DNA from: Acidimicrobiaceae bacterium
Lineage (GTDB): Bacteria; Actinomycetota; Acidimicrobiia; Acidimicrobiales; RAAP-2
Direction: 5' to 3'
Length of the DNA stretch: 41,336 nt
Assembly (NCBI GenBank): GCA_947455165.1
Contig: CANGMP010000008.1
Coordinates: 1 to 41,336 of the forward strand
The notes under the pieces: generated by a model
What the model saw: only the letters and a program-made list of their open reading frames with translations
Told to the model about the DNA's origin: nothing
The model's database searches: none
In this document: positions 1 through 41,336 of the stretch, in pieces
Position numbering within the stretch: position 1 is the stretch's first letter
How the letters are laid out: each line of letters begins with the position of its first letter
Program-made: the position numbers and the translations under genes

Positions 1-840
1 CAGCGCAATGGCACCTAGGACCATGGTGCCCGAGTTGCTACCAGTGTGCGGCAAGACCACCGTCGCTGGCGAGAAGGTCGCAAAGGGTGCTTCGAGCCAG
101 TTAGAAGTCTGCGTCGTCCAGGCCTGAGGAAACGTCGTTCCGGTGCCAACACCACCCGCGAGACCGACTGCGCCGGGAGCGCCGTTGGCGCCCTCAGTAC
201 CGGAACCACCGTGACCGGTCTGACCGCCGTTACCGCCGAGTCCTCCGAGTCCTCCGAGTCCTCCACCGGCAGCTGCCATGAACGTCAAACCATCATTGAC
301 TGATGTTGCGTCTCCGGCGGCACCGTTCGAACCATTGCCTCCGACTTGACCATTGGTCCCGTTGGTCCCTACGACGGCAGCATCAAGACCGTTCAAGCCG
401 GGTTGACCCATGCTTCCAGGTCCACCATTTTGACCCACGACCACCGTCAACGTGACCGTGCCGTTAGTGGTGTTGACGTACGTACCGGTGATCTTGGTAC
501 CGGGACCACCCACGCCAGCGAGTCCACCCGCGCCACCTTGTCCACCGCTTACGTAGGTCGAACCGGGCGTCAAGCCCTGGCCACCATCACCACCCGCGCC
601 GCCGTTGCCGCCCGCGCCGCCGTTGCCGCCCTTCAGAGTGATGGTGACAGCTTCACCTGCGTCAAGCGTGCAAGTAGTCGAACTCGTCACTGTGCCAAGT
701 GCGAGGCACGAGCCACTCGGGGCGGCCATGGCTGGTGTGGCGAATCGCATCGACATCGTCAGCGCGAAGGCGCCGGCGAGGCCAAGGACTAGTCGGCGCG
801 AGGGGCCGAAACGACGTACGGAAGTAGACAAAAAGTTCAT
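1..840 (-). CDS. Gly-rich secreted protein with LPHTG sorting motif (3' end missing)
   Basis: The frame is open from the ATG at 840 to the window edge, 280 codons with no stop. Residues 1-40 look like a signal peptide: basic RR and SRR residues, then a hydrophobic stretch ending ATPAMA before APSG. Two cysteines follow (CLALGTVTSSTTC). The bulk is low-complexity glycine-rich sequence with GGNGGAGG and GGLGGLGG runs and collagen-like GxxGxxG spacing. Near the window edge is LPHTG followed by SNSGTMVLGAIAL, the beginning of a hydrophobic segment. This matches a sortase sorting signal (LPxTG, membrane anchor, basic tail), so I infer a wall-anchored surface protein. The basic tail and stop lie outside the window. 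No SD precedes the ATG; a TACATT box sits 6 nt upstream. Its specific function is unknown. Confidence 0.8.
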   Translation of the reverse strand, partial: MNFLSTSVRRFGPSRRLVLGLAGAFALTMSMRFATPAMAAPSGSCLALGTVTSSTTCTLDAGEAVTITLKGGNGGAGGNGGAGGDGGQGLTPGSTYVSGGQGGAGGLAGVGGPGTKITGTYVNTTNGTVTLTVVVGQNGGPGSMGQPGLNGLDAAVVGTNGTNGQVGGNGSNGAAGDATSVNDGLTFMAAAGGGLGGLGGLGGNGGQTGHGGSGTEGANGAPGAVGLAGGVGTGTTFPQAWTTQTSNWLEAPFATFSPATVVLPHTGSNSGTMVLGAIAL

Positions 841-846
841 AGCAAA

Positions 847-852
847 AATGTA
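847..852 (-). promoter_or_regulatory. -10 box for a leaderless transcript of the LPHTG protein gene
   Basis: TACATT on the minus strand (TAnnnT) is separated from the ATG at 840 by 6 nt. No purine-rich ribosome site lies between them, so transcription would start at or next to the A of the start codon. Confidence 0.5.
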
Positions 853-901
853 CCCGCGTACGGCGTCCCACCGGTGGATGTTGCGCGCAACCGAGCCACC
901 C

Positions 902-1594
902 CTATGACAAGCGTTGGGCGGCCGCAATATCGCGATTAAACCTGGCGGTCACCGATGGGTCCATCGTAATTGTGAGCACTATCCGCAGCGGGTCCGTCAC
1001 TGGTGTGTTCGAGCGCACCTTGGATGCCAAGTCGCCGATCTGTCGAGTCAGCTCTGCCGACCAGGCGCGAATTTGATCGAGTGGCAACAAGACCATGTCC
1101 GACGTGTCTTTAGTCAGCGCTTGGATTCGCCGGTCGGGATGAGACGATCGTAAATCGTGGGCAATGTGAATCATGTTGGCGTAGGCGCCCACGATGCCGT
1201 GGGCCAGTTTCGCAATCTCTTGCTCGTTTCCTGATTGACCCTCGGGCCCCATCGCCACTTCGAGTCGCGCCGGGTTGAGAATCTTCTCCAAAAGTTGGGC
1301 TGAGATGCCGATCGAAGCCGCGGCATCCTTGATGTGCTGAATGCTCTCTTGCACGTCTTGCGCCGGCCCCTTGGAAGACATCGTCCGCTGGTGAATCAGC
1401 TCTTGGTAATCCGCTTCGAGGGCCGCGATGCCTCGAGCTACTTCACTCGCGAAGTAGGCGTATTCCCAGACGGGCTCCTTGTCGGCCGGCCCCACTGATT
1501 CTGCTGGCTGCCAACGAATCTGATCCTCGTAGTTCGCGTACAGGGCATACTCGGCAGCGAGTTTGCGTGCGCGACGGTTGGCGAAGAAGCCCAT
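902..1594 (-). CDS. Hypothetical soluble protein, 230 aa
   Basis: I do not recognise a family. The protein is hydrophilic, with no signal peptide or membrane segment. It begins MGFFANRRARKLAAEYALYA, is predicted largely helical, and has a mid-region of alternating Glu, Gln, Ile and Lys (VQESIQHIKDAAASIG) consistent with a helical bundle. Its ATG overlaps the TAA stop of the upstream DUF4236 gene by one base (TAATG), so the two are very probably translationally coupled and may act together. It ends with TAG about 60 nt before the start of the same-strand LPHTG gene, which has its own -10 box. Confidence 0.7.
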   Translation of the reverse strand: MGFFANRRARKLAAEYALYANYEDQIRWQPAESVGPADKEPVWEYAYFASEVARGIAALEADYQELIHQRTMSSKGPAQDVQESIQHIKDAAASIGISAQLLEKILNPARLEVAMGPEGQSGNEQEIAKLAHGIVGAYANMIHIAHDLRSSHPDRRIQALTKDTSDMVLLPLDQIRAWSAELTRQIGDLASKVRSNTPVTDPLRIVLTITMDPSVTARFNRDIAAAQRLS

Positions 1595-1773
1595 TACTTA
1601 ATCCGCTCGCGGAAGTAAACACCCTTGCGCCCACCCGAGATGTAGGTCCCTCGGCCGCCGGCCCGGGTTCCGATACGCAGTCCCTTCACGCCGACACTCA
1701 TGCCGACGCCACGCTTGGAGAGATTGAGTCGCATTGGACCAAGCTTGATGCTCTTTCGAAAGTAAACGCCCAT
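1594..1773 (-). CDS. DUF4236 domain microprotein, 59 aa
   Basis: This 59-residue frame begins MGVYFRKSIKLGPMRLNLSK and continues with RGVGMSVGVKGLRIGT and GGRGTYISGG. That is the pattern I know for DUF4236: FRKSIK, then (R)LNLSKxGVGxSVGxKGxRxG, then a glycine-rich beta segment. In many bacteria the domain is the N-terminal part of a longer protein; here it is the whole protein. A strong GAGGAGG ribosome site at 1778-1784 lies 4 nt before the ATG and fixes the start. The TAA shares a base with the ATG of the next gene (902-1594). DUF4236 has no assigned function. Confidence 0.88.
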   Translation of the reverse strand: MGVYFRKSIKLGPMRLNLSKRGVGMSVGVKGLRIGTRAGGRGTYISGGRKGVYFRERIK

Positions 1774-1823
1774 CTGGCCTCCTCTAGATATCGGCGACGC
1801 TAGCCCCGACCTACGACATCGCC

Positions 1824-2513
1824 CTAGGCCTCGCCGACAAGCCTCAGCCCCAGTCCCGGGTCATCCGAGATGATGGTGTCGACTCCCAGGGCGAGCATGC
1901 TCCGCATGTCGGCCTCCTTATTAACCGTCCAGACATTGACGTCAAGACCCCACTGGTGACATTGGGCCACAAAAGAGTCGTCAATGGTTAAGAAGTGCGG
2001 GTGAACGGCCTGAAGTCCGAGCTCATGGGCCCGACGAGCGTTCTCGAGGGGTGGTTCGTTCCAGTGCAGGAGCCACCCAACAGGAACGCTCGGGGCAATG
2101 GACTTGACTGCACGGCACGTATCGAGATCAAACGATGAGACGATGATGTCTTCGAGCCAGCCCATGTGCGCCAGGAGATCCATGGTCTGCGTGGCCAAAG
2201 AACCACTCGGGTCATAGCCCGCATCTTCGTGCCAGTTCTTAATTTCGACGTTGACTTTCATCCCGGCGCAGGCCGTCATCACGTCACCCAAGGTCGCCAC
2301 TCCGGCCGGTAACTCGCGAAGCTCGACGTCGGCAATGTTCCCGATCCCTTCAATATCGGCGTCGTGATGCACCACCAGCGCCCCATCCTTAGTACGGCGC
2401 ACGTCCAGCTCAACGCCGTGAACCCCCAGCGCTTTGGCCTCGAGAAAGGCCGGAATCGAGTTTTCAACTTCAGTGATGTGCAGGCCGCGATGAGCGAAGA
2501 TTTCAGTAGTCAT
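1824..2513 (-). CDS. Glycerophosphodiester phosphodiesterase family protein
   Basis: The enzyme hydrolyses glycerophosphodiesters to glycerol 3-phosphate and an alcohol. The 229-residue protein starts MTTEIFAHRG, with the GDPD HRG motif at residues 8-10. It is followed by GVELDVRRTKDG (metal-binding E and D) and VVHHDADIEG (catalytic His-Asp). Later come NVEIKNW, VSSFDL and a C-terminal NVWTVN and DTIISDDPG, the usual TIM-barrel endings. No signal peptide is present, so it is cytosolic, as with UgpQ-type enzymes. The length is typical for short bacterial GDPDs. It is monocistronic and divergent from whiB1 across a 176-nt intergenic region. I see no clear SD before its ATG. Confidence 0.9.
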   Translation of the reverse strand: MTTEIFAHRGLHITEVENSIPAFLEAKALGVHGVELDVRRTKDGALVVHHDADIEGIGNIADVELRELPAGVATLGDVMTACAGMKVNVEIKNWHEDAGYDPSGSLATQTMDLLAHMGWLEDIIVSSFDLDTCRAVKSIAPSVPVGWLLHWNEPPLENARRAHELGLQAVHPHFLTIDDSFVAQCHQWGLDVNVWTVNKEADMRSMLALGVDTIISDDPGLGLRLVGEA

Positions 2514-2582
2514 AAGCCCATCTTTGCCGTATCAACCGTTATTTTGGGGTTTTCCGAGACTGCAAGAATTTGCAACTACCCC

Positions 2583-2611
2583 TTGTTTTTTGCTTTTTCC
2601 CTCACTATCCT
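2583..2611 (+). promoter_or_regulatory. Putative promoter of whiB1
   Basis: TTGTTT at 2583-2588, a 17-nt spacer and TATCCT at 2606-2611 form a plausible sigma-70 type promoter in a T-rich stretch. It would give a 5' leader of about 70 nt before the whiB1 ATG. No other coding feature is seen between 2514 and 2689. Confidence 0.4.
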
Positions 2612-2689
2612 TTTTCGTCCTGCCCGCACGGAACCAAGAAAACCCGGTGACGAGCAAGAAAACCCCCCGCTAGATCAAGGATTTTCCCT

Positions 2690-2986
2690 ATGTCACTCAC
2701 TTGGAACCGCACCCATGATTGGGACGAAGCCAACTGGCGTATCGACGCTGCCTGTCGCGACACCGCCCCGGAGCTGTTCTTTCCGGTCGGCACGACGGGC
2801 GCCGCTATCGACCAGATTGAGTCGGCCAAGCGCCTCTGCGACTCGTGTGACGCCAACAAGGCCTGCCTCGAGTTCGCCCTGGCGACCAACCAGGAGTCGG
2901 GCGTCTGGGGTGGCACGACTGAAGACGAGCGTAAGAAGCTGCGCAAGCAGTGGCTGGCCGCTCGCCGCAAGTCGCTCGCGAACTAA
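2690..2986 (+). CDS. whiB1: WhiB1-type iron-sulfur transcription factor
   Basis: This 98-residue Wbl protein has the four cluster-ligand cysteines C22, C50, C53 and C59 (C-x27-C-x2-C-x5-C). It carries the WhiB signature GVWGGTTEDER at 71-81 and a basic C-terminal tail (LRKQWLAARRKS) for DNA binding. The segment CRDTAPELFFPVGTTG is close to mycobacterial WhiB1, which is NO-sensitive, binds the primary sigma factor and is essential in M. tuberculosis. Facing pdtaS on the opposite strand reproduces the M. tuberculosis whiB1-pdtaS neighbourhood, which supports the subfamily call. AAGGA at 2677-2681 is a reasonable SD. The TAA interlocks with the pdtaS stop (2983-2986). Confidence 0.93.
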   Translation: MSLTWNRTHDWDEANWRIDAACRDTAPELFFPVGTTGAAIDQIESAKRLCDSCDANKACLEFALATNQESGVWGGTTEDERKKLRKQWLAARRKSLAN

Positions 2987-4467
2987 CGCAGCGCGCCGAC
3001 GTCCAGCGGGACGCGGATCAGCACTAACGAACCACCACCCTCTTCGGGGCTGACAGTTGTCATCTGAATAGTGCCCCGTAGCTGATTGCGCACGAGGTCA
3101 CGAACGATCGAAAGTCCGAGGCTCGTGGGCACTTCGAGAGAAAATTTCTCCCCGAGACCCTTGCCGTTGTCGCGAACTTCAGCCACGGCGTTGCCGCCTT
3201 CGTGACGCAGGTCGAGTGACACGATGCCGACGTCGCTGGCCGTGAAGTCGGTGAAGGCGTGCTCGACGGCGTTCATCATGATCTCGGCAATCACAATGGC
3301 CAGTGGCGTGGCGATATCGGTCGGCAGACTACCGAGTTCACCGCTCACGACAAAATCAACCTCGTGTGACGACAGCACCGACTCTTCCACCATTACCAGG
3401 AGCGACTGGACAATGTCGTTGAAGTCCACGACGTCGCCCGGTTCGCGTGAGAGCACTTCGTGAACCACGGCAATGGAGCGAATTCGTCGCTCGGCTTCGA
3501 GCAGCGCAGTGCTGACGTCGGCCACATCACTTCGTCGGGCCTGAAGGCGCAGGAGTGAAGAGATGGTTTGAAGATTGTTCTTCACTCGGTGGTGGACCTC
3601 GCGAATGGCGGCGTCCTTCGACGTGATCTGACGGTCAAGGCGCTTGAGCTCAGAGACGTCGCGCATCAACACGATGACGCCGGTGACCTCACCATCTTTG
3701 ATGAGTGGTAGGCAGAGAAAGTCGATTGCAACTTCCGAACCGCGGGCGACATCTTCTCGGCGGGGAATTCCAAACTCGCGCGCCCGCTCTAGCTCGCGAA
3801 CGTGAAGTCCCAGTTCCCGCAGCGATCGACCTTCCGTCGAGGCGTAGAGCCCGAGTCGGTGCAGAGCGTTGGTGGCATTTGGTGTTGCGAACTCAATTAG
3901 GCCCCGACCGTCGAGCAAAATAATGCCGTCGCCAACGCGGGGGAACCCAGGTCCGGCCACGTCGGACTCTCGGTAGGGGAACGTCGCGTCGGTCACCATC
4001 TGACAGAGTCGGCCGAAAGTGTCGAGATAGACGGTTTCATACGCCGAGGCCGGTCCGCGGAGTGGACCCTGCACCCGAACCAGGGCAGCAATGAACTCGC
4101 CGTTGAACTTGATTGGAATCACCCAGTGCGGGAGCGGCTCGTCGATGCCTTCGAGGGCTACGGTGCCAATTGAGAGTGAACCAGTCTCGAGGGCGTCAGT
4201 CACGAGGGGCCAGTGGGTGGAGCGCTGCGTCGTACCCACGAGGTCGTCCATGATCATGGTGGCGCGGTTGTTCGGTCGAACCTGCCCGAGCACCACAAAG
4301 TCGGTTTTGCCGGCCGAACTGGATTCACGCGCCGGGGCAAACAGCAGCATGTCGGAAAACGAGAGGTCGGCCAGCAGCGACCACGCGGCGACCAATCGAT
4401 GCAGGTGATTCACCGACGCTTCGGAGAGATTGGTGCGTAGTGAAGCAATTTCGGCGAGGGTGGCCAT
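2983..4467 (-). CDS. pdtaS: PdtaS-like sensor histidine kinase
   Basis: This 494-residue cytosolic kinase is almost the length I recall for M. tuberculosis PdtaS. Residues 1-165 resemble its GAF-like sensor and 180-280 a PAS domain. The HisKA_2 box is at 288-310 (IREVHHRVKNNLQ), with H293 the likely phosphoacceptor. The HATPase region has the N box near 395-405 (EIMMNAVEHAF), the G1 box DNGKGL at 433-438 and GLSIV at 451-455. The family phosphorylates PdtaR, an ANTAR antiterminator, which is not in this window. The frame stays open further upstream, but ATG 4467 is chosen because it overlaps the TAA of the PHP gene (TAATG) and begins the conserved MATLAEIASL. It is the last gene of a five-gene operon. 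Confidence 0.92.
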   Translation of the reverse strand: MATLAEIASLRTNLSEASVNHLHRLVAAWSLLADLSFSDMLLFAPARESSSAGKTDFVVLGQVRPNNRATMIMDDLVGTTQRSTHWPLVTDALETGSLSIGTVALEGIDEPLPHWVIPIKFNGEFIAALVRVQGPLRGPASAYETVYLDTFGRLCQMVTDATFPYRESDVAGPGFPRVGDGIILLDGRGLIEFATPNATNALHRLGLYASTEGRSLRELGLHVRELERAREFGIPRREDVARGSEVAIDFLCLPLIKDGEVTGVIVLMRDVSELKRLDRQITSKDAAIREVHHRVKNNLQTISSLLRLQARRSDVADVSTALLEAERRIRSIAVVHEVLSREPGDVVDFNDIVQSLLVMVEESVLSSHEVDFVVSGELGSLPTDIATPLAIVIAEIMMNAVEHAFTDFTASDVGIVSLDLRHEGGNAVAEVRDNGKGLGEKFSLEVPTSLGLSIVRDLVRNQLRGTIQMTTVSPEEGGGSLVLIRVPLDVGALR

Positions 4468-5342
4468 TAGAGACTCCGCAAGGGTCGCATCACGCGACGT
4501 CGGCCTTCGTAGGTGGCGAGCTCGTTGACACCTTGGGCTTCGAGCATTGCGGCGATGTCGCTGGCCCGGGCGCCGACTCGTTCGGCCTGGTGGGCATCGG
4601 AGGCCATGGTGAAAGTGGCCCCACCATGCACCAGCCGCTCCAAGAGTCCCTCGGCCGGGTACTGCTCCCCCACCGGCTTGAACCAGCCGGCCGACGAGCA
4701 CTCAATGGAAACGTCAGCATCCAGAGCCGCGCGGGCCATGACATCCCACCACGGTGACGGATCGTCAACGACGCGTCCGGCCACCTTGATGAGATCGGGG
4801 TGGGCCATCACGTCGACTGACTTTGTTGCCGCCAACTCTTCAAAGGCCCGGGCGTAGTCACGCCAGCAACTCTCCAAGTCTCGCGAGGTCCACTCCGCTT
4901 GGTGCAAGGGGTTATCGAGATCGTCGAACTGCCACGTACCGAGCCAGTGGACACTGCCAATCAAAACGTCGAAGGGATACTGAGCCAACAGCTCACTAAC
5001 GATGTCCATCTGATCGCGGAAGTAGTCGACCTCGAGGCCGATTTTGACGGGCAGCCCCTCATCCTTGGCCCGTTGGGCCAACGTGACGTACTCCTCGATG
5101 GAGTTACGAGCGTGCCAGTCGAAGTAGTTGACCATGGCCGGCGTCGTCGGTTCGTGACCGTGCCGTTCCCAGAAGTTGCCGACGGTGGCCATCACTTCGC
5201 GAAAGCGGTGGGCGTGTTCGGTGAGGGCCAGCTCGGTCACGCCGCGCTGCGCCGCCTGATCGACGTAGTCGGCAATCTGGTCCAGTTGGTAGTAGACGGA
5301 CGAGTCGCTGTGGGGCCACAAGTGGAGGTGGTAATCGATCAC
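4467..5342 (-). CDS. PHP-domain phosphatase, histidinol-phosphatase (HisK) type
   Basis: This 291-residue metallophosphoesterase carries a complete set of PHP metal ligands: HLHLWPHSD at the N terminus, LTEHAH, GLEVDY, GSVHWLG, MAHPDLIK and SDAH. PHP histidinol-phosphatases remove phosphate from L-histidinol phosphate in histidine synthesis. Related proteins act on other phosphate esters, and no his genes are nearby, so the substrate is open. Translation starts with GTG, preceded by GAAGGAG with a 5-nt spacer. It lies 15 nt after bagB and overlaps pdtaS by one base, so it belongs to the DUF3107-bagA-bagB-PHP-pdtaS operon. Confidence 0.82.
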   Translation of the reverse strand: MIDYHLHLWPHSDSSVYYQLDQIADYVDQAAQRGVTELALTEHAHRFREVMATVGNFWERHGHEPTTPAMVNYFDWHARNSIEEYVTLAQRAKDEGLPVKIGLEVDYFRDQMDIVSELLAQYPFDVLIGSVHWLGTWQFDDLDNPLHQAEWTSRDLESCWRDYARAFEELAATKSVDVMAHPDLIKVAGRVVDDPSPWWDVMARAALDADVSIECSSAGWFKPVGEQYPAEGLLERLVHGGATFTMASDAHQAERVGARASDIAAMLEAQGVNELATYEGRRRVMRPLRSL

Positions 5343-5357
5343 GGTGACTCCTTCGCC

Positions 5358-6497
5358 CTAATCGAACTTTAGAACACGCTCCGCGAGCAGCAGACGACGA
5401 CCAAAGTTCGTGACACCAGTCAACGTATCGATTTCTCCCTCAGCGGTGTAGGCCGCAAAGACGGGCGTCGGACCGGTCGCGAGGTCGCGGGCCATACGTT
5501 GCTCGTTGTCGGCCAGAATGGCGAACTGTTCGGCGAGGGTGACCATGCGGTCGCGGACCTCGCTCAGCATTGACGGGTCGGCGGCCAGTTGTGTGGCCAG
5601 CGCATTGAGATCGGCCTGAGCCAAGACGGCCACCCCGGTCGTCACGGACTCACTGCCCAGCGACTGGGGAAGCATGCGATTGACGAGCCAACCACCGACA
5701 CGCAAATTCCGCTTGCGGAGCTCACCGTCAAAGAATGCGGCCTCTCGAGTCGGGATGGCTTCGGGGGTGGACACGACCAAGAACTTGGTGGTGTCGTCTT
5801 GCAACAACGACTCGACCTCGCGTGCCCGCTCGACAAATCCGTCGTACATGCTGTTGAGGAGTACGAAGAACTCGGTGATGTCGGTGAGGAATTGATTTCC
5901 GAGGATCCGGTCGGCGATGTAGGTCAACGGTTTGGTCGCTAGGCCTGCCACACCAGAGCGAGTCGGCGCAATGATCCACTTCAAGAAGCGGGAACTAAAG
6001 AAGTCGGCCATGCGCGACGCCGCATCGAGAAAGTCGAGGGCGTTGCGCGTCGGTGGCGTGTCCACAATGATGAGATCCCACGCATCGCGCGTTACGAGTT
6101 CGTGGAGACGTTCCATGGCGATGTAGTCGTGACTTTGCACAAAACGTCGCGTCAGGTTTTGATACAGCACGTTTCGCAAAATGCGCTCGGCCGTTTCTTC
6201 GTCAGCGGCCTGGCGGCGAATGAGGGCATCCCAACTCGACTGCGGGTCGAGCATCGCCACGCTCAGCTCCCCCGGTCCATCGAGCGGCACGACTTGAGGT
6301 TCATTCCCGATGCCGGAAATTCCGAGGGCGTCAGCTAGCCGTCGAGCCGGGTCCACCGTTAAGACGAGAACTCGGAGTGCCTCGCTGGCCGCAATCGCCG
6401 TGGCCATAGCCGCGGCCGACGTGGTCTTGCCAATGCCTCCGGGTCCGCACGTGATGATGATTCGGCATCCGTCGAAGGATTCGCGCAACGTCGTCAC
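5358..6497 (-). CDS. ArsA/Get3-like ATPase, BagB type
   Basis: This is a 379-residue soluble ATPase of the anion-pump (ArsA/Get3) family. The P-loop at residues 18-26 is GPGGIGKTT. Thr-Thr after the Walker Lys is typical, but the signature lysine of KGGxGKT is replaced by Pro19. Later come VDPARR (switch-like aspartate), VDTPPTRNALDFLDA (switch II) and a helical C-terminal region. Its partner gene immediately upstream keeps the signature Lys, so the two probably form an asymmetric heterodimer like M. tuberculosis Rv3679/Rv3680 (BagA/BagB), whose gene order and lengths match. The ATG overlaps the partner's stop by 4 nt (6494-6497). No arsR or arsenite pump gene is nearby, so arsenite export is unlikely. 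Confidence 0.87.
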   Translation of the reverse strand: MTTLRESFDGCRIIITCGPGGIGKTTSAAAMATAIAASEALRVLVLTVDPARRLADALGISGIGNEPQVVPLDGPGELSVAMLDPQSSWDALIRRQAADEETAERILRNVLYQNLTRRFVQSHDYIAMERLHELVTRDAWDLIIVDTPPTRNALDFLDAASRMADFFSSRFLKWIIAPTRSGVAGLATKPLTYIADRILGNQFLTDITEFFVLLNSMYDGFVERAREVESLLQDDTTKFLVVSTPEAIPTREAAFFDGELRKRNLRVGGWLVNRMLPQSLGSESVTTGVAVLAQADLNALATQLAADPSMLSEVRDRMVTLAEQFAILADNEQRMARDLATGPTPVFAAYTAEGEIDTLTGVTNFGRRLLLAERVLKFD

Positions 6498-7432
6498 GAG
6501 ATCTCCTCGGCCAGCGATTCAGAAATAATCGCCGTCATCGCCACCGAGTCGGCGGCATTAATGACGTTCGGCTGCGTGATGATTGGGAACGAACCGTTCA
6601 CCACTGAAGCCAAGACGTCGAACTGGCGCTCGGCCTCGGCCCGGCGGGATATGGCCAGTCGAGTCGCCGTCACGATTCCTTCGAGGGCTTCGGTCTCAAA
6701 GATGCCGGGACGTTCGGCTACGAGAGTTTCGGCCAGCGCTAACGCCGGACCGCGAAGCACTGGCTCGGGCATCCGGTTCACAATGGCGGCGGCCACACGA
6801 ACACTCGTCTCGGCCGCCAGCGTGGTGAGGAGTTGCTGGGTTTCGACGACCGGCATCTCTTCGGGGGTCGTCACCGCGACGACGCCACACTGAGCCGGGT
6901 CGTGCAAGATCTCCACCATCCAGTCGGTCTGGCTGCGAATGAGACCCACCCGAACAAAGGAGTTAATGGCCTCAGGCGCGGCCAGGTACCCCACGATGTG
7001 GCCCGTGGCGGGTGAGTCGGCGACAATGACGTCGTAGTGACGCTGCCGTACTTCGTGACAAAGCTTGCCGATGGTCAAAATCTCACGGACCCCGGGAGCG
7101 GCATTGGCCAGGAAGTCAAAGGCGTTCGCTAATGGACCGAGCTTGGTCACAATCGGGACCTTGAGATTCAGTTTCAGATACTCCTGGAGGGCCGCTTCAG
7201 TATTTAAGACCATGACCGACAGTCCGTCGCTCACGCGGACAGGGTCAAAGCCGAGATTGCTCACGCCAAAGGCGTCGCCGATTTCACTTCGTTGATCGAG
7301 GGCCACCAACAACACGGACTTGCCCTGCGAGGCGAGGGCTTGAGCGAGACCGGCGGCGATGGTGGTCTTGCCGACGCCACCTTTGCCCGTGACGAAGAGA
7401 AGGCGGTGGCTACCGAGGGAGGGGAAGGACAC
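6494..7432 (-). CDS. ArsA/Get3-like ATPase, BagA type
   Basis: This 312-residue ATPase has an intact deviant Walker A, TGKGGVGKTT, at residues 15-24, with both signature and catalytic lysines. VALDQRSEIGDAFGV and VADSPATGHIVGYL correspond to switch regions. No transmembrane segment is visible. It sits 3 nt after the DUF3107 stop and overlaps the next gene, the BagB-type partner, by 4 nt. By analogy with mycobacterial BagA/BagB it should form a hetero-oligomeric Get3-like ATPase whose client is not firmly established. It is a fairly short member of the family. Confidence 0.87.
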   Translation of the reverse strand: MSFPSLGSHRLLFVTGKGGVGKTTIAAGLAQALASQGKSVLLVALDQRSEIGDAFGVSNLGFDPVRVSDGLSVMVLNTEAALQEYLKLNLKVPIVTKLGPLANAFDFLANAAPGVREILTIGKLCHEVRQRHYDVIVADSPATGHIVGYLAAPEAINSFVRVGLIRSQTDWMVEILHDPAQCGVVAVTTPEEMPVVETQQLLTTLAAETSVRVAAAIVNRMPEPVLRGPALALAETLVAERPGIFETEALEGIVTATRLAISRRAEAERQFDVLASVVNGSFPIITQPNVINAADSVAMTAIISESLAEEIS

Positions 7433-7435
7433 TGG

Positions 7436-7666
7436 TTAGGCGCCGAAGCCCACCCGGCGCTCAGCGGTGTTGGGTCCGAACTCGACGTAGGCCACGCGGG
7501 CGGCCGGGACGCCGACGCGGCGGCCCTTGCGGTCGGTTAGCCAGACGATCTGGTCGGCGGCCAGTGCGGCGGCGAATTCGGCCTCGAGGGTGTCGCGCTG
7601 CACGGTGTCGTCGAGCTCGATTTCGAGTTCCTTCATTGACTGAATAATGCCGATTCGTACGTCCAC
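7436..7666 (-). CDS. DUF3107 family protein
   Basis: This 76-residue protein begins MDVRIGIIQSMKELEIEL and ends with DRKGRRVGVPAARVAYVEFG and ERRVGF. Both ends match the actinobacterial DUF3107 family (M. tuberculosis Rv3208A/TB9.4 type), which is short, cytosolic and of unknown function. The start is GTG, fixed by AAAGGAG with a 5-nt spacer. It is the first gene of the operon that continues with bagA 3 nt downstream. Its 5' region is shared with the divergent dGTPase gene. Confidence 0.9.
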   Translation of the reverse strand: MDVRIGIIQSMKELEIELDDTVQRDTLEAEFAAALAADQIVWLTDRKGRRVGVPAARVAYVEFGPNTAERRVGFGA

Positions 7667-7724
7667 GACTGCTCCTTTAAAGCTGGTACGTCCTCATGTT
7701 ATGGGGCTAGGGCAGACTTACGGC

Positions 7725-8876
7725 GTGGGAAACGAACAGATCACTGAACGCAATCGACGCTGGGCCGCCACGATGGAGGGCTATGACGGGGACGGCGCGG
7801 CCGTCACCGTGGCGCACAAGGACTCAACGGCCAAGATTGGACTGGCTGAGGCCGGTGGTTTTCTCGATGTCTCACGCGAGGCCCGCGAAGATCGCCTCGA
7901 CGCACTGCTGGCCCCGGGCGCCACGCGCTCAAGCGGCGCCGGCAACCGAGCTCGGGCCGAAGAGCCCGACGAGTTCCGCACCTGCTTTGAGCGTGACCGC
8001 GACCGCATCTTGCACTCCAGTTCCTTTCGTCGCCTGGCCGGCAAGACGCAGGTCTTCATCTTCCCCGACGACCACCAGCGCACCCGACTGACCCACGCCC
8101 TCGAAGTGGCCCAGGTCGCCGGCGGTATTGCTCGCGCCACCGGCCTGAACGTGGCTCTCGCCGAGGCCATCGCCATCGGTCACGACTGCGGCCACGGTCC
8201 GGGCGGTCACGCCAGCGAAGACGCCTTTGACGTCTTTGTTCCGACCGGATTTGACCACGCCACGTGGGGGGCCGACGTTTCCCTGTCGTCACTCAACCTC
8301 TGCCTCGAAACCCTCGACGGCATCCGCAACCACTCCTGGTCGCGACCGGCGCCCACGACCCCCGAAGGTGAAGTTGTGAGTTGGGCCGACCGCATTGCGT
8401 ACGTCTGCCACGACTTTGAAGATGCCGTCTCGGCCGGGATCGTCACCCCTGACGAACTACCCGAGATCGTCCGACAGCGTTGCGGCGCTCGACGGGGCCA
8501 GCAGCTGGGTTCATTCATTACGGCCATGGTGCGCACCATTCGCGAGACCGGCGTCATTGGCATGGACGCGGCCCACGCCGAGGCATTGGCCGCCTTTCGA
8601 ACCTTTAACTACGAATCGATCTACCTTCGTGACGCCTCGCTCCACCAAGCCGGCACGGTGGTGGCGATGTTGCGAGGCCTCGTGGAGTACTTCGCCAAGC
8701 ACCCCCATCAGATTCCCGACGTGGGGGCCGGGGTCGTCACGCCCTCGGGCGACGACGAGATTTTGCACCAGGCCGTTGCCTACGTTGCGGGCATGACTGA
8801 TCGCTACGCCTGTCGTCAGGCCATTGCGTTGCTGGACTGGCCGCTCGATCAACTTCCTCGCGGCATCGACCGTTAA
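7725..8876 (+). CDS. dgt: dGTPase-like HD-domain triphosphohydrolase
   Basis: This HD hydrolase is of the family that cleaves dNTPs to deoxynucleosides and triphosphate. From the GTG at 7725 it is 383 residues. SSSFRRLAGKTQVF at 98-111 is the family's N-terminal signature. The metal ligands are H124 (THALEV), H153-D154 (IGHDCGHGPGGH) and D222 (SWADRIAY). The frame stays open upstream to 7647, but that would overlap the divergent DUF3107 gene and leave no promoter. A CAGACT sequence 6 nt before GTG 7725 keeps the conserved -10 A and T and could serve a leaderless start; ATG 7701 and ATG 7773 remain possible. The TAA interlocks with the SDR stop. Confidence 0.88.
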   Translation: MGNEQITERNRRWAATMEGYDGDGAAVTVAHKDSTAKIGLAEAGGFLDVSREAREDRLDALLAPGATRSSGAGNRARAEEPDEFRTCFERDRDRILHSSSFRRLAGKTQVFIFPDDHQRTRLTHALEVAQVAGGIARATGLNVALAEAIAIGHDCGHGPGGHASEDAFDVFVPTGFDHATWGADVSLSSLNLCLETLDGIRNHSWSRPAPTTPEGEVVSWADRIAYVCHDFEDAVSAGIVTPDELPEIVRQRCGARRGQQLGSFITAMVRTIRETGVIGMDAAHAEALAAFRTFNYESIYLRDASLHQAGTVVAMLRGLVEYFAKHPHQIPDVGAGVVTPSGDDEILHQAVAYVAGMTDRYACRQAIALLDWPLDQLPRGIDR

Positions 8877-9718
8877 GGCTGCGTCGCGCCCTCGAGGTTG
8901 ATGGTCGCGGCGCCCGAACCGCGCATCCACTCGAGGCGCTGCTCGGTGGTGCGAAGCGCGGCGCGCTCGTGGGTCAAGATCCAGAACTTCTTGTTCAAGA
9001 CCGCGTCGGCCACGGCGTTGGCCACAATGTCGGCGTCGATGCCGGCGTTGACTGCGGCCGAGCCGAGATCGTTGAGCATCTTGGCGTCGGGCGACTCGTT
9101 GTAGCTCTTGAGTTCATTCGGCATGTTGCGGCCGGACTCAAAGATGCGGGTCTTCACAAAGCCCGGGCAGAGTGCCGAGACGCCAACGTTGGTGTTACGC
9201 ATGCCGAGTTCGTGAAAGAGCGACTCGGAGATACCAACGACGGCGAACTTGCTGGCGCAGTAGGCGCCCATGCCCGGTACGCCACCGAGGCCGGCCAGCG
9301 AACCAGTGTTCACCACGTGACCCTCGTTCTGCTCGAGGAAGTGGGGCACGAAGACGTTGATGCCGTTGATAACACCATCAACATTGACCTTCATCACCCA
9401 GTCCCAGACCGACTTGGCAGTACCAATGGTCGGACCAGCGGCCACGCCGGCGTTGTTAAAGATCAAGTGAGCGCCACCGAACTCGTCGAGCGCAGCGTCC
9501 TTGAGAGCCTGGACGTCCTCTTCCTTGCTGACGTCACCCTGGACACCGATGACCTTGGCGCCGTTGTCACGCAGACGGCTCACGGCCGCGTCGAGTGCGG
9601 CCTGCTCGATGTCACCGAGGACCAAGTTGGCGCCGAGCTCGGCGAACTTGTAGGCGGTGGCCAAGCCAATACCGCTCGCGCCACCGGTAATTACTGCCGT
9701 ACGATTCTGAAGTTCCAT
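8873..9718 (-). CDS. Short-chain dehydrogenase/reductase
   Basis: This classical SDR has 281 residues. The NAD(P)-binding motif TGGASGIG is at 11-18, NNAG at 88-91, catalytic Ser140, and YCASK with Y153 and K157. An acidic residue after beta-2 (GDIEQA, Asp36) suggests NAD(H) preference. The C-terminal 30-40 residues (RTTEQRLEWMRGSGAATINL) extend beyond the minimal SDR core, as in many actinobacterial SDRs acting on hydrophobic alcohols. The substrate cannot be deduced. AGGAGG 4 nt before the ATG fixes the start. Its stop shares TTAA with that of dgt (8873-8876). Confidence 0.9.
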   Translation of the reverse strand: MELQNRTAVITGGASGIGLATAYKFAELGANLVLGDIEQAALDAAVSRLRDNGAKVIGVQGDVSKEEDVQALKDAALDEFGGAHLIFNNAGVAAGPTIGTAKSVWDWVMKVNVDGVINGINVFVPHFLEQNEGHVVNTGSLAGLGGVPGMGAYCASKFAVVGISESLFHELGMRNTNVGVSALCPGFVKTRIFESGRNMPNELKSYNESPDAKMLNDLGSAAVNAGIDADIVANAVADAVLNKKFWILTHERAALRTTEQRLEWMRGSGAATINLEGATQP

Positions 9719-9788
9719 AGCCCCTCCTGCTAACTGTCCAACATTAGCGAGGGGGCTTGGACGGCTCGGTCATGGCGACCGAGGCGCC

Positions 9789-10898
9789 TTAGACGAGGCG
9801 CAGTTCTTGGCGATAGACGCGTGCTTGACCCTGGGCGGCGATGGTCTTAGCCAACTGGGCAAAGGCCGCATGAACATCGGTCTCGTTGCCGTCGGTGACG
9901 ATCGGGTTGCCCGCGTCGCCACCTTCGCGCAGCGTCATATTGAGCGGCACTTGGCCGAGCAGTGGCACGCCGAGCTCTTCGGCCAGCTTCTGACCGCCAC
10001 CCGTACCGAAGATTTCGTAACGCTTGCCGTCGTCGCCAATAAACCAACTCATGTTTTCAATGACACCACGAACAGCCAGCTTCAACTTGCGCGCCGCGTA
10101 GGCCGAACGCTGAGCCACTCGCTGGGCCGCGGCCTGCGGCGTGGTCACGACGTACATCTCAATACGAGGGACGATTTCGCTCAACGTCAACGCCACGTCA
10201 CCGGTGCCGGGAGGCATGTCGATCAACAAGAAGTCGGGCTGGTCCCACCACGCTTCGGTCACCAACTGCTCAATGGCCTTGTGGAGCATGGGGCCGCGCC
10301 AGATGACGGGCTGTTCGTCGGGTACGAAGTAACCCATGGAGAGACAGCGCACGCCGTGCACCAACGTCGGGATAACGGTGTCACCCAGCACGATCGGGTC
10401 GTGGTCGGCACCGAGCATCTTGGGGAGCGAGAAGCCGTAGACGTCGGCGTCGAGGACGCCGACCTTGTGACCCTGTTGCGCCAAGGCAATGGCCAGGTTG
10501 ACCGTCACCGATGACTTACCAACGCCACCCTTACCCGAGCTAATTCCGAGGACGCGGGTGCGAGAGGTCTTGTCGAGAAAACGGGGGCCGGGTTCGCTGT
10601 GGTCGTGGTGACCGGGGCCGGCTTCGCCGCGCATCTCCATACGGATGTAGTTACGCAGGGCCAGTAGTTCGTCTTCATTCATCGAACGGCGAACAATGGA
10701 GGTTCCTTCGGCCACTTCCTTGATAGCCGCCTCGAGCAGCGGTGCCGTCGGCCAGGAGGTGAAGGGCAGCACGAGTTCAACGCGAGGGAAGGGTCCGGTG
10801 ATGTCAACTGCGCCAATGAAGCCGACGTCGCCGAGGGGACGGACCAACTGGGGCTCAACAATGGCTTCGAGGGTGGAACGCAGGGTGGGAGTGCTCAC
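9789..10898 (-). CDS. mrp: Mrp/NBP35-family P-loop ATPase (Fe-S carrier family)
   Basis: This 369-residue protein has an N-terminal MIP18/DUF59-like domain (1-75), a linker rich in Gly, His and Pro (91-107), then the Mrp ATPase with deviant Walker A SGKGGVGKSS at 121-130, VLDADVYGFSLP, DMPPGTGD and IFGTGGGQ. The family delivers Fe-S clusters. Where many Mrp/ApbC proteins have CPxC before the IFGxGGG segment, this one reads NMSWFIGDDGKRYEIFG, and there is no CxxC anywhere. The frame is open upstream, but GTG 10898, preceded by AAAGGAA with a 7-nt gap, begins the conserved DUF59 sequence. It is divergent from a cysteine-containing regulator 69 nt away. Confidence 0.9.
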   Translation of the reverse strand: MSTPTLRSTLEAIVEPQLVRPLGDVGFIGAVDITGPFPRVELVLPFTSWPTAPLLEAAIKEVAEGTSIVRRSMNEDELLALRNYIRMEMRGEAGPGHHDHSEPGPRFLDKTSRTRVLGISSGKGGVGKSSVTVNLAIALAQQGHKVGVLDADVYGFSLPKMLGADHDPIVLGDTVIPTLVHGVRCLSMGYFVPDEQPVIWRGPMLHKAIEQLVTEAWWDQPDFLLIDMPPGTGDVALTLSEIVPRIEMYVVTTPQAAAQRVAQRSAYAARKLKLAVRGVIENMSWFIGDDGKRYEIFGTGGGQKLAEELGVPLLGQVPLNMTLREGGDAGNPIVTDGNETDVHAAFAQLAKTIAAQGQARVYRQELRLV

Positions 10899-10955
10899 GG
10901 GATTTCCTTTAGGTATGCCAGTAAACCCTAACGGCGAAAATCCCCATGGCGCTCC

Positions 10956-10961
10956 TACTAT
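10956..10961 (+). promoter_or_regulatory. -10 box for leaderless transcript of the ArsR/SufR-like regulator
   Basis: TACTAT is followed by 6 nt (GAAACC) and then the GTG start at 10968, with no SD. This is one of the best -10 matches in the window. The same 69-nt region must also hold the mrp promoter. Confidence 0.6.
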
Positions 10962-10967
10962 GAAACC

Positions 10968-11681
10968 GTGACAATCTCGGATACACGCCCCGCACTCAGC
11001 GCCGACGCGTTCACCGAGCACCTCCGTCTCTTGACCTCGGTATTTGGTGACGCCACCCGGCGAGCCATCTACTTCCACGTCAAGCAGAATCCCGGCACCA
11101 CGGCCAACGAACTGGCCGAAGCCTTTGGTATTCACGCCAACGTGGCCCGCCACCACCTCGAAAAGCTCGAAGATGCCGGCTTTGTACGCAACGAAGAGCG
11201 CCGCAGCACCGGCGTCGGCCGTCCGGCCAAGGCCTACCAGGCCACCGAGGCCGTCATCGAACTGGGTGGCACCGATAAGCGAGATGCCCTCCTGGTCCGT
11301 CTCTTAGAACGAGCCATGGATCTGCTCGGTCCCGAAGCGGCCGAAAAGATGGCCATGTCGGTCGGCGAAGAGTACGGCCGAGAGCTCGCATCCAGCATCG
11401 CTTCATCAGATGCGCAGAGTTCGGCTTTTGATGCGCTGCGAGTCGTTGCTGATGCCCTAACCGCCCACGGCTTTGCCGCTACGGCGGAGAGCAGCTCCGC
11501 GGGAACGTCGCTCGTGTCAAGTACGTGCCCCTTCGGCGACGCTGCTGTTCACCACCCGGTGCTCTGTGCCGTCGATCGCGGTCTCGTCAGCGGAATGCTC
11601 GACGGCATGGGCTCGACCAACACGATGGTCAAGCTGACGAGTAAAGCGCGCGGCGACGACAGCTGTCGAACCTCGTTCTAA
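10968..11681 (+). CDS. ArsR/SufR-like winged-helix regulator with C-terminal cysteines
   Basis: In this 237-residue protein, residues 20-95 form a winged helix: LLTSVFGDATRRAIYFHV, TANELAEAFGIHANVARHHL and a wing with GVGRPAKAY. The C-terminal part carries Cys187 (STCPFGD), Cys200 (HHPVLCAVD) and Cys232 (GDDSC). The C-x12-C spacing after a conserved CPF segment resembles SufR-type Fe-S sensing repressors. Divergence from mrp, an Fe-S carrier family gene, fits a role in Fe-S homeostasis, but suf genes are not in the window. A GTG start is used, with a -10 box 6 nt upstream. The metal or cluster bound is inference. Confidence 0.78.
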   Translation: MTISDTRPALSADAFTEHLRLLTSVFGDATRRAIYFHVKQNPGTTANELAEAFGIHANVARHHLEKLEDAGFVRNEERRSTGVGRPAKAYQATEAVIELGGTDKRDALLVRLLERAMDLLGPEAAEKMAMSVGEEYGRELASSIASSDAQSSAFDALRVVADALTAHGFAATAESSSAGTSLVSSTCPFGDAAVHHPVLCAVDRGLVSGMLDGMGSTNTMVKLTSKARGDDSCRTSF

Positions 11682-11695
11682 CGAACTACTTCGTT
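11680..11695 (-). terminator. Small hairpin at the mftD stop codon
   Basis: AACGAA, loop CTAC, TTCGTT: a 6-bp stem with the minus-strand TAG in the loop, between convergent stops at 11681 and 11686. There is no U-tract, so factor-independent termination is doubtful. It may instead be a 3'-end stabilising hairpin. Confidence 0.35.
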
Positions 11696-12861
11696 CCCAA
11701 CTGACGGAAGAAGCCTTCCGGCGCCACGACGTCGTCACGAGTCAGTTCGTGAATACTCGACTTACCGAGGCCGAGCAACGTGGAGTCGATGCCACTGCGC
11801 AAAACGTCCAGCACGTTCTCGACGCCGGCCTGACCATTGGCGGAGAGCCCCCAGAGATAAGCGCGGCCGATCATGACGGCCTTGGCGCCGAGGGCCACGG
11901 CCTTGACGACGTCACTACCGCGACGAACTCCGCCGTCGAGCACGACTTCGATCTGATCGCCGACGGCGTCGACGATGGTTGGCAGTGAGCGAATTGGGGC
12001 CGGAGTTCCGTCCAGGTTGTTGCCACCGTGGTTCGAAACTGAGAGCGTCGTGGCGCCGAGGTCAACGACACGCTTGGCGTCATCGACGCGGCAGACACCC
12101 TTGACCATGAATGGGCCGTCCCACTGCGCGCGAAGCCAGGCCACGTCGTCCCAGCTGGGCAGTTGACTCTGCATCCATTCGTAGTAGGCGCCGAAGAACG
12201 TAGGGGCCTTCTCACCGGGCTTGGCCATGTTCGGGGCCGAGAGGTCGGGCAGGTGCAGCGTCTTGGCGAAGGTGGCAAGCCAGCGGGGGCGGGCCAAGAC
12301 TTCGGGGGCCAACTTCACAGCCGCCTTCAGGTTGACCTTCTCGGGAATCCAGGGTGAACCCCAGTCACGGCCATTGGAGAACGACCAGTCGAGCGTCACG
12401 ATGATGCCCTTCGCGCCGGCGGCCTTGGCACGCTCGAGACGCTGAATCATCGTGTCGCGGTCACCGGACCAGTACATCTGGAAAAAGACTTGGTTGTTTA
12501 CGGCGGTCACTTCTTCGATCGACTTCGACGCGAAGGAGGACAGACCCATGGGGATACCACGATTGTTTGCCGCACGGGCAACGGCCACTTCGCCATCGGG
12601 GTGGACGGCCTGCACGCCGGTCGGCGAAATGATGATCGGCATCGAGAGACTTTGACCCATCACAGTTGTAGCGAGGTCACGAGCGTTCGACAGACCGGCA
12701 ATGTGCGGGGCAAAACCCAGCTGGTCAAAGGCCAGGGTGTTGTCACTCGAACTCAGTCCCTTTTCAGAACCGGCGATGAGTGCACCGTAGACGGACTTCG
12801 GGAGACGCTTCTTCGCACGGGCCTGCGCGATTGCGACTGTCTCAAACCACTTATTCGCCAT
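11686..12861 (-). CDS. MftD-like FMN-dependent alpha-hydroxyacid oxidase family enzyme
   Basis: This 391-residue TIM-barrel flavoprotein has the alpha-hydroxyacid oxidase active site SVSNHGGNNLDG (catalytic H278), Lys254 in MVKGV, and the FMN phosphate region DGGVRRGSDVVKA and MIGRAYLWGL. The N-terminal WFETVAIAQARAKKRLPKSVY and many internal blocks (FASKSIEEV, GRDWGSPWIPE) closely resemble, from memory, M. tuberculosis Rv0694 (MftD/LldD1), which oxidises a mycofactocin precursor. No mftA, mftB, mftC, mftE or mftF is present here, so it may act with a distant cluster or be a lactate-type dehydrogenase. AGGGGAG with a 7-nt spacer precedes the ATG. It lies 51 nt downstream of the ccm operon on the same strand and could be read through from it. 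Confidence 0.85.
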   Translation of the reverse strand: MANKWFETVAIAQARAKKRLPKSVYGALIAGSEKGLSSSDNTLAFDQLGFAPHIAGLSNARDLATTVMGQSLSMPIIISPTGVQAVHPDGEVAVARAANNRGIPMGLSSFASKSIEEVTAVNNQVFFQMYWSGDRDTMIQRLERAKAAGAKGIIVTLDWSFSNGRDWGSPWIPEKVNLKAAVKLAPEVLARPRWLATFAKTLHLPDLSAPNMAKPGEKAPTFFGAYYEWMQSQLPSWDDVAWLRAQWDGPFMVKGVCRVDDAKRVVDLGATTLSVSNHGGNNLDGTPAPIRSLPTIVDAVGDQIEVVLDGGVRRGSDVVKAVALGAKAVMIGRAYLWGLSANGQAGVENVLDVLRSGIDSTLLGLGKSSIHELTRDDVVAPEGFFRQLGTK

Positions 12862-12905
12862 TGGTGTACTCCCCTAGTGATAGCGAATGAAGCCTATCGG
12901 GCAGG

Positions 12906-12920
12906 CGAAGAACTACTTCG
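12906..12920 (-). terminator. Small hairpin at the ccmI stop codon
   Basis: CGAAG, loop AACTA, CTTCG: a 5-bp stem with the ccmI stop (TAG on the minus strand) in the loop. It is short and has no T-tract, so it is a weak candidate for a 3'-end signal between ccmI and the mftD-like gene. Confidence 0.25.
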
Positions 12921-13653
12921 TTGATAAGCCCAACTTGGCGAGGTAGGGCTTGGCCACGAGCTGGAGCACTGGCGGTGGGTTGAGTTTTAGGAATCGACGG
13001 AACTCGCTCAGAGCCAGTTGGTGATTGCCGGGCGTAGAAAGAGCGGCGATTCCGTAGTAGAGGTGAGCCGAAGGTGACGTTGGGGCCACCGAGACGGCCT
13101 GGCGCAAGCGGTTCGCCCCCTTTTGCACGAGAGTGAGATTCTTCTGTTCACTTCCGGTCGTGAAGTAGAACCAGCCCGACTGCGTGAGGGCGACCGAATT
13201 TGTTGAGTCGATCTCGAGAGCCGCATCGTAGGCCGCGAGGGCGGCGGCCACGTTGCCCTTGGCGACATCGAGTTCGCCTTCGTTGAGGAGCGCCTGCAGC
13301 ATTTTGGCGTCACTGGCCGAAATTGATCCCGTAGCCGAGGAACCCGGTTGGCGCAACGCCACGGCACTCCAGAGCGTGATGCCCGCGGCCACCGCAAAGC
13401 AGAGCAGGGCCACGGCGAGAAGTGACTTACGGCGGCGGCGAGGAGTCACCTCGACTGGCGCCCCCTCGGGGTCATCGGCATCCAGAGCCGCGATGCGATT
13501 GGCCAGGTCGGCGAGCGCCTTAGTCTCGCGTTCTTCAATAACGGCGAGCTCTGAGGCCTCGAGTTCGTTAGCTTCAAACTCACTTCGCGCGTCACGCAGT
13601 GACGCTTCGCGAAGCGCCACTTCATCCATGAGACGCTGTAGCTCTCGACTCAT
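12913..13653 (-). CDS. CcmI/CycH-like TPR membrane protein
   Basis: The 246-residue protein has a hydrophilic N-terminal coiled-coil region (1-65; Glu, Ala and Leu-rich), one transmembrane helix at about 76-98 (SLLAVALLCFAVAAGITLW) and a TPR-like C-terminal domain (LNEGELDVAKGNVAAALAAY, LYYGIAALS, ALSEFRRFLKL). In System I, CcmI/CycH chaperones apocytochrome c to the haem ligation complex. Position directly after ccmH with a 4-nt overlap and the TPR fold support that role. The architecture, with a long cytoplasmic coiled coil before a single helix, differs from the two-helix proteobacterial CcmI, so the assignment rests largely on context. Confidence 0.72.
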   Translation of the reverse strand: MSRELQRLMDEVALREASLRDARSEFEANELEASELAVIEERETKALADLANRIAALDADDPEGAPVEVTPRRRRKSLLAVALLCFAVAAGITLWSAVALRQPGSSATGSISASDAKMLQALLNEGELDVAKGNVAAALAAYDAALEIDSTNSVALTQSGWFYFTTGSEQKNLTLVQKGANRLRQAVSVAPTSPSAHLYYGIAALSTPGNHQLALSEFRRFLKLNPPPVLQLVAKPYLAKLGLSTK

Positions 13654-14036
13654 CGTTTCTTAACCAGTCGCATTAAGACAAAGACACCGGTCGCAATCGC
13701 CAACAGTGGCACTAACCACAACAACACGCCGAGGCCGCTGCCCGAGGGGGACAACAGAATCGACGGGCCGTACCGGTCTTGGAGAGACGTCAAGATGGCC
13801 GTGTCGCTCTCGCCCTGCTTGACCCGACGCTCAATCTCGTGACGCACCGCCACCGACGATGTCGCGTTGCTCTGGGCCACCGAGAGTCCCTCGCAGGCCG
13901 GGCAGCGCACGATGGACTCGAGGTGAGCAATGCGACGCTCGATCGACGGCGTCGAGGTACCGGTCGCAAAGATGGTGCCGAAGACCACCACAAAGGCGAC
14001 GACCCAGAGTCGAAACGTGGTCAGAAGGTTCTTCAC
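13650..14036 (-). CDS. ccmH: Cytochrome c maturation protein CcmH
   Basis: This 128-residue protein has an N-terminal hydrophobic helix (7-27), a periplasmic domain with VRCPACEGLSVAQSNA (the CcmH/CcmL RCxxC motif) and a second helix near 104-122 (VLLWLVPLLAIATGVFVLM). The thiol pair reduces the apocytochrome CxxCH disulfide before haem ligation. The length and helix-domain-helix layout match CcmH of the short type. It overlaps ccmG and the ccmI-like gene by 4 nt on each side. Confidence 0.95.
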   Translation of the reverse strand: MKNLLTTFRLWVVAFVVVFGTIFATGTSTPSIERRIAHLESIVRCPACEGLSVAQSNATSSVAVRHEIERRVKQGESDTAILTSLQDRYGPSILLSPSGSGLGVLLWLVPLLAIATGVFVLMRLVKKR

Positions 14037-14569
14037 GTCGTAACCCTGGCGACGGCCGTGCTCAACTGCTTCTCAGTCGTAGCCCCGAAGAAGACGGCGG
14101 CAATAACTCCGTGACGATCTATGAGGTACGTGGTGGGCGGACTCGTAACGCCGTAGGCGTTCGCGATCTCGCCGCCGCTGTCGATAACCGACGAGTACAG
14201 GTTGCCGTAGCGTTGTTCGAAGGCGTGCGCCGCGGTCGTGGAGTCGTTAAAGACCACACCAATGACTTCAGCGCCGTGCTGCTGCTTTTGCTGCCAAGAG
14301 AACGTTGAGAGTTCGGGGCCCTCGGTCTTGCACGGTCCGCACCACGAGGCCCAGAAGTTCACGACAACCACGTGGCCGCGCTGAGCTTTGAGTGACCATG
14401 CCGAACCTTCGAGCGTGACGCCCGAAAGAGCCGGGGCGACTTTGCCAATCATGGGGCTCGGTAGATCGGAGGCGTCCTTGCTCGGTCCGCGGGTCGCAAA
14501 GAAGAGCGACGTCGACAAGACGACCACGGTCGCGAGGAGTCCGGCGAAAGCAACGGCGCGCGACTTCAC
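14033..14569 (-). CDS. ccmG: Thiol:disulfide oxidoreductase CcmG/DsbE type
   Basis: This is a 178-residue membrane-anchored thioredoxin-like protein. The N-terminal helix (7-27) is an anchor, then VNFWASWCGPCKTEGPEL carries the WCGPC active site and a cis-Pro region SPPTTYLID. It supplies electrons to CcmH or apocytochrome c during maturation. ccmF and ccmH overlap it by 4 nt on either side. The acidic GVxF insert typical of CcmG corresponds to IGVVFND. Confidence 0.93.
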   Translation of the reverse strand: MKSRAVAFAGLLATVVVLSTSLFFATRGPSKDASDLPSPMIGKVAPALSGVTLEGSAWSLKAQRGHVVVVNFWASWCGPCKTEGPELSTFSWQQKQQHGAEVIGVVFNDSTTAAHAFEQRYGNLYSSVIDSGGEIANAYGVTSPPTTYLIDRHGVIAAVFFGATTEKQLSTAVARVTT

Positions 14570-16527
14570 TCCCGCTCCTCACGTCGACGAATGAACGAGA
14601 GTAGCGAGCCGAAGCCAATGGTGAGCCCACCGGCCCAGAGCCAAACAATCAGAGGCTCTACGGTGACACCGAGGACCACGGAACCGGGTGGTAGGTCGTT
14701 GGCGACCTGGGCTCCCGACGTCGTACCCGTGCCACCAATGGCGTCGAAGGTGACATACACGTCACGCCAGAAATTCGAGGAGATGGCGGGGGTGCCGACC
14801 ACCTGGCCGTCGCGACCGTGAAAGGTCGTAATCGCAGGTCGAAGTGGTCCGTGGTCATTCACGCGAACATTGAGCTGGGTCGCTTGGCGCAGTTCGTCGT
14901 TGACGTTTCGAAGTCCGAGGTAGGTGATGCGCTGTCCGGCCACAATCGTTGATTGACCCTTGGCGAGCGCCACTTCGGTCTTGGTGGCCAGCGTTGTCGA
15001 GGTCACGATGCCGAGTGAGAGCAAGACAACGCCCAGGTGCACCACCATGCCACCGGCCGTCGGTCCAAGAAGTCCGCGCCAGAGGTGATCGCCGCGTTGT
15101 CGGGCACTGCGGAGCGAGCCGAGCAGCGTGCGACCGGCCGCACCGGCCGCCACGGTCGCGAGGAAGTAGCAACTCAAAAGAACCGGGCGGTGCACCCCGG
15201 CCAACCAGATGGTCAACGTAACGCCGAGCGCGACCCAGGCCGTGGGGCGCACTCGACTCCACAGCACGTGGCGATCGGTCTTACGCCATCCGGCCAAGGG
15301 AGCGATGGCCATCAAGGTCAAAATTGCTACGCCAACGGGCGCTGCGACCTTGGCGAAGTAGGGCGCGCCGACGCTGACTTGGCCACCGTTGATCGCCTCG
15401 TAGAGCAGCGGGAAGGCTGTGCCGACGAGCACCACGATGGCGAAACCAACGAAGAGAATGTTGTTGGCGACAAAGAGTCCCTCGCGACTGAGCGCGGCGT
15501 CGACACCCACCGGGGAGCGCAGCCGGTCACCTCGCCACGCCAAGAGCGCCGTACCACCGCCGACGGTGATAGCGAAAAATCCAATGAGAATCGGACCGAG
15601 TGTGCTCGACGAGAATGCGTGAACGCTCTGCAGGACGCCAGAACGGGTAAAGAACGTGCCGAGAATGGTGAGTGCGAAGGTCACAATGGCCAGCGAGAGG
15701 TTCCACACACGAAACAGGCCTCGACGGTCTTGAACGATGATCGAGTGCACGTACGCGGTGCCGGTCAACCACGGCAACAGCGCGGCGTTCTCGACGGGGT
15801 CCCAGCCCCAGAATCCACCCCAGCCGAGCACTTGATAGCTCCACCACGCACCGAGCACGATGCCGACACTGAGTACACCCCACGACAGAACGGTCCAACG
15901 GCGAAGTCGCACCGGCCAACGTTCGTCAACTCGACCAGTGATCAGCATGGCCAACGCAAAGACGAAGGGCACCGTAAATCCAACGAAGCCGGCGTAGAGC
16001 AGTGGGGGGTGGGCCGCAACGAGAGGGTTGTTCTGGAGCAACGCGTTTGGTCCGGCTCCCTGCGAGGTGGCGGCCATGGGGTTGGGCACAAAGGGGTCGG
16101 CCGGACCGACCATGAGGCCGAGGAAGAACGCCGCGACCCCGAAGAGCAGCAGCGTGGCCCACTGCACGACCCCGTCTGCGGCGTCCTGGCGATAACGGCG
16201 AACGACAAAGGCGACGAGGGCCGTGAGCAACAGGGCCCACAGCAAGATCGAGCCTTCGAGCGCGCTCCACATACCGGTCATGGAGTAGATGGTTGGTGTG
16301 AAGGTGGCGTTGTTGTCGGCCACGTAGGCCAGATCAAAGTTGTGCGTCAGGAGTGCCACTTGCATCACGACCACAGCCGCAATGGTGAAGAGCAGACCGA
16401 GGACCGCTACTGAAAGAAATGACGTTCCCCGGCGACGGCGAATGGCGTAACCCTGAACAACAATGCCAACCAGGAAGGTGACAAAGGCCGCATCAACGGC
16501 GAGCCGTCCGAGAGTGGAGGCCGTCAT
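14566..16527 (-). CDS. ccmF: Haem lyase CcmF
   Basis: This 653-residue polytopic membrane protein has many hydrophobic helices. The tryptophan-rich WWD-type segment GWGGFWGWDPVENAALLPWL, near residue 240, binds haem at the periplasmic face and is diagnostic of CcmF. Conserved HPPLLYAGFVG (haem-ligand His) and FFTRSGVLQSVHAF also match. The length is normal for the family. CcmF with CcmH ligates haem from holo-CcmE to apocytochrome c. ATGA overlaps couple it to ccmE upstream and ccmG downstream. Confidence 0.97.
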   Translation of the reverse strand: MTASTLGRLAVDAAFVTFLVGIVVQGYAIRRRRGTSFLSVAVLGLLFTIAAVVVMQVALLTHNFDLAYVADNNATFTPTIYSMTGMWSALEGSILLWALLLTALVAFVVRRYRQDAADGVVQWATLLLFGVAAFFLGLMVGPADPFVPNPMAATSQGAGPNALLQNNPLVAAHPPLLYAGFVGFTVPFVFALAMLITGRVDERWPVRLRRWTVLSWGVLSVGIVLGAWWSYQVLGWGGFWGWDPVENAALLPWLTGTAYVHSIIVQDRRGLFRVWNLSLAIVTFALTILGTFFTRSGVLQSVHAFSSSTLGPILIGFFAITVGGGTALLAWRGDRLRSPVGVDAALSREGLFVANNILFVGFAIVVLVGTAFPLLYEAINGGQVSVGAPYFAKVAAPVGVAILTLMAIAPLAGWRKTDRHVLWSRVRPTAWVALGVTLTIWLAGVHRPVLLSCYFLATVAAGAAGRTLLGSLRSARQRGDHLWRGLLGPTAGGMVVHLGVVLLSLGIVTSTTLATKTEVALAKGQSTIVAGQRITYLGLRNVNDELRQATQLNVRVNDHGPLRPAITTFHGRDGQVVGTPAISSNFWRDVYVTFDAIGGTGTTSGAQVANDLPPGSVVLGVTVEPLIVWLWAGGLTIGFGSLLSFIRRREERE

Positions 16528-17003
16528 CGAACCGACCCGTCCGAACCCTTCACGCGATCGGGGTTCTTCTGGATGTATTCGGCGCTGTGCTTCACCATGA
16601 TCTGGGTAGCTCGGAAGGAGTACGAGGTCGTGGTCGTGAACTTTCCGACGACCACAACGGGGATTCCGGGACGGAAGAGTTGTGGTGGCGTACCAATGGC
16701 CGTGACCGAAACGATCTCACTCTTCTTGCCCCGAATGACAAAATCGGCGCCGTGTGAAGTGCGCACAACGGTGCCCTTCACGACCATGCCCTCCAGGCGG
16801 ACGGGCTTGATACCGACGCTGGCGCGGTCCTTATAGACCTCGCTCACCGTTTTGAAGTAGTCGAGCGAGTGCAACATGCCTTGACTCAAGAGCAAGCCAA
16901 TTGCGACGACGAGGACGCCAATCACCACGAAGGTGCGACGGCGGGACTCCTTCGGGGCCGTCGCAATGACGGGCGTGAGGTCGAGCGAAGTCTCGCTAGT
17001 CAC
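16524..17003 (-). CDS. ccmE: Haem chaperone CcmE
   Basis: From GTG 17003 the protein is 159 residues: one N-terminal transmembrane helix (about 24-43) and a periplasmic OB-fold. The haem-binding motif HxxxY is present as H139-S-A-E-Y143, so this is the canonical His form and not the Cys variant. An in-frame start 13 codons upstream would overlap ccmD more deeply; GTG 17003 overlaps the ccmD stop by 8 nt and begins the expected cytoplasmic tail. CcmE receives haem from the CcmABCD complex and hands it to CcmF. Confidence 0.94.
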   Translation of the reverse strand: MTSETSLDLTPVIATAPKESRRRTFVVIGVLVVAIGLLLSQGMLHSLDYFKTVSEVYKDRASVGIKPVRLEGMVVKGTVVRTSHGADFVIRGKKSEIVSVTAIGTPPQLFRPGIPVVVVGKFTTTTSYSFRATQIMVKHSAEYIQKNPDRVKGSDGSVR

Positions 17004-17088
17004 GGCGACGAGATCTCCACCAGAGTGACAAGGCGTACCCACCGAGCGTCACGATGCTGATGAGGTACCCCGCGTTGACGTAGTTCAT
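16996..17088 (-). CDS. ccmD: CcmD-like single-helix protein, 30 aa
   Basis: A 30-residue frame, MNYVNAGYLISIVTLGGYAL followed by SLWWRSRRRD, has one membrane helix and a basic C-terminal tail, which is the CcmD layout (tyrosine near the start, helix, arginines). It lies precisely between ccmC (4-nt ATGA overlap, 17085-17088) and ccmE (8-nt overlap). CcmD is needed to release holo-CcmE from the CcmABC complex. It is easily missed by gene finders because of its length. Confidence 0.88.
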   Translation of the reverse strand: MNYVNAGYLISIVTLGGYALSLWWRSRRRD

Positions 17089-17807
17089 GCACCGGCCTCC
17101 GTGCGTCGAGCCTCGAGGGCCGCTTCGAGATCGGCCGACTCGTTGGCGGCCGAAACACTGCCCACGCGATAGCGCGCCCGCACGAGCCACGCGAAGTCCA
17201 GCGAAAGCGCGATAAAGCTGAGCAGCAGCGTCCACGCCATCGATCCGTGAATCTTCAAGTGGCGATTGTCAGTGAAGACCGTGGCCCCCTGGTGGAGGGT
17301 CTTCCACCAGACCACCGAGAAGTGGACGATGGGAACATTGATTGCCGTCAAGATGGCAAAGACGGCACTGCGACGTGCTCGCAACAGTGGGTCGTCGTTC
17401 GCTCGACGAAGGGCCAGATAGCCCAGCATCAAGACACCGAGCACGGCCGTTGAGGTCAATCGCGCGTCCCAGACCCACCACACACCCCAGGTCGGGCGGC
17501 CCCAGATCGAACCGGTGATGAGCGTCAGAGCAATAAAGACAGTTGAGACTTCGACGGCCGCGGCGGCGATCCGGTCGGCGGTGACCGAACGAGTACGGGG
17601 CCACAGGTACAGCGCACTGGCGAGAGTGGCTGTGCCAAATGAGAGGTAGAGGGCAACCCAGGCTTGGGCCGGGTGAATGTAAACGAGACGCGCAAGCTCA
17701 CCCTGGACCTTGTCGGCGGGGGTCACGAAGTAACCCATCCACAAAGTGATCAAGGTCGTAACCAGAGCTACGGGGCCCAATATGAGTGCAGTCAGTTTTT
17801 TCATCAC
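17085..17807 (-). CDS. ccmC: Haem exporter/handling protein CcmC
   Basis: This 240-residue protein with six hydrophobic helices has the tryptophan-rich haem-handling segment WGRPTWGVWWVWDARLTS, and YIHPAQAW and HFSVVWWKTLHQG supply the flanking His residues. CcmC attaches haem to CcmE. A hydrophilic C-terminal tail of about 40 residues (SAANESADLEAALEARRTEA) follows the last helix. Overlaps of 4 nt join it to ccmB and ccmD. Confidence 0.95.
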   Translation of the reverse strand: MMKKLTALILGPVALVTTLITLWMGYFVTPADKVQGELARLVYIHPAQAWVALYLSFGTATLASALYLWPRTRSVTADRIAAAAVEVSTVFIALTLITGSIWGRPTWGVWWVWDARLTSTAVLGVLMLGYLALRRANDDPLLRARRSAVFAILTAINVPIVHFSVVWWKTLHQGATVFTDNRHLKIHGSMAWTLLLSFIALSLDFAWLVRARYRVGSVSAANESADLEAALEARRTEAGA

Positions 17808-18463
17808 GATTCCTCTAATGCACCGTAAAGGAGAACGCCGATACTCCCATACGCCACCAGCGAGAAAATCAGCAAAAGTACCCAGCGCGAAAGCGAACCG
17901 GCCGAAATGAGTGAAGAAAAGGAGCGTTCGCCGGCAATGAGGATGGGGGCAAAAGCCGGTAGGGCCAGCACCGGCAACAGCGTGGCCGAGCTGGAACTCG
18001 AGCTCGCCACGAGTCCGTAGAGCACCCCGGCGGCCGAGAGTGTCGCCGTGGCAAGCAAGACAATCGGCAACGTAACGAGTGCCGCGTGAACCGGCACGTG
18101 CAATAAGACGGTCGTACCAAAGAGCAGGGCGGTGGCGGTGGCAAAGAGCTGGACCAGCATGGCTGCCGCCTTGCCGAGAAAGACACCGCCGGCGTCGAGA
18201 CCAAGGGTCAGGAGTGAAGTACGGGTTCCGCGCGGACTTTCAATTTGGCTCGAACGATTGATGACGAGCAGGGCCACCAACGTCACCACGAGATAAAAGA
18301 GACCCGGAGCAATGCGACTCTGTTGGCGAGCGTCGGGCCCCACGGCCAGTCCGCACAGTACGAGAGCCATTAGACCAAAGGGCAGTACCTGCCACAGCAG
18401 AACGCGGCTACGCAGTTCAATGCGCAGGTCCTTCAGCGCCACGAGATAGGCCGTGCGCATCAT
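17804..18463 (-). CDS. ccmB: ABC-type haem exporter permease CcmB
   Basis: This 219-residue protein has about six transmembrane helices and the N-terminal LKDLRIELRSRVLLWQVLPF characteristic of CcmB. It pairs with the CcmA ATPase to release holo-CcmE from CcmC. The ATG shares one base with the ccmA TAA (TAATG). Length is as expected. Confidence 0.93.
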   Translation of the reverse strand: MMRTAYLVALKDLRIELRSRVLLWQVLPFGLMALVLCGLAVGPDARQQSRIAPGLFYLVVTLVALLVINRSSQIESPRGTRTSLLTLGLDAGGVFLGKAAAMLVQLFATATALLFGTTVLLHVPVHAALVTLPIVLLATATLSAAGVLYGLVASSSSSSATLLPVLALPAFAPILIAGERSFSSLISAGSLSRWVLLLIFSLVAYGSIGVLLYGALEES

Positions 18464-19101
18464 TAGCCGACTCGCTCGATTCGACCACCGCGCATCTCAA
18501 TGTGACTCGCCACAACGTCGCGACGAACGGGATCGTGCGACGAGAGAACGACGGTCGCCCCGCTGGCCGTGGCGTGATTAATCAGATCGCTCATGAGGTC
18601 GCGACCAGCGTCGTCCAAACTCGCGTACGGCTCGTCGAGCAACCACAGTTGTGGTCGGCGAACTAGTAGCCAGGCCAGTCCCAAGCGACGTCGTTGACCA
18701 GCACTCAGAAGTTTCACCGGCGTTCGGAGACGCCCACCGAGGCCAACTCGCTCCAGGGCTGGGGCGACCAGCGCCACGTCCAACCGCAGGGCGCGAGCCG
18801 CAAACAGCAAGTTGTCGGTAGCGGAGAGGTCGTCATAAAAGGAACCTTCGTGACCCAGCCAGCCAACGTTGCGACGTACTTGGCGGCGCTGCGTGGTGGC
18901 GAGGTCAAAGTTCAAGACGTGACCACTCCCCCGCGTCGGTGCTTCGAGTCCGGCGAGGAGGCGAAGGAGGCTGGTCTTGCCAACTCCGTTGGGCCCCGTA
19001 ACGACGTAACTCGTTGCGCCTTCGAGTTCGAGGTTGACTCCCGCGAGTAGCGGGAAGGTTCCGGCGGTGACAACAATGTCCCGCAGCGAGGCGATGGCCA
19101 T
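18463..19101 (-). CDS. ccmA: ABC-type haem exporter ATPase CcmA
   Basis: This 212-residue ATPase has Walker A GPNGVGKTSLLR, the signature LSAGQRRRLGLAWLL and Walker B LWLLDEPYASLD, followed by SSHDP (switch His). It is the ATPase for CcmB. It is the first gene of the ccm set and starts 23 nt after the gmd stop on the same strand. I see no convincing SD, and a 16-bp palindrome (19113-19128) sits in the gap. Read-through from gmd or a promoter inside the gmd 3' end are both possible. Confidence 0.94.
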   Translation of the reverse strand: MAIASLRDIVVTAGTFPLLAGVNLELEGATSYVVTGPNGVGKTSLLRLLAGLEAPTRGSGHVLNFDLATTQRRQVRRNVGWLGHEGSFYDDLSATDNLLFAARALRLDVALVAPALERVGLGGRLRTPVKLLSAGQRRRLGLAWLLVRRPQLWLLDEPYASLDDAGRDLMSDLINHATASGATVVLSSHDPVRRDVVASHIEMRGGRIERVG

Positions 19102-19112
19102 GTGGCTCGGCC

Positions 19113-20123
<1,011 letters not shown>

Positions 20124-20169
20124 CTACTCTACCGAACGGCGTGAGGATTTTTCAGGAGGCGCAAAGTCG

Positions 20170-20175
20170 TAATCT
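20170..20175 (+). promoter_or_regulatory. -10 box for leaderless transcript of the glycosyltransferase gene
   Basis: TAATCT is followed by 7 nt (TTGACTC) and the ATG at 20183, with no SD in between. Confidence 0.55.
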
Positions 20176-20182
20176 TTGACTC

Positions 20183-21211
20183 ATGGCACGCCTGGCAATC
20201 GTCAGTTTCCGCCTCGGACTGACTGATGGCGTCTCCATCGAAGCCGAAAAGTGGACGGACGCACTCGAGAGTCTCGGTCACGAGGTCTTTACTGTGGCCG
20301 GCGAGGGCAACGTCGACTACACGATTCCCGGTCTCGCCATCGACGCCGCCGAGGACGTTGACATGGACGAGTTGCGACGAGTGCTCGATCTCGCTGACCT
20401 GGTCATCGTGGAGAACTTGGCCTCGCTACCCCTAAACCTTGATGCTCGAGACGCCATCTACGAAGTCCTGCGCGATCGGGTGGCCATCTTCCGACACCAC
20501 GATTTGCCGTGGCAGCGCCCCCACCTCGAACACCTCGAGGGTCCGAGCCATCTCGGTCCTTGGGCCCACGTCACCATCAACGACCGCTCACGGCTGGAGC
20601 TAGCGCAGCGCGGCATCGCCGCGACGACCATTCCCAACCACTTCGATTGCAGCCCCCCAGTCGGTCGACGCGAACTGATGCGTCAGTCGATTCGCGTGAA
20701 GGGTTCGGCGGCCGTTGTCCTTCAACCAACTCGAGCCATTCCCCGCAAGAACGTGACTGCCGGCTTGCGTCTCGCCGAACGGCTCGGTGGGATCTTCTGG
20801 TTGCTCGGCAGGGCCGAGGATGGCTTTGGTCCCGACCTCGAGCGGCTCTTGAATCTTTCGATGACTGGTGTTCGCCGTGGACTTTCGGTCGGTGCCACGA
20901 TGGATGACGCGTACGCCGGGTGCGACCTCGTAGTCATGCCATCCACCTGGGAAGGTTTTGGTAATCCCGTGATTGAGGCAGTGACGCACCGCAAGCCACT
21001 CGCTCGCTACCCCTACCCCGTCATGGAAGAGATTGAGTCGCACGGATTCCACTTCTTCGACCTCGATGACATCGACGGAATCCAAGCTGCGCTCAACGAT
21101 CCCTTCGCGGAGTTCCTCGACAAGAACTGGGCCATTGCCAAAGCCAACTACGACCTGACCCTCCTGCCCGCTCGTTTGGCCACTCTTCTCGCGTCGGTCG
21201 GAATTCTCTAG
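20183..21211 (+). CDS. Glycosyltransferase, GT-B fold (GT4-like)
   Basis: This 342-residue cytosolic protein has an N-terminal Rossmann half (MARLAIVSFRLGLTDGVSIE, with the Gly-rich loop after beta-1) and a C-terminal half with QPTRAIPRKNVTAGLRLAE and MPSTWEGFGNPVIEAV. The latter carries the EGFGxxxxE nucleotide-sugar motif of family 4 enzymes. The conserved RKN at the second domain entry also fits. Donor and acceptor are unknown. Divergence from gmd suggests a GDP-deoxysugar or mannose donor, but this is only contextual. It has its own leaderless-type promoter. Confidence 0.82.
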   Translation: MARLAIVSFRLGLTDGVSIEAEKWTDALESLGHEVFTVAGEGNVDYTIPGLAIDAAEDVDMDELRRVLDLADLVIVENLASLPLNLDARDAIYEVLRDRVAIFRHHDLPWQRPHLEHLEGPSHLGPWAHVTINDRSRLELAQRGIAATTIPNHFDCSPPVGRRELMRQSIRVKGSAAVVLQPTRAIPRKNVTAGLRLAERLGGIFWLLGRAEDGFGPDLERLLNLSMTGVRRGLSVGATMDDAYAGCDLVVMPSTWEGFGNPVIEAVTHRKPLARYPYPVMEEIESHGFHFFDLDDIDGIQAALNDPFAEFLDKNWAIAKANYDLTLLPARLATLLASVGIL

Positions 21212-21219
21212 TTCCCCGT

Positions 21220-21225
21220 TAGTCT
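21220..21225 (+). promoter_or_regulatory. -10 box for leaderless transcript of TetR gene
   Basis: TAGTCT lies 8 nt before the ATG at 21234, in the 22-nt gap after the glycosyltransferase stop. It supports ATG 21234 over the ATG at 21243. Confidence 0.45.
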
Positions 21226-21233
21226 CACGCGCC

Positions 21234-21845
21234 ATGGGAGCGATGCTGAACAACTCAACGAACGACGAGCGCCGTCAGCAGATTCTGCAAATCGCTACTC
21301 GAATCTTTGCCCGGCAGGGCTTTCAAACCACCACGATGGAACAGGTTGGTCGTGAGGTGGGCTTTACCAAGCCCATCATCTACCAACACTTCCCCAGCAA
21401 GGACGCCCTGTACTCCGAAATTGTTGCGACGACGGCGGAGCGCCTGTTGGCCTCACTCCACGTGGCCACCGAGGCGCAGAGTTCGCCTCGCGGCAAGGTC
21501 GAAGCAGCCTTTCGCGTGTACTTTGATCTCGTCGTGCGTGAATCCGACGCCTTTCGAGTGCTGTTCTTGCAAGCCGGCTCCACTGAACACAGTCGTCAAC
21601 TGCGAGCCGTCGAAGTCGACCTCGTGTCGTTTATCGAACCACTCCTCACGGCCGATCTTGACAGCGATCACCGACGTGAACTCGCCGGTGGCGTCGTCGG
21701 CATGGCCGAAGGTGCGGCGGTCGTCTGGCTGGTCCGCCAGGCTCGTGCCGGTTGGCCCGAGCCAACCGACGACGAAGCGGAAATCTTGGCTCGTCGAATT
21801 TCGACGCTGGCCTGGGGTGGCCTCCGCGCCATTTCGCAGCGCTAG
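21234..21845 (+). CDS. TetR-family regulator
   Basis: In this 203-residue regulator, residues 10-60 form the DNA-binding domain (RRQQILQIATRIFARQGFQT, then MEQVGREVGFTKPIIYQHFPSKDALY). The rest is a helical ligand-binding and dimerisation domain of no recognised specificity. A second ATG three codons in is possible, but the TAGTCT box fits the first. The stop interlocks with that of the LMW phosphatase (CTAG, 21842-21845). The target is not evident; the adjacent glycosyltransferase is upstream on the same strand. Confidence 0.88.
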   Translation: MGAMLNNSTNDERRQQILQIATRIFARQGFQTTTMEQVGREVGFTKPIIYQHFPSKDALYSEIVATTAERLLASLHVATEAQSSPRGKVEAAFRVYFDLVVRESDAFRVLFLQAGSTEHSRQLRAVEVDLVSFIEPLLTADLDSDHRRELAGGVVGMAEGAAVVWLVRQARAGWPEPTDDEAEILARRISTLAWGGLRAISQR

Positions 21846-22378
21846 TTCAGCAGCGAATCGTCTTCGGCCAACAGCACGCCAAGTGCTTGCGTGAGTTCCC
21901 AGAGCTCGGCCGCCGTTCGGTCGTACGTCTCTTGATCACCGCCGGCCGGGTCGACGACATCCCAAATCACGTCGGGAGCCAGGTCACTGACTATCGCCAC
22001 GCGCTCAAAGAGGGGGCCATCGAGTGGCGCCGTTGCTACAAAGTGTTTGATCTGCACGACCTTGTGGGACCCGTGAGCGTGATTGGTGCGAACAAAGGTG
22101 ACGTGATCGGCCTCGCTGGCAAAGATCGCGTCGGCCCAGGCCACGTCGTCATCAGTGATCTGTCGCGAACGGTGGAGCGTGAACTCATAGTCGCCGAGTT
22201 CTTCGATGCCTTGCAGGGCGGTGAGAGTGCGCGAACTCATCGCCTGATTCTCAATCGCGAAGGTGCCGGCCGTGCGGACCTCCCACTCCCAACCCTGCGT
22301 TTCGGCGAGCGTCTCGAGCATGAAGCCGTGCATGACGGACCGTGCGACATTGCCGGTGCAGAGCGTGAGGATCTTCAT
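21842..22378 (-). CDS. Low-molecular-weight phosphotyrosine phosphatase family protein
   Basis: This 178-residue protein has the LMW-PTP P-loop CTGNVARS (C7, R13, S14) at the N terminus and the general-acid Asp in VVDPAGG (D143). Both catalytic elements are intact. The family includes protein tyrosine phosphatases and thioredoxin-linked arsenate reductases. With no ars genes and a CTGNVARS loop, phosphatase activity, perhaps on wall-related or tyrosine-kinase substrates, is the likelier role. A TAGCGT box 8 nt before the ATG suggests an independent leaderless transcript downstream of the monooxygenase hairpin. Confidence 0.87.
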   Translation of the reverse strand: MKILTLCTGNVARSVMHGFMLETLAETQGWEWEVRTAGTFAIENQAMSSRTLTALQGIEELGDYEFTLHRSRQITDDDVAWADAIFASEADHVTFVRTNHAHGSHKVVQIKHFVATAPLDGPLFERVAIVSDLAPDVIWDVVDPAGGDQETYDRTAAELWELTQALGVLLAEDDSLLN

Positions 22379-22386
22379 GGGAGGGA

Positions 22387-22392
22387 ACGCTA
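22387..22392 (-). promoter_or_regulatory. -10 box of the LMW phosphatase gene
   Basis: TAGCGT on the minus strand is 8 nt from the ATG at 22378. There is no SD (GGGAGGG is on the opposite strand). Confidence 0.4.
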
Positions 22393-22403
22393 CTTCGCGG
22401 CAT

Positions 22404-22431
22404 CTTCGTTTCTCGGTTACGAGAAACGAAG
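22404..22431 (-). terminator. 12-bp perfect stem-loop enclosing the monooxygenase stop codon
   Basis: CTTCGTTTCTCG (22404-22415), loop GTTA, CGAGAAACGAAG (22420-22431). The TAA of the minus-strand monooxygenase is in the loop. No T-run follows, so it may be a processing or stability hairpin or a Rho-linked terminator. Confidence 0.65.
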
Positions 22432-24198
22432 TCCTTCGAACGTACCGGACTCACGCCACTGCGTCATGAGATTGAAGTAGGCGACGGCCCCGTCGGGATA
22501 TCCGGCCGAGTTCATGTGTTCACGACGGCCCATGGGCTTGCCCTCGTTGTTGTAGTAGCCCGGCGTGCACTCGGTGTTGCCGAAGAACGATCGTCCGGCA
22601 GTTTCAATGCGTCGTACCCACTCGGCCTGCGCGTCGGGCTCGGCCTCGACCACGGTGGCCCCAGTGTCAATGGCGTGGCGAATGACGCTGGCAATGGTCG
22701 CACCCGCCTCAAGGAAGTTGTGAGGAATATTGGAGACCAGGTTGGCCGCCTGGGCGATACCAATGACAAACATGTTGGGGAATCCATGGACGTGCAGGCC
22801 GTGCAGCGTCTCCATGCCATCGGCCCATCGTTCAGTCAGTAGCTGGTTGCGACCCTTGATTGGAAAGCCCGAGTCCCGGGCGTGCTCGTTGCCAACTTCA
22901 AATCCGGACGCCAGCACCAAACAGTCGAGCTCGTAGTGAACGCCGTTGACCCAGGCACCGGTCGCGTCAATGCGCTCGACGCCTTGGCCGTCGGTGTCGA
23001 TCAAGTGTGTCGTGGGGTTGTTGTACGAGGCGAGGTACTCGTCGTGAAAGCAGGGTCGCTTACACAATTGGCGATACCAGGGCTTTAAGTGTTCGGCAGT
23101 TTCGTGGTCCTGCACGATGGCGTCGACGCGGGCTCGAATCTCTTCCATCTTCTCGTCGTCACTGGCTTCGTACGCCTCCTGCTGGATGGCCGGGGTGTAC
23201 TCACCACGTTCGGTCACGAGGGCCACCACGCGGTCTCGAATGCGCTTGGAGATGTCGGTCCATCCATCCTTGACGAGGTCCTCATCCGTAAAGCCTCCGG
23301 TCTGGAGGGTGGTGAAGTTCATCAGCCATTCGTACTGCCAGCCCGACTTCAGGGTCTTGAACCATTCGGGTTCAATCGGGTGATTGTTGCGGACATCGAT
23401 TGACGAAGGCGTGCGCTGGAAGACAAAGAGCTCGCCGGATGAGCGAGAGAGATGGGGCACGCACTGGATGCCCGTGGCGCCCGTACCAATGATTCCCACC
23501 TTCTTGTCACCCAGGTTGGTCATGGGCGCGCCGTAGCGATCGCCACCGGTGTAGCCGTAGTTCCACCGGCTGGTGTGGAACATCTCGCCTTCGAAGGCCT
23601 CAAGTCCCGGAATGCCGGGCAGGTGAGGTTTGGCAATCGGTCCGGTTCCGAGGGCGATGAACTTCGCTGTGAAGTTGTCACCACGGTCCGTCACAAAACG
23701 CCAGCGTTGAATCTCCTCTTCCCACGTGATTGACGTGATGTTGGTCGACAGCAGCGCGTTGTCGTAGAGCGAGAAGGTGGTCGCAATTTTTTGGGCGTGG
23801 GCAAAGATTTCGTACCCCGGGACGTACTTGGCCGAGGGCATCGAGCCGGTCTCTTCGAGCAGCGGGAGATAGACCATTGCAGCGGTGTCGCACATGGCGC
23901 CCGGATAGCGATTCCAATACCAGACCCCACCGACGTCACCCGCCCGATCAATCAGTCGAACACTGTCGACTCCGGCCTGCTTGAGGCGGGCTCCCGTAAC
24001 GAGTCCCGAGAAGCCGGCGCCGACTATGGCCACTTCGACGTCATCAGCGACGGGGTCGCGAGGTTCGGGTTCGGCGTAGCTGTCAGCGAACATTGCGGCG
24101 AACTTGCCGGTCGGCTTGATGTACTGCTCGGCCCCTTCGGGACGGATGCGCTTGTCACGCTCGGCGCGATACTTGGCCTGAAGATCTTCTCGGTTCAC
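22417..24198 (-). CDS. Baeyer-Villiger type flavin monooxygenase
   Basis: This 593-residue FAD/NADPH enzyme has the first Rossmann motif VAIVGAGFSGL near residue 56, a VGGVWYWNRYPGAMCD block, the Baeyer-Villiger fingerprint FEGEMFHTSRWN near 200, and the NADPH Rossmann motif VGIIGTGATGIQ. It fits the cyclohexanone/phenylacetone monooxygenase group, which converts ketones to esters or lactones with O2. The fingerprint's final residue is Asn, not the usual Pro or Asp. The start is GTG 24198 with a TAGGTT box 6 nt upstream and no SD. A TetR regulator lies just upstream on the same strand. Substrate is unknown; a terpenoid or steroid ketone is plausible. Confidence 0.93.
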   Translation of the reverse strand: MNREDLQAKYRAERDKRIRPEGAEQYIKPTGKFAAMFADSYAEPEPRDPVADDVEVAIVGAGFSGLVTGARLKQAGVDSVRLIDRAGDVGGVWYWNRYPGAMCDTAAMVYLPLLEETGSMPSAKYVPGYEIFAHAQKIATTFSLYDNALLSTNITSITWEEEIQRWRFVTDRGDNFTAKFIALGTGPIAKPHLPGIPGLEAFEGEMFHTSRWNYGYTGGDRYGAPMTNLGDKKVGIIGTGATGIQCVPHLSRSSGELFVFQRTPSSIDVRNNHPIEPEWFKTLKSGWQYEWLMNFTTLQTGGFTDEDLVKDGWTDISKRIRDRVVALVTERGEYTPAIQQEAYEASDDEKMEEIRARVDAIVQDHETAEHLKPWYRQLCKRPCFHDEYLASYNNPTTHLIDTDGQGVERIDATGAWVNGVHYELDCLVLASGFEVGNEHARDSGFPIKGRNQLLTERWADGMETLHGLHVHGFPNMFVIGIAQAANLVSNIPHNFLEAGATIASVIRHAIDTGATVVEAEPDAQAEWVRRIETAGRSFFGNTECTPGYYNNEGKPMGRREHMNSAGYPDGAVAYFNLMTQWRESGTFEGLRFS

Positions 24199-24204
24199 CT
24201 AAAA

Positions 24205-24210
24205 AACCTA
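24205..24210 (-). promoter_or_regulatory. -10 box of the monooxygenase gene
   Basis: TAGGTT on the minus strand, 6 nt (TTTTAG) before the GTG at 24198. It lies in the 28-nt gap after the TetR stop, so the enzyme gene can be expressed on its own. Confidence 0.5.
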
Positions 24211-24226
24211 TCCGTTTCGCGTGGCA

Positions 24227-24910
24227 CTACTCGCTGAGCAGACCCTTCCAAAACTCTTCGAGGGAAGCCTCAAAGAATGCGCTGCGATTCTTCACCGAAC
24301 CAACGAAGTGACCAAATAGTTCAAAGGAGATGAGGCCAAAGAGCGACGACCACGTCGCCAGGGCGCGGCCGGCCTGAGACGGAGTGACTCCGACCAAGAA
24401 CTCACCAATACCCGGCTCCAAATCAGAGGCGTTCAGAGATCCGACGCGTCGGACGTGCTGTTTGCGGGGCAGATCGTTGACGATGGTGGCGAGCACGAGA
24501 ACAACTCTCGACGCCGCCACAATGGTCTCCGGGGGCGCCTGGTAGTTGGGGATTGGTGTGCCAAAGATGAGGGCGTACTCGTGGGGATGAGCCAGGGCCC
24601 AGCGACGGATTGTCTTGCCGGTCGCGACGAAGCGCTCAAAGCATTCATTCCGGTCGACCTTGGCTTCGGCCCGCTCGACCACGGCACCGAGGTCGTTGTA
24701 GGCATCAACAATGAGCGCAGTCAGGAGCTCGTCTCGATTGGCGAAGTACCGATACATCGCCGATGAAGTTTGGCCCATCTCACGAGCAATATCTCGCAGG
24801 ACTAACCCCGTTGAGCCGTGAGTGGCGAGAAGTTGTCGCGCCACACGCTTAATGGTTTCGATCTGGTGCGCCCGTTGATCGTCTCGTACACCCACACTCC
24901 ATCTTCGCAT
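24227..24910 (-). CDS. TetR-family regulator
   Basis: From ATG 24910 the protein is 227 residues. The N-terminal HTH is ETIKRVARQLLATHGSTGLV, then RDIAREMGQTSSAMYRYFANRDELL. A TetR_C-like ligand domain follows, with GVTPSQAGRALATWSSLFGLISFELFGHF, typical of the actinobacterial WHG-type TetR group. The frame is open 30 codons further upstream, but that would run through the operator region. Two palindromes at 24915-24927 and 24958-24978 lie between it and the divergent NAD-binding protein gene, so autoregulation plus control of that gene is likely. Confidence 0.9.
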   Translation of the reverse strand: MRRWSVGVRDDQRAHQIETIKRVARQLLATHGSTGLVLRDIAREMGQTSSAMYRYFANRDELLTALIVDAYNDLGAVVERAEAKVDRNECFERFVATGKTIRRWALAHPHEYALIFGTPIPNYQAPPETIVAASRVVLVLATIVNDLPRKQHVRRVGSLNASDLEPGIGEFLVGVTPSQAGRALATWSSLFGLISFELFGHFVGSVKNRSAFFEASLEEFWKGLLSE

Positions 24911-24914
24911 AGTG

Positions 24915-24927
24915 AGAGCACTGCTCT
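24915..24927. promoter_or_regulatory. TetR operator candidate 1
   Basis: AGAGCA-C-TGCTCT is a perfect 6-bp-arm palindrome beginning 5 nt upstream of the TetR start codon. Its core AGAGC/GCTCT is shared with the second site. Confidence 0.65.
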
Positions 24928-24957
24928 TGCAAATACCGCCACGCTGTGGCAGAGTGA

Positions 24958-24978
24958 TTAGAGAGCAGCGCTCTCTAA
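24958..24978. promoter_or_regulatory. TetR operator candidate 2
   Basis: Arms TTAGAGAGC and GCTCTCTAA with AGC between them form a 9-bp-arm perfect palindrome ending 14 nt before the start of the divergent gene. It overlaps where its promoter or transcription start should be. Confidence 0.75.
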
Positions 24979-24992
24979 TTTGGAGGAAGTCA

Positions 24993-25901
24993 ATGAGCAA
25001 GTACGTAGTGGTTGGGGCCGGGGCGACCGGTCGGGCCGTAATGAACCAACTAGTTGCGCTGGGTCACACCGTCTCAGTTGTCTCGCGTTCCGGTGCCCAG
25101 GACTTGCCCCCGGGGGCCGAATCGGTGGTCGGTGACGCCAGTAACGCCGAATTCTTGACCCGAGTCTGCGAACGCGCCGACGCCGTCTTTAACTGCGCCA
25201 ATCCCCCGTACCACCGCTGGATGAGCGACTGGCCTCCCATTGCCAATGCGCTCCTGCACGCCGCTGAAGTCAGCGGGGCGACGTTGGTGACCTTGAGCAA
25301 CCTCTACGCCTACGGACAACCGAGTGGCCCAATGCGACCGACCGATCCCCTGAAGAGCACGTTGCCCAAGTCCGTCGTTCGAGCCACCATGTGGCGCGAC
25401 GCACTGGCCGCCCACGAAGCGGGTCGACTTCGCGCCGTCGAAGTTCGGGCCTCGGACTTCATTGGCAGGGGCTCGCAGTCACTCTTCGAGCGGGCTCTCC
25501 CGGCCCTCCGAAGAGGTAAGGCCGCCATGGTCATCTCAAACCCCGACATCATCCACTCGTGGACCTACGTAGACGACGTCGCGCGGACTCTCGTCGCGAC
25601 CGCACTCGACGACGCATCGACTGGTCGGGTGTGGCACGCACTGACGAATGAGGCCAAGACCACCCGTGAGGTGTTGACGGACTTCACGCGGCACGCCGGA
25701 CTCGCGGACCCCACGATTCGAGTGATACCCAAGGTCGTACTGAGGACCATGGGTGTCGTTTCGCCGTTGCTTCGCGAACTGCCGAAGACGGCGTACCAGT
25801 TTGAGTCCCCCTTCATCATTGACGACAGCGAGACCAGGGCTTACTTTTCGCTGACGCCGACGCCGTGGCCCGAGGTCATTGCGGCTACCTGGCAGAGTTA
25901 G
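24993..25901 (+). CDS. NAD(P)-binding epimerase/dehydratase-like (extended or atypical SDR)
   Basis: From ATG 24993 (TGGAGGAAG SD at 24981-24989) the protein is 302 residues. The N terminus MSKYVVVGAGATGRAVMNQL has a GxGxxG Rossmann motif. Conserved blocks TLSNLYAYGQPSGP, SDFIGRGSQS and SWTYVDDVARTLV are typical of NAD-dependent epimerase/dehydratase family proteins. A Tyr in NLYAYG may serve catalysis, but a classic YxxxK is not obvious; ATMWRDALAAHEAG follows. It is divergent from a TetR gene with two shared operators, so it is probably induced by that regulator's ligand. A strong terminator follows. Confidence 0.85.
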   Translation: MSKYVVVGAGATGRAVMNQLVALGHTVSVVSRSGAQDLPPGAESVVGDASNAEFLTRVCERADAVFNCANPPYHRWMSDWPPIANALLHAAEVSGATLVTLSNLYAYGQPSGPMRPTDPLKSTLPKSVVRATMWRDALAAHEAGRLRAVEVRASDFIGRGSQSLFERALPALRRGKAAMVISNPDIIHSWTYVDDVARTLVATALDDASTGRVWHALTNEAKTTREVLTDFTRHAGLADPTIRVIPKVVLRTMGVVSPLLRELPKTAYQFESPFIIDDSETRAYFSLTPTPWPEVIAATWQS

Positions 25902-25909
25902 CCGAAACG

Positions 25910-25950
25910 AAAAAAGCCCCGCCCGACATCACGTCGAGCGGGGCTTTTTT
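25910..25950. terminator. Bidirectional intrinsic terminator
   Basis: A6-GCCCCGC (910-922) pairs with GCGGGGC-T6 (938-950); an inner CGAC/GTCG stem closes an ATCAC loop. Runs of A on one side and T on the other serve both the plus-strand NAD-binding protein gene and the minus-strand acyl-CoA dehydrogenase gene. Confidence 0.93.
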
Positions 25951-25958
25951 CTTGTGAA

Positions 25959-27173
25959 CTACTTGATGTGAATTCCCGAGATGGCGCGTGCGATAACCAG
26001 CTGCTGGATTTCGCTGGTGCCTTCGAAGATCGTGTAGATCTTCGAGTCACGGTGCCAACGCTCGACGGGGTACTCACGGACGTAGCCGTAACCACCGAGG
26101 ATCTGGATGGCCTCTTCGGTCACGCGCACGGCGGTCTCACCGGCGAACCACTTCGACATTGAGCCTTCGCCGGCGGTGAAGGGGGTGCGGGTAGCGGCCA
26201 TGTTGGCGGCGCGCCACACGAGCAGACGCGAAGCGTCAATGTCGGTCTTCATCTTGGCGAGCTTGAAGGCAATGGCCTGGTTCTCGATGATGGCGCGACC
26301 GAACTGCTTGCGCTCCTTGGCGTACTCGAGGGAGTACTCGTAGGCGGCACGGGCGATACCGAGCGCCTGGGCGCCGACGGCGGGGCGAGTGGCTTCGAAC
26401 GTGGCCATGGCGGCGTTGGTCTGAGCCTTCTTACCCTCGCGAACGCGAGCCAGCTTCTCGTCGAGCTTCTCCTTGCCACCGAGCAGGCAGGAGCCGGGGA
26501 TGCGGCAGTCCTCCAAGATGACTTCGGCGGTGTGCGAGGCACGGATACCCATCTTCTTGAACTTCTGACCCATGCGGATGCCGGGGGTGCCGTCAGGAAT
26601 AACAAACGAGGCCTGACCACGTGAGCCGAGCTCGGGGTCGACTGAAGCGACGATGACGTGGATGTTGGCGATACCACCGTTGGTGATCCAGGTCTTGACA
26701 CCGTTCAGGACCCACTCGTCCTTGGCGGCGTCGTAGACGGCGCGGGTGCGCAGCGAAGAGACGTCTGAACCAGCGTCGGGCTCTGATACACCAAAGGCGG
26801 CGAGCTTGAGGTCACCCGGGGTGCCGTAGCACTGGGGGATCCACTCCATAGCCTGCTCCGGCGTACCGTTGGCCGCAATACCGGCGACGGCGAGCGACGT
26901 ACCGAAGATGGCCATCGCAATACCGGCGTCACCCCAGCACATCTCTTCGAGCGCAATCGGCATCGAGAGACCAGTCGGGTCTGAGAAGTTCGAGAAAATG
27001 AAGTCGGTGGAGTAGATGCCAACCTTGGCCGCTTCTTCGATGATGGGCCACGGCGTCTCTTCGCGCTCGTCCCATTCGGCCGCGGCTGGGCGGACTACAT
27101 CACGTGCAAAACCATGGACCCAGTCCTGAAACGTCTTCTGGTCCTCGTTGAGCTGCATTGAAAACTCGGCCAT
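25959..27173 (-). CDS. Acyl-CoA dehydrogenase
   Basis: This 404-residue flavoenzyme has an N-terminal helical domain, a middle beta domain (AFGVSEPDAGSDVSSLRT and TWITNGG, the FAD/substrate signature) and a C-terminal helical domain with KIYTIFEGTSEIQQLVIAR. The Glu in FEGTSEIQ is the usual catalytic base. It oxidises acyl-CoA to enoyl-CoA in fatty acid, sterol or amino acid catabolism; chain specificity cannot be read. AGGAGGA (27178-27184) 4 nt before ATG 27173 fixes the start over an in-frame ATG 11 codons upstream. It is monocistronic and followed by a strong terminator. Confidence 0.95.
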   Translation of the reverse strand: MAEFSMQLNEDQKTFQDWVHGFARDVVRPAAAEWDEREETPWPIIEEAAKVGIYSTDFIFSNFSDPTGLSMPIALEEMCWGDAGIAMAIFGTSLAVAGIAANGTPEQAMEWIPQCYGTPGDLKLAAFGVSEPDAGSDVSSLRTRAVYDAAKDEWVLNGVKTWITNGGIANIHVIVASVDPELGSRGQASFVIPDGTPGIRMGQKFKKMGIRASHTAEVILEDCRIPGSCLLGGKEKLDEKLARVREGKKAQTNAAMATFEATRPAVGAQALGIARAAYEYSLEYAKERKQFGRAIIENQAIAFKLAKMKTDIDASRLLVWRAANMAATRTPFTAGEGSMSKWFAGETAVRVTEEAIQILGGYGYVREYPVERWHRDSKIYTIFEGTSEIQQLVIARAISGIHIK

Positions 27174-27276
27174 TACATCCTCCTGCCAGCGGCGCTGGTC
27201 TGCCATTGGTTACCGTCGGGTAACCGTCGCAACCTTAGAGCAATCAGGGCCATTTCGAGACACTGGGCGGGAAAGC

Positions 27277-27308
27277 AAAAGAGCCAGCCCTTCCGGGCTG
27301 GCTCTTTT
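27277..27308 (-). terminator. Intrinsic terminator after the cold-shock gene
   Basis: AAAAGAGCCAGCCC, loop TTCC, GGGCTGGCTCTTTT: a 14-bp perfect stem with a T-run in both directions. It lies 20 nt after the csp stop and before the acyl-CoA dehydrogenase promoter region. The rest of 27174-27327 contains no gene. Confidence 0.93.
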
Positions 27309-27327
27309 CGAAAGTCCGAGGACTGAC

Positions 27328-27528
27328 TTAGAGAATGTGAACGCGCTTTGCGAGCGGACCACGGTCGCCAGGCTCAATGTCGAACTCGACCTGCTGACCT
27401 TCAAACAGGGTGCGACGGCCGTCGCCCTGGATCTCTGAGTAGTGAACGAAAACGTCGGGCTGACCGTCAATCGCGACGAAACCCCAACCCTTCTCGTCGT
27501 TGAACCACTTAACGGTTCCTGTAGCCAC
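27328..27528 (-). CDS. Cold-shock domain protein (CspA family)
   Basis: This 66-residue single OB-fold RNA chaperone reads [20 protein letters not shown] with RNP1 (KGWGFV) and RNP2 (VFVHYSEI) motifs. GTG 27528 with AGGAGG at 27534-27539 is the start; the frame is open upstream only by chance. It is the usual actinobacterial CspA size. A structured leader of about 60 nt (see the promoter at 27596-27623) precedes it and includes a CCGGC/GCCGG inverted repeat, as is common for cold-shock mRNAs. Confidence 0.96.
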
Positions 27529-27595
27529 TGGGGCCTCCTTATTTACACACACCGGCAAGCCGGCTGAGAGAACCACAACGGCAACCTCTGCGAAA

Positions 27596-27623
27596 ACACT
27601 ACTCCCTACGTGGAAATTCACAA
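27596..27623 (-). promoter_or_regulatory. Putative csp promoter
   Basis: On the minus strand TTGTGA (27623-27618), a 16-nt spacer and TAGTGT (27601-27596). It predicts a 5' leader of about 60 nt before the csp GTG. No gene lies in 27529-27651. Confidence 0.5.
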
Positions 27624-27651
27624 ATTGGGGGGAACGCCTGCTTCCGGCTCG

Positions 27652-29040
27652 TTAGCGACGCACCACGGTGCCGGCCGCGCTGTCCTCAACTGTCCAGCCA
27701 GCGGCGACGAGTTCGTCACGGAGCCGATCGGCCTCGGCCCAGTTCTTTTGGGCTCGAGCCTCATCGCGAGCCTGCACCAACGCAGCCGTGGTGGCGTCGA
27801 CTTCGCCGGAGGCGCCGTGGAGTGCCAGACCGAGACCGCCCAGGATGACAGCTACGCCGGAGGCGAGGTCGCGGGCCGTCTCGTCTTCGCCGCGGTCCGC
27901 CGCGGCGTGAGCGTTGGTGAGTGCTTCAAAGACGAGGGCGACGGCCGCCGGGGTGTCCATGTCGTTTTCCATGACGGCGCTCACGCGCTCGTAGAGGTCG
28001 GTGGCGGCCGGGCCGAGTTGGTGATCGCTGGCCCGCTCCAATGTCGAACCACTGAGTACGGGGAGTTCAAATCGCCGCGCCAAACCATCGAGGCGTTCGA
28101 GGCCACGCACGGCGTCAGCGATGGTGGCCGGCGAAACTTCGATTGGCGACCGGTAGTGACTTCGCAACACCAAGAGTCGATACGAACGGGGGTCGGACTT
28201 TTCGGTGAGGTCGGTGAGCGACGTGAAGTTGTTCAGTGACTTGCTCATCTTTTGGTCGCCGACCATGACCCATCCGTTGTGGGCCCAGTGCTGAGCAAAG
28301 ACGTGTCCGGCCGCAACGGCCTGGGCTCGTTCGTTCTCGTGGTGCGGAAATCGAAGATCGAATCCGCCGCAGTGCAGGTCGAAGCCTTCCCCGAGCAGGG
28401 CGAGTGACATCACGACGCATTCGGTATGCCAACCGGGCCGGCCGTCACCAAAGGGAGCTGGCCACGATGGCTCGTCAGGCTTGGCCTTCTTCCACAGGGC
28501 AAAGTCGAGCGGGGAGCGCTTCTCCTCGTTGGCCTCGATGCGAGCACCGGCGCGCAGTGAATCGAGGGCTTGCCCGGAGAGGGCGCCGTAGTCGGCCACG
28601 GTCGACACGTCGAGATAGACCGAGTCGCTCGTGGAGTAGGCCTTACCGTTGGCGAGGAAGCCTTCGATCAACGTCACCATCTCTTTGACAAAGGCAGTGG
28701 CGTGAGGGGTGTGGTCGGGACGAGCCACGCCAATAGCCGCCATGGCGTCCCACCACGCCTCTTCGTACTGGGCGGCCACGTCGGCCTCGGTGCGACCCTC
28801 ACGGAGGGCCTTATTGATGATGTTGTCATCAATGTCAGTGATATTGGAGACGAAGGTGACGTCGAGTCCCTGAAAACTGAGCCAGCGGCGCAAGGTGTCC
28901 CAGACCAGGGTGAAGCGGCCGTGGCCCAGGTGGGGCAAGTCGTAGACGGTCGGGCCACAGACGTACATCGAAACTCGGCCGGCGTCACGCAGGGCCAACT
29001 CTCGAACTTGGTTCTGCAGGGAATCGTGGAGTCGAATCAC
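27652..29040 (-). CDS. cysS: Cysteinyl-tRNA synthetase
   Basis: This 462-residue class I synthetase charges tRNA-Cys. The N terminus has MYVCGPTVYDLPHLGHGR (zinc Cys and HIGH-type motif HLGHGR), DIDDNIINKA, then GWHTECVVMS and FPHHENE for the remaining zinc ligands, and KMSKSLNNF as the KMSKS loop. The C-terminal helical domain ends with ARDEARAQKNWAEADRLRDE and EDSAAGTVVRR, which distinguishes CysS from the shorter MshC. The start is GTG 29040 with a TAGTTT box 7 nt upstream, only 21 nt from the divergent valS start. Confidence 0.97.
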   Translation of the reverse strand: MIRLHDSLQNQVRELALRDAGRVSMYVCGPTVYDLPHLGHGRFTLVWDTLRRWLSFQGLDVTFVSNITDIDDNIINKALREGRTEADVAAQYEEAWWDAMAAIGVARPDHTPHATAFVKEMVTLIEGFLANGKAYSTSDSVYLDVSTVADYGALSGQALDSLRAGARIEANEEKRSPLDFALWKKAKPDEPSWPAPFGDGRPGWHTECVVMSLALLGEGFDLHCGGFDLRFPHHENERAQAVAAGHVFAQHWAHNGWVMVGDQKMSKSLNNFTSLTDLTEKSDPRSYRLLVLRSHYRSPIEVSPATIADAVRGLERLDGLARRFELPVLSGSTLERASDHQLGPAATDLYERVSAVMENDMDTPAAVALVFEALTNAHAAADRGEDETARDLASGVAVILGGLGLALHGASGEVDATTAALVQARDEARAQKNWAEADRLRDELVAAGWTVEDSAAGTVVRR

Positions 29041-29046
29041 GAGTTC

Positions 29047-29053
29047 TAAACTA
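29047..29053. promoter_or_regulatory. Overlapping back-to-back -10 boxes of cysS and valS
   Basis: TAAACTA reads TAAACT toward valS (9 nt before its ATG) and TAGTTT toward cysS (7 nt before its GTG). The whole intergenic gap is 21 nt, so each promoter's upstream element must lie in the other gene. Confidence 0.5.
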
Positions 29054-29061
29054 CGACACTC

Positions 29062-31638
29062 ATGGAAAACCCCACAACGCCCAGCCTGGGATCAGTCCCC
29101 GAAAAGCCGACGATTGACGGTCTCGAGGCAGCGTGGGTACCACGCTGGAACGAAAAAAACGTCTACGGCTTCGACGCCACGGCCACGCGAGATCAGGTCT
29201 TTTCAATCGACACCCCACCGCCGACCGTTTCGGGTTCTCTCCACATCGGCCACGTCTTTAGCTACACCCACGCCGACGCCATCGCTCGTTTTCAGCGCAT
29301 GCGCGGCCGCAAGGTCTTTTACCCCATGGGCTGGGACGACAACGGTCTGCCCACCGAGCGTCGAGTAGAGAACTTCTTCGGCGTTCGCTGTGACCCTTCG
29401 CTCCCCTACGACCCCTCGTTTGAGCCCCCGGCCAAGCCCGGCGATCAGAAGATTTCCATCTCGCGTAAGAACTTCGTCGAACTCTGTCAACGACTGACGG
29501 CGACCGACGAAGAGGTCTTTAAGGAGCTGTGGCAGCGACTCGGCCTCTCCGTCGACTGGAAACTCGAGTACTCAACCATCTCGGCTCACGCCCAGGAAGT
29601 TTCTCAGCGCGCCTTTTTGAACATGCTCCAGCGAGGCGAGGTCTACTCCTCCGAGGCACCGACCCTCTGGGACGTTGACTTTCGCACCGCCGTCTCACAG
29701 GCCGAGCTCGAAGACCGTGAACGACCCGGTGCGTATCACCGCGTTCGCTTCGAGCGCAGCGACGGCATCGGTGGCATCGACATCGAAACGACGCGGCCCG
29801 AGCTCCTGCCGAGCTGTGTCGCCTTGGTCGCCCACCCCGATGACGCTCGTTACCAGCCTCTTTTTGGCACCACCGTGCGCACTCCCCTCTTCCAGGTTGA
29901 AGTTCCGGTCGTGGCCCACGAACTGGCCGACCCCGAAAAGGGTTCTGGTATTGCCATGATCTGTACGTTCGGCGACACCACCGACGTGACGTGGTGGCGT
30001 GAACTTCGTCTGCCGACCCGCGCCCTCATCGGTCGTGATGGTCGCTTCTTGCCGAGTGCCGACTTCGGTGGTGACCAGTGGCCCTGCGCGGATGTCGCTG
30101 CGGCCAACGAGAACTACGCCCAGCTGGCCGGCAAAAGCGCCAACCAGGCGCGCACCGCCATCGTGGAACTCCTCACGACGAGTGGAGCGCTGATTGGCGA
30201 ACCCCGTCCCATCACCCACCCTGTCAAGTTCTACGAAAAGGGTGATCGTCCGCTCGAAATCGTGACCTCTCGTCAGTGGTTCGTTGCCACTATGCCCCAC
30301 CGCGAAGCGCTGCTGGCCCGTGGTGAAGAGCTGAACTGGCACCCCGACTTCATGAAGCACCGCTTCAAGAGCTGGGTCGAAGGTCTGAACGGCGACTGGT
30401 GCATTTCGCGTCAGCGCTACTTCGGTGTGCCCTTCCCGGTTTGGTACCGCATTGACGGTGACGGCATCATCAACTTCGACGAGCCCATCGTGGCCGAGGC
30501 TGCCTCGCTGCCAATCGACCCATCGAGCGACTGCCCTCCGGGCTTTGCCGAGCCTCAGCGTGGACAGGCCGGCGGATTCATTGGCGACCCTGACGTCATG
30601 GACACCTGGGCCACCAGTTCGTTGACCCCGCAGATTGCCGGACACTGGGGTACCGACCTGTTCGAGCGGGTCTTCCCGATGGACCTGCGTCCGCAGGCGC
30701 ACGAGATCATTCGCACCTGGCTCTTTAGCACCGTCGTTCGCAGTCACCTCGAGTTCAACTCACTGCCTTTTACTAACGCCGCGATCTCGGGTTGGATTCT
30801 TGACCCTGACCGCAAGAAGATGAGCAAGTCGGTCGGCAACGTCGTGACGCCTATGGGGCTCCTCGACACCCACGGTTCTGACGCCGTCCGCTACTGGGCG
30901 GCCAGCGGTCGCCCCGGCACCGACACGGCCTTTGACGAAGCGCAGATGAAGATTGGTCGACGACTGGCCATCAAAGTTCTCAACGCTTCGAAGTTCGCCC
31001 TCGGACGTCTCGAGGGTGCCCCGATTCCCGGTGTAGATGCCATCACGCAGCCGTTGGACCGTGACATGGTCGCGGCTCTCGGTCAGCTGATCGACGAGAC
31101 GACCAAGGCCTTTGAACAGTACGACTACGCGCGAGCCCTCGAGCGCACCGAACAGTTCTTCTGGGCCTTTTGCGATGACTACATAGAGCTCGTAAAGATC
31201 CGTGCCTACCGAACCGAGAGTCCGGCCGAGACGGCCTCGGCTCGCGCCAGTTTGGCCCTCGCCCTTTCCGTACTGCAGCGCCTCCTCGCTCCGTTCCTCC
31301 CGTTCGTCACCGAAGAGGTCTGGAGTTGGTGGCACGCCGATTCGGTCCACCTCGCCGAGTGGCCCACGCGTGACGAACTAGGCACTGCCGGCGACCCCAA
31401 CGGCTCGTATGAGGCCGTGCGTGATGCATTAGCCGCCGTTCGACGCGAAAAGACAACGTCCAAGGTTTCGATGCGGGCCGAAGTCGAACTCGTCACCGTG
31501 ACCAACGACGCCGCGACCATCGAGCGACTCCGTCGCGCCGAAGAAGACCTGAAGGACGCCGGTGCCGTGCGCACCGTCGCCTACGTCGAAGGTGCCGCGA
31601 ACTACGTCGTCACTCTCGCTCCACCGGCTGAAAGTTAA
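29062..31638 (+). CDS. valS: Valyl-tRNA synthetase
   Basis: This 858-residue class I synthetase has TPPPTVSGSLHIGHVFSYTH (HIGH motif), GWDDNGLPTERRVENFFGVR and KKMSKSVGN (KMSKS). An editing domain lies between and a helical anticodon-binding domain follows. The block RCDPSLPYDPSFEPP and the lack of the long C-terminal coiled coil of E. coli-type ValRS resemble the archaeal or rickettsial-like form of ValS. It is the only valS seen in the window. It has no SD; see the shared -10 element. The TAA interlocks with the hydrolase stop. Confidence 0.96.
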   Translation: MENPTTPSLGSVPEKPTIDGLEAAWVPRWNEKNVYGFDATATRDQVFSIDTPPPTVSGSLHIGHVFSYTHADAIARFQRMRGRKVFYPMGWDDNGLPTERRVENFFGVRCDPSLPYDPSFEPPAKPGDQKISISRKNFVELCQRLTATDEEVFKELWQRLGLSVDWKLEYSTISAHAQEVSQRAFLNMLQRGEVYSSEAPTLWDVDFRTAVSQAELEDRERPGAYHRVRFERSDGIGGIDIETTRPELLPSCVALVAHPDDARYQPLFGTTVRTPLFQVEVPVVAHELADPEKGSGIAMICTFGDTTDVTWWRELRLPTRALIGRDGRFLPSADFGGDQWPCADVAAANENYAQLAGKSANQARTAIVELLTTSGALIGEPRPITHPVKFYEKGDRPLEIVTSRQWFVATMPHREALLARGEELNWHPDFMKHRFKSWVEGLNGDWCISRQRYFGVPFPVWYRIDGDGIINFDEPIVAEAASLPIDPSSDCPPGFAEPQRGQAGGFIGDPDVMDTWATSSLTPQIAGHWGTDLFERVFPMDLRPQAHEIIRTWLFSTVVRSHLEFNSLPFTNAAISGWILDPDRKKMSKSVGNVVTPMGLLDTHGSDAVRYWAASGRPGTDTAFDEAQMKIGRRLAIKVLNASKFALGRLEGAPIPGVDAITQPLDRDMVAALGQLIDETTKAFEQYDYARALERTEQFFWAFCDDYIELVKIRAYRTESPAETASARASLALALSVLQRLLAPFLPFVTEEVWSWWHADSVHLAEWPTRDELGTAGDPNGSYEAVRDALAAVRREKTTSKVSMRAEVELVTVTNDAATIERLRRAEEDLKDAGAVRTVAYVEGAANYVVTLAPPAES

Positions 31639-33281
31639 ATCACACGCCCGTCGATGGCGCTGCGAACAGCCGCGCCGTGTGCCGTGACTTCGTAATACGC
31701 GTATTGACGCCAGCGTCGAGCGAGTCGACGAGCCTGCTCGTCGGTAATGCCAAAGATAGCGGCGCCCGGTTCGTTCCACTGATCACTCGACGGGTCGGCA
31801 CCCTCGCTCGGGAGCCACTCCCAGTGGCGATCGTCCAGTTCCGTGCGGAACTGATGAACGAGGTTCTCGTTTTGAGAAGTCGATGTCGAGTGGCCGATGG
31901 GGTTGCACGGTGTCACGACGAAAAAGGAGCCACGTCGCTCGGCTAGCTGCGTCGCCGTGATCCGCACGTCTTCGTGCTCGACGTGCAAGAGCGCCGGCGG
32001 AGATTGGTAGGCAGCGACGAGGTGCGGCGGTACATCACTTTCGTTTGCCTCGGGGCGATCCGTCGAAACCGCCCAGTCGGCGAAGGCCACCGCTGCCGCA
32101 ACCGTGGCCGTCGTGCGGGGCGAGTGCGAGAGGTCGTAGGCGTGCTGGGTCAATGGGAGCTCAACGTGCCACAGTGGCGCGTCATCACCCAAAAGTTCTC
32201 GGTACCGGCCGGCGAAGGAACGGGCCACTTGGTAGTCCACCAGCGTGTCGCTGCGTCCCTGCAGCAGTAAAAATGGCGGCGCATCGGCCGCGATTCGTTC
32301 ACGCGGCGACGCCAGTCGGAACACTTCAGTGTGTTTCGCCAGGCTGTGACCCATCACGGTTTGTTCCAACAGGACCTTGAGACCGCGTTCGTGTCCCCGC
32401 CAGGCATCAGTATCGGCCGTCATGTCAAGGACGCCGTAGAGCGAGATGCACCCGCGCACCGACAAGTCGGTCTGACCAATCTCACCGGCCGGGCGCCACT
32501 GGTCGGACTCACCGATGAGGCTCAGGAGCGCCGCGAGGTGACCGCCGGCCGAACCACCGGCCACCACAATGCGGTCGGGGTCGCCGCCGTACGCGGCGAT
32601 GGTGCGCTTCACCCAAGCCAACGCCAACCGGGCGTCTTCGATCTGTGCCGGCCAGCGGTGTCGAGGTGAGAGCCGGTAGTTGATGGCGACCACGAGATAA
32701 CCCCGACGAGCGAACTCAAACATCATGGGACGAGCTTGCTCGCGCTTGTCGCCGTAGATCCACGCGCCGCCGTGGATATAAAAGAGAACCGGTCGGTGCG
32801 TGCCACTGCGCGTCGTACTCATGAGGTCGAGTCGGTTGCGAACATCTGGGCCGTACTTCACATTGCGAACGACGTGAATATCGCGTGAGCGAAATGGCAA
32901 GATCACGAGGGATCGCCACCACCGCGTGAAGTTCATCGGCTTCACGTCGTCGAGATTGAGTGGGAACGGCCCCGAGCTCTTCATCGAACGGTGCGTGGTG
33001 CGACGAGCGAGCCACCACGATCCCATCAAGATCAAACTCCCCAACACGACGAAGGTGACTTCGACAAACCAGGTCGTGCGAATCCAACCCGTCGGCACAC
33101 CCCACCACAGCATGAAGGCGAGCCAGGCGCTCTGGGCGAAAAGCGTCGCCCCGGCCAGCTCGCCTCCGGGCCACCCGACCGTGAAGGCCAACACCGAGAG
33201 CGGACCCCGGTGAGCCGGCTTGAGGGCCGTGGCAGTCACGATGACAAAGAAGGTGGAGACGAGTAGTGCGAGCCAGATCAC
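31635..33281 (-). CDS. Membrane-anchored alpha/beta hydrolase with C-terminal DUF3293-like domain
   Basis: This 548-residue protein has three parts. Residues 1-95 hold two or three hydrophobic helices. Residues 135-405 are an HSL-type esterase: HGGAWIYGDKR (oxyanion, 170-180), nucleophile Ser244 in GGSAGG, Asp345 in GRSDTLVD and His380 in TQHAYD. Residues 422-545 look like DUF3293, with FVVTPCNPIGHSTSTSQNEN, then WNEPGAAIFGITDEQARRLA and RRWRQYAYYEV. The three parts are one uninterrupted frame. The start is GTG 33281, with GGAGGT immediately adjacent; this unusually short spacing makes the start uncertain. The substrate is likely a lipid or ester near the membrane. The stop interlocks with valS. 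Confidence 0.85.
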   Translation of the reverse strand: MIWLALLVSTFFVIVTATALKPAHRGPLSVLAFTVGWPGGELAGATLFAQSAWLAFMLWWGVPTGWIRTTWFVEVTFVVLGSLILMGSWWLARRTTHRSMKSSGPFPLNLDDVKPMNFTRWWRSLVILPFRSRDIHVVRNVKYGPDVRNRLDLMSTTRSGTHRPVLFYIHGGAWIYGDKREQARPMMFEFARRGYLVVAINYRLSPRHRWPAQIEDARLALAWVKRTIAAYGGDPDRIVVAGGSAGGHLAALLSLIGESDQWRPAGEIGQTDLSVRGCISLYGVLDMTADTDAWRGHERGLKVLLEQTVMGHSLAKHTEVFRLASPRERIAADAPPFLLLQGRSDTLVDYQVARSFAGRYRELLGDDAPLWHVELPLTQHAYDLSHSPRTTATVAAAVAFADWAVSTDRPEANESDVPPHLVAAYQSPPALLHVEHEDVRITATQLAERRGSFFVVTPCNPIGHSTSTSQNENLVHQFRTELDDRHWEWLPSEGADPSSDQWNEPGAAIFGITDEQARRLARRWRQYAYYEVTAHGAAVRSAIDGRVI

Positions 33282-33321
33282 ACCTCCATTCTGCTCCCTT
33301 TGCGTCGGAAGAATTTCTCCA

Positions 33322-33327
33322 TAGGCT
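33322..33327 (+). promoter_or_regulatory. -10 box for leaderless transcript of the LLM oxidoreductase gene
   Basis: TAGGCT, 7 nt (CAACCCC), then ATG 33335. No SD is present, and the divergent hydrolase starts only 53 nt away. Confidence 0.55.
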
Positions 33328-33334
33328 CAACCCC

Positions 33335-34255
33335 ATGACAAGTGAGACCTACACCCTCCCCGAGAACCTGGCCCGCCTCCGCGGCACGGTCGGCGTCTGG
33401 ACCCCGACCGCCGACCTCACGAGCGCCAAGGAGACTGGCGCCCTGGCCGAACGGGTTGAACGGGCCGGCTTTTCGGCGATGTGGATTCCCGAAGCGTGGG
33501 GACGCGAAGCCTTCACCAACGCCGGTCTCTTGCTCGCAGGTTCTCACTCCCTCGTGATCGCCACTGGTATCGCCAACATCTGGGGCCGCGACCCCGTGGC
33601 AGCGGCGGCCGCGTCCAAGACGTTGAACGCCGCCTATGACGACCGATTCGTCCTCGGCCTCGGCGTCAGTCACCAGCCGCTCGTCGAAGGTCTGCGCGGC
33701 CACCAGTACGCCGGACCCGTGGCCGCGATGCGCGCCTACCTCAGCGCAATGGATGCAGCGCCCAACTTCTCGTCCGAGGGACGACTGCGATTCTCCAAAG
33801 TCATTGCGGCCCTGGGCCCCAAGATGCTCGAAGCTGGTGCCGAACTGGCCGACGGAGTCCACCCCTATCTCGTTACACCCGAGCACACCGCGACGGCCCG
33901 AGCCGCGATGGGTCCGACGAAGTTTGTCGGCGTCGAGCAGGCCGTTGTCCTCGGCCAGAGCCGCGACGTATTCCTAGAGCGCGCTCACGCCTACCTCGAG
34001 ATCTACACCGGTCTCGACAACTACCGCAACTCGTGGCGCCGACTCGGTTTCACCGACGAGGACTTTGTGCGCGGCGGCTCGGAACGACTCTGCGACGCGC
34101 TCGTGATTCACGGTGACGAATCGAAGATCATGGCCGGTGTGAAGGAGCATTTTGAGGCTGGCGCCGACCACGTCTGCCTCCAATTCCTCAGTGACAACAT
34201 GCGCACGAGTCCATTCGAGGACTGGGACCGCGTCGGCGCTGGACTCACAAAGTGA
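33335..34255 (+). CDS. LLM-class (F420-type) oxidoreductase, TIGR03620-like
   Basis: This 306-residue TIM-barrel enzyme of the luciferase-like family has GVWTPTADLTSAKETGALAE near the start, WIPEAWGREAFTNAGLLLAG, LVIATGIANIWGRDPVAAAA, and DRFVLGLGVSHQPLVEGLRG, the usual F420- or FMN-binding blocks. In Actinobacteria this subgroup mostly uses coenzyme F420. Substrate unknown. ATG 33335 is preferred over an in-frame upstream ATG because of the TAGGCT box 7 nt before it. The SRPBCC gene overlaps its stop by 4 nt, so the two are expressed together. Confidence 0.88.
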   Translation: MTSETYTLPENLARLRGTVGVWTPTADLTSAKETGALAERVERAGFSAMWIPEAWGREAFTNAGLLLAGSHSLVIATGIANIWGRDPVAAAAASKTLNAAYDDRFVLGLGVSHQPLVEGLRGHQYAGPVAAMRAYLSAMDAAPNFSSEGRLRFSKVIAALGPKMLEAGAELADGVHPYLVTPEHTATARAAMGPTKFVGVEQAVVLGQSRDVFLERAHAYLEIYTGLDNYRNSWRRLGFTDEDFVRGGSERLCDALVIHGDESKIMAGVKEHFEAGADHVCLQFLSDNMRTSPFEDWDRVGAGLTK

Positions 34256-34689
34256 AGACGCCCTCGATTGACATCACGCGCCACTATTCAGTAAGCGCCA
34301 CCGAGCTCTGGAGTGAACTTCGCCACATTGACCGGCACGTCAACTGGATGGCTGACGCCGAATCAATTACGTTTCTGTCCGACCAACGGGAGGGCATTGA
34401 CACCTCGTTTACCTGTCGGACCAAGATTGGGCCGATCGTCCTTACCGACGTGATGACGATCACAGCCTGGGAGGACGAGCGCATCATGGGAGTTCGTCAC
34501 CACGGCATTGTGACTGGCGTGGGGACCTTTACCCTCAACCCCTCGGGAACCGGCGTCGACCTGACCTGGCACGAAGCGTTGAATTTTCCTTGGTTTTTCG
34601 CTGGAACGCTCGGTGCCTACATCGCCCGGCCAATCTTGCGGGCTGTCTGGCGAGGCAACCTCAAACGACTAGAAAAAGCGTTCAAATAA
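34252..34689 (+). CDS. SRPBCC-fold (polyketide cyclase/START-like) protein
   Basis: This 145-residue protein begins MKTPSIDITRHYSVSATELW, the usual first strand and helix of the SRPBCC fold. It continues IDRHVNWMADAESI, GPIVLTDVMTITAW, GVGTFTLNPSGTGVDLTWHE and a final amphipathic helix (LRAVWRGNLKRLEKAFK). These domains bind hydrophobic ligands. GTG 34252 overlaps the LLM stop (GTGA), implying translational coupling and perhaps shared substrate handling. Confidence 0.83.
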   Translation: MKTPSIDITRHYSVSATELWSELRHIDRHVNWMADAESITFLSDQREGIDTSFTCRTKIGPIVLTDVMTITAWEDERIMGVRHHGIVTGVGTFTLNPSGTGVDLTWHEALNFPWFFAGTLGAYIARPILRAVWRGNLKRLEKAFK

Positions 34690-34798
34690 GAGGATTCTGG
34701 CGAAGTCACGTGGTGGTCTATCTTGGTCTCGCAACATTCACTTCGAAGTATCATTAATTTGAATAATTACTGAATAAAGAAGTTAAAGGGGGCCTTGC

Positions 34799-35419
34799 GT
34801 GGATAGCACAACGACAAAACCGTCACGCACGCCAATCAACCGGGAACTCATTCTCGATCACACAATGAGCCTGTTGACCGAGCACGGAATCGCCGGATTC
34901 CGTCTTAAGGACCTAGCCCACCGTCTCGAAGTAACAATTCCCAACTTGTACCGCTACTTCAAGGACCGCGAAGAGATCATTCGCGCCACCTTTACTCGAG
35001 CTCACGTGCTTCACTGCAACGAGTTGGCGAACACATTGAGCGAGCGCGCCGAAACCCTCACGTCGCACGAAGATCTTTGGGACACGTTGCGAGGCATAAT
35101 TCCCGAACTGTCATCCACCATGGCTCAGGAGGAGCGAATCATTCGCTTTAAGGCCATGGCCAACATGCACGACTCCCGTGGCAACAACGATATGGCGGAC
35201 GCCCTCAACCAGGTTCACCAGGCCACCGCGAAGGTATTTGCTCGCGCCCAGACCGAGGGCATCGTCGACAACACCCTCTGCCCCGAAGCGCTGTCGTTTG
35301 TTCTTCGAAGCCTCGTGGCCGGAATGGTCATCTGGGACATCGACAAGTCGATGAACATCTCCGAAGAGGACCTGGGCAAGGTCTTTGATCGCTTCTACGC
35401 GGCCATTCGTCCAATCTAG
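34799..35419 (+). CDS. TetR-family regulator
   Basis: This 206-residue regulator has an HTH (NRELILDHTMSLLTEHGIAG, then LKDLAHRLEVTIPNLYRYFKDREEII) followed by a helical C-terminal domain (PEALSFVLRSLVAGMVIWDI). GTG start with AAAGGGGG about 5 nt upstream. The 109-nt region before it is markedly AT-rich for this genome and contains TAATT-N5-AATTA at 34755-34769, a possible but weak operator. The regulated genes are unknown. The stop interlocks with that of the membrane protein (CTAG, 35416-35419). Confidence 0.88.
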   Translation: MDSTTTKPSRTPINRELILDHTMSLLTEHGIAGFRLKDLAHRLEVTIPNLYRYFKDREEIIRATFTRAHVLHCNELANTLSERAETLTSHEDLWDTLRGIIPELSSTMAQEERIIRFKAMANMHDSRGNNDMADALNQVHQATAKVFARAQTEGIVDNTLCPEALSFVLRSLVAGMVIWDIDKSMNISEEDLGKVFDRFYAAIRPI

Positions 35420-35883
35420 AACGACTCGCCCGGCCCGATCACGGTCACCTCGCTCGTTCGGCGAAACGGTGCCAGCACCAGCTTGGTCACGAGCGAGCTG
35501 AGAACGAGCAATCCGGCCTGCAGGGCCCCAAGCCCAACCCAGCCCAGTACGACGTAGCCGGTCGCCAAGAGAAACCCGCCAATGATTCCGTGCTTAGTGC
35601 TCAGGAGAAAACCCACGTAGGTCGGCACGACGTTGAAAAGTGCCGCCACCAGCGGTGCGGTGAATGATGTGCCCACCCGTCGGCGAATTCCAAGAATGAC
35701 GCCCAGTGCGATGGTGGACCAAAACCAAACCTGTTCGGCGCGAGTGATGTGCGAGCTAAAGACGTGACCAGTGCGGACCATCAGACCCCAGCAGACGGCC
35801 TGAATAGTGGCCCAGAGGAAAATGACGCCGCCGGCTGGTCCGCGGGTCTGCTCGCGCACTCGAAAAACAACTGAATTTGCCAT
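35416..35883 (-). CDS. Small polytopic membrane protein, 155 aa
   Basis: I recognise no family. From ATG 35883 there are about four hydrophobic segments (near 18-36, 53-68, 75-95 and 100-135) and a short C-terminal tail ending VIGPGESF. The frame is open 23 codons upstream, but TATGTT lies 6 nt before ATG 35883, suggesting a leaderless start there. It is divergent from the S51-like gene. A role in transport or lipid handling cannot be claimed from sequence. Confidence 0.7.
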   Translation of the reverse strand: MANSVVFRVREQTRGPAGGVIFLWATIQAVCWGLMVRTGHVFSSHITRAEQVWFWSTIALGVILGIRRRVGTSFTAPLVAALFNVVPTYVGFLLSTKHGIIGGFLLATGYVVLGWVGLGALQAGLLVLSSLVTKLVLAPFRRTSEVTVIGPGESF

Positions 35884-35889
35884 ACTCGC

Positions 35890-35895
35890 AACATA
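35890..35895 (-). promoter_or_regulatory. -10 box of the membrane protein gene
   Basis: TATGTT on the minus strand, 6 nt (GCGAGT) before ATG 35883, with no SD. Confidence 0.5.
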
Positions 35896-35933
35896 CACAG
35901 CCGGCAATTCTTTCGAGTGGCAGCTTTGACCGG

Positions 35934-35939
35934 TACGCT
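35934..35939 (+). promoter_or_regulatory. -10 box of the S51-like gene
   Basis: TACGCT, 6 nt (CGCCAC), then GTG 35946. It supports the downstream start over ATG 35877. Confidence 0.5.
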
Positions 35940-35945
35940 CGCCAC

Positions 35946-37043
35946 GTGACAAGCATCCTCGCCATCCTCGGCTCTGGCGAAACGGCGCCCAACATGGTCA
36001 AGGTTCACCGCGAACTTTTTGGCCACCTCGACTCGGTGCGGGCCATCATGCTCGACACGCCCTACGGCTTTCAGGAGAACATTCCCCAGCTCACCGAAAA
36101 GACGGTGACTTACTTTTCAACGTCGCTCCACGTCGACGTCGCCCCGGCGCCTTTCCACCGTTTTGAGTCATCGTCTGAACTCGAGCGAACCACATTTCTT
36201 CAGAGCGTTCGTGACGCTAACTACGTCTTTGCCGGTCCCGGGAGTCCGAGCTACGCCCTCGCCCAATGGTCGCCGCTCTCCCTCGGCAACGAGCTTCGGC
36301 ACGTCTTGGCCAACGGCGTGGTCTGTTTTTCCTCAGCCGCAGCCCTCACACTCGGTGCGTTCACGGCCCCCATCTACGAGATCTATAAAGTCGGCGCCCC
36401 GCTCTCGTGGCTACCCGGTCTTGACGTCTTGGGCGCCGTCGGACTGCGTGCCGCCATCATTCCTCACTACGACAACGCCGAAGGTGGCAACCACGACACG
36501 CGCTTTTGTTACATGGGTGCAACACGCCTCGACAAGCTCGAAGCAATGCTGGATGACGACGTCGCCATTTTCGGCGTGGACGAACACACGGCCGCCATCT
36601 TTGACCTCGAAGCTGACACGCTGAGCGTTCAGGGTCGTGGCGGGGCTTACTGGAGAACTCGTACCGGCGTGATTGCGGTCGCCAATGGCACCACGGTGCC
36701 TCTCAGCGAACTCCGTAACGCACCGCTCGATCCACTTCCGATTCAGCCCGTGGTCCAAGAGAGTCGTGAACTCTCGCCCGCCGAACTCGGTGAGCTCGTG
36801 GCGGCCGGGACGGCCGATTCGCTCGACGCCCTCGCCCGCCTCGTCGCCCTCGCCACCACGGGTGGACCGGGCCGTGTTGACCCCACCCCACTCGTTGATG
36901 CCGTCCTCGAAGCGCGAGCCGCGGCCCGCAAGGCCGGCCAATACGAACTCAGCGACCAGTTGCGTGACGCCGTGACCAGTCTTGGTATCGAAGTGAGTGA
37001 CAGCCCCGCGGGAGCGACGTGGCGTTTCCGGGACGATAACTAA
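35946..37043 (+). CDS. S51-like (class I glutaminase-fold) protein with CysRS-like C-terminal tail
   Basis: In this 365-residue protein, residues 1-260 resemble the peptidase S51/cyanophycinase, class I glutamine amidotransferase-like fold: ILAILGSGETAPN, VRAIMLDTPYGFQEN, VFAGPGSPSYAL, then VVCFSSAAALTLGAF at the nucleophile elbow (Ser129 or Ser130) and PHYDNAEGGNHDTRFC with H174. Residues 316-360 (VLEARAAARKAGQYELSDQL, then GIEVSDSPAGATWR) look like the extreme C-terminus of cysteinyl-tRNA synthetase. An ungapped match to this window's own CysS tail has 15 of 40 identical. Activity and ligand are unknown. GTG start with a -10 box 6 nt upstream. Confidence 0.8.
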   Translation: MTSILAILGSGETAPNMVKVHRELFGHLDSVRAIMLDTPYGFQENIPQLTEKTVTYFSTSLHVDVAPAPFHRFESSSELERTTFLQSVRDANYVFAGPGSPSYALAQWSPLSLGNELRHVLANGVVCFSSAAALTLGAFTAPIYEIYKVGAPLSWLPGLDVLGAVGLRAAIIPHYDNAEGGNHDTRFCYMGATRLDKLEAMLDDDVAIFGVDEHTAAIFDLEADTLSVQGRGGAYWRTRTGVIAVANGTTVPLSELRNAPLDPLPIQPVVQESRELSPAELGELVAAGTADSLDALARLVALATTGGPGRVDPTPLVDAVLEARAAARKAGQYELSDQLRDAVTSLGIEVSDSPAGATWRFRDDN

Positions 37044-37044
37044 G

Positions 37045-37050
37045 TACCGT
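37045..37050 (+). promoter_or_regulatory. -10 box of the methyltransferase gene
   Basis: TACCGT, 7 nt (GGTTGGT), then ATG 37058. It lies directly after the S51-like stop and supports ATG 37058 over GTG 37049. Confidence 0.45.
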
Positions 37051-37057
37051 GGTTGGT

Positions 37058-37669
37058 ATGGGTCTCTACCGTCGTTTCCTCGCTCCGCGCTTCGTTGACA
37101 CCATCTGCTCCCCCAAGGCCCTCGGGGCCTGGCGCGCACGATGCGTTGAAGACCTGACCGGTCACGTGATTGAGATTGGATTTGGAGCCGGTCGCAACCT
37201 TCCTTACTACCCAGACTCCGTGACGGCCATTACCGCCGTTGAACCGTCGGCCATTATGCGCCAACGCGGTGCTCGGCGTATTGAGGCCTTTGGCCGCGAA
37301 TTCCACTGGGGCGGACTCGACGGTCAACGTCTCGAAGTAGCCGACGCTTCACTCGACGCGGCCGTCGTCACGTTCTCGCTCTGCACGATTCCCGACGCCC
37401 AAGCCGCCCTGCGAGAACTGCGTCGGGTGGTCAAGCCCGGCGGCGAGCTTCGTGTCCTCGAACACGGCATCTCCCCAGACCCGAAGATCGCTCGCTGGCA
37501 ACACCGGCTCGATGGCTTCGAACAAGTCATCGCCGATGGTTGTCACCTCACGCGCGACCCCGTTGAAGCCGTCACGTCCGCTGGATGGACTATCAACTCG
37601 ACGTATCAGCGCTACGCCCCCGGCCCCAAGCCCTGGGCCTACTTCACCAGCCTGCGAGCCCAGTCGTAG
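37058..37669 (+). CDS. Class I SAM-dependent methyltransferase
   Basis: This 203-residue Methyltransf_11-type enzyme has motif I VIEIGFGAGRNLPYY (SAM-binding glycines), motif II ITAVEPSAIM (acidic Glu for the ribose), and LEVADASLDAAVVTFSLCTI then LRRVVKPGGELRVLEHG. The C-terminal part (RWQHRLDGFEQVIADGCHLT) resembles small METTL7-like and phospholipid methyltransferase-like proteins. Substrate unknown. Its TAG overlaps the GTG of the next gene by one base (TAGTG), so the two are coupled. Confidence 0.87.
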   Translation: MGLYRRFLAPRFVDTICSPKALGAWRARCVEDLTGHVIEIGFGAGRNLPYYPDSVTAITAVEPSAIMRQRGARRIEAFGREFHWGGLDGQRLEVADASLDAAVVTFSLCTIPDAQAALRELRRVVKPGGELRVLEHGISPDPKIARWQHRLDGFEQVIADGCHLTRDPVEAVTSAGWTINSTYQRYAPGPKPWAYFTSLRAQS

Positions 37670-38259
37670 TGACAGACCGCGTCGTTCTCGTTGGGGCCGA
37701 ATCGACTGGCACCACCACGCTCACGCGGGAGCTCTGCGAGATGTATCGCGCTCGAGGTGGAGAGTTCGCAAACACTCAGTGGGTGCGAGAGTTCGGGCGC
37801 GACATGTCCTTTATCAAATTGGATCGCGCTCGGGCAATCGACCCCGCCGCCGACATGGACACGTTGGTGTGGACCGACGATGATTTCATTGAGATCGCGC
37901 GAGAGCAAAATCGCATCGAAGATGAGGCCGCTGCCTTGACCGGTCCACTCCTGCTCTGCGACACCGATGCGTGGGCCACGGTCATCTGGCAGGAGCGGTA
38001 CATGGGCCATCGCACGCGCGATGTCGAAGCACTCGCGCAGCACGCACCAAGAGCTCTCTACATCCTCACGACCGATGAAGGCGTGGCCTTCGAGGCCGAT
38101 GAAATCCGCGATGGCGAGCACCTCCGTCACGCCATGACGAACCGCTTTCGCGAATGCCTAGAGGAGCAGGCGACGCCCTTCATTGAGGTTTCGGGTCTCA
38201 ACCGCGCCGCTCGCGTGGCGGCGGCCGTTGCGGCGATTGACGGAGTACTAGGCGTCTAG
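37669..38259 (+). CDS. NadR-kinase-like P-loop protein with altered Walker A
   Basis: This 196-residue protein starts VTDRVVLVGAESTGTTTLTR, closely like the ribosylnicotinamide kinase domain of NadR (GxESxGKxxL), but the Walker A lysine is Thr15. FANTQWVREFGRDMS, FIEIAREQNRIEDEAA and LLCDTDAWATVIW match the NadR-type kinase core (Walker B-like LLCDTDA). NadR kinases phosphorylate nicotinamide riboside; this may be a different nucleotide enzyme. GTG 37669 overlaps the methyltransferase TAG; an upstream in-frame ATG would lie inside that gene. The 3' end overlaps the convergent unknown gene by 12 nt. Confidence 0.78.
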   Translation: MTDRVVLVGAESTGTTTLTRELCEMYRARGGEFANTQWVREFGRDMSFIKLDRARAIDPAADMDTLVWTDDDFIEIAREQNRIEDEAAALTGPLLLCDTDAWATVIWQERYMGHRTRDVEALAQHAPRALYILTTDEGVAFEADEIRDGEHLRHAMTNRFRECLEEQATPFIEVSGLNRAARVAAAVAAIDGVLGV

Positions 38260-38904
38260 TTCGACGTAGTGCACAACTCGCTGGTACGAGTTGCCCAGTT
38301 CGTCTTGGAGGATGCAGGCAATGTTCTCGTCGCCCGTGCCGAGCTGCAGCGTCGTGGCCGGATCGGCATCAATCACAAAACTCCAACCTTTCGGCAGGGC
38401 CAAGCGACTCCCGAGGGTCGCGAGTGACTCCACCGTCTGCGTCGGGTCCACGTAGTGGGCGTACGCCTGGAGCAGGTAGCGGGTTCCATCGGGCGCGTGG
38501 AGGTAGTAGCGGGGCTCGTGGGCCGCAAACTCCCAAAAATTGTCGCGGCTGACGTACCGCTCGGTGTAGTCAATGCGTGAGGGCAGTTCGTCACCAAAGT
38601 CAATCGTGGCCGCCAAGAACATGGTCAACTCACCAAACGTCTTCACCGGGGCGGTCGCCCGCATACCGGCTTCGAGGGCATCGAAGGTCCAAAAACGCGG
38701 ACCGTTCTTGAAAACGAAAAGCGCACCGTGCTCCTTGGTGACTTCGTCGCCGTCGATGGCGTTAAAGAGTTCGGGCGGGCAGTCGTTGAAGCCCATTGTG
38801 TTCCAGACTTCCGCAAAGTAGCCATTCTCTCCCTGCTTAATGAAGAGCAGTTCGCCGTAGCGAACGTTGCGGAGATTCTCGAGGCGGGCGTACTTGGAAG
38901 ACAT
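38248..38904 (-). CDS. Hypothetical protein, 218 aa
   Basis: No family recognised. The protein is soluble, rich in aromatic and acidic residues, and begins MSSKYARLENLRNVRYGELL. Visible features are VWNTMGFNDCPPELFNAI, a GPRFWTFDALEAGMR segment, RYVSRDNFWEFAAHEPRYYL and LPKGWSFVIDADPATTLQLG. The end (IACILQDELGNSYQRVVHYV) looks like beta strands. It might be a small ligand-binding or enzyme-like beta protein. AAAGGA with a 5-nt spacer fixes ATG 38904. It is divergent from the CADD-like gene 89 nt away and overlaps the kinase gene by 12 nt. Confidence 0.7.
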   Translation of the reverse strand: MSSKYARLENLRNVRYGELLFIKQGENGYFAEVWNTMGFNDCPPELFNAIDGDEVTKEHGALFVFKNGPRFWTFDALEAGMRATAPVKTFGELTMFLAATIDFGDELPSRIDYTERYVSRDNFWEFAAHEPRYYLHAPDGTRYLLQAYAHYVDPTQTVESLATLGSRLALPKGWSFVIDADPATTLQLGTGDENIACILQDELGNSYQRVVHYVELDA

Positions 38905-38981
38905 GTGGATCCTTTGCAGTCGGAACTATTGACACAACTTATGCCAAATCTAACGTCCGCGCAAACATCCCAATTTCCCGC

Positions 38982-38987
38982 TACGGT
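38982..38987 (+). promoter_or_regulatory. -10 box of the CADD-like gene
   Basis: TACGGT, 6 nt (CATGCC), then ATG 38994, with no SD. Confidence 0.5.
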
Positions 38988-38993
38988 CATGCC

Positions 38994-39632
38994 ATGACGA
39001 ACACCGTTACCTCAATCCTCGACCGCGCTCTCGAAGGCCGTCGACTGCTCGAACACCCCTTCTATCAGCGCTGGGAAGCCGGCGAACTGAAGGAAGGTGA
39101 ACTGCGTCAGTACGCCGAGCAGTACCGCTACTTCGAAGCCAACCTGCCACTCTTCTTGAGTGAGTTGGCCAGTCGCATGCCGGCCGGTGTCGCTCAGGCT
39201 GCTGTCGCCGACAACCTGCGTGATGAAGTTGCCGCCCCTTCGCACCTCGACCTGTTCGAAGCATTCGCGCAGGCCTTTGGTGCAACCGATGCACCGATCT
39301 CGCCCGCCATGCAGGCACTCGTTAGTGAGTACCAGACGCTCTTGAACGAGAGTGACGTAGCTGCTATCGCCGGTCTCCTCGCCTACGAAGCCCAGGGTGC
39401 CGCGATCGCCGACTCGAAGGCCGATGGCCTCCGCCGCCACTACGGTGCCGACGCCAACGCCACGAAGTTCTGGGACGTTCACGGCAGCATCGAAGCCGAC
39501 CACGCTGCTTGGACCGTTGAGGGCCTCGAGTCGCTGGAGGGTGACGCTGAAGTCATCTCCCTTGGCGCCCGCCGCATCGCCGACGCCTGGTGGAACTTCT
39601 TGACCGAGCGCGAAGAACTCGCCGCTGCCTAA
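38994..39632 (+). CDS. CADD/TenA-like haem-oxygenase-fold diiron protein
   Basis: This 212-residue all-helical protein resembles Chlamydia CADD and Nitrosomonas NE1434, the self-sacrificing p-aminobenzoate (pABA) synthases. LLEHPFYQRWEAGELKEGEL aligns well with the CADD N-terminus as I remember it. Probable metal ligands are E78, H84, E132, H163, E167 and H170 (DEVAAPSH, AYEAQG and HxxxExxH). Residues equivalent to CADD Tyr27, Tyr141 and Lys152 appear kept as Y24, Y131 and K142. If so it could make pABA for folate without pabABC. PqqC, TenA or another HDO function is the alternative. It is monocistronic, with a leaderless promoter and a strong terminator. Confidence 0.8.
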   Translation: MTNTVTSILDRALEGRRLLEHPFYQRWEAGELKEGELRQYAEQYRYFEANLPLFLSELASRMPAGVAQAAVADNLRDEVAAPSHLDLFEAFAQAFGATDAPISPAMQALVSEYQTLLNESDVAAIAGLLAYEAQGAAIADSKADGLRRHYGADANATKFWDVHGSIEADHAAWTVEGLESLEGDAEVISLGARRIADAWWNFLTEREELAAA

Positions 39633-39643
39633 CACTGAACGCC

Positions 39644-39687
39644 AAGAGCCCCGTCGACCCTGTGGTCGGCGGGGCTCTTTTCTTTTC
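39644..39687 (+). terminator. Strong intrinsic terminator after the CADD-like gene
   Basis: AAGAGCCCCG pairs with CGGGGCTCTT, extended inward to a 16-bp stem with one G-U pair and a 4-nt loop (CTGT). The T-rich tail TTTCTTTTC follows. It insulates the next small gene. Confidence 0.95.
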
Positions 39688-39693
39688 TACGAT
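39688..39693 (+). promoter_or_regulatory. -10 box of the 43-aa microprotein gene
   Basis: TACGAT, 6 nt (GTCTCC), then GTG 39700. It sits directly after the terminator T-tract. Confidence 0.5.
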
Positions 39694-39699
39694 GTCTCC

Positions 39700-39831
39700 G
39701 TGGAAGCCGAGCTATCGATTGAAGAACTCCAGCAAGAGATCCTTCGCCTCAAGGAGGAGTTGGCTCGCGTACGTGAGGAGCTGCGTCGCACACGACGCGA
39801 TAATCACGAGACGCCACCCCACTACCTCTAA
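39700..39831 (+). CDS. 43-aa coiled-coil microprotein
   Basis: A GTG frame encodes MEAELSIEELQQEILRLKEE then LARVREELRRTRRDNHETPP and HYL. Residues 5-35 show a regular hydrophobic heptad (I, L, I, L, L, V, L) flanked by Glu, Lys and Arg, a short coiled coil that probably dimerises. A TACGAT box 6 nt before the GTG, immediately after a terminator, suggests its own leaderless transcript. It ends 49 nt before the ADP-ribosylglycohydrolase start and may be co-transcribed with it. No family recognised. Confidence 0.62.
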   Translation: MEAELSIEELQQEILRLKEELARVREELRRTRRDNHETPPHYL

Positions 39832-39880
39832 GACCTGCGTCATAGGCCTTCGCCACACTGGAGGCGCTGAAAGGAACACA

Positions 39881-40840
39881 ATGTCGCAGATCACTCATGA
39901 GTTGCTCGACCGAGCGGCCGGAACCATCCTGGGCTGCGCAGTGGGCGACGCCCTCGGCGCCGGCTATGAGTTCGAAGGTCCTCGTGACCCGGCGACCGTA
40001 ACGATGCGCCCTGGCAATCTCACCGGACGCCCACCGGGTAAATGGACCGACGATACCGAGATGACCCTCGGCGTTCTGATGGCTCAGGCCGACGGTGCGT
40101 CCCTTCTCGACGACGGTATTGTCGCAGTGGCCAGCAACTTCCTCACGTGGTTCGACTCACGCCCACCCGACGTAGGGAACCAAACGCGGCAGATTCTTCG
40201 CCAGTGCACGCGGCCCGACGAGATGCTCGAGGTGGCGGAAAAATTTCAGGAGCTCTCCCCTAACGCCGCGGGTAACGGCAGTCTCATGCGAACCGGCACG
40301 GTGGCCTTGAGCTACCTCGGCAACGACCACCTACTCAGTGAAGCCGCAAAGCGTGTCTCTCGATTGACTCACCCCCATATCGACGCCCAAGAGGCGTGCG
40401 TCCTGTGGACACTCGCCATCGATCGCGGTGTTCGAGGGGTTGGCTCGTGGCGTACCAACATGAATCACGCACTTGCCACGCTGCCAGAAGAACGCGGCCA
40501 ACTCTGGCTCAACCGACTCACCGAAGCTGAGTCGGTCCATCTAGGTGAACTTCGTCCGAATGGCTGGGTCGTTCGAGCGCTCCAAGCAGCGTGGCGATCG
40601 ATCGTTGCCACAGCGTCGGACAGTGCCGCCGATCATCTGCACGAAGCAATGCAATTTGCTGTCGGCATTGGTGACGACACCGACACGATTAGCGCCATCG
40701 CCGGTGCCTACCTGGGGGGACATTACGGAGCCTCGGAACTTCGCCCCGACTGGACTGAGCAGCTCGGTGGTTGGCCAGATGGACTTGGCAGCAACGACCT
40801 CAGGTCGCTTGCGGAACAGGCAGTGCGGAAGTCCAGCTAG
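39881..40840 (+). CDS. ADP-ribosylglycohydrolase (DraG/ARH family)
   Basis: This 319-residue enzyme hydrolyses ADP-ribose from proteins or small molecules. GCAVGDALGAGYEFEGP opens the fold, WTDDTEMTLG (T56, D57, D58) and GIGDDTDTISAIAGAYLGG (D265, D266, D268) supply the two-Mg site, and GNGSLMRTG is the conserved middle block. The frame runs open upstream through the terminator, but ATG 39881 with AAAGGAA 4 nt before it begins the conserved domain. No ADP-ribosyltransferase gene is visible nearby, so the substrate is unknown. It may follow the 43-aa microprotein in one transcript. Confidence 0.93.
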   Translation: MSQITHELLDRAAGTILGCAVGDALGAGYEFEGPRDPATVTMRPGNLTGRPPGKWTDDTEMTLGVLMAQADGASLLDDGIVAVASNFLTWFDSRPPDVGNQTRQILRQCTRPDEMLEVAEKFQELSPNAAGNGSLMRTGTVALSYLGNDHLLSEAAKRVSRLTHPHIDAQEACVLWTLAIDRGVRGVGSWRTNMNHALATLPEERGQLWLNRLTEAESVHLGELRPNGWVVRALQAAWRSIVATASDSAADHLHEAMQFAVGIGDDTDTISAIAGAYLGGHYGASELRPDWTEQLGGWPDGLGSNDLRSLAEQAVRKSS

Positions 40841-40852
40841 TCCACGGAAAGC

Positions 40853-40888
40853 AAGAAGTCCCGGCCTCTTTCGAGACCGGGACTTCTT
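40853..40888. terminator. Terminator hairpin between ADP-ribosylglycohydrolase and tRNA-fMet
   Basis: AAGAAGTCCCGG (40853-40864) pairs with CCGGGACTTCTT (40877-40888); an inner CTC/GAG stem closes a TTTC loop. It can serve the plus-strand CDS or the minus-strand tRNA. T-tracts are weak on both sides. Confidence 0.85.
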
Positions 40889-40890
40889 CT

Positions 40891-40967
<77 letters not shown>

Positions 40968-40978
40968 ATGGAGAGACC

Positions 40979-41008
40979 ATGGTAGTTCAGTCGTAAAAAA
41001 AGGGCAAA
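40979..41008 (-). promoter_or_regulatory. Putative promoter of tRNA-fMet
   Basis: On the minus strand TTTGCC (41008-41003), an 18-nt spacer and TACCAT (40984-40979), with the mature tRNA 5' end 11 nt downstream. This is a modest match to a sigma-70 type promoter. Confidence 0.35.
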
Positions 41009-41012
41009 TGCG

Positions 41013-41336
41013 CTACTGGGCAACCATAAATCGATGGCCCTCGGGCGCGCGCAACACCATCTCTGTGCGCCCCCACGGTTGGACGTGGGGTCCGCTCAAG
41101 ATCTCGGCCCCGGCATTCTTGGCTCGGTCGTAGACAGCCCGTACGTCGTCCACGACGATGTACGCCAAGTAGCTATGGTGACCGATTTCACGTGCGGGCC
41201 TCTCGTCGGGACAGTGACCAAGCATGAAGGTCAGGTCACCATTCTCCGCGAAGACCCAGTTCCCGTTATCGATTTCGTGCAGAGTGCATTCAAAGACGTC
41301 AGCGAACCATTGAGAAGTCGAGGCAATGTCATTCAC
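41013..41336 (-). CDS. VOC (glyoxalase/bleomycin-resistance-like) protein, 5' end missing
   Basis: The last 107 residues of a VOC-fold protein are in the window. VNDIASTSQWFADVFECTLH is the usual first strand-helix of the family, and in complete members about 8-10 residues precede it, so the true start lies beyond 41336. Later come LAYIVVDDVRAVYDRAKNAG, PWGRTEMVLRAPEGHRFMVA, the conserved second betaalphabetabetabeta module. Candidate metal ligands are Glu in TEMVLRAPEGH and a His in the missing or middle part. Substrate unknown; these small enzymes include isomerases, dioxygenases and drug-binding proteins. Confidence 0.85.
   Translation of the reverse strand: MNDIASTSQWFADVFECTLHEIDNGNWVFAENGDLTFMLGHCPDERPAREIGHHSYLAYIVVDDVRAVYDRAKNAGAEILSGPHVQPWGRTEMVLRAPEGHRFMVAQ

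What the first reader, a model, noticed from the sequence alone, without database searches (positions are those of the whole stretch)
38994..39632. CADD-like protein in an actinobacterium: candidate self-sacrificing pABA synthase
The sequence shows HPFYQRWEAGEL, DEVAAPSH, AYEAQG, a lysine ten residues later and HxxxExxH. From memory of Chlamydia CADD, these line up with Tyr27, the E/H ligand pair, Tyr141/Glu142, Lys152 and HxxxDxxH. CADD makes p-aminobenzoate from its own tyrosine with a diiron or Fe/Mn site. An E in place of D at the third carboxylate is a small deviation. If true, this organism may make folate precursor without PabA/PabB/PabC. The gene is stand-alone with its own promoter and terminator.
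Basis: partly seen in the sequence, partly recalled or inferred. Interest (0 to 1): 0.68.

Follow-up and report, generated by a model that had tools for sequence, protein, structure and literature searches.

The report
Self-sacrificing vitamin-precursor enzyme in Acidimicrobiales
This gene very probably makes p-aminobenzoate, a building block of folate, by consuming two of its own amino acids, and it belongs to a large, apparently undescribed branch of such single-use enzymes in soil, bog and lake actinobacteria whose genomes mostly lack the textbook pabB gene.

Summary
Window 38994-39632 encodes a 212-aa heme-oxygenase-like dimetal protein whose closest solved structure is CADD. All six metal ligands, the sacrificial Tyr (Y24) and Lys (K142), the essential Y40 and the helper Y44 align with CADD and NePabS. 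These residues are invariant in 87 distinct relatives and are lost together in HDO proteins outside the pABA group. The genome has folE, folP, folB and folK. Its only chorismate-binding enzymes are TrpE and isochorismate synthase, and its only class IV aminotransferase is IlvE, so PabB and PabC are not found. Of 29 carrier genomes in the order, 2 have PabB, against roughly 175-180 of 368 non-carriers. New here: a lineage-wide subfamily below the NCBIfam CADD cut-off, in which the relay Trp (CADD W92/NePabS W99) is Phe or Leu and a Trp stands at the CADD F171 position; none of 32 other signature-bearing proteins has this pairing. Main caveats: several relatives in the same genus have neither route; the genome is 89.5% complete; nothing has been assayed.

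The parts
38994..39632 (+). CDS, 212 aa, CADD-like HDO, proposed self-sacrificing pABA synthase
   Evidence: Pfam Haem_oxygenas_2 5.4e-18; TIGR04305 123.7 bits (cut-off 200)
39063..39065 (+). codon of Y24, equivalent to sacrificial CADD Tyr27 / NePabS Tyr25
   Evidence: Y in 87/87
39111..39113 (+). codon of Y40, equivalent to essential NePabS Tyr41
39417..39419 (+). codon of K142, equivalent to amino donor CADD Lys152 / NePabS Lys159
   Evidence: K in 87/87
39225..39245 (+). metal ligands E78 and H84 (spacing one residue shorter than CADD)
39387..39389 (+). codon of metal ligand E132 (preceded by Y131 = CADD Y141, NePabS F148)
39480..39503 (+). metal ligands H163, E167, H170 (CADD H174, D178, H181)
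39255..39257 (+). codon of F88, where every other Y/K-signature protein read has Trp (CADD W92, NePabS W99)
39471..39473 (+). codon of W160, family-specific Trp where other signature proteins have Phe (CADD F171)
39644..39679 (+). intrinsic terminator, 16-pair stem followed by T-rich tail
38929..38956 (+). possible promoter TTGACA-N16-TAACGT in the divergent intergenic stretch (weak)
   Evidence: read by eye; not found by the scan

Best explanation
The protein is a self-sacrificing p-aminobenzoate synthase of the CADD/NePabS kind. A dimetal site (E78, H84, E132, H163, E167, H170) activates O2. Oxidising equivalents travel through aromatic residues to Y24, whose side chain is cut off the backbone to become the pABA ring, and K142 gives its nitrogen. 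Each protein molecule probably works once. It feeds FolP in a genome that has the pterin branch of folate synthesis but no PabB/PabC. Shown here: homology, fold, invariance of the catalytic and sacrificial residues, presence of folE/P/B/K, absence of PabB/PabC from the assembly, and near-exclusion of PabB across the order. Inferred: the chemistry, single turnover, and the metals used. From the NePabS mutants, Y131 together with F159 suggests an enzyme that works with Fe/Fe or Mn/Fe.
For: Closest solved relatives by sequence are CADD and NePabS and by model CADD. Y24, W27, Y40, Y44, K142, E132, H163 and H170 are invariant in 87 distinct family sequences. The Y-W-Y-Y-K set is present in every CADD-type group and lost as a block in a separate actinobacterial HDO group (L-F-F-Y-L/I) and in BesC (L-Y-L-C-I). 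Y25, Y41 and K159 were shown to be essential in NePabS and Y45 important (PMC11965152). Genome: only TrpE and isochorismate synthase, only IlvE, folE/P/B/K above curated cut-offs. Order-wide: PabB in 2 of 29 carriers against about 178 of 368 non-carriers, Fisher p about 4e-6 without phylogenetic correction. In 22 other signature-positive actinobacterial genomes none has a second TrpE/PabB match; 6 of 12 with only the signature-lacking HDO do.
Against: No assay. NePabS W99, whose change to Phe lowers activity, is naturally Phe here. The TIGR04305 score is below its cut-off. Five genomes of the same genus (96-97% complete) and others in the order have neither PabB nor this gene, so absence of PabB is not specific to carriers. 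Two carriers (G073, G116) also have a PabB-PabC fusion. No folate genes lie near any of 109 loci. The own genome is only 89.5% complete.
Confidence: 0.86

Rival explanations
1. The family kept the CADD fold and residues but now performs another dimetal oxidation on a small-molecule substrate (for example an N-oxygenation or C-C cleavage like HrmI or BesC); the organism takes up pABA.
For: Relay Trp (W92/W99) replaced by Phe, with the F88/W160 pair also seen in BesC; genus mates without either route must get pABA elsewhere; no folate neighbours.
Against: Y24 and K142 are not metal ligands, are lost in other HDOs examined, and yet are invariant in 87 distinct family members; strong negative association with PabB.
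Confidence: 0.1
2. A TenA- or PqqC-type enzyme (thiamin salvage or PQQ synthesis) that resembles CADD only by fold.
For: Pfam TENA_THI-4 is a second, weaker hit; TenA and PqqC structures also match the model (Z 20-23).
Against: CADD is clearly first by sequence and structure; full 3-His/3-carboxylate set present; the PqqC equivalog model did not match the window protein.
Confidence: 0.02
3. A real pABA synthase that is only a back-up: the genome has PabB/PabC in its unassembled tenth.
For: Completeness 89.5%; two relatives carry both (G073, G116).
Against: Eight other carriers of the same genus at 94-97% completeness also lack PabB, and seven of the eight have a single class IV aminotransferase.
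Confidence: 0.05

Closest known systems
NePabS (NE1434), Nitrosomonas europaea self-sacrificing pABA synthase, PDB 9pj4
   Same: Y25, Y41, Y45, K159 and all six ligands conserved; F177 equals F159 here; gene not clustered with other folate synthesis genes
   Different: F148 is Y131 here; W99 is F88 here; Phe at position 160 is Trp here; third carboxylate D against E
CADD (CT610), Chlamydia trachomatis, PDB 1RCW/8VA9
   Same: fold (Z 29.5, rmsd 1.4, 29% identity), Y27, Y43, Y47, Y141, K152 and ligands conserved
   Different: Y170 is F159, W92 is F88, F171 is W160; CADD sits with folate genes; E-H spacing one residue longer
TIGR04305 CADD-family and near-family proteins of other Actinomycetota (L224-L247)
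   Same: complete Y-W-Y-Y-K signature and ligands; the 17 of their genomes that were searched show no PabB
   Different: score 169-281 bits against 124 here; all have W88/F160, none F88/W160
BesC (4-chloro-allylglycine synthase), PDB 7TWA
   Same: HDO fold and ligands; shares the F88/W160 pair
   Different: lacks both sacrificial residues (Leu, Ile) and Y40/Y44

Membership tests
Self-sacrificing pABA synthase (CADD/NePabS kind) | Sacrificial Tyr (CADD Y27) conserved | tested here: met
   Y24
Self-sacrificing pABA synthase (CADD/NePabS kind) | Amino-donor Lys (CADD K152) conserved | tested here: met
   K142
Self-sacrificing pABA synthase (CADD/NePabS kind) | Essential Tyr (NePabS Y41) and helper Tyr (Y45) conserved | tested here: met
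   Y40 and Y44 invariant; roles from PMC11965152
Self-sacrificing pABA synthase (CADD/NePabS kind) | Three His and three carboxylate ligands | tested here: met
   E78, H84, E132, H163, E167, H170
Self-sacrificing pABA synthase (CADD/NePabS kind) | Helper Trp (CADD W92/NePabS W99); supportive, not reported as essential, so not treated as defining | tested here: not met
   F88 here; F 84, L 3 of 87 distinct sequences, with Trp at 160 instead
Self-sacrificing pABA synthase (CADD/NePabS kind) | Makes pABA from its own residues and rescues a pab mutant | not testable with these tools
   needs bench work
NCBIfam TIGR04305 fol_rel_CADD (formal model) | Score at or above curated cut-off of 200 bits | tested here: not met
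   123.7 bits, best NCBIfam hit, E 7.8e-36
HDO superfamily (Haem_oxygenas_2) | Pfam PF14518 above gathering score and heme-oxygenase-like fold | tested here: met
   65.9 bits against 28.9; model pLDDT 97.4
PqqC / TenA | Closest relatives by sequence and structure are PqqC or TenA | tested here: not met
   CADD first; no TIGR02111 hit

The most novel reading that the evidence does not exclude
Probability: 0.35. Interest if true: 0.65.

Novelty: new variant of a known kind. Interest (0 to 1): 0.52.

Why it matters
It extends single-use pABA synthesis to a large, mostly uncultured actinobacterial lineage (bog, permafrost, lake, acid sites) and would explain how many genomes without pabB/pabC make folate. 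It also offers natural experiments on an unsolved mechanism: a different set of aromatic residues between the metal site and the sacrificed tyrosine, and a Tyr/Phe pair beside the metals that in NePabS decides between Fe/Fe and Mn/Fe. Gene callers that look only for pabABC, or use TIGR04305 at its cut-off, would call these organisms pABA-dependent.

Tried and rejected
Gene-neighbourhood linkage: no folate gene in the flanks of 109 loci, and no neighbour shared by most loci, so context gives no support. E/D change and shortened E-H spacing: considered as possible loss of metal binding, rejected because both vary within the family. Tree: FastTree places the family next to five TIGR04305-like proteins (support 0.999), but a few signature-lacking long-branch proteins (L263, L267, L268) fall beside CADD/NePabS with weak support, so the tree does not prove that all signature carriers form one clade. 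PabB absence as proof of function: weakened, since genus mates lack both routes. The 1e-80 limit separating PabB from TrpE was checked directly on only part of the genomes; a few hits between 1e-75 and 1e-83 are uncertain, none in a carrier. Fisher tests ignore relatedness; in the one family searched exhaustively (17 genomes: 9 carriers, 3 with PabB, no overlap) the test alone gives p 0.08. Defence library: no match. Literature: no held paper found that links this enzyme to Acidimicrobiales; the library lacks most subscription journals, including the main CADD mechanism papers.

Full report
Observation. Every quoted motif is there. Pfam assigns Haem_oxygenas_2 (PF14518, 65.9 bits, cut-off 28.9) and more weakly TENA_THI-4. 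The best NCBIfam hit is TIGR04305, 'CADD family putative folate metabolism protein', at 123.7 bits, below its curated cut-off of 200. Among solved structures the best sequence matches are CADD (E 1.4e-19) and NePabS (E 2.2e-19), then BesC (5.4e-8). A strong terminator follows the gene at 39644-39679. A divergent gene without a Pfam match lies upstream. A TTGACA-N16-TAACGT promoter is plausible by eye but did not pass the scan.

Residue test. CADD cuts the side chain off Tyr27 and takes nitrogen from Lys152 (PMC13108848). In NePabS the equivalents Tyr25 and Lys159 plus Tyr41 are essential, and Tyr45 and Trp99 help (PMC11965152). The window protein has Y24, K142, Y40 and Y44 in those places. I collected relatives from the same order and from a genome collection: 107 full-length rows, 87 distinct sequences after removing copies of the same gene drawn from two collections, 39-85% identical to the window protein over the core. 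Y24, W27, Y40, Y44, Y131, E132, K142, F159, W160, H163, H170 and W173 are the same in all 87; the third carboxylate is E in 57 and D in 30; the first E-H spacing is six in 27 and seven in 60. As a control I read other HDO proteins from the phylum. All groups scoring near TIGR04305, including very divergent ones (f92/f100), keep Y-W-Y-Y-K, while a separate group (f77) has L-F-F-Y-L/I and BesC has L-Y-L-C-I, although both keep the metal ligands. Since Y24 and K142 are not ligands, their joint conservation is what a self-sacrificing pABA synthase predicts.

Structure. AlphaFold2 with 76 family sequences gives mean pLDDT 97.4, pTM 0.92. Foldseek ranks CADD first (2e-11, next group about 1e-5). VIA-align gives CADD Z 29.5, rmsd 1.4 over 205 residues, then HrmI 25.0, PqqC 23.3, UndA 22.5, TenA 22.2. 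Fold alone does not show function.

Genome context. The window lies in a 1.54 Mb, 94-contig assembly, 89.5% complete. Named near relatives of the protein (82% identical) come from Acidimicrobiaceae and Actinomycetota metagenome assemblies, and most of the rest from Acidimicrobiales, so the order is most likely Acidimicrobiales (inference). The genome has folE, folP, folB and folK together on contig C7, each above its NCBIfam cut-off. It has exactly two chorismate-binding enzymes: TrpE and an isochorismate synthase (TIGR00543 above cut-off). Its only class IV aminotransferase is IlvE (TIGR01122, 417.8 bits against 245.6). So PabB and PabC are not found. PabA was not examined, since the glutaminase is commonly shared with TrpG (established knowledge).

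Distribution. In 397 genomes of the order, 29 carry a full-length family member, plus one split copy. A PabB profile made from this order finds PabB at E <= 1e-80 in about 180 genomes, of which 2 are carriers (G073 and G116, both PabB-PabC fusions); the weaker hits in carriers G110 and G193 fall in the TrpE range, and G110 was confirmed to have only TrpE and isochorismate synthase. Fisher p is about 4e-6, uncorrected for relatedness. In 22 genomes elsewhere in the phylum with a Y-W-Y-Y-K protein there is never more than one TrpE/PabB match, while 6 of 12 genomes with only the signature-lacking HDO have two. In family f45, searched completely, 9 of 17 carry the gene, 3 others have PabB, none has both. 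Of 23 carriers checked, 16 have one class IV aminotransferase only, whereas most PabB genomes have a second one next to or fused with PabB. The pattern fits replacement. It is not proof: five genomes of the window's own genus, 96-97% complete, have neither gene, and at least one of them (G074) has FolP. They may import pABA or use something unknown.

What is new. No held paper mentions this enzyme in Acidimicrobiales; Stone et al. list Chloroflexi, Sphingomonas, Nitrosomonas, Wolbachia and Rickettsia. The subfamily is missed by TIGR04305 at its cut-off. It also differs in aromatic residues: position 88 (CADD W92, NePabS W99) is Phe in 84 and Leu in 3 of 87 distinct members, and position 160 (CADD F171) is Trp in all 87; all 32 other signature-bearing proteins read, CADD and NePabS included, have W88/F160. 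In NePabS changing W99 to Phe lowers pABA formation. Either this enzyme uses another path, with W160 as the likeliest candidate, or it is slower, or it does something else. The first is the reading I would test. Y131 with F159 corresponds to the NePabS F148Y variant, which works with Fe/Fe and Mn/Fe alike; that gives a metal prediction.

Verdict. It works like CADD and NePabS and meets every residue criterion shown to be essential, failing only the helper Trp and the formal score cut-off. Chemistry, metals and single turnover are inferred.

Noticed in passing
genomes G074, G142, G256, G326, G390 (same genus as the window): 96-97% complete genomes with neither PabB nor the CADD-like gene; FolP confirmed in G074. 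Possible pABA uptake or an unknown third route.
   Followed up: partly
L250, L251, L254-L256 (families f92/f100, same phylum): Divergent proteins with the full Y-W-Y-Y-K signature but Ile/Val before the ligand Glu and a much shortened first E-H loop; their five genomes show no second TrpE/PabB match.
   Followed up: partly
L080, L081 and many hits with open frames near 600 aa: PabB-PabC fusion proteins appear common in this order.
   Followed up: no
L267, L268 (genomes G421, G435): A second HDO paralogue lacking the sacrificial Tyr and Lys sits in genomes that also have a true CADD-type protein.
   Followed up: no
window 35877-37043 (+): 388-aa ORF whose last 50 residues match the cysteinyl-tRNA ligase anticodon-binding domain (CysS_C) while the first 337 have no Pfam match; an unusual combination.
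   Followed up: no
window 38248-38904 (-): 218-aa protein without any Pfam match, divergent from the CADD-like gene; a similar gene lies near it in about six related loci.
   Followed up: no
L116, L136, L150, L157: Family members on contigs filed under Acidobacteria, Saccharibacteria and Schlesneria, possibly misbinned or mislabelled.
   Followed up: no
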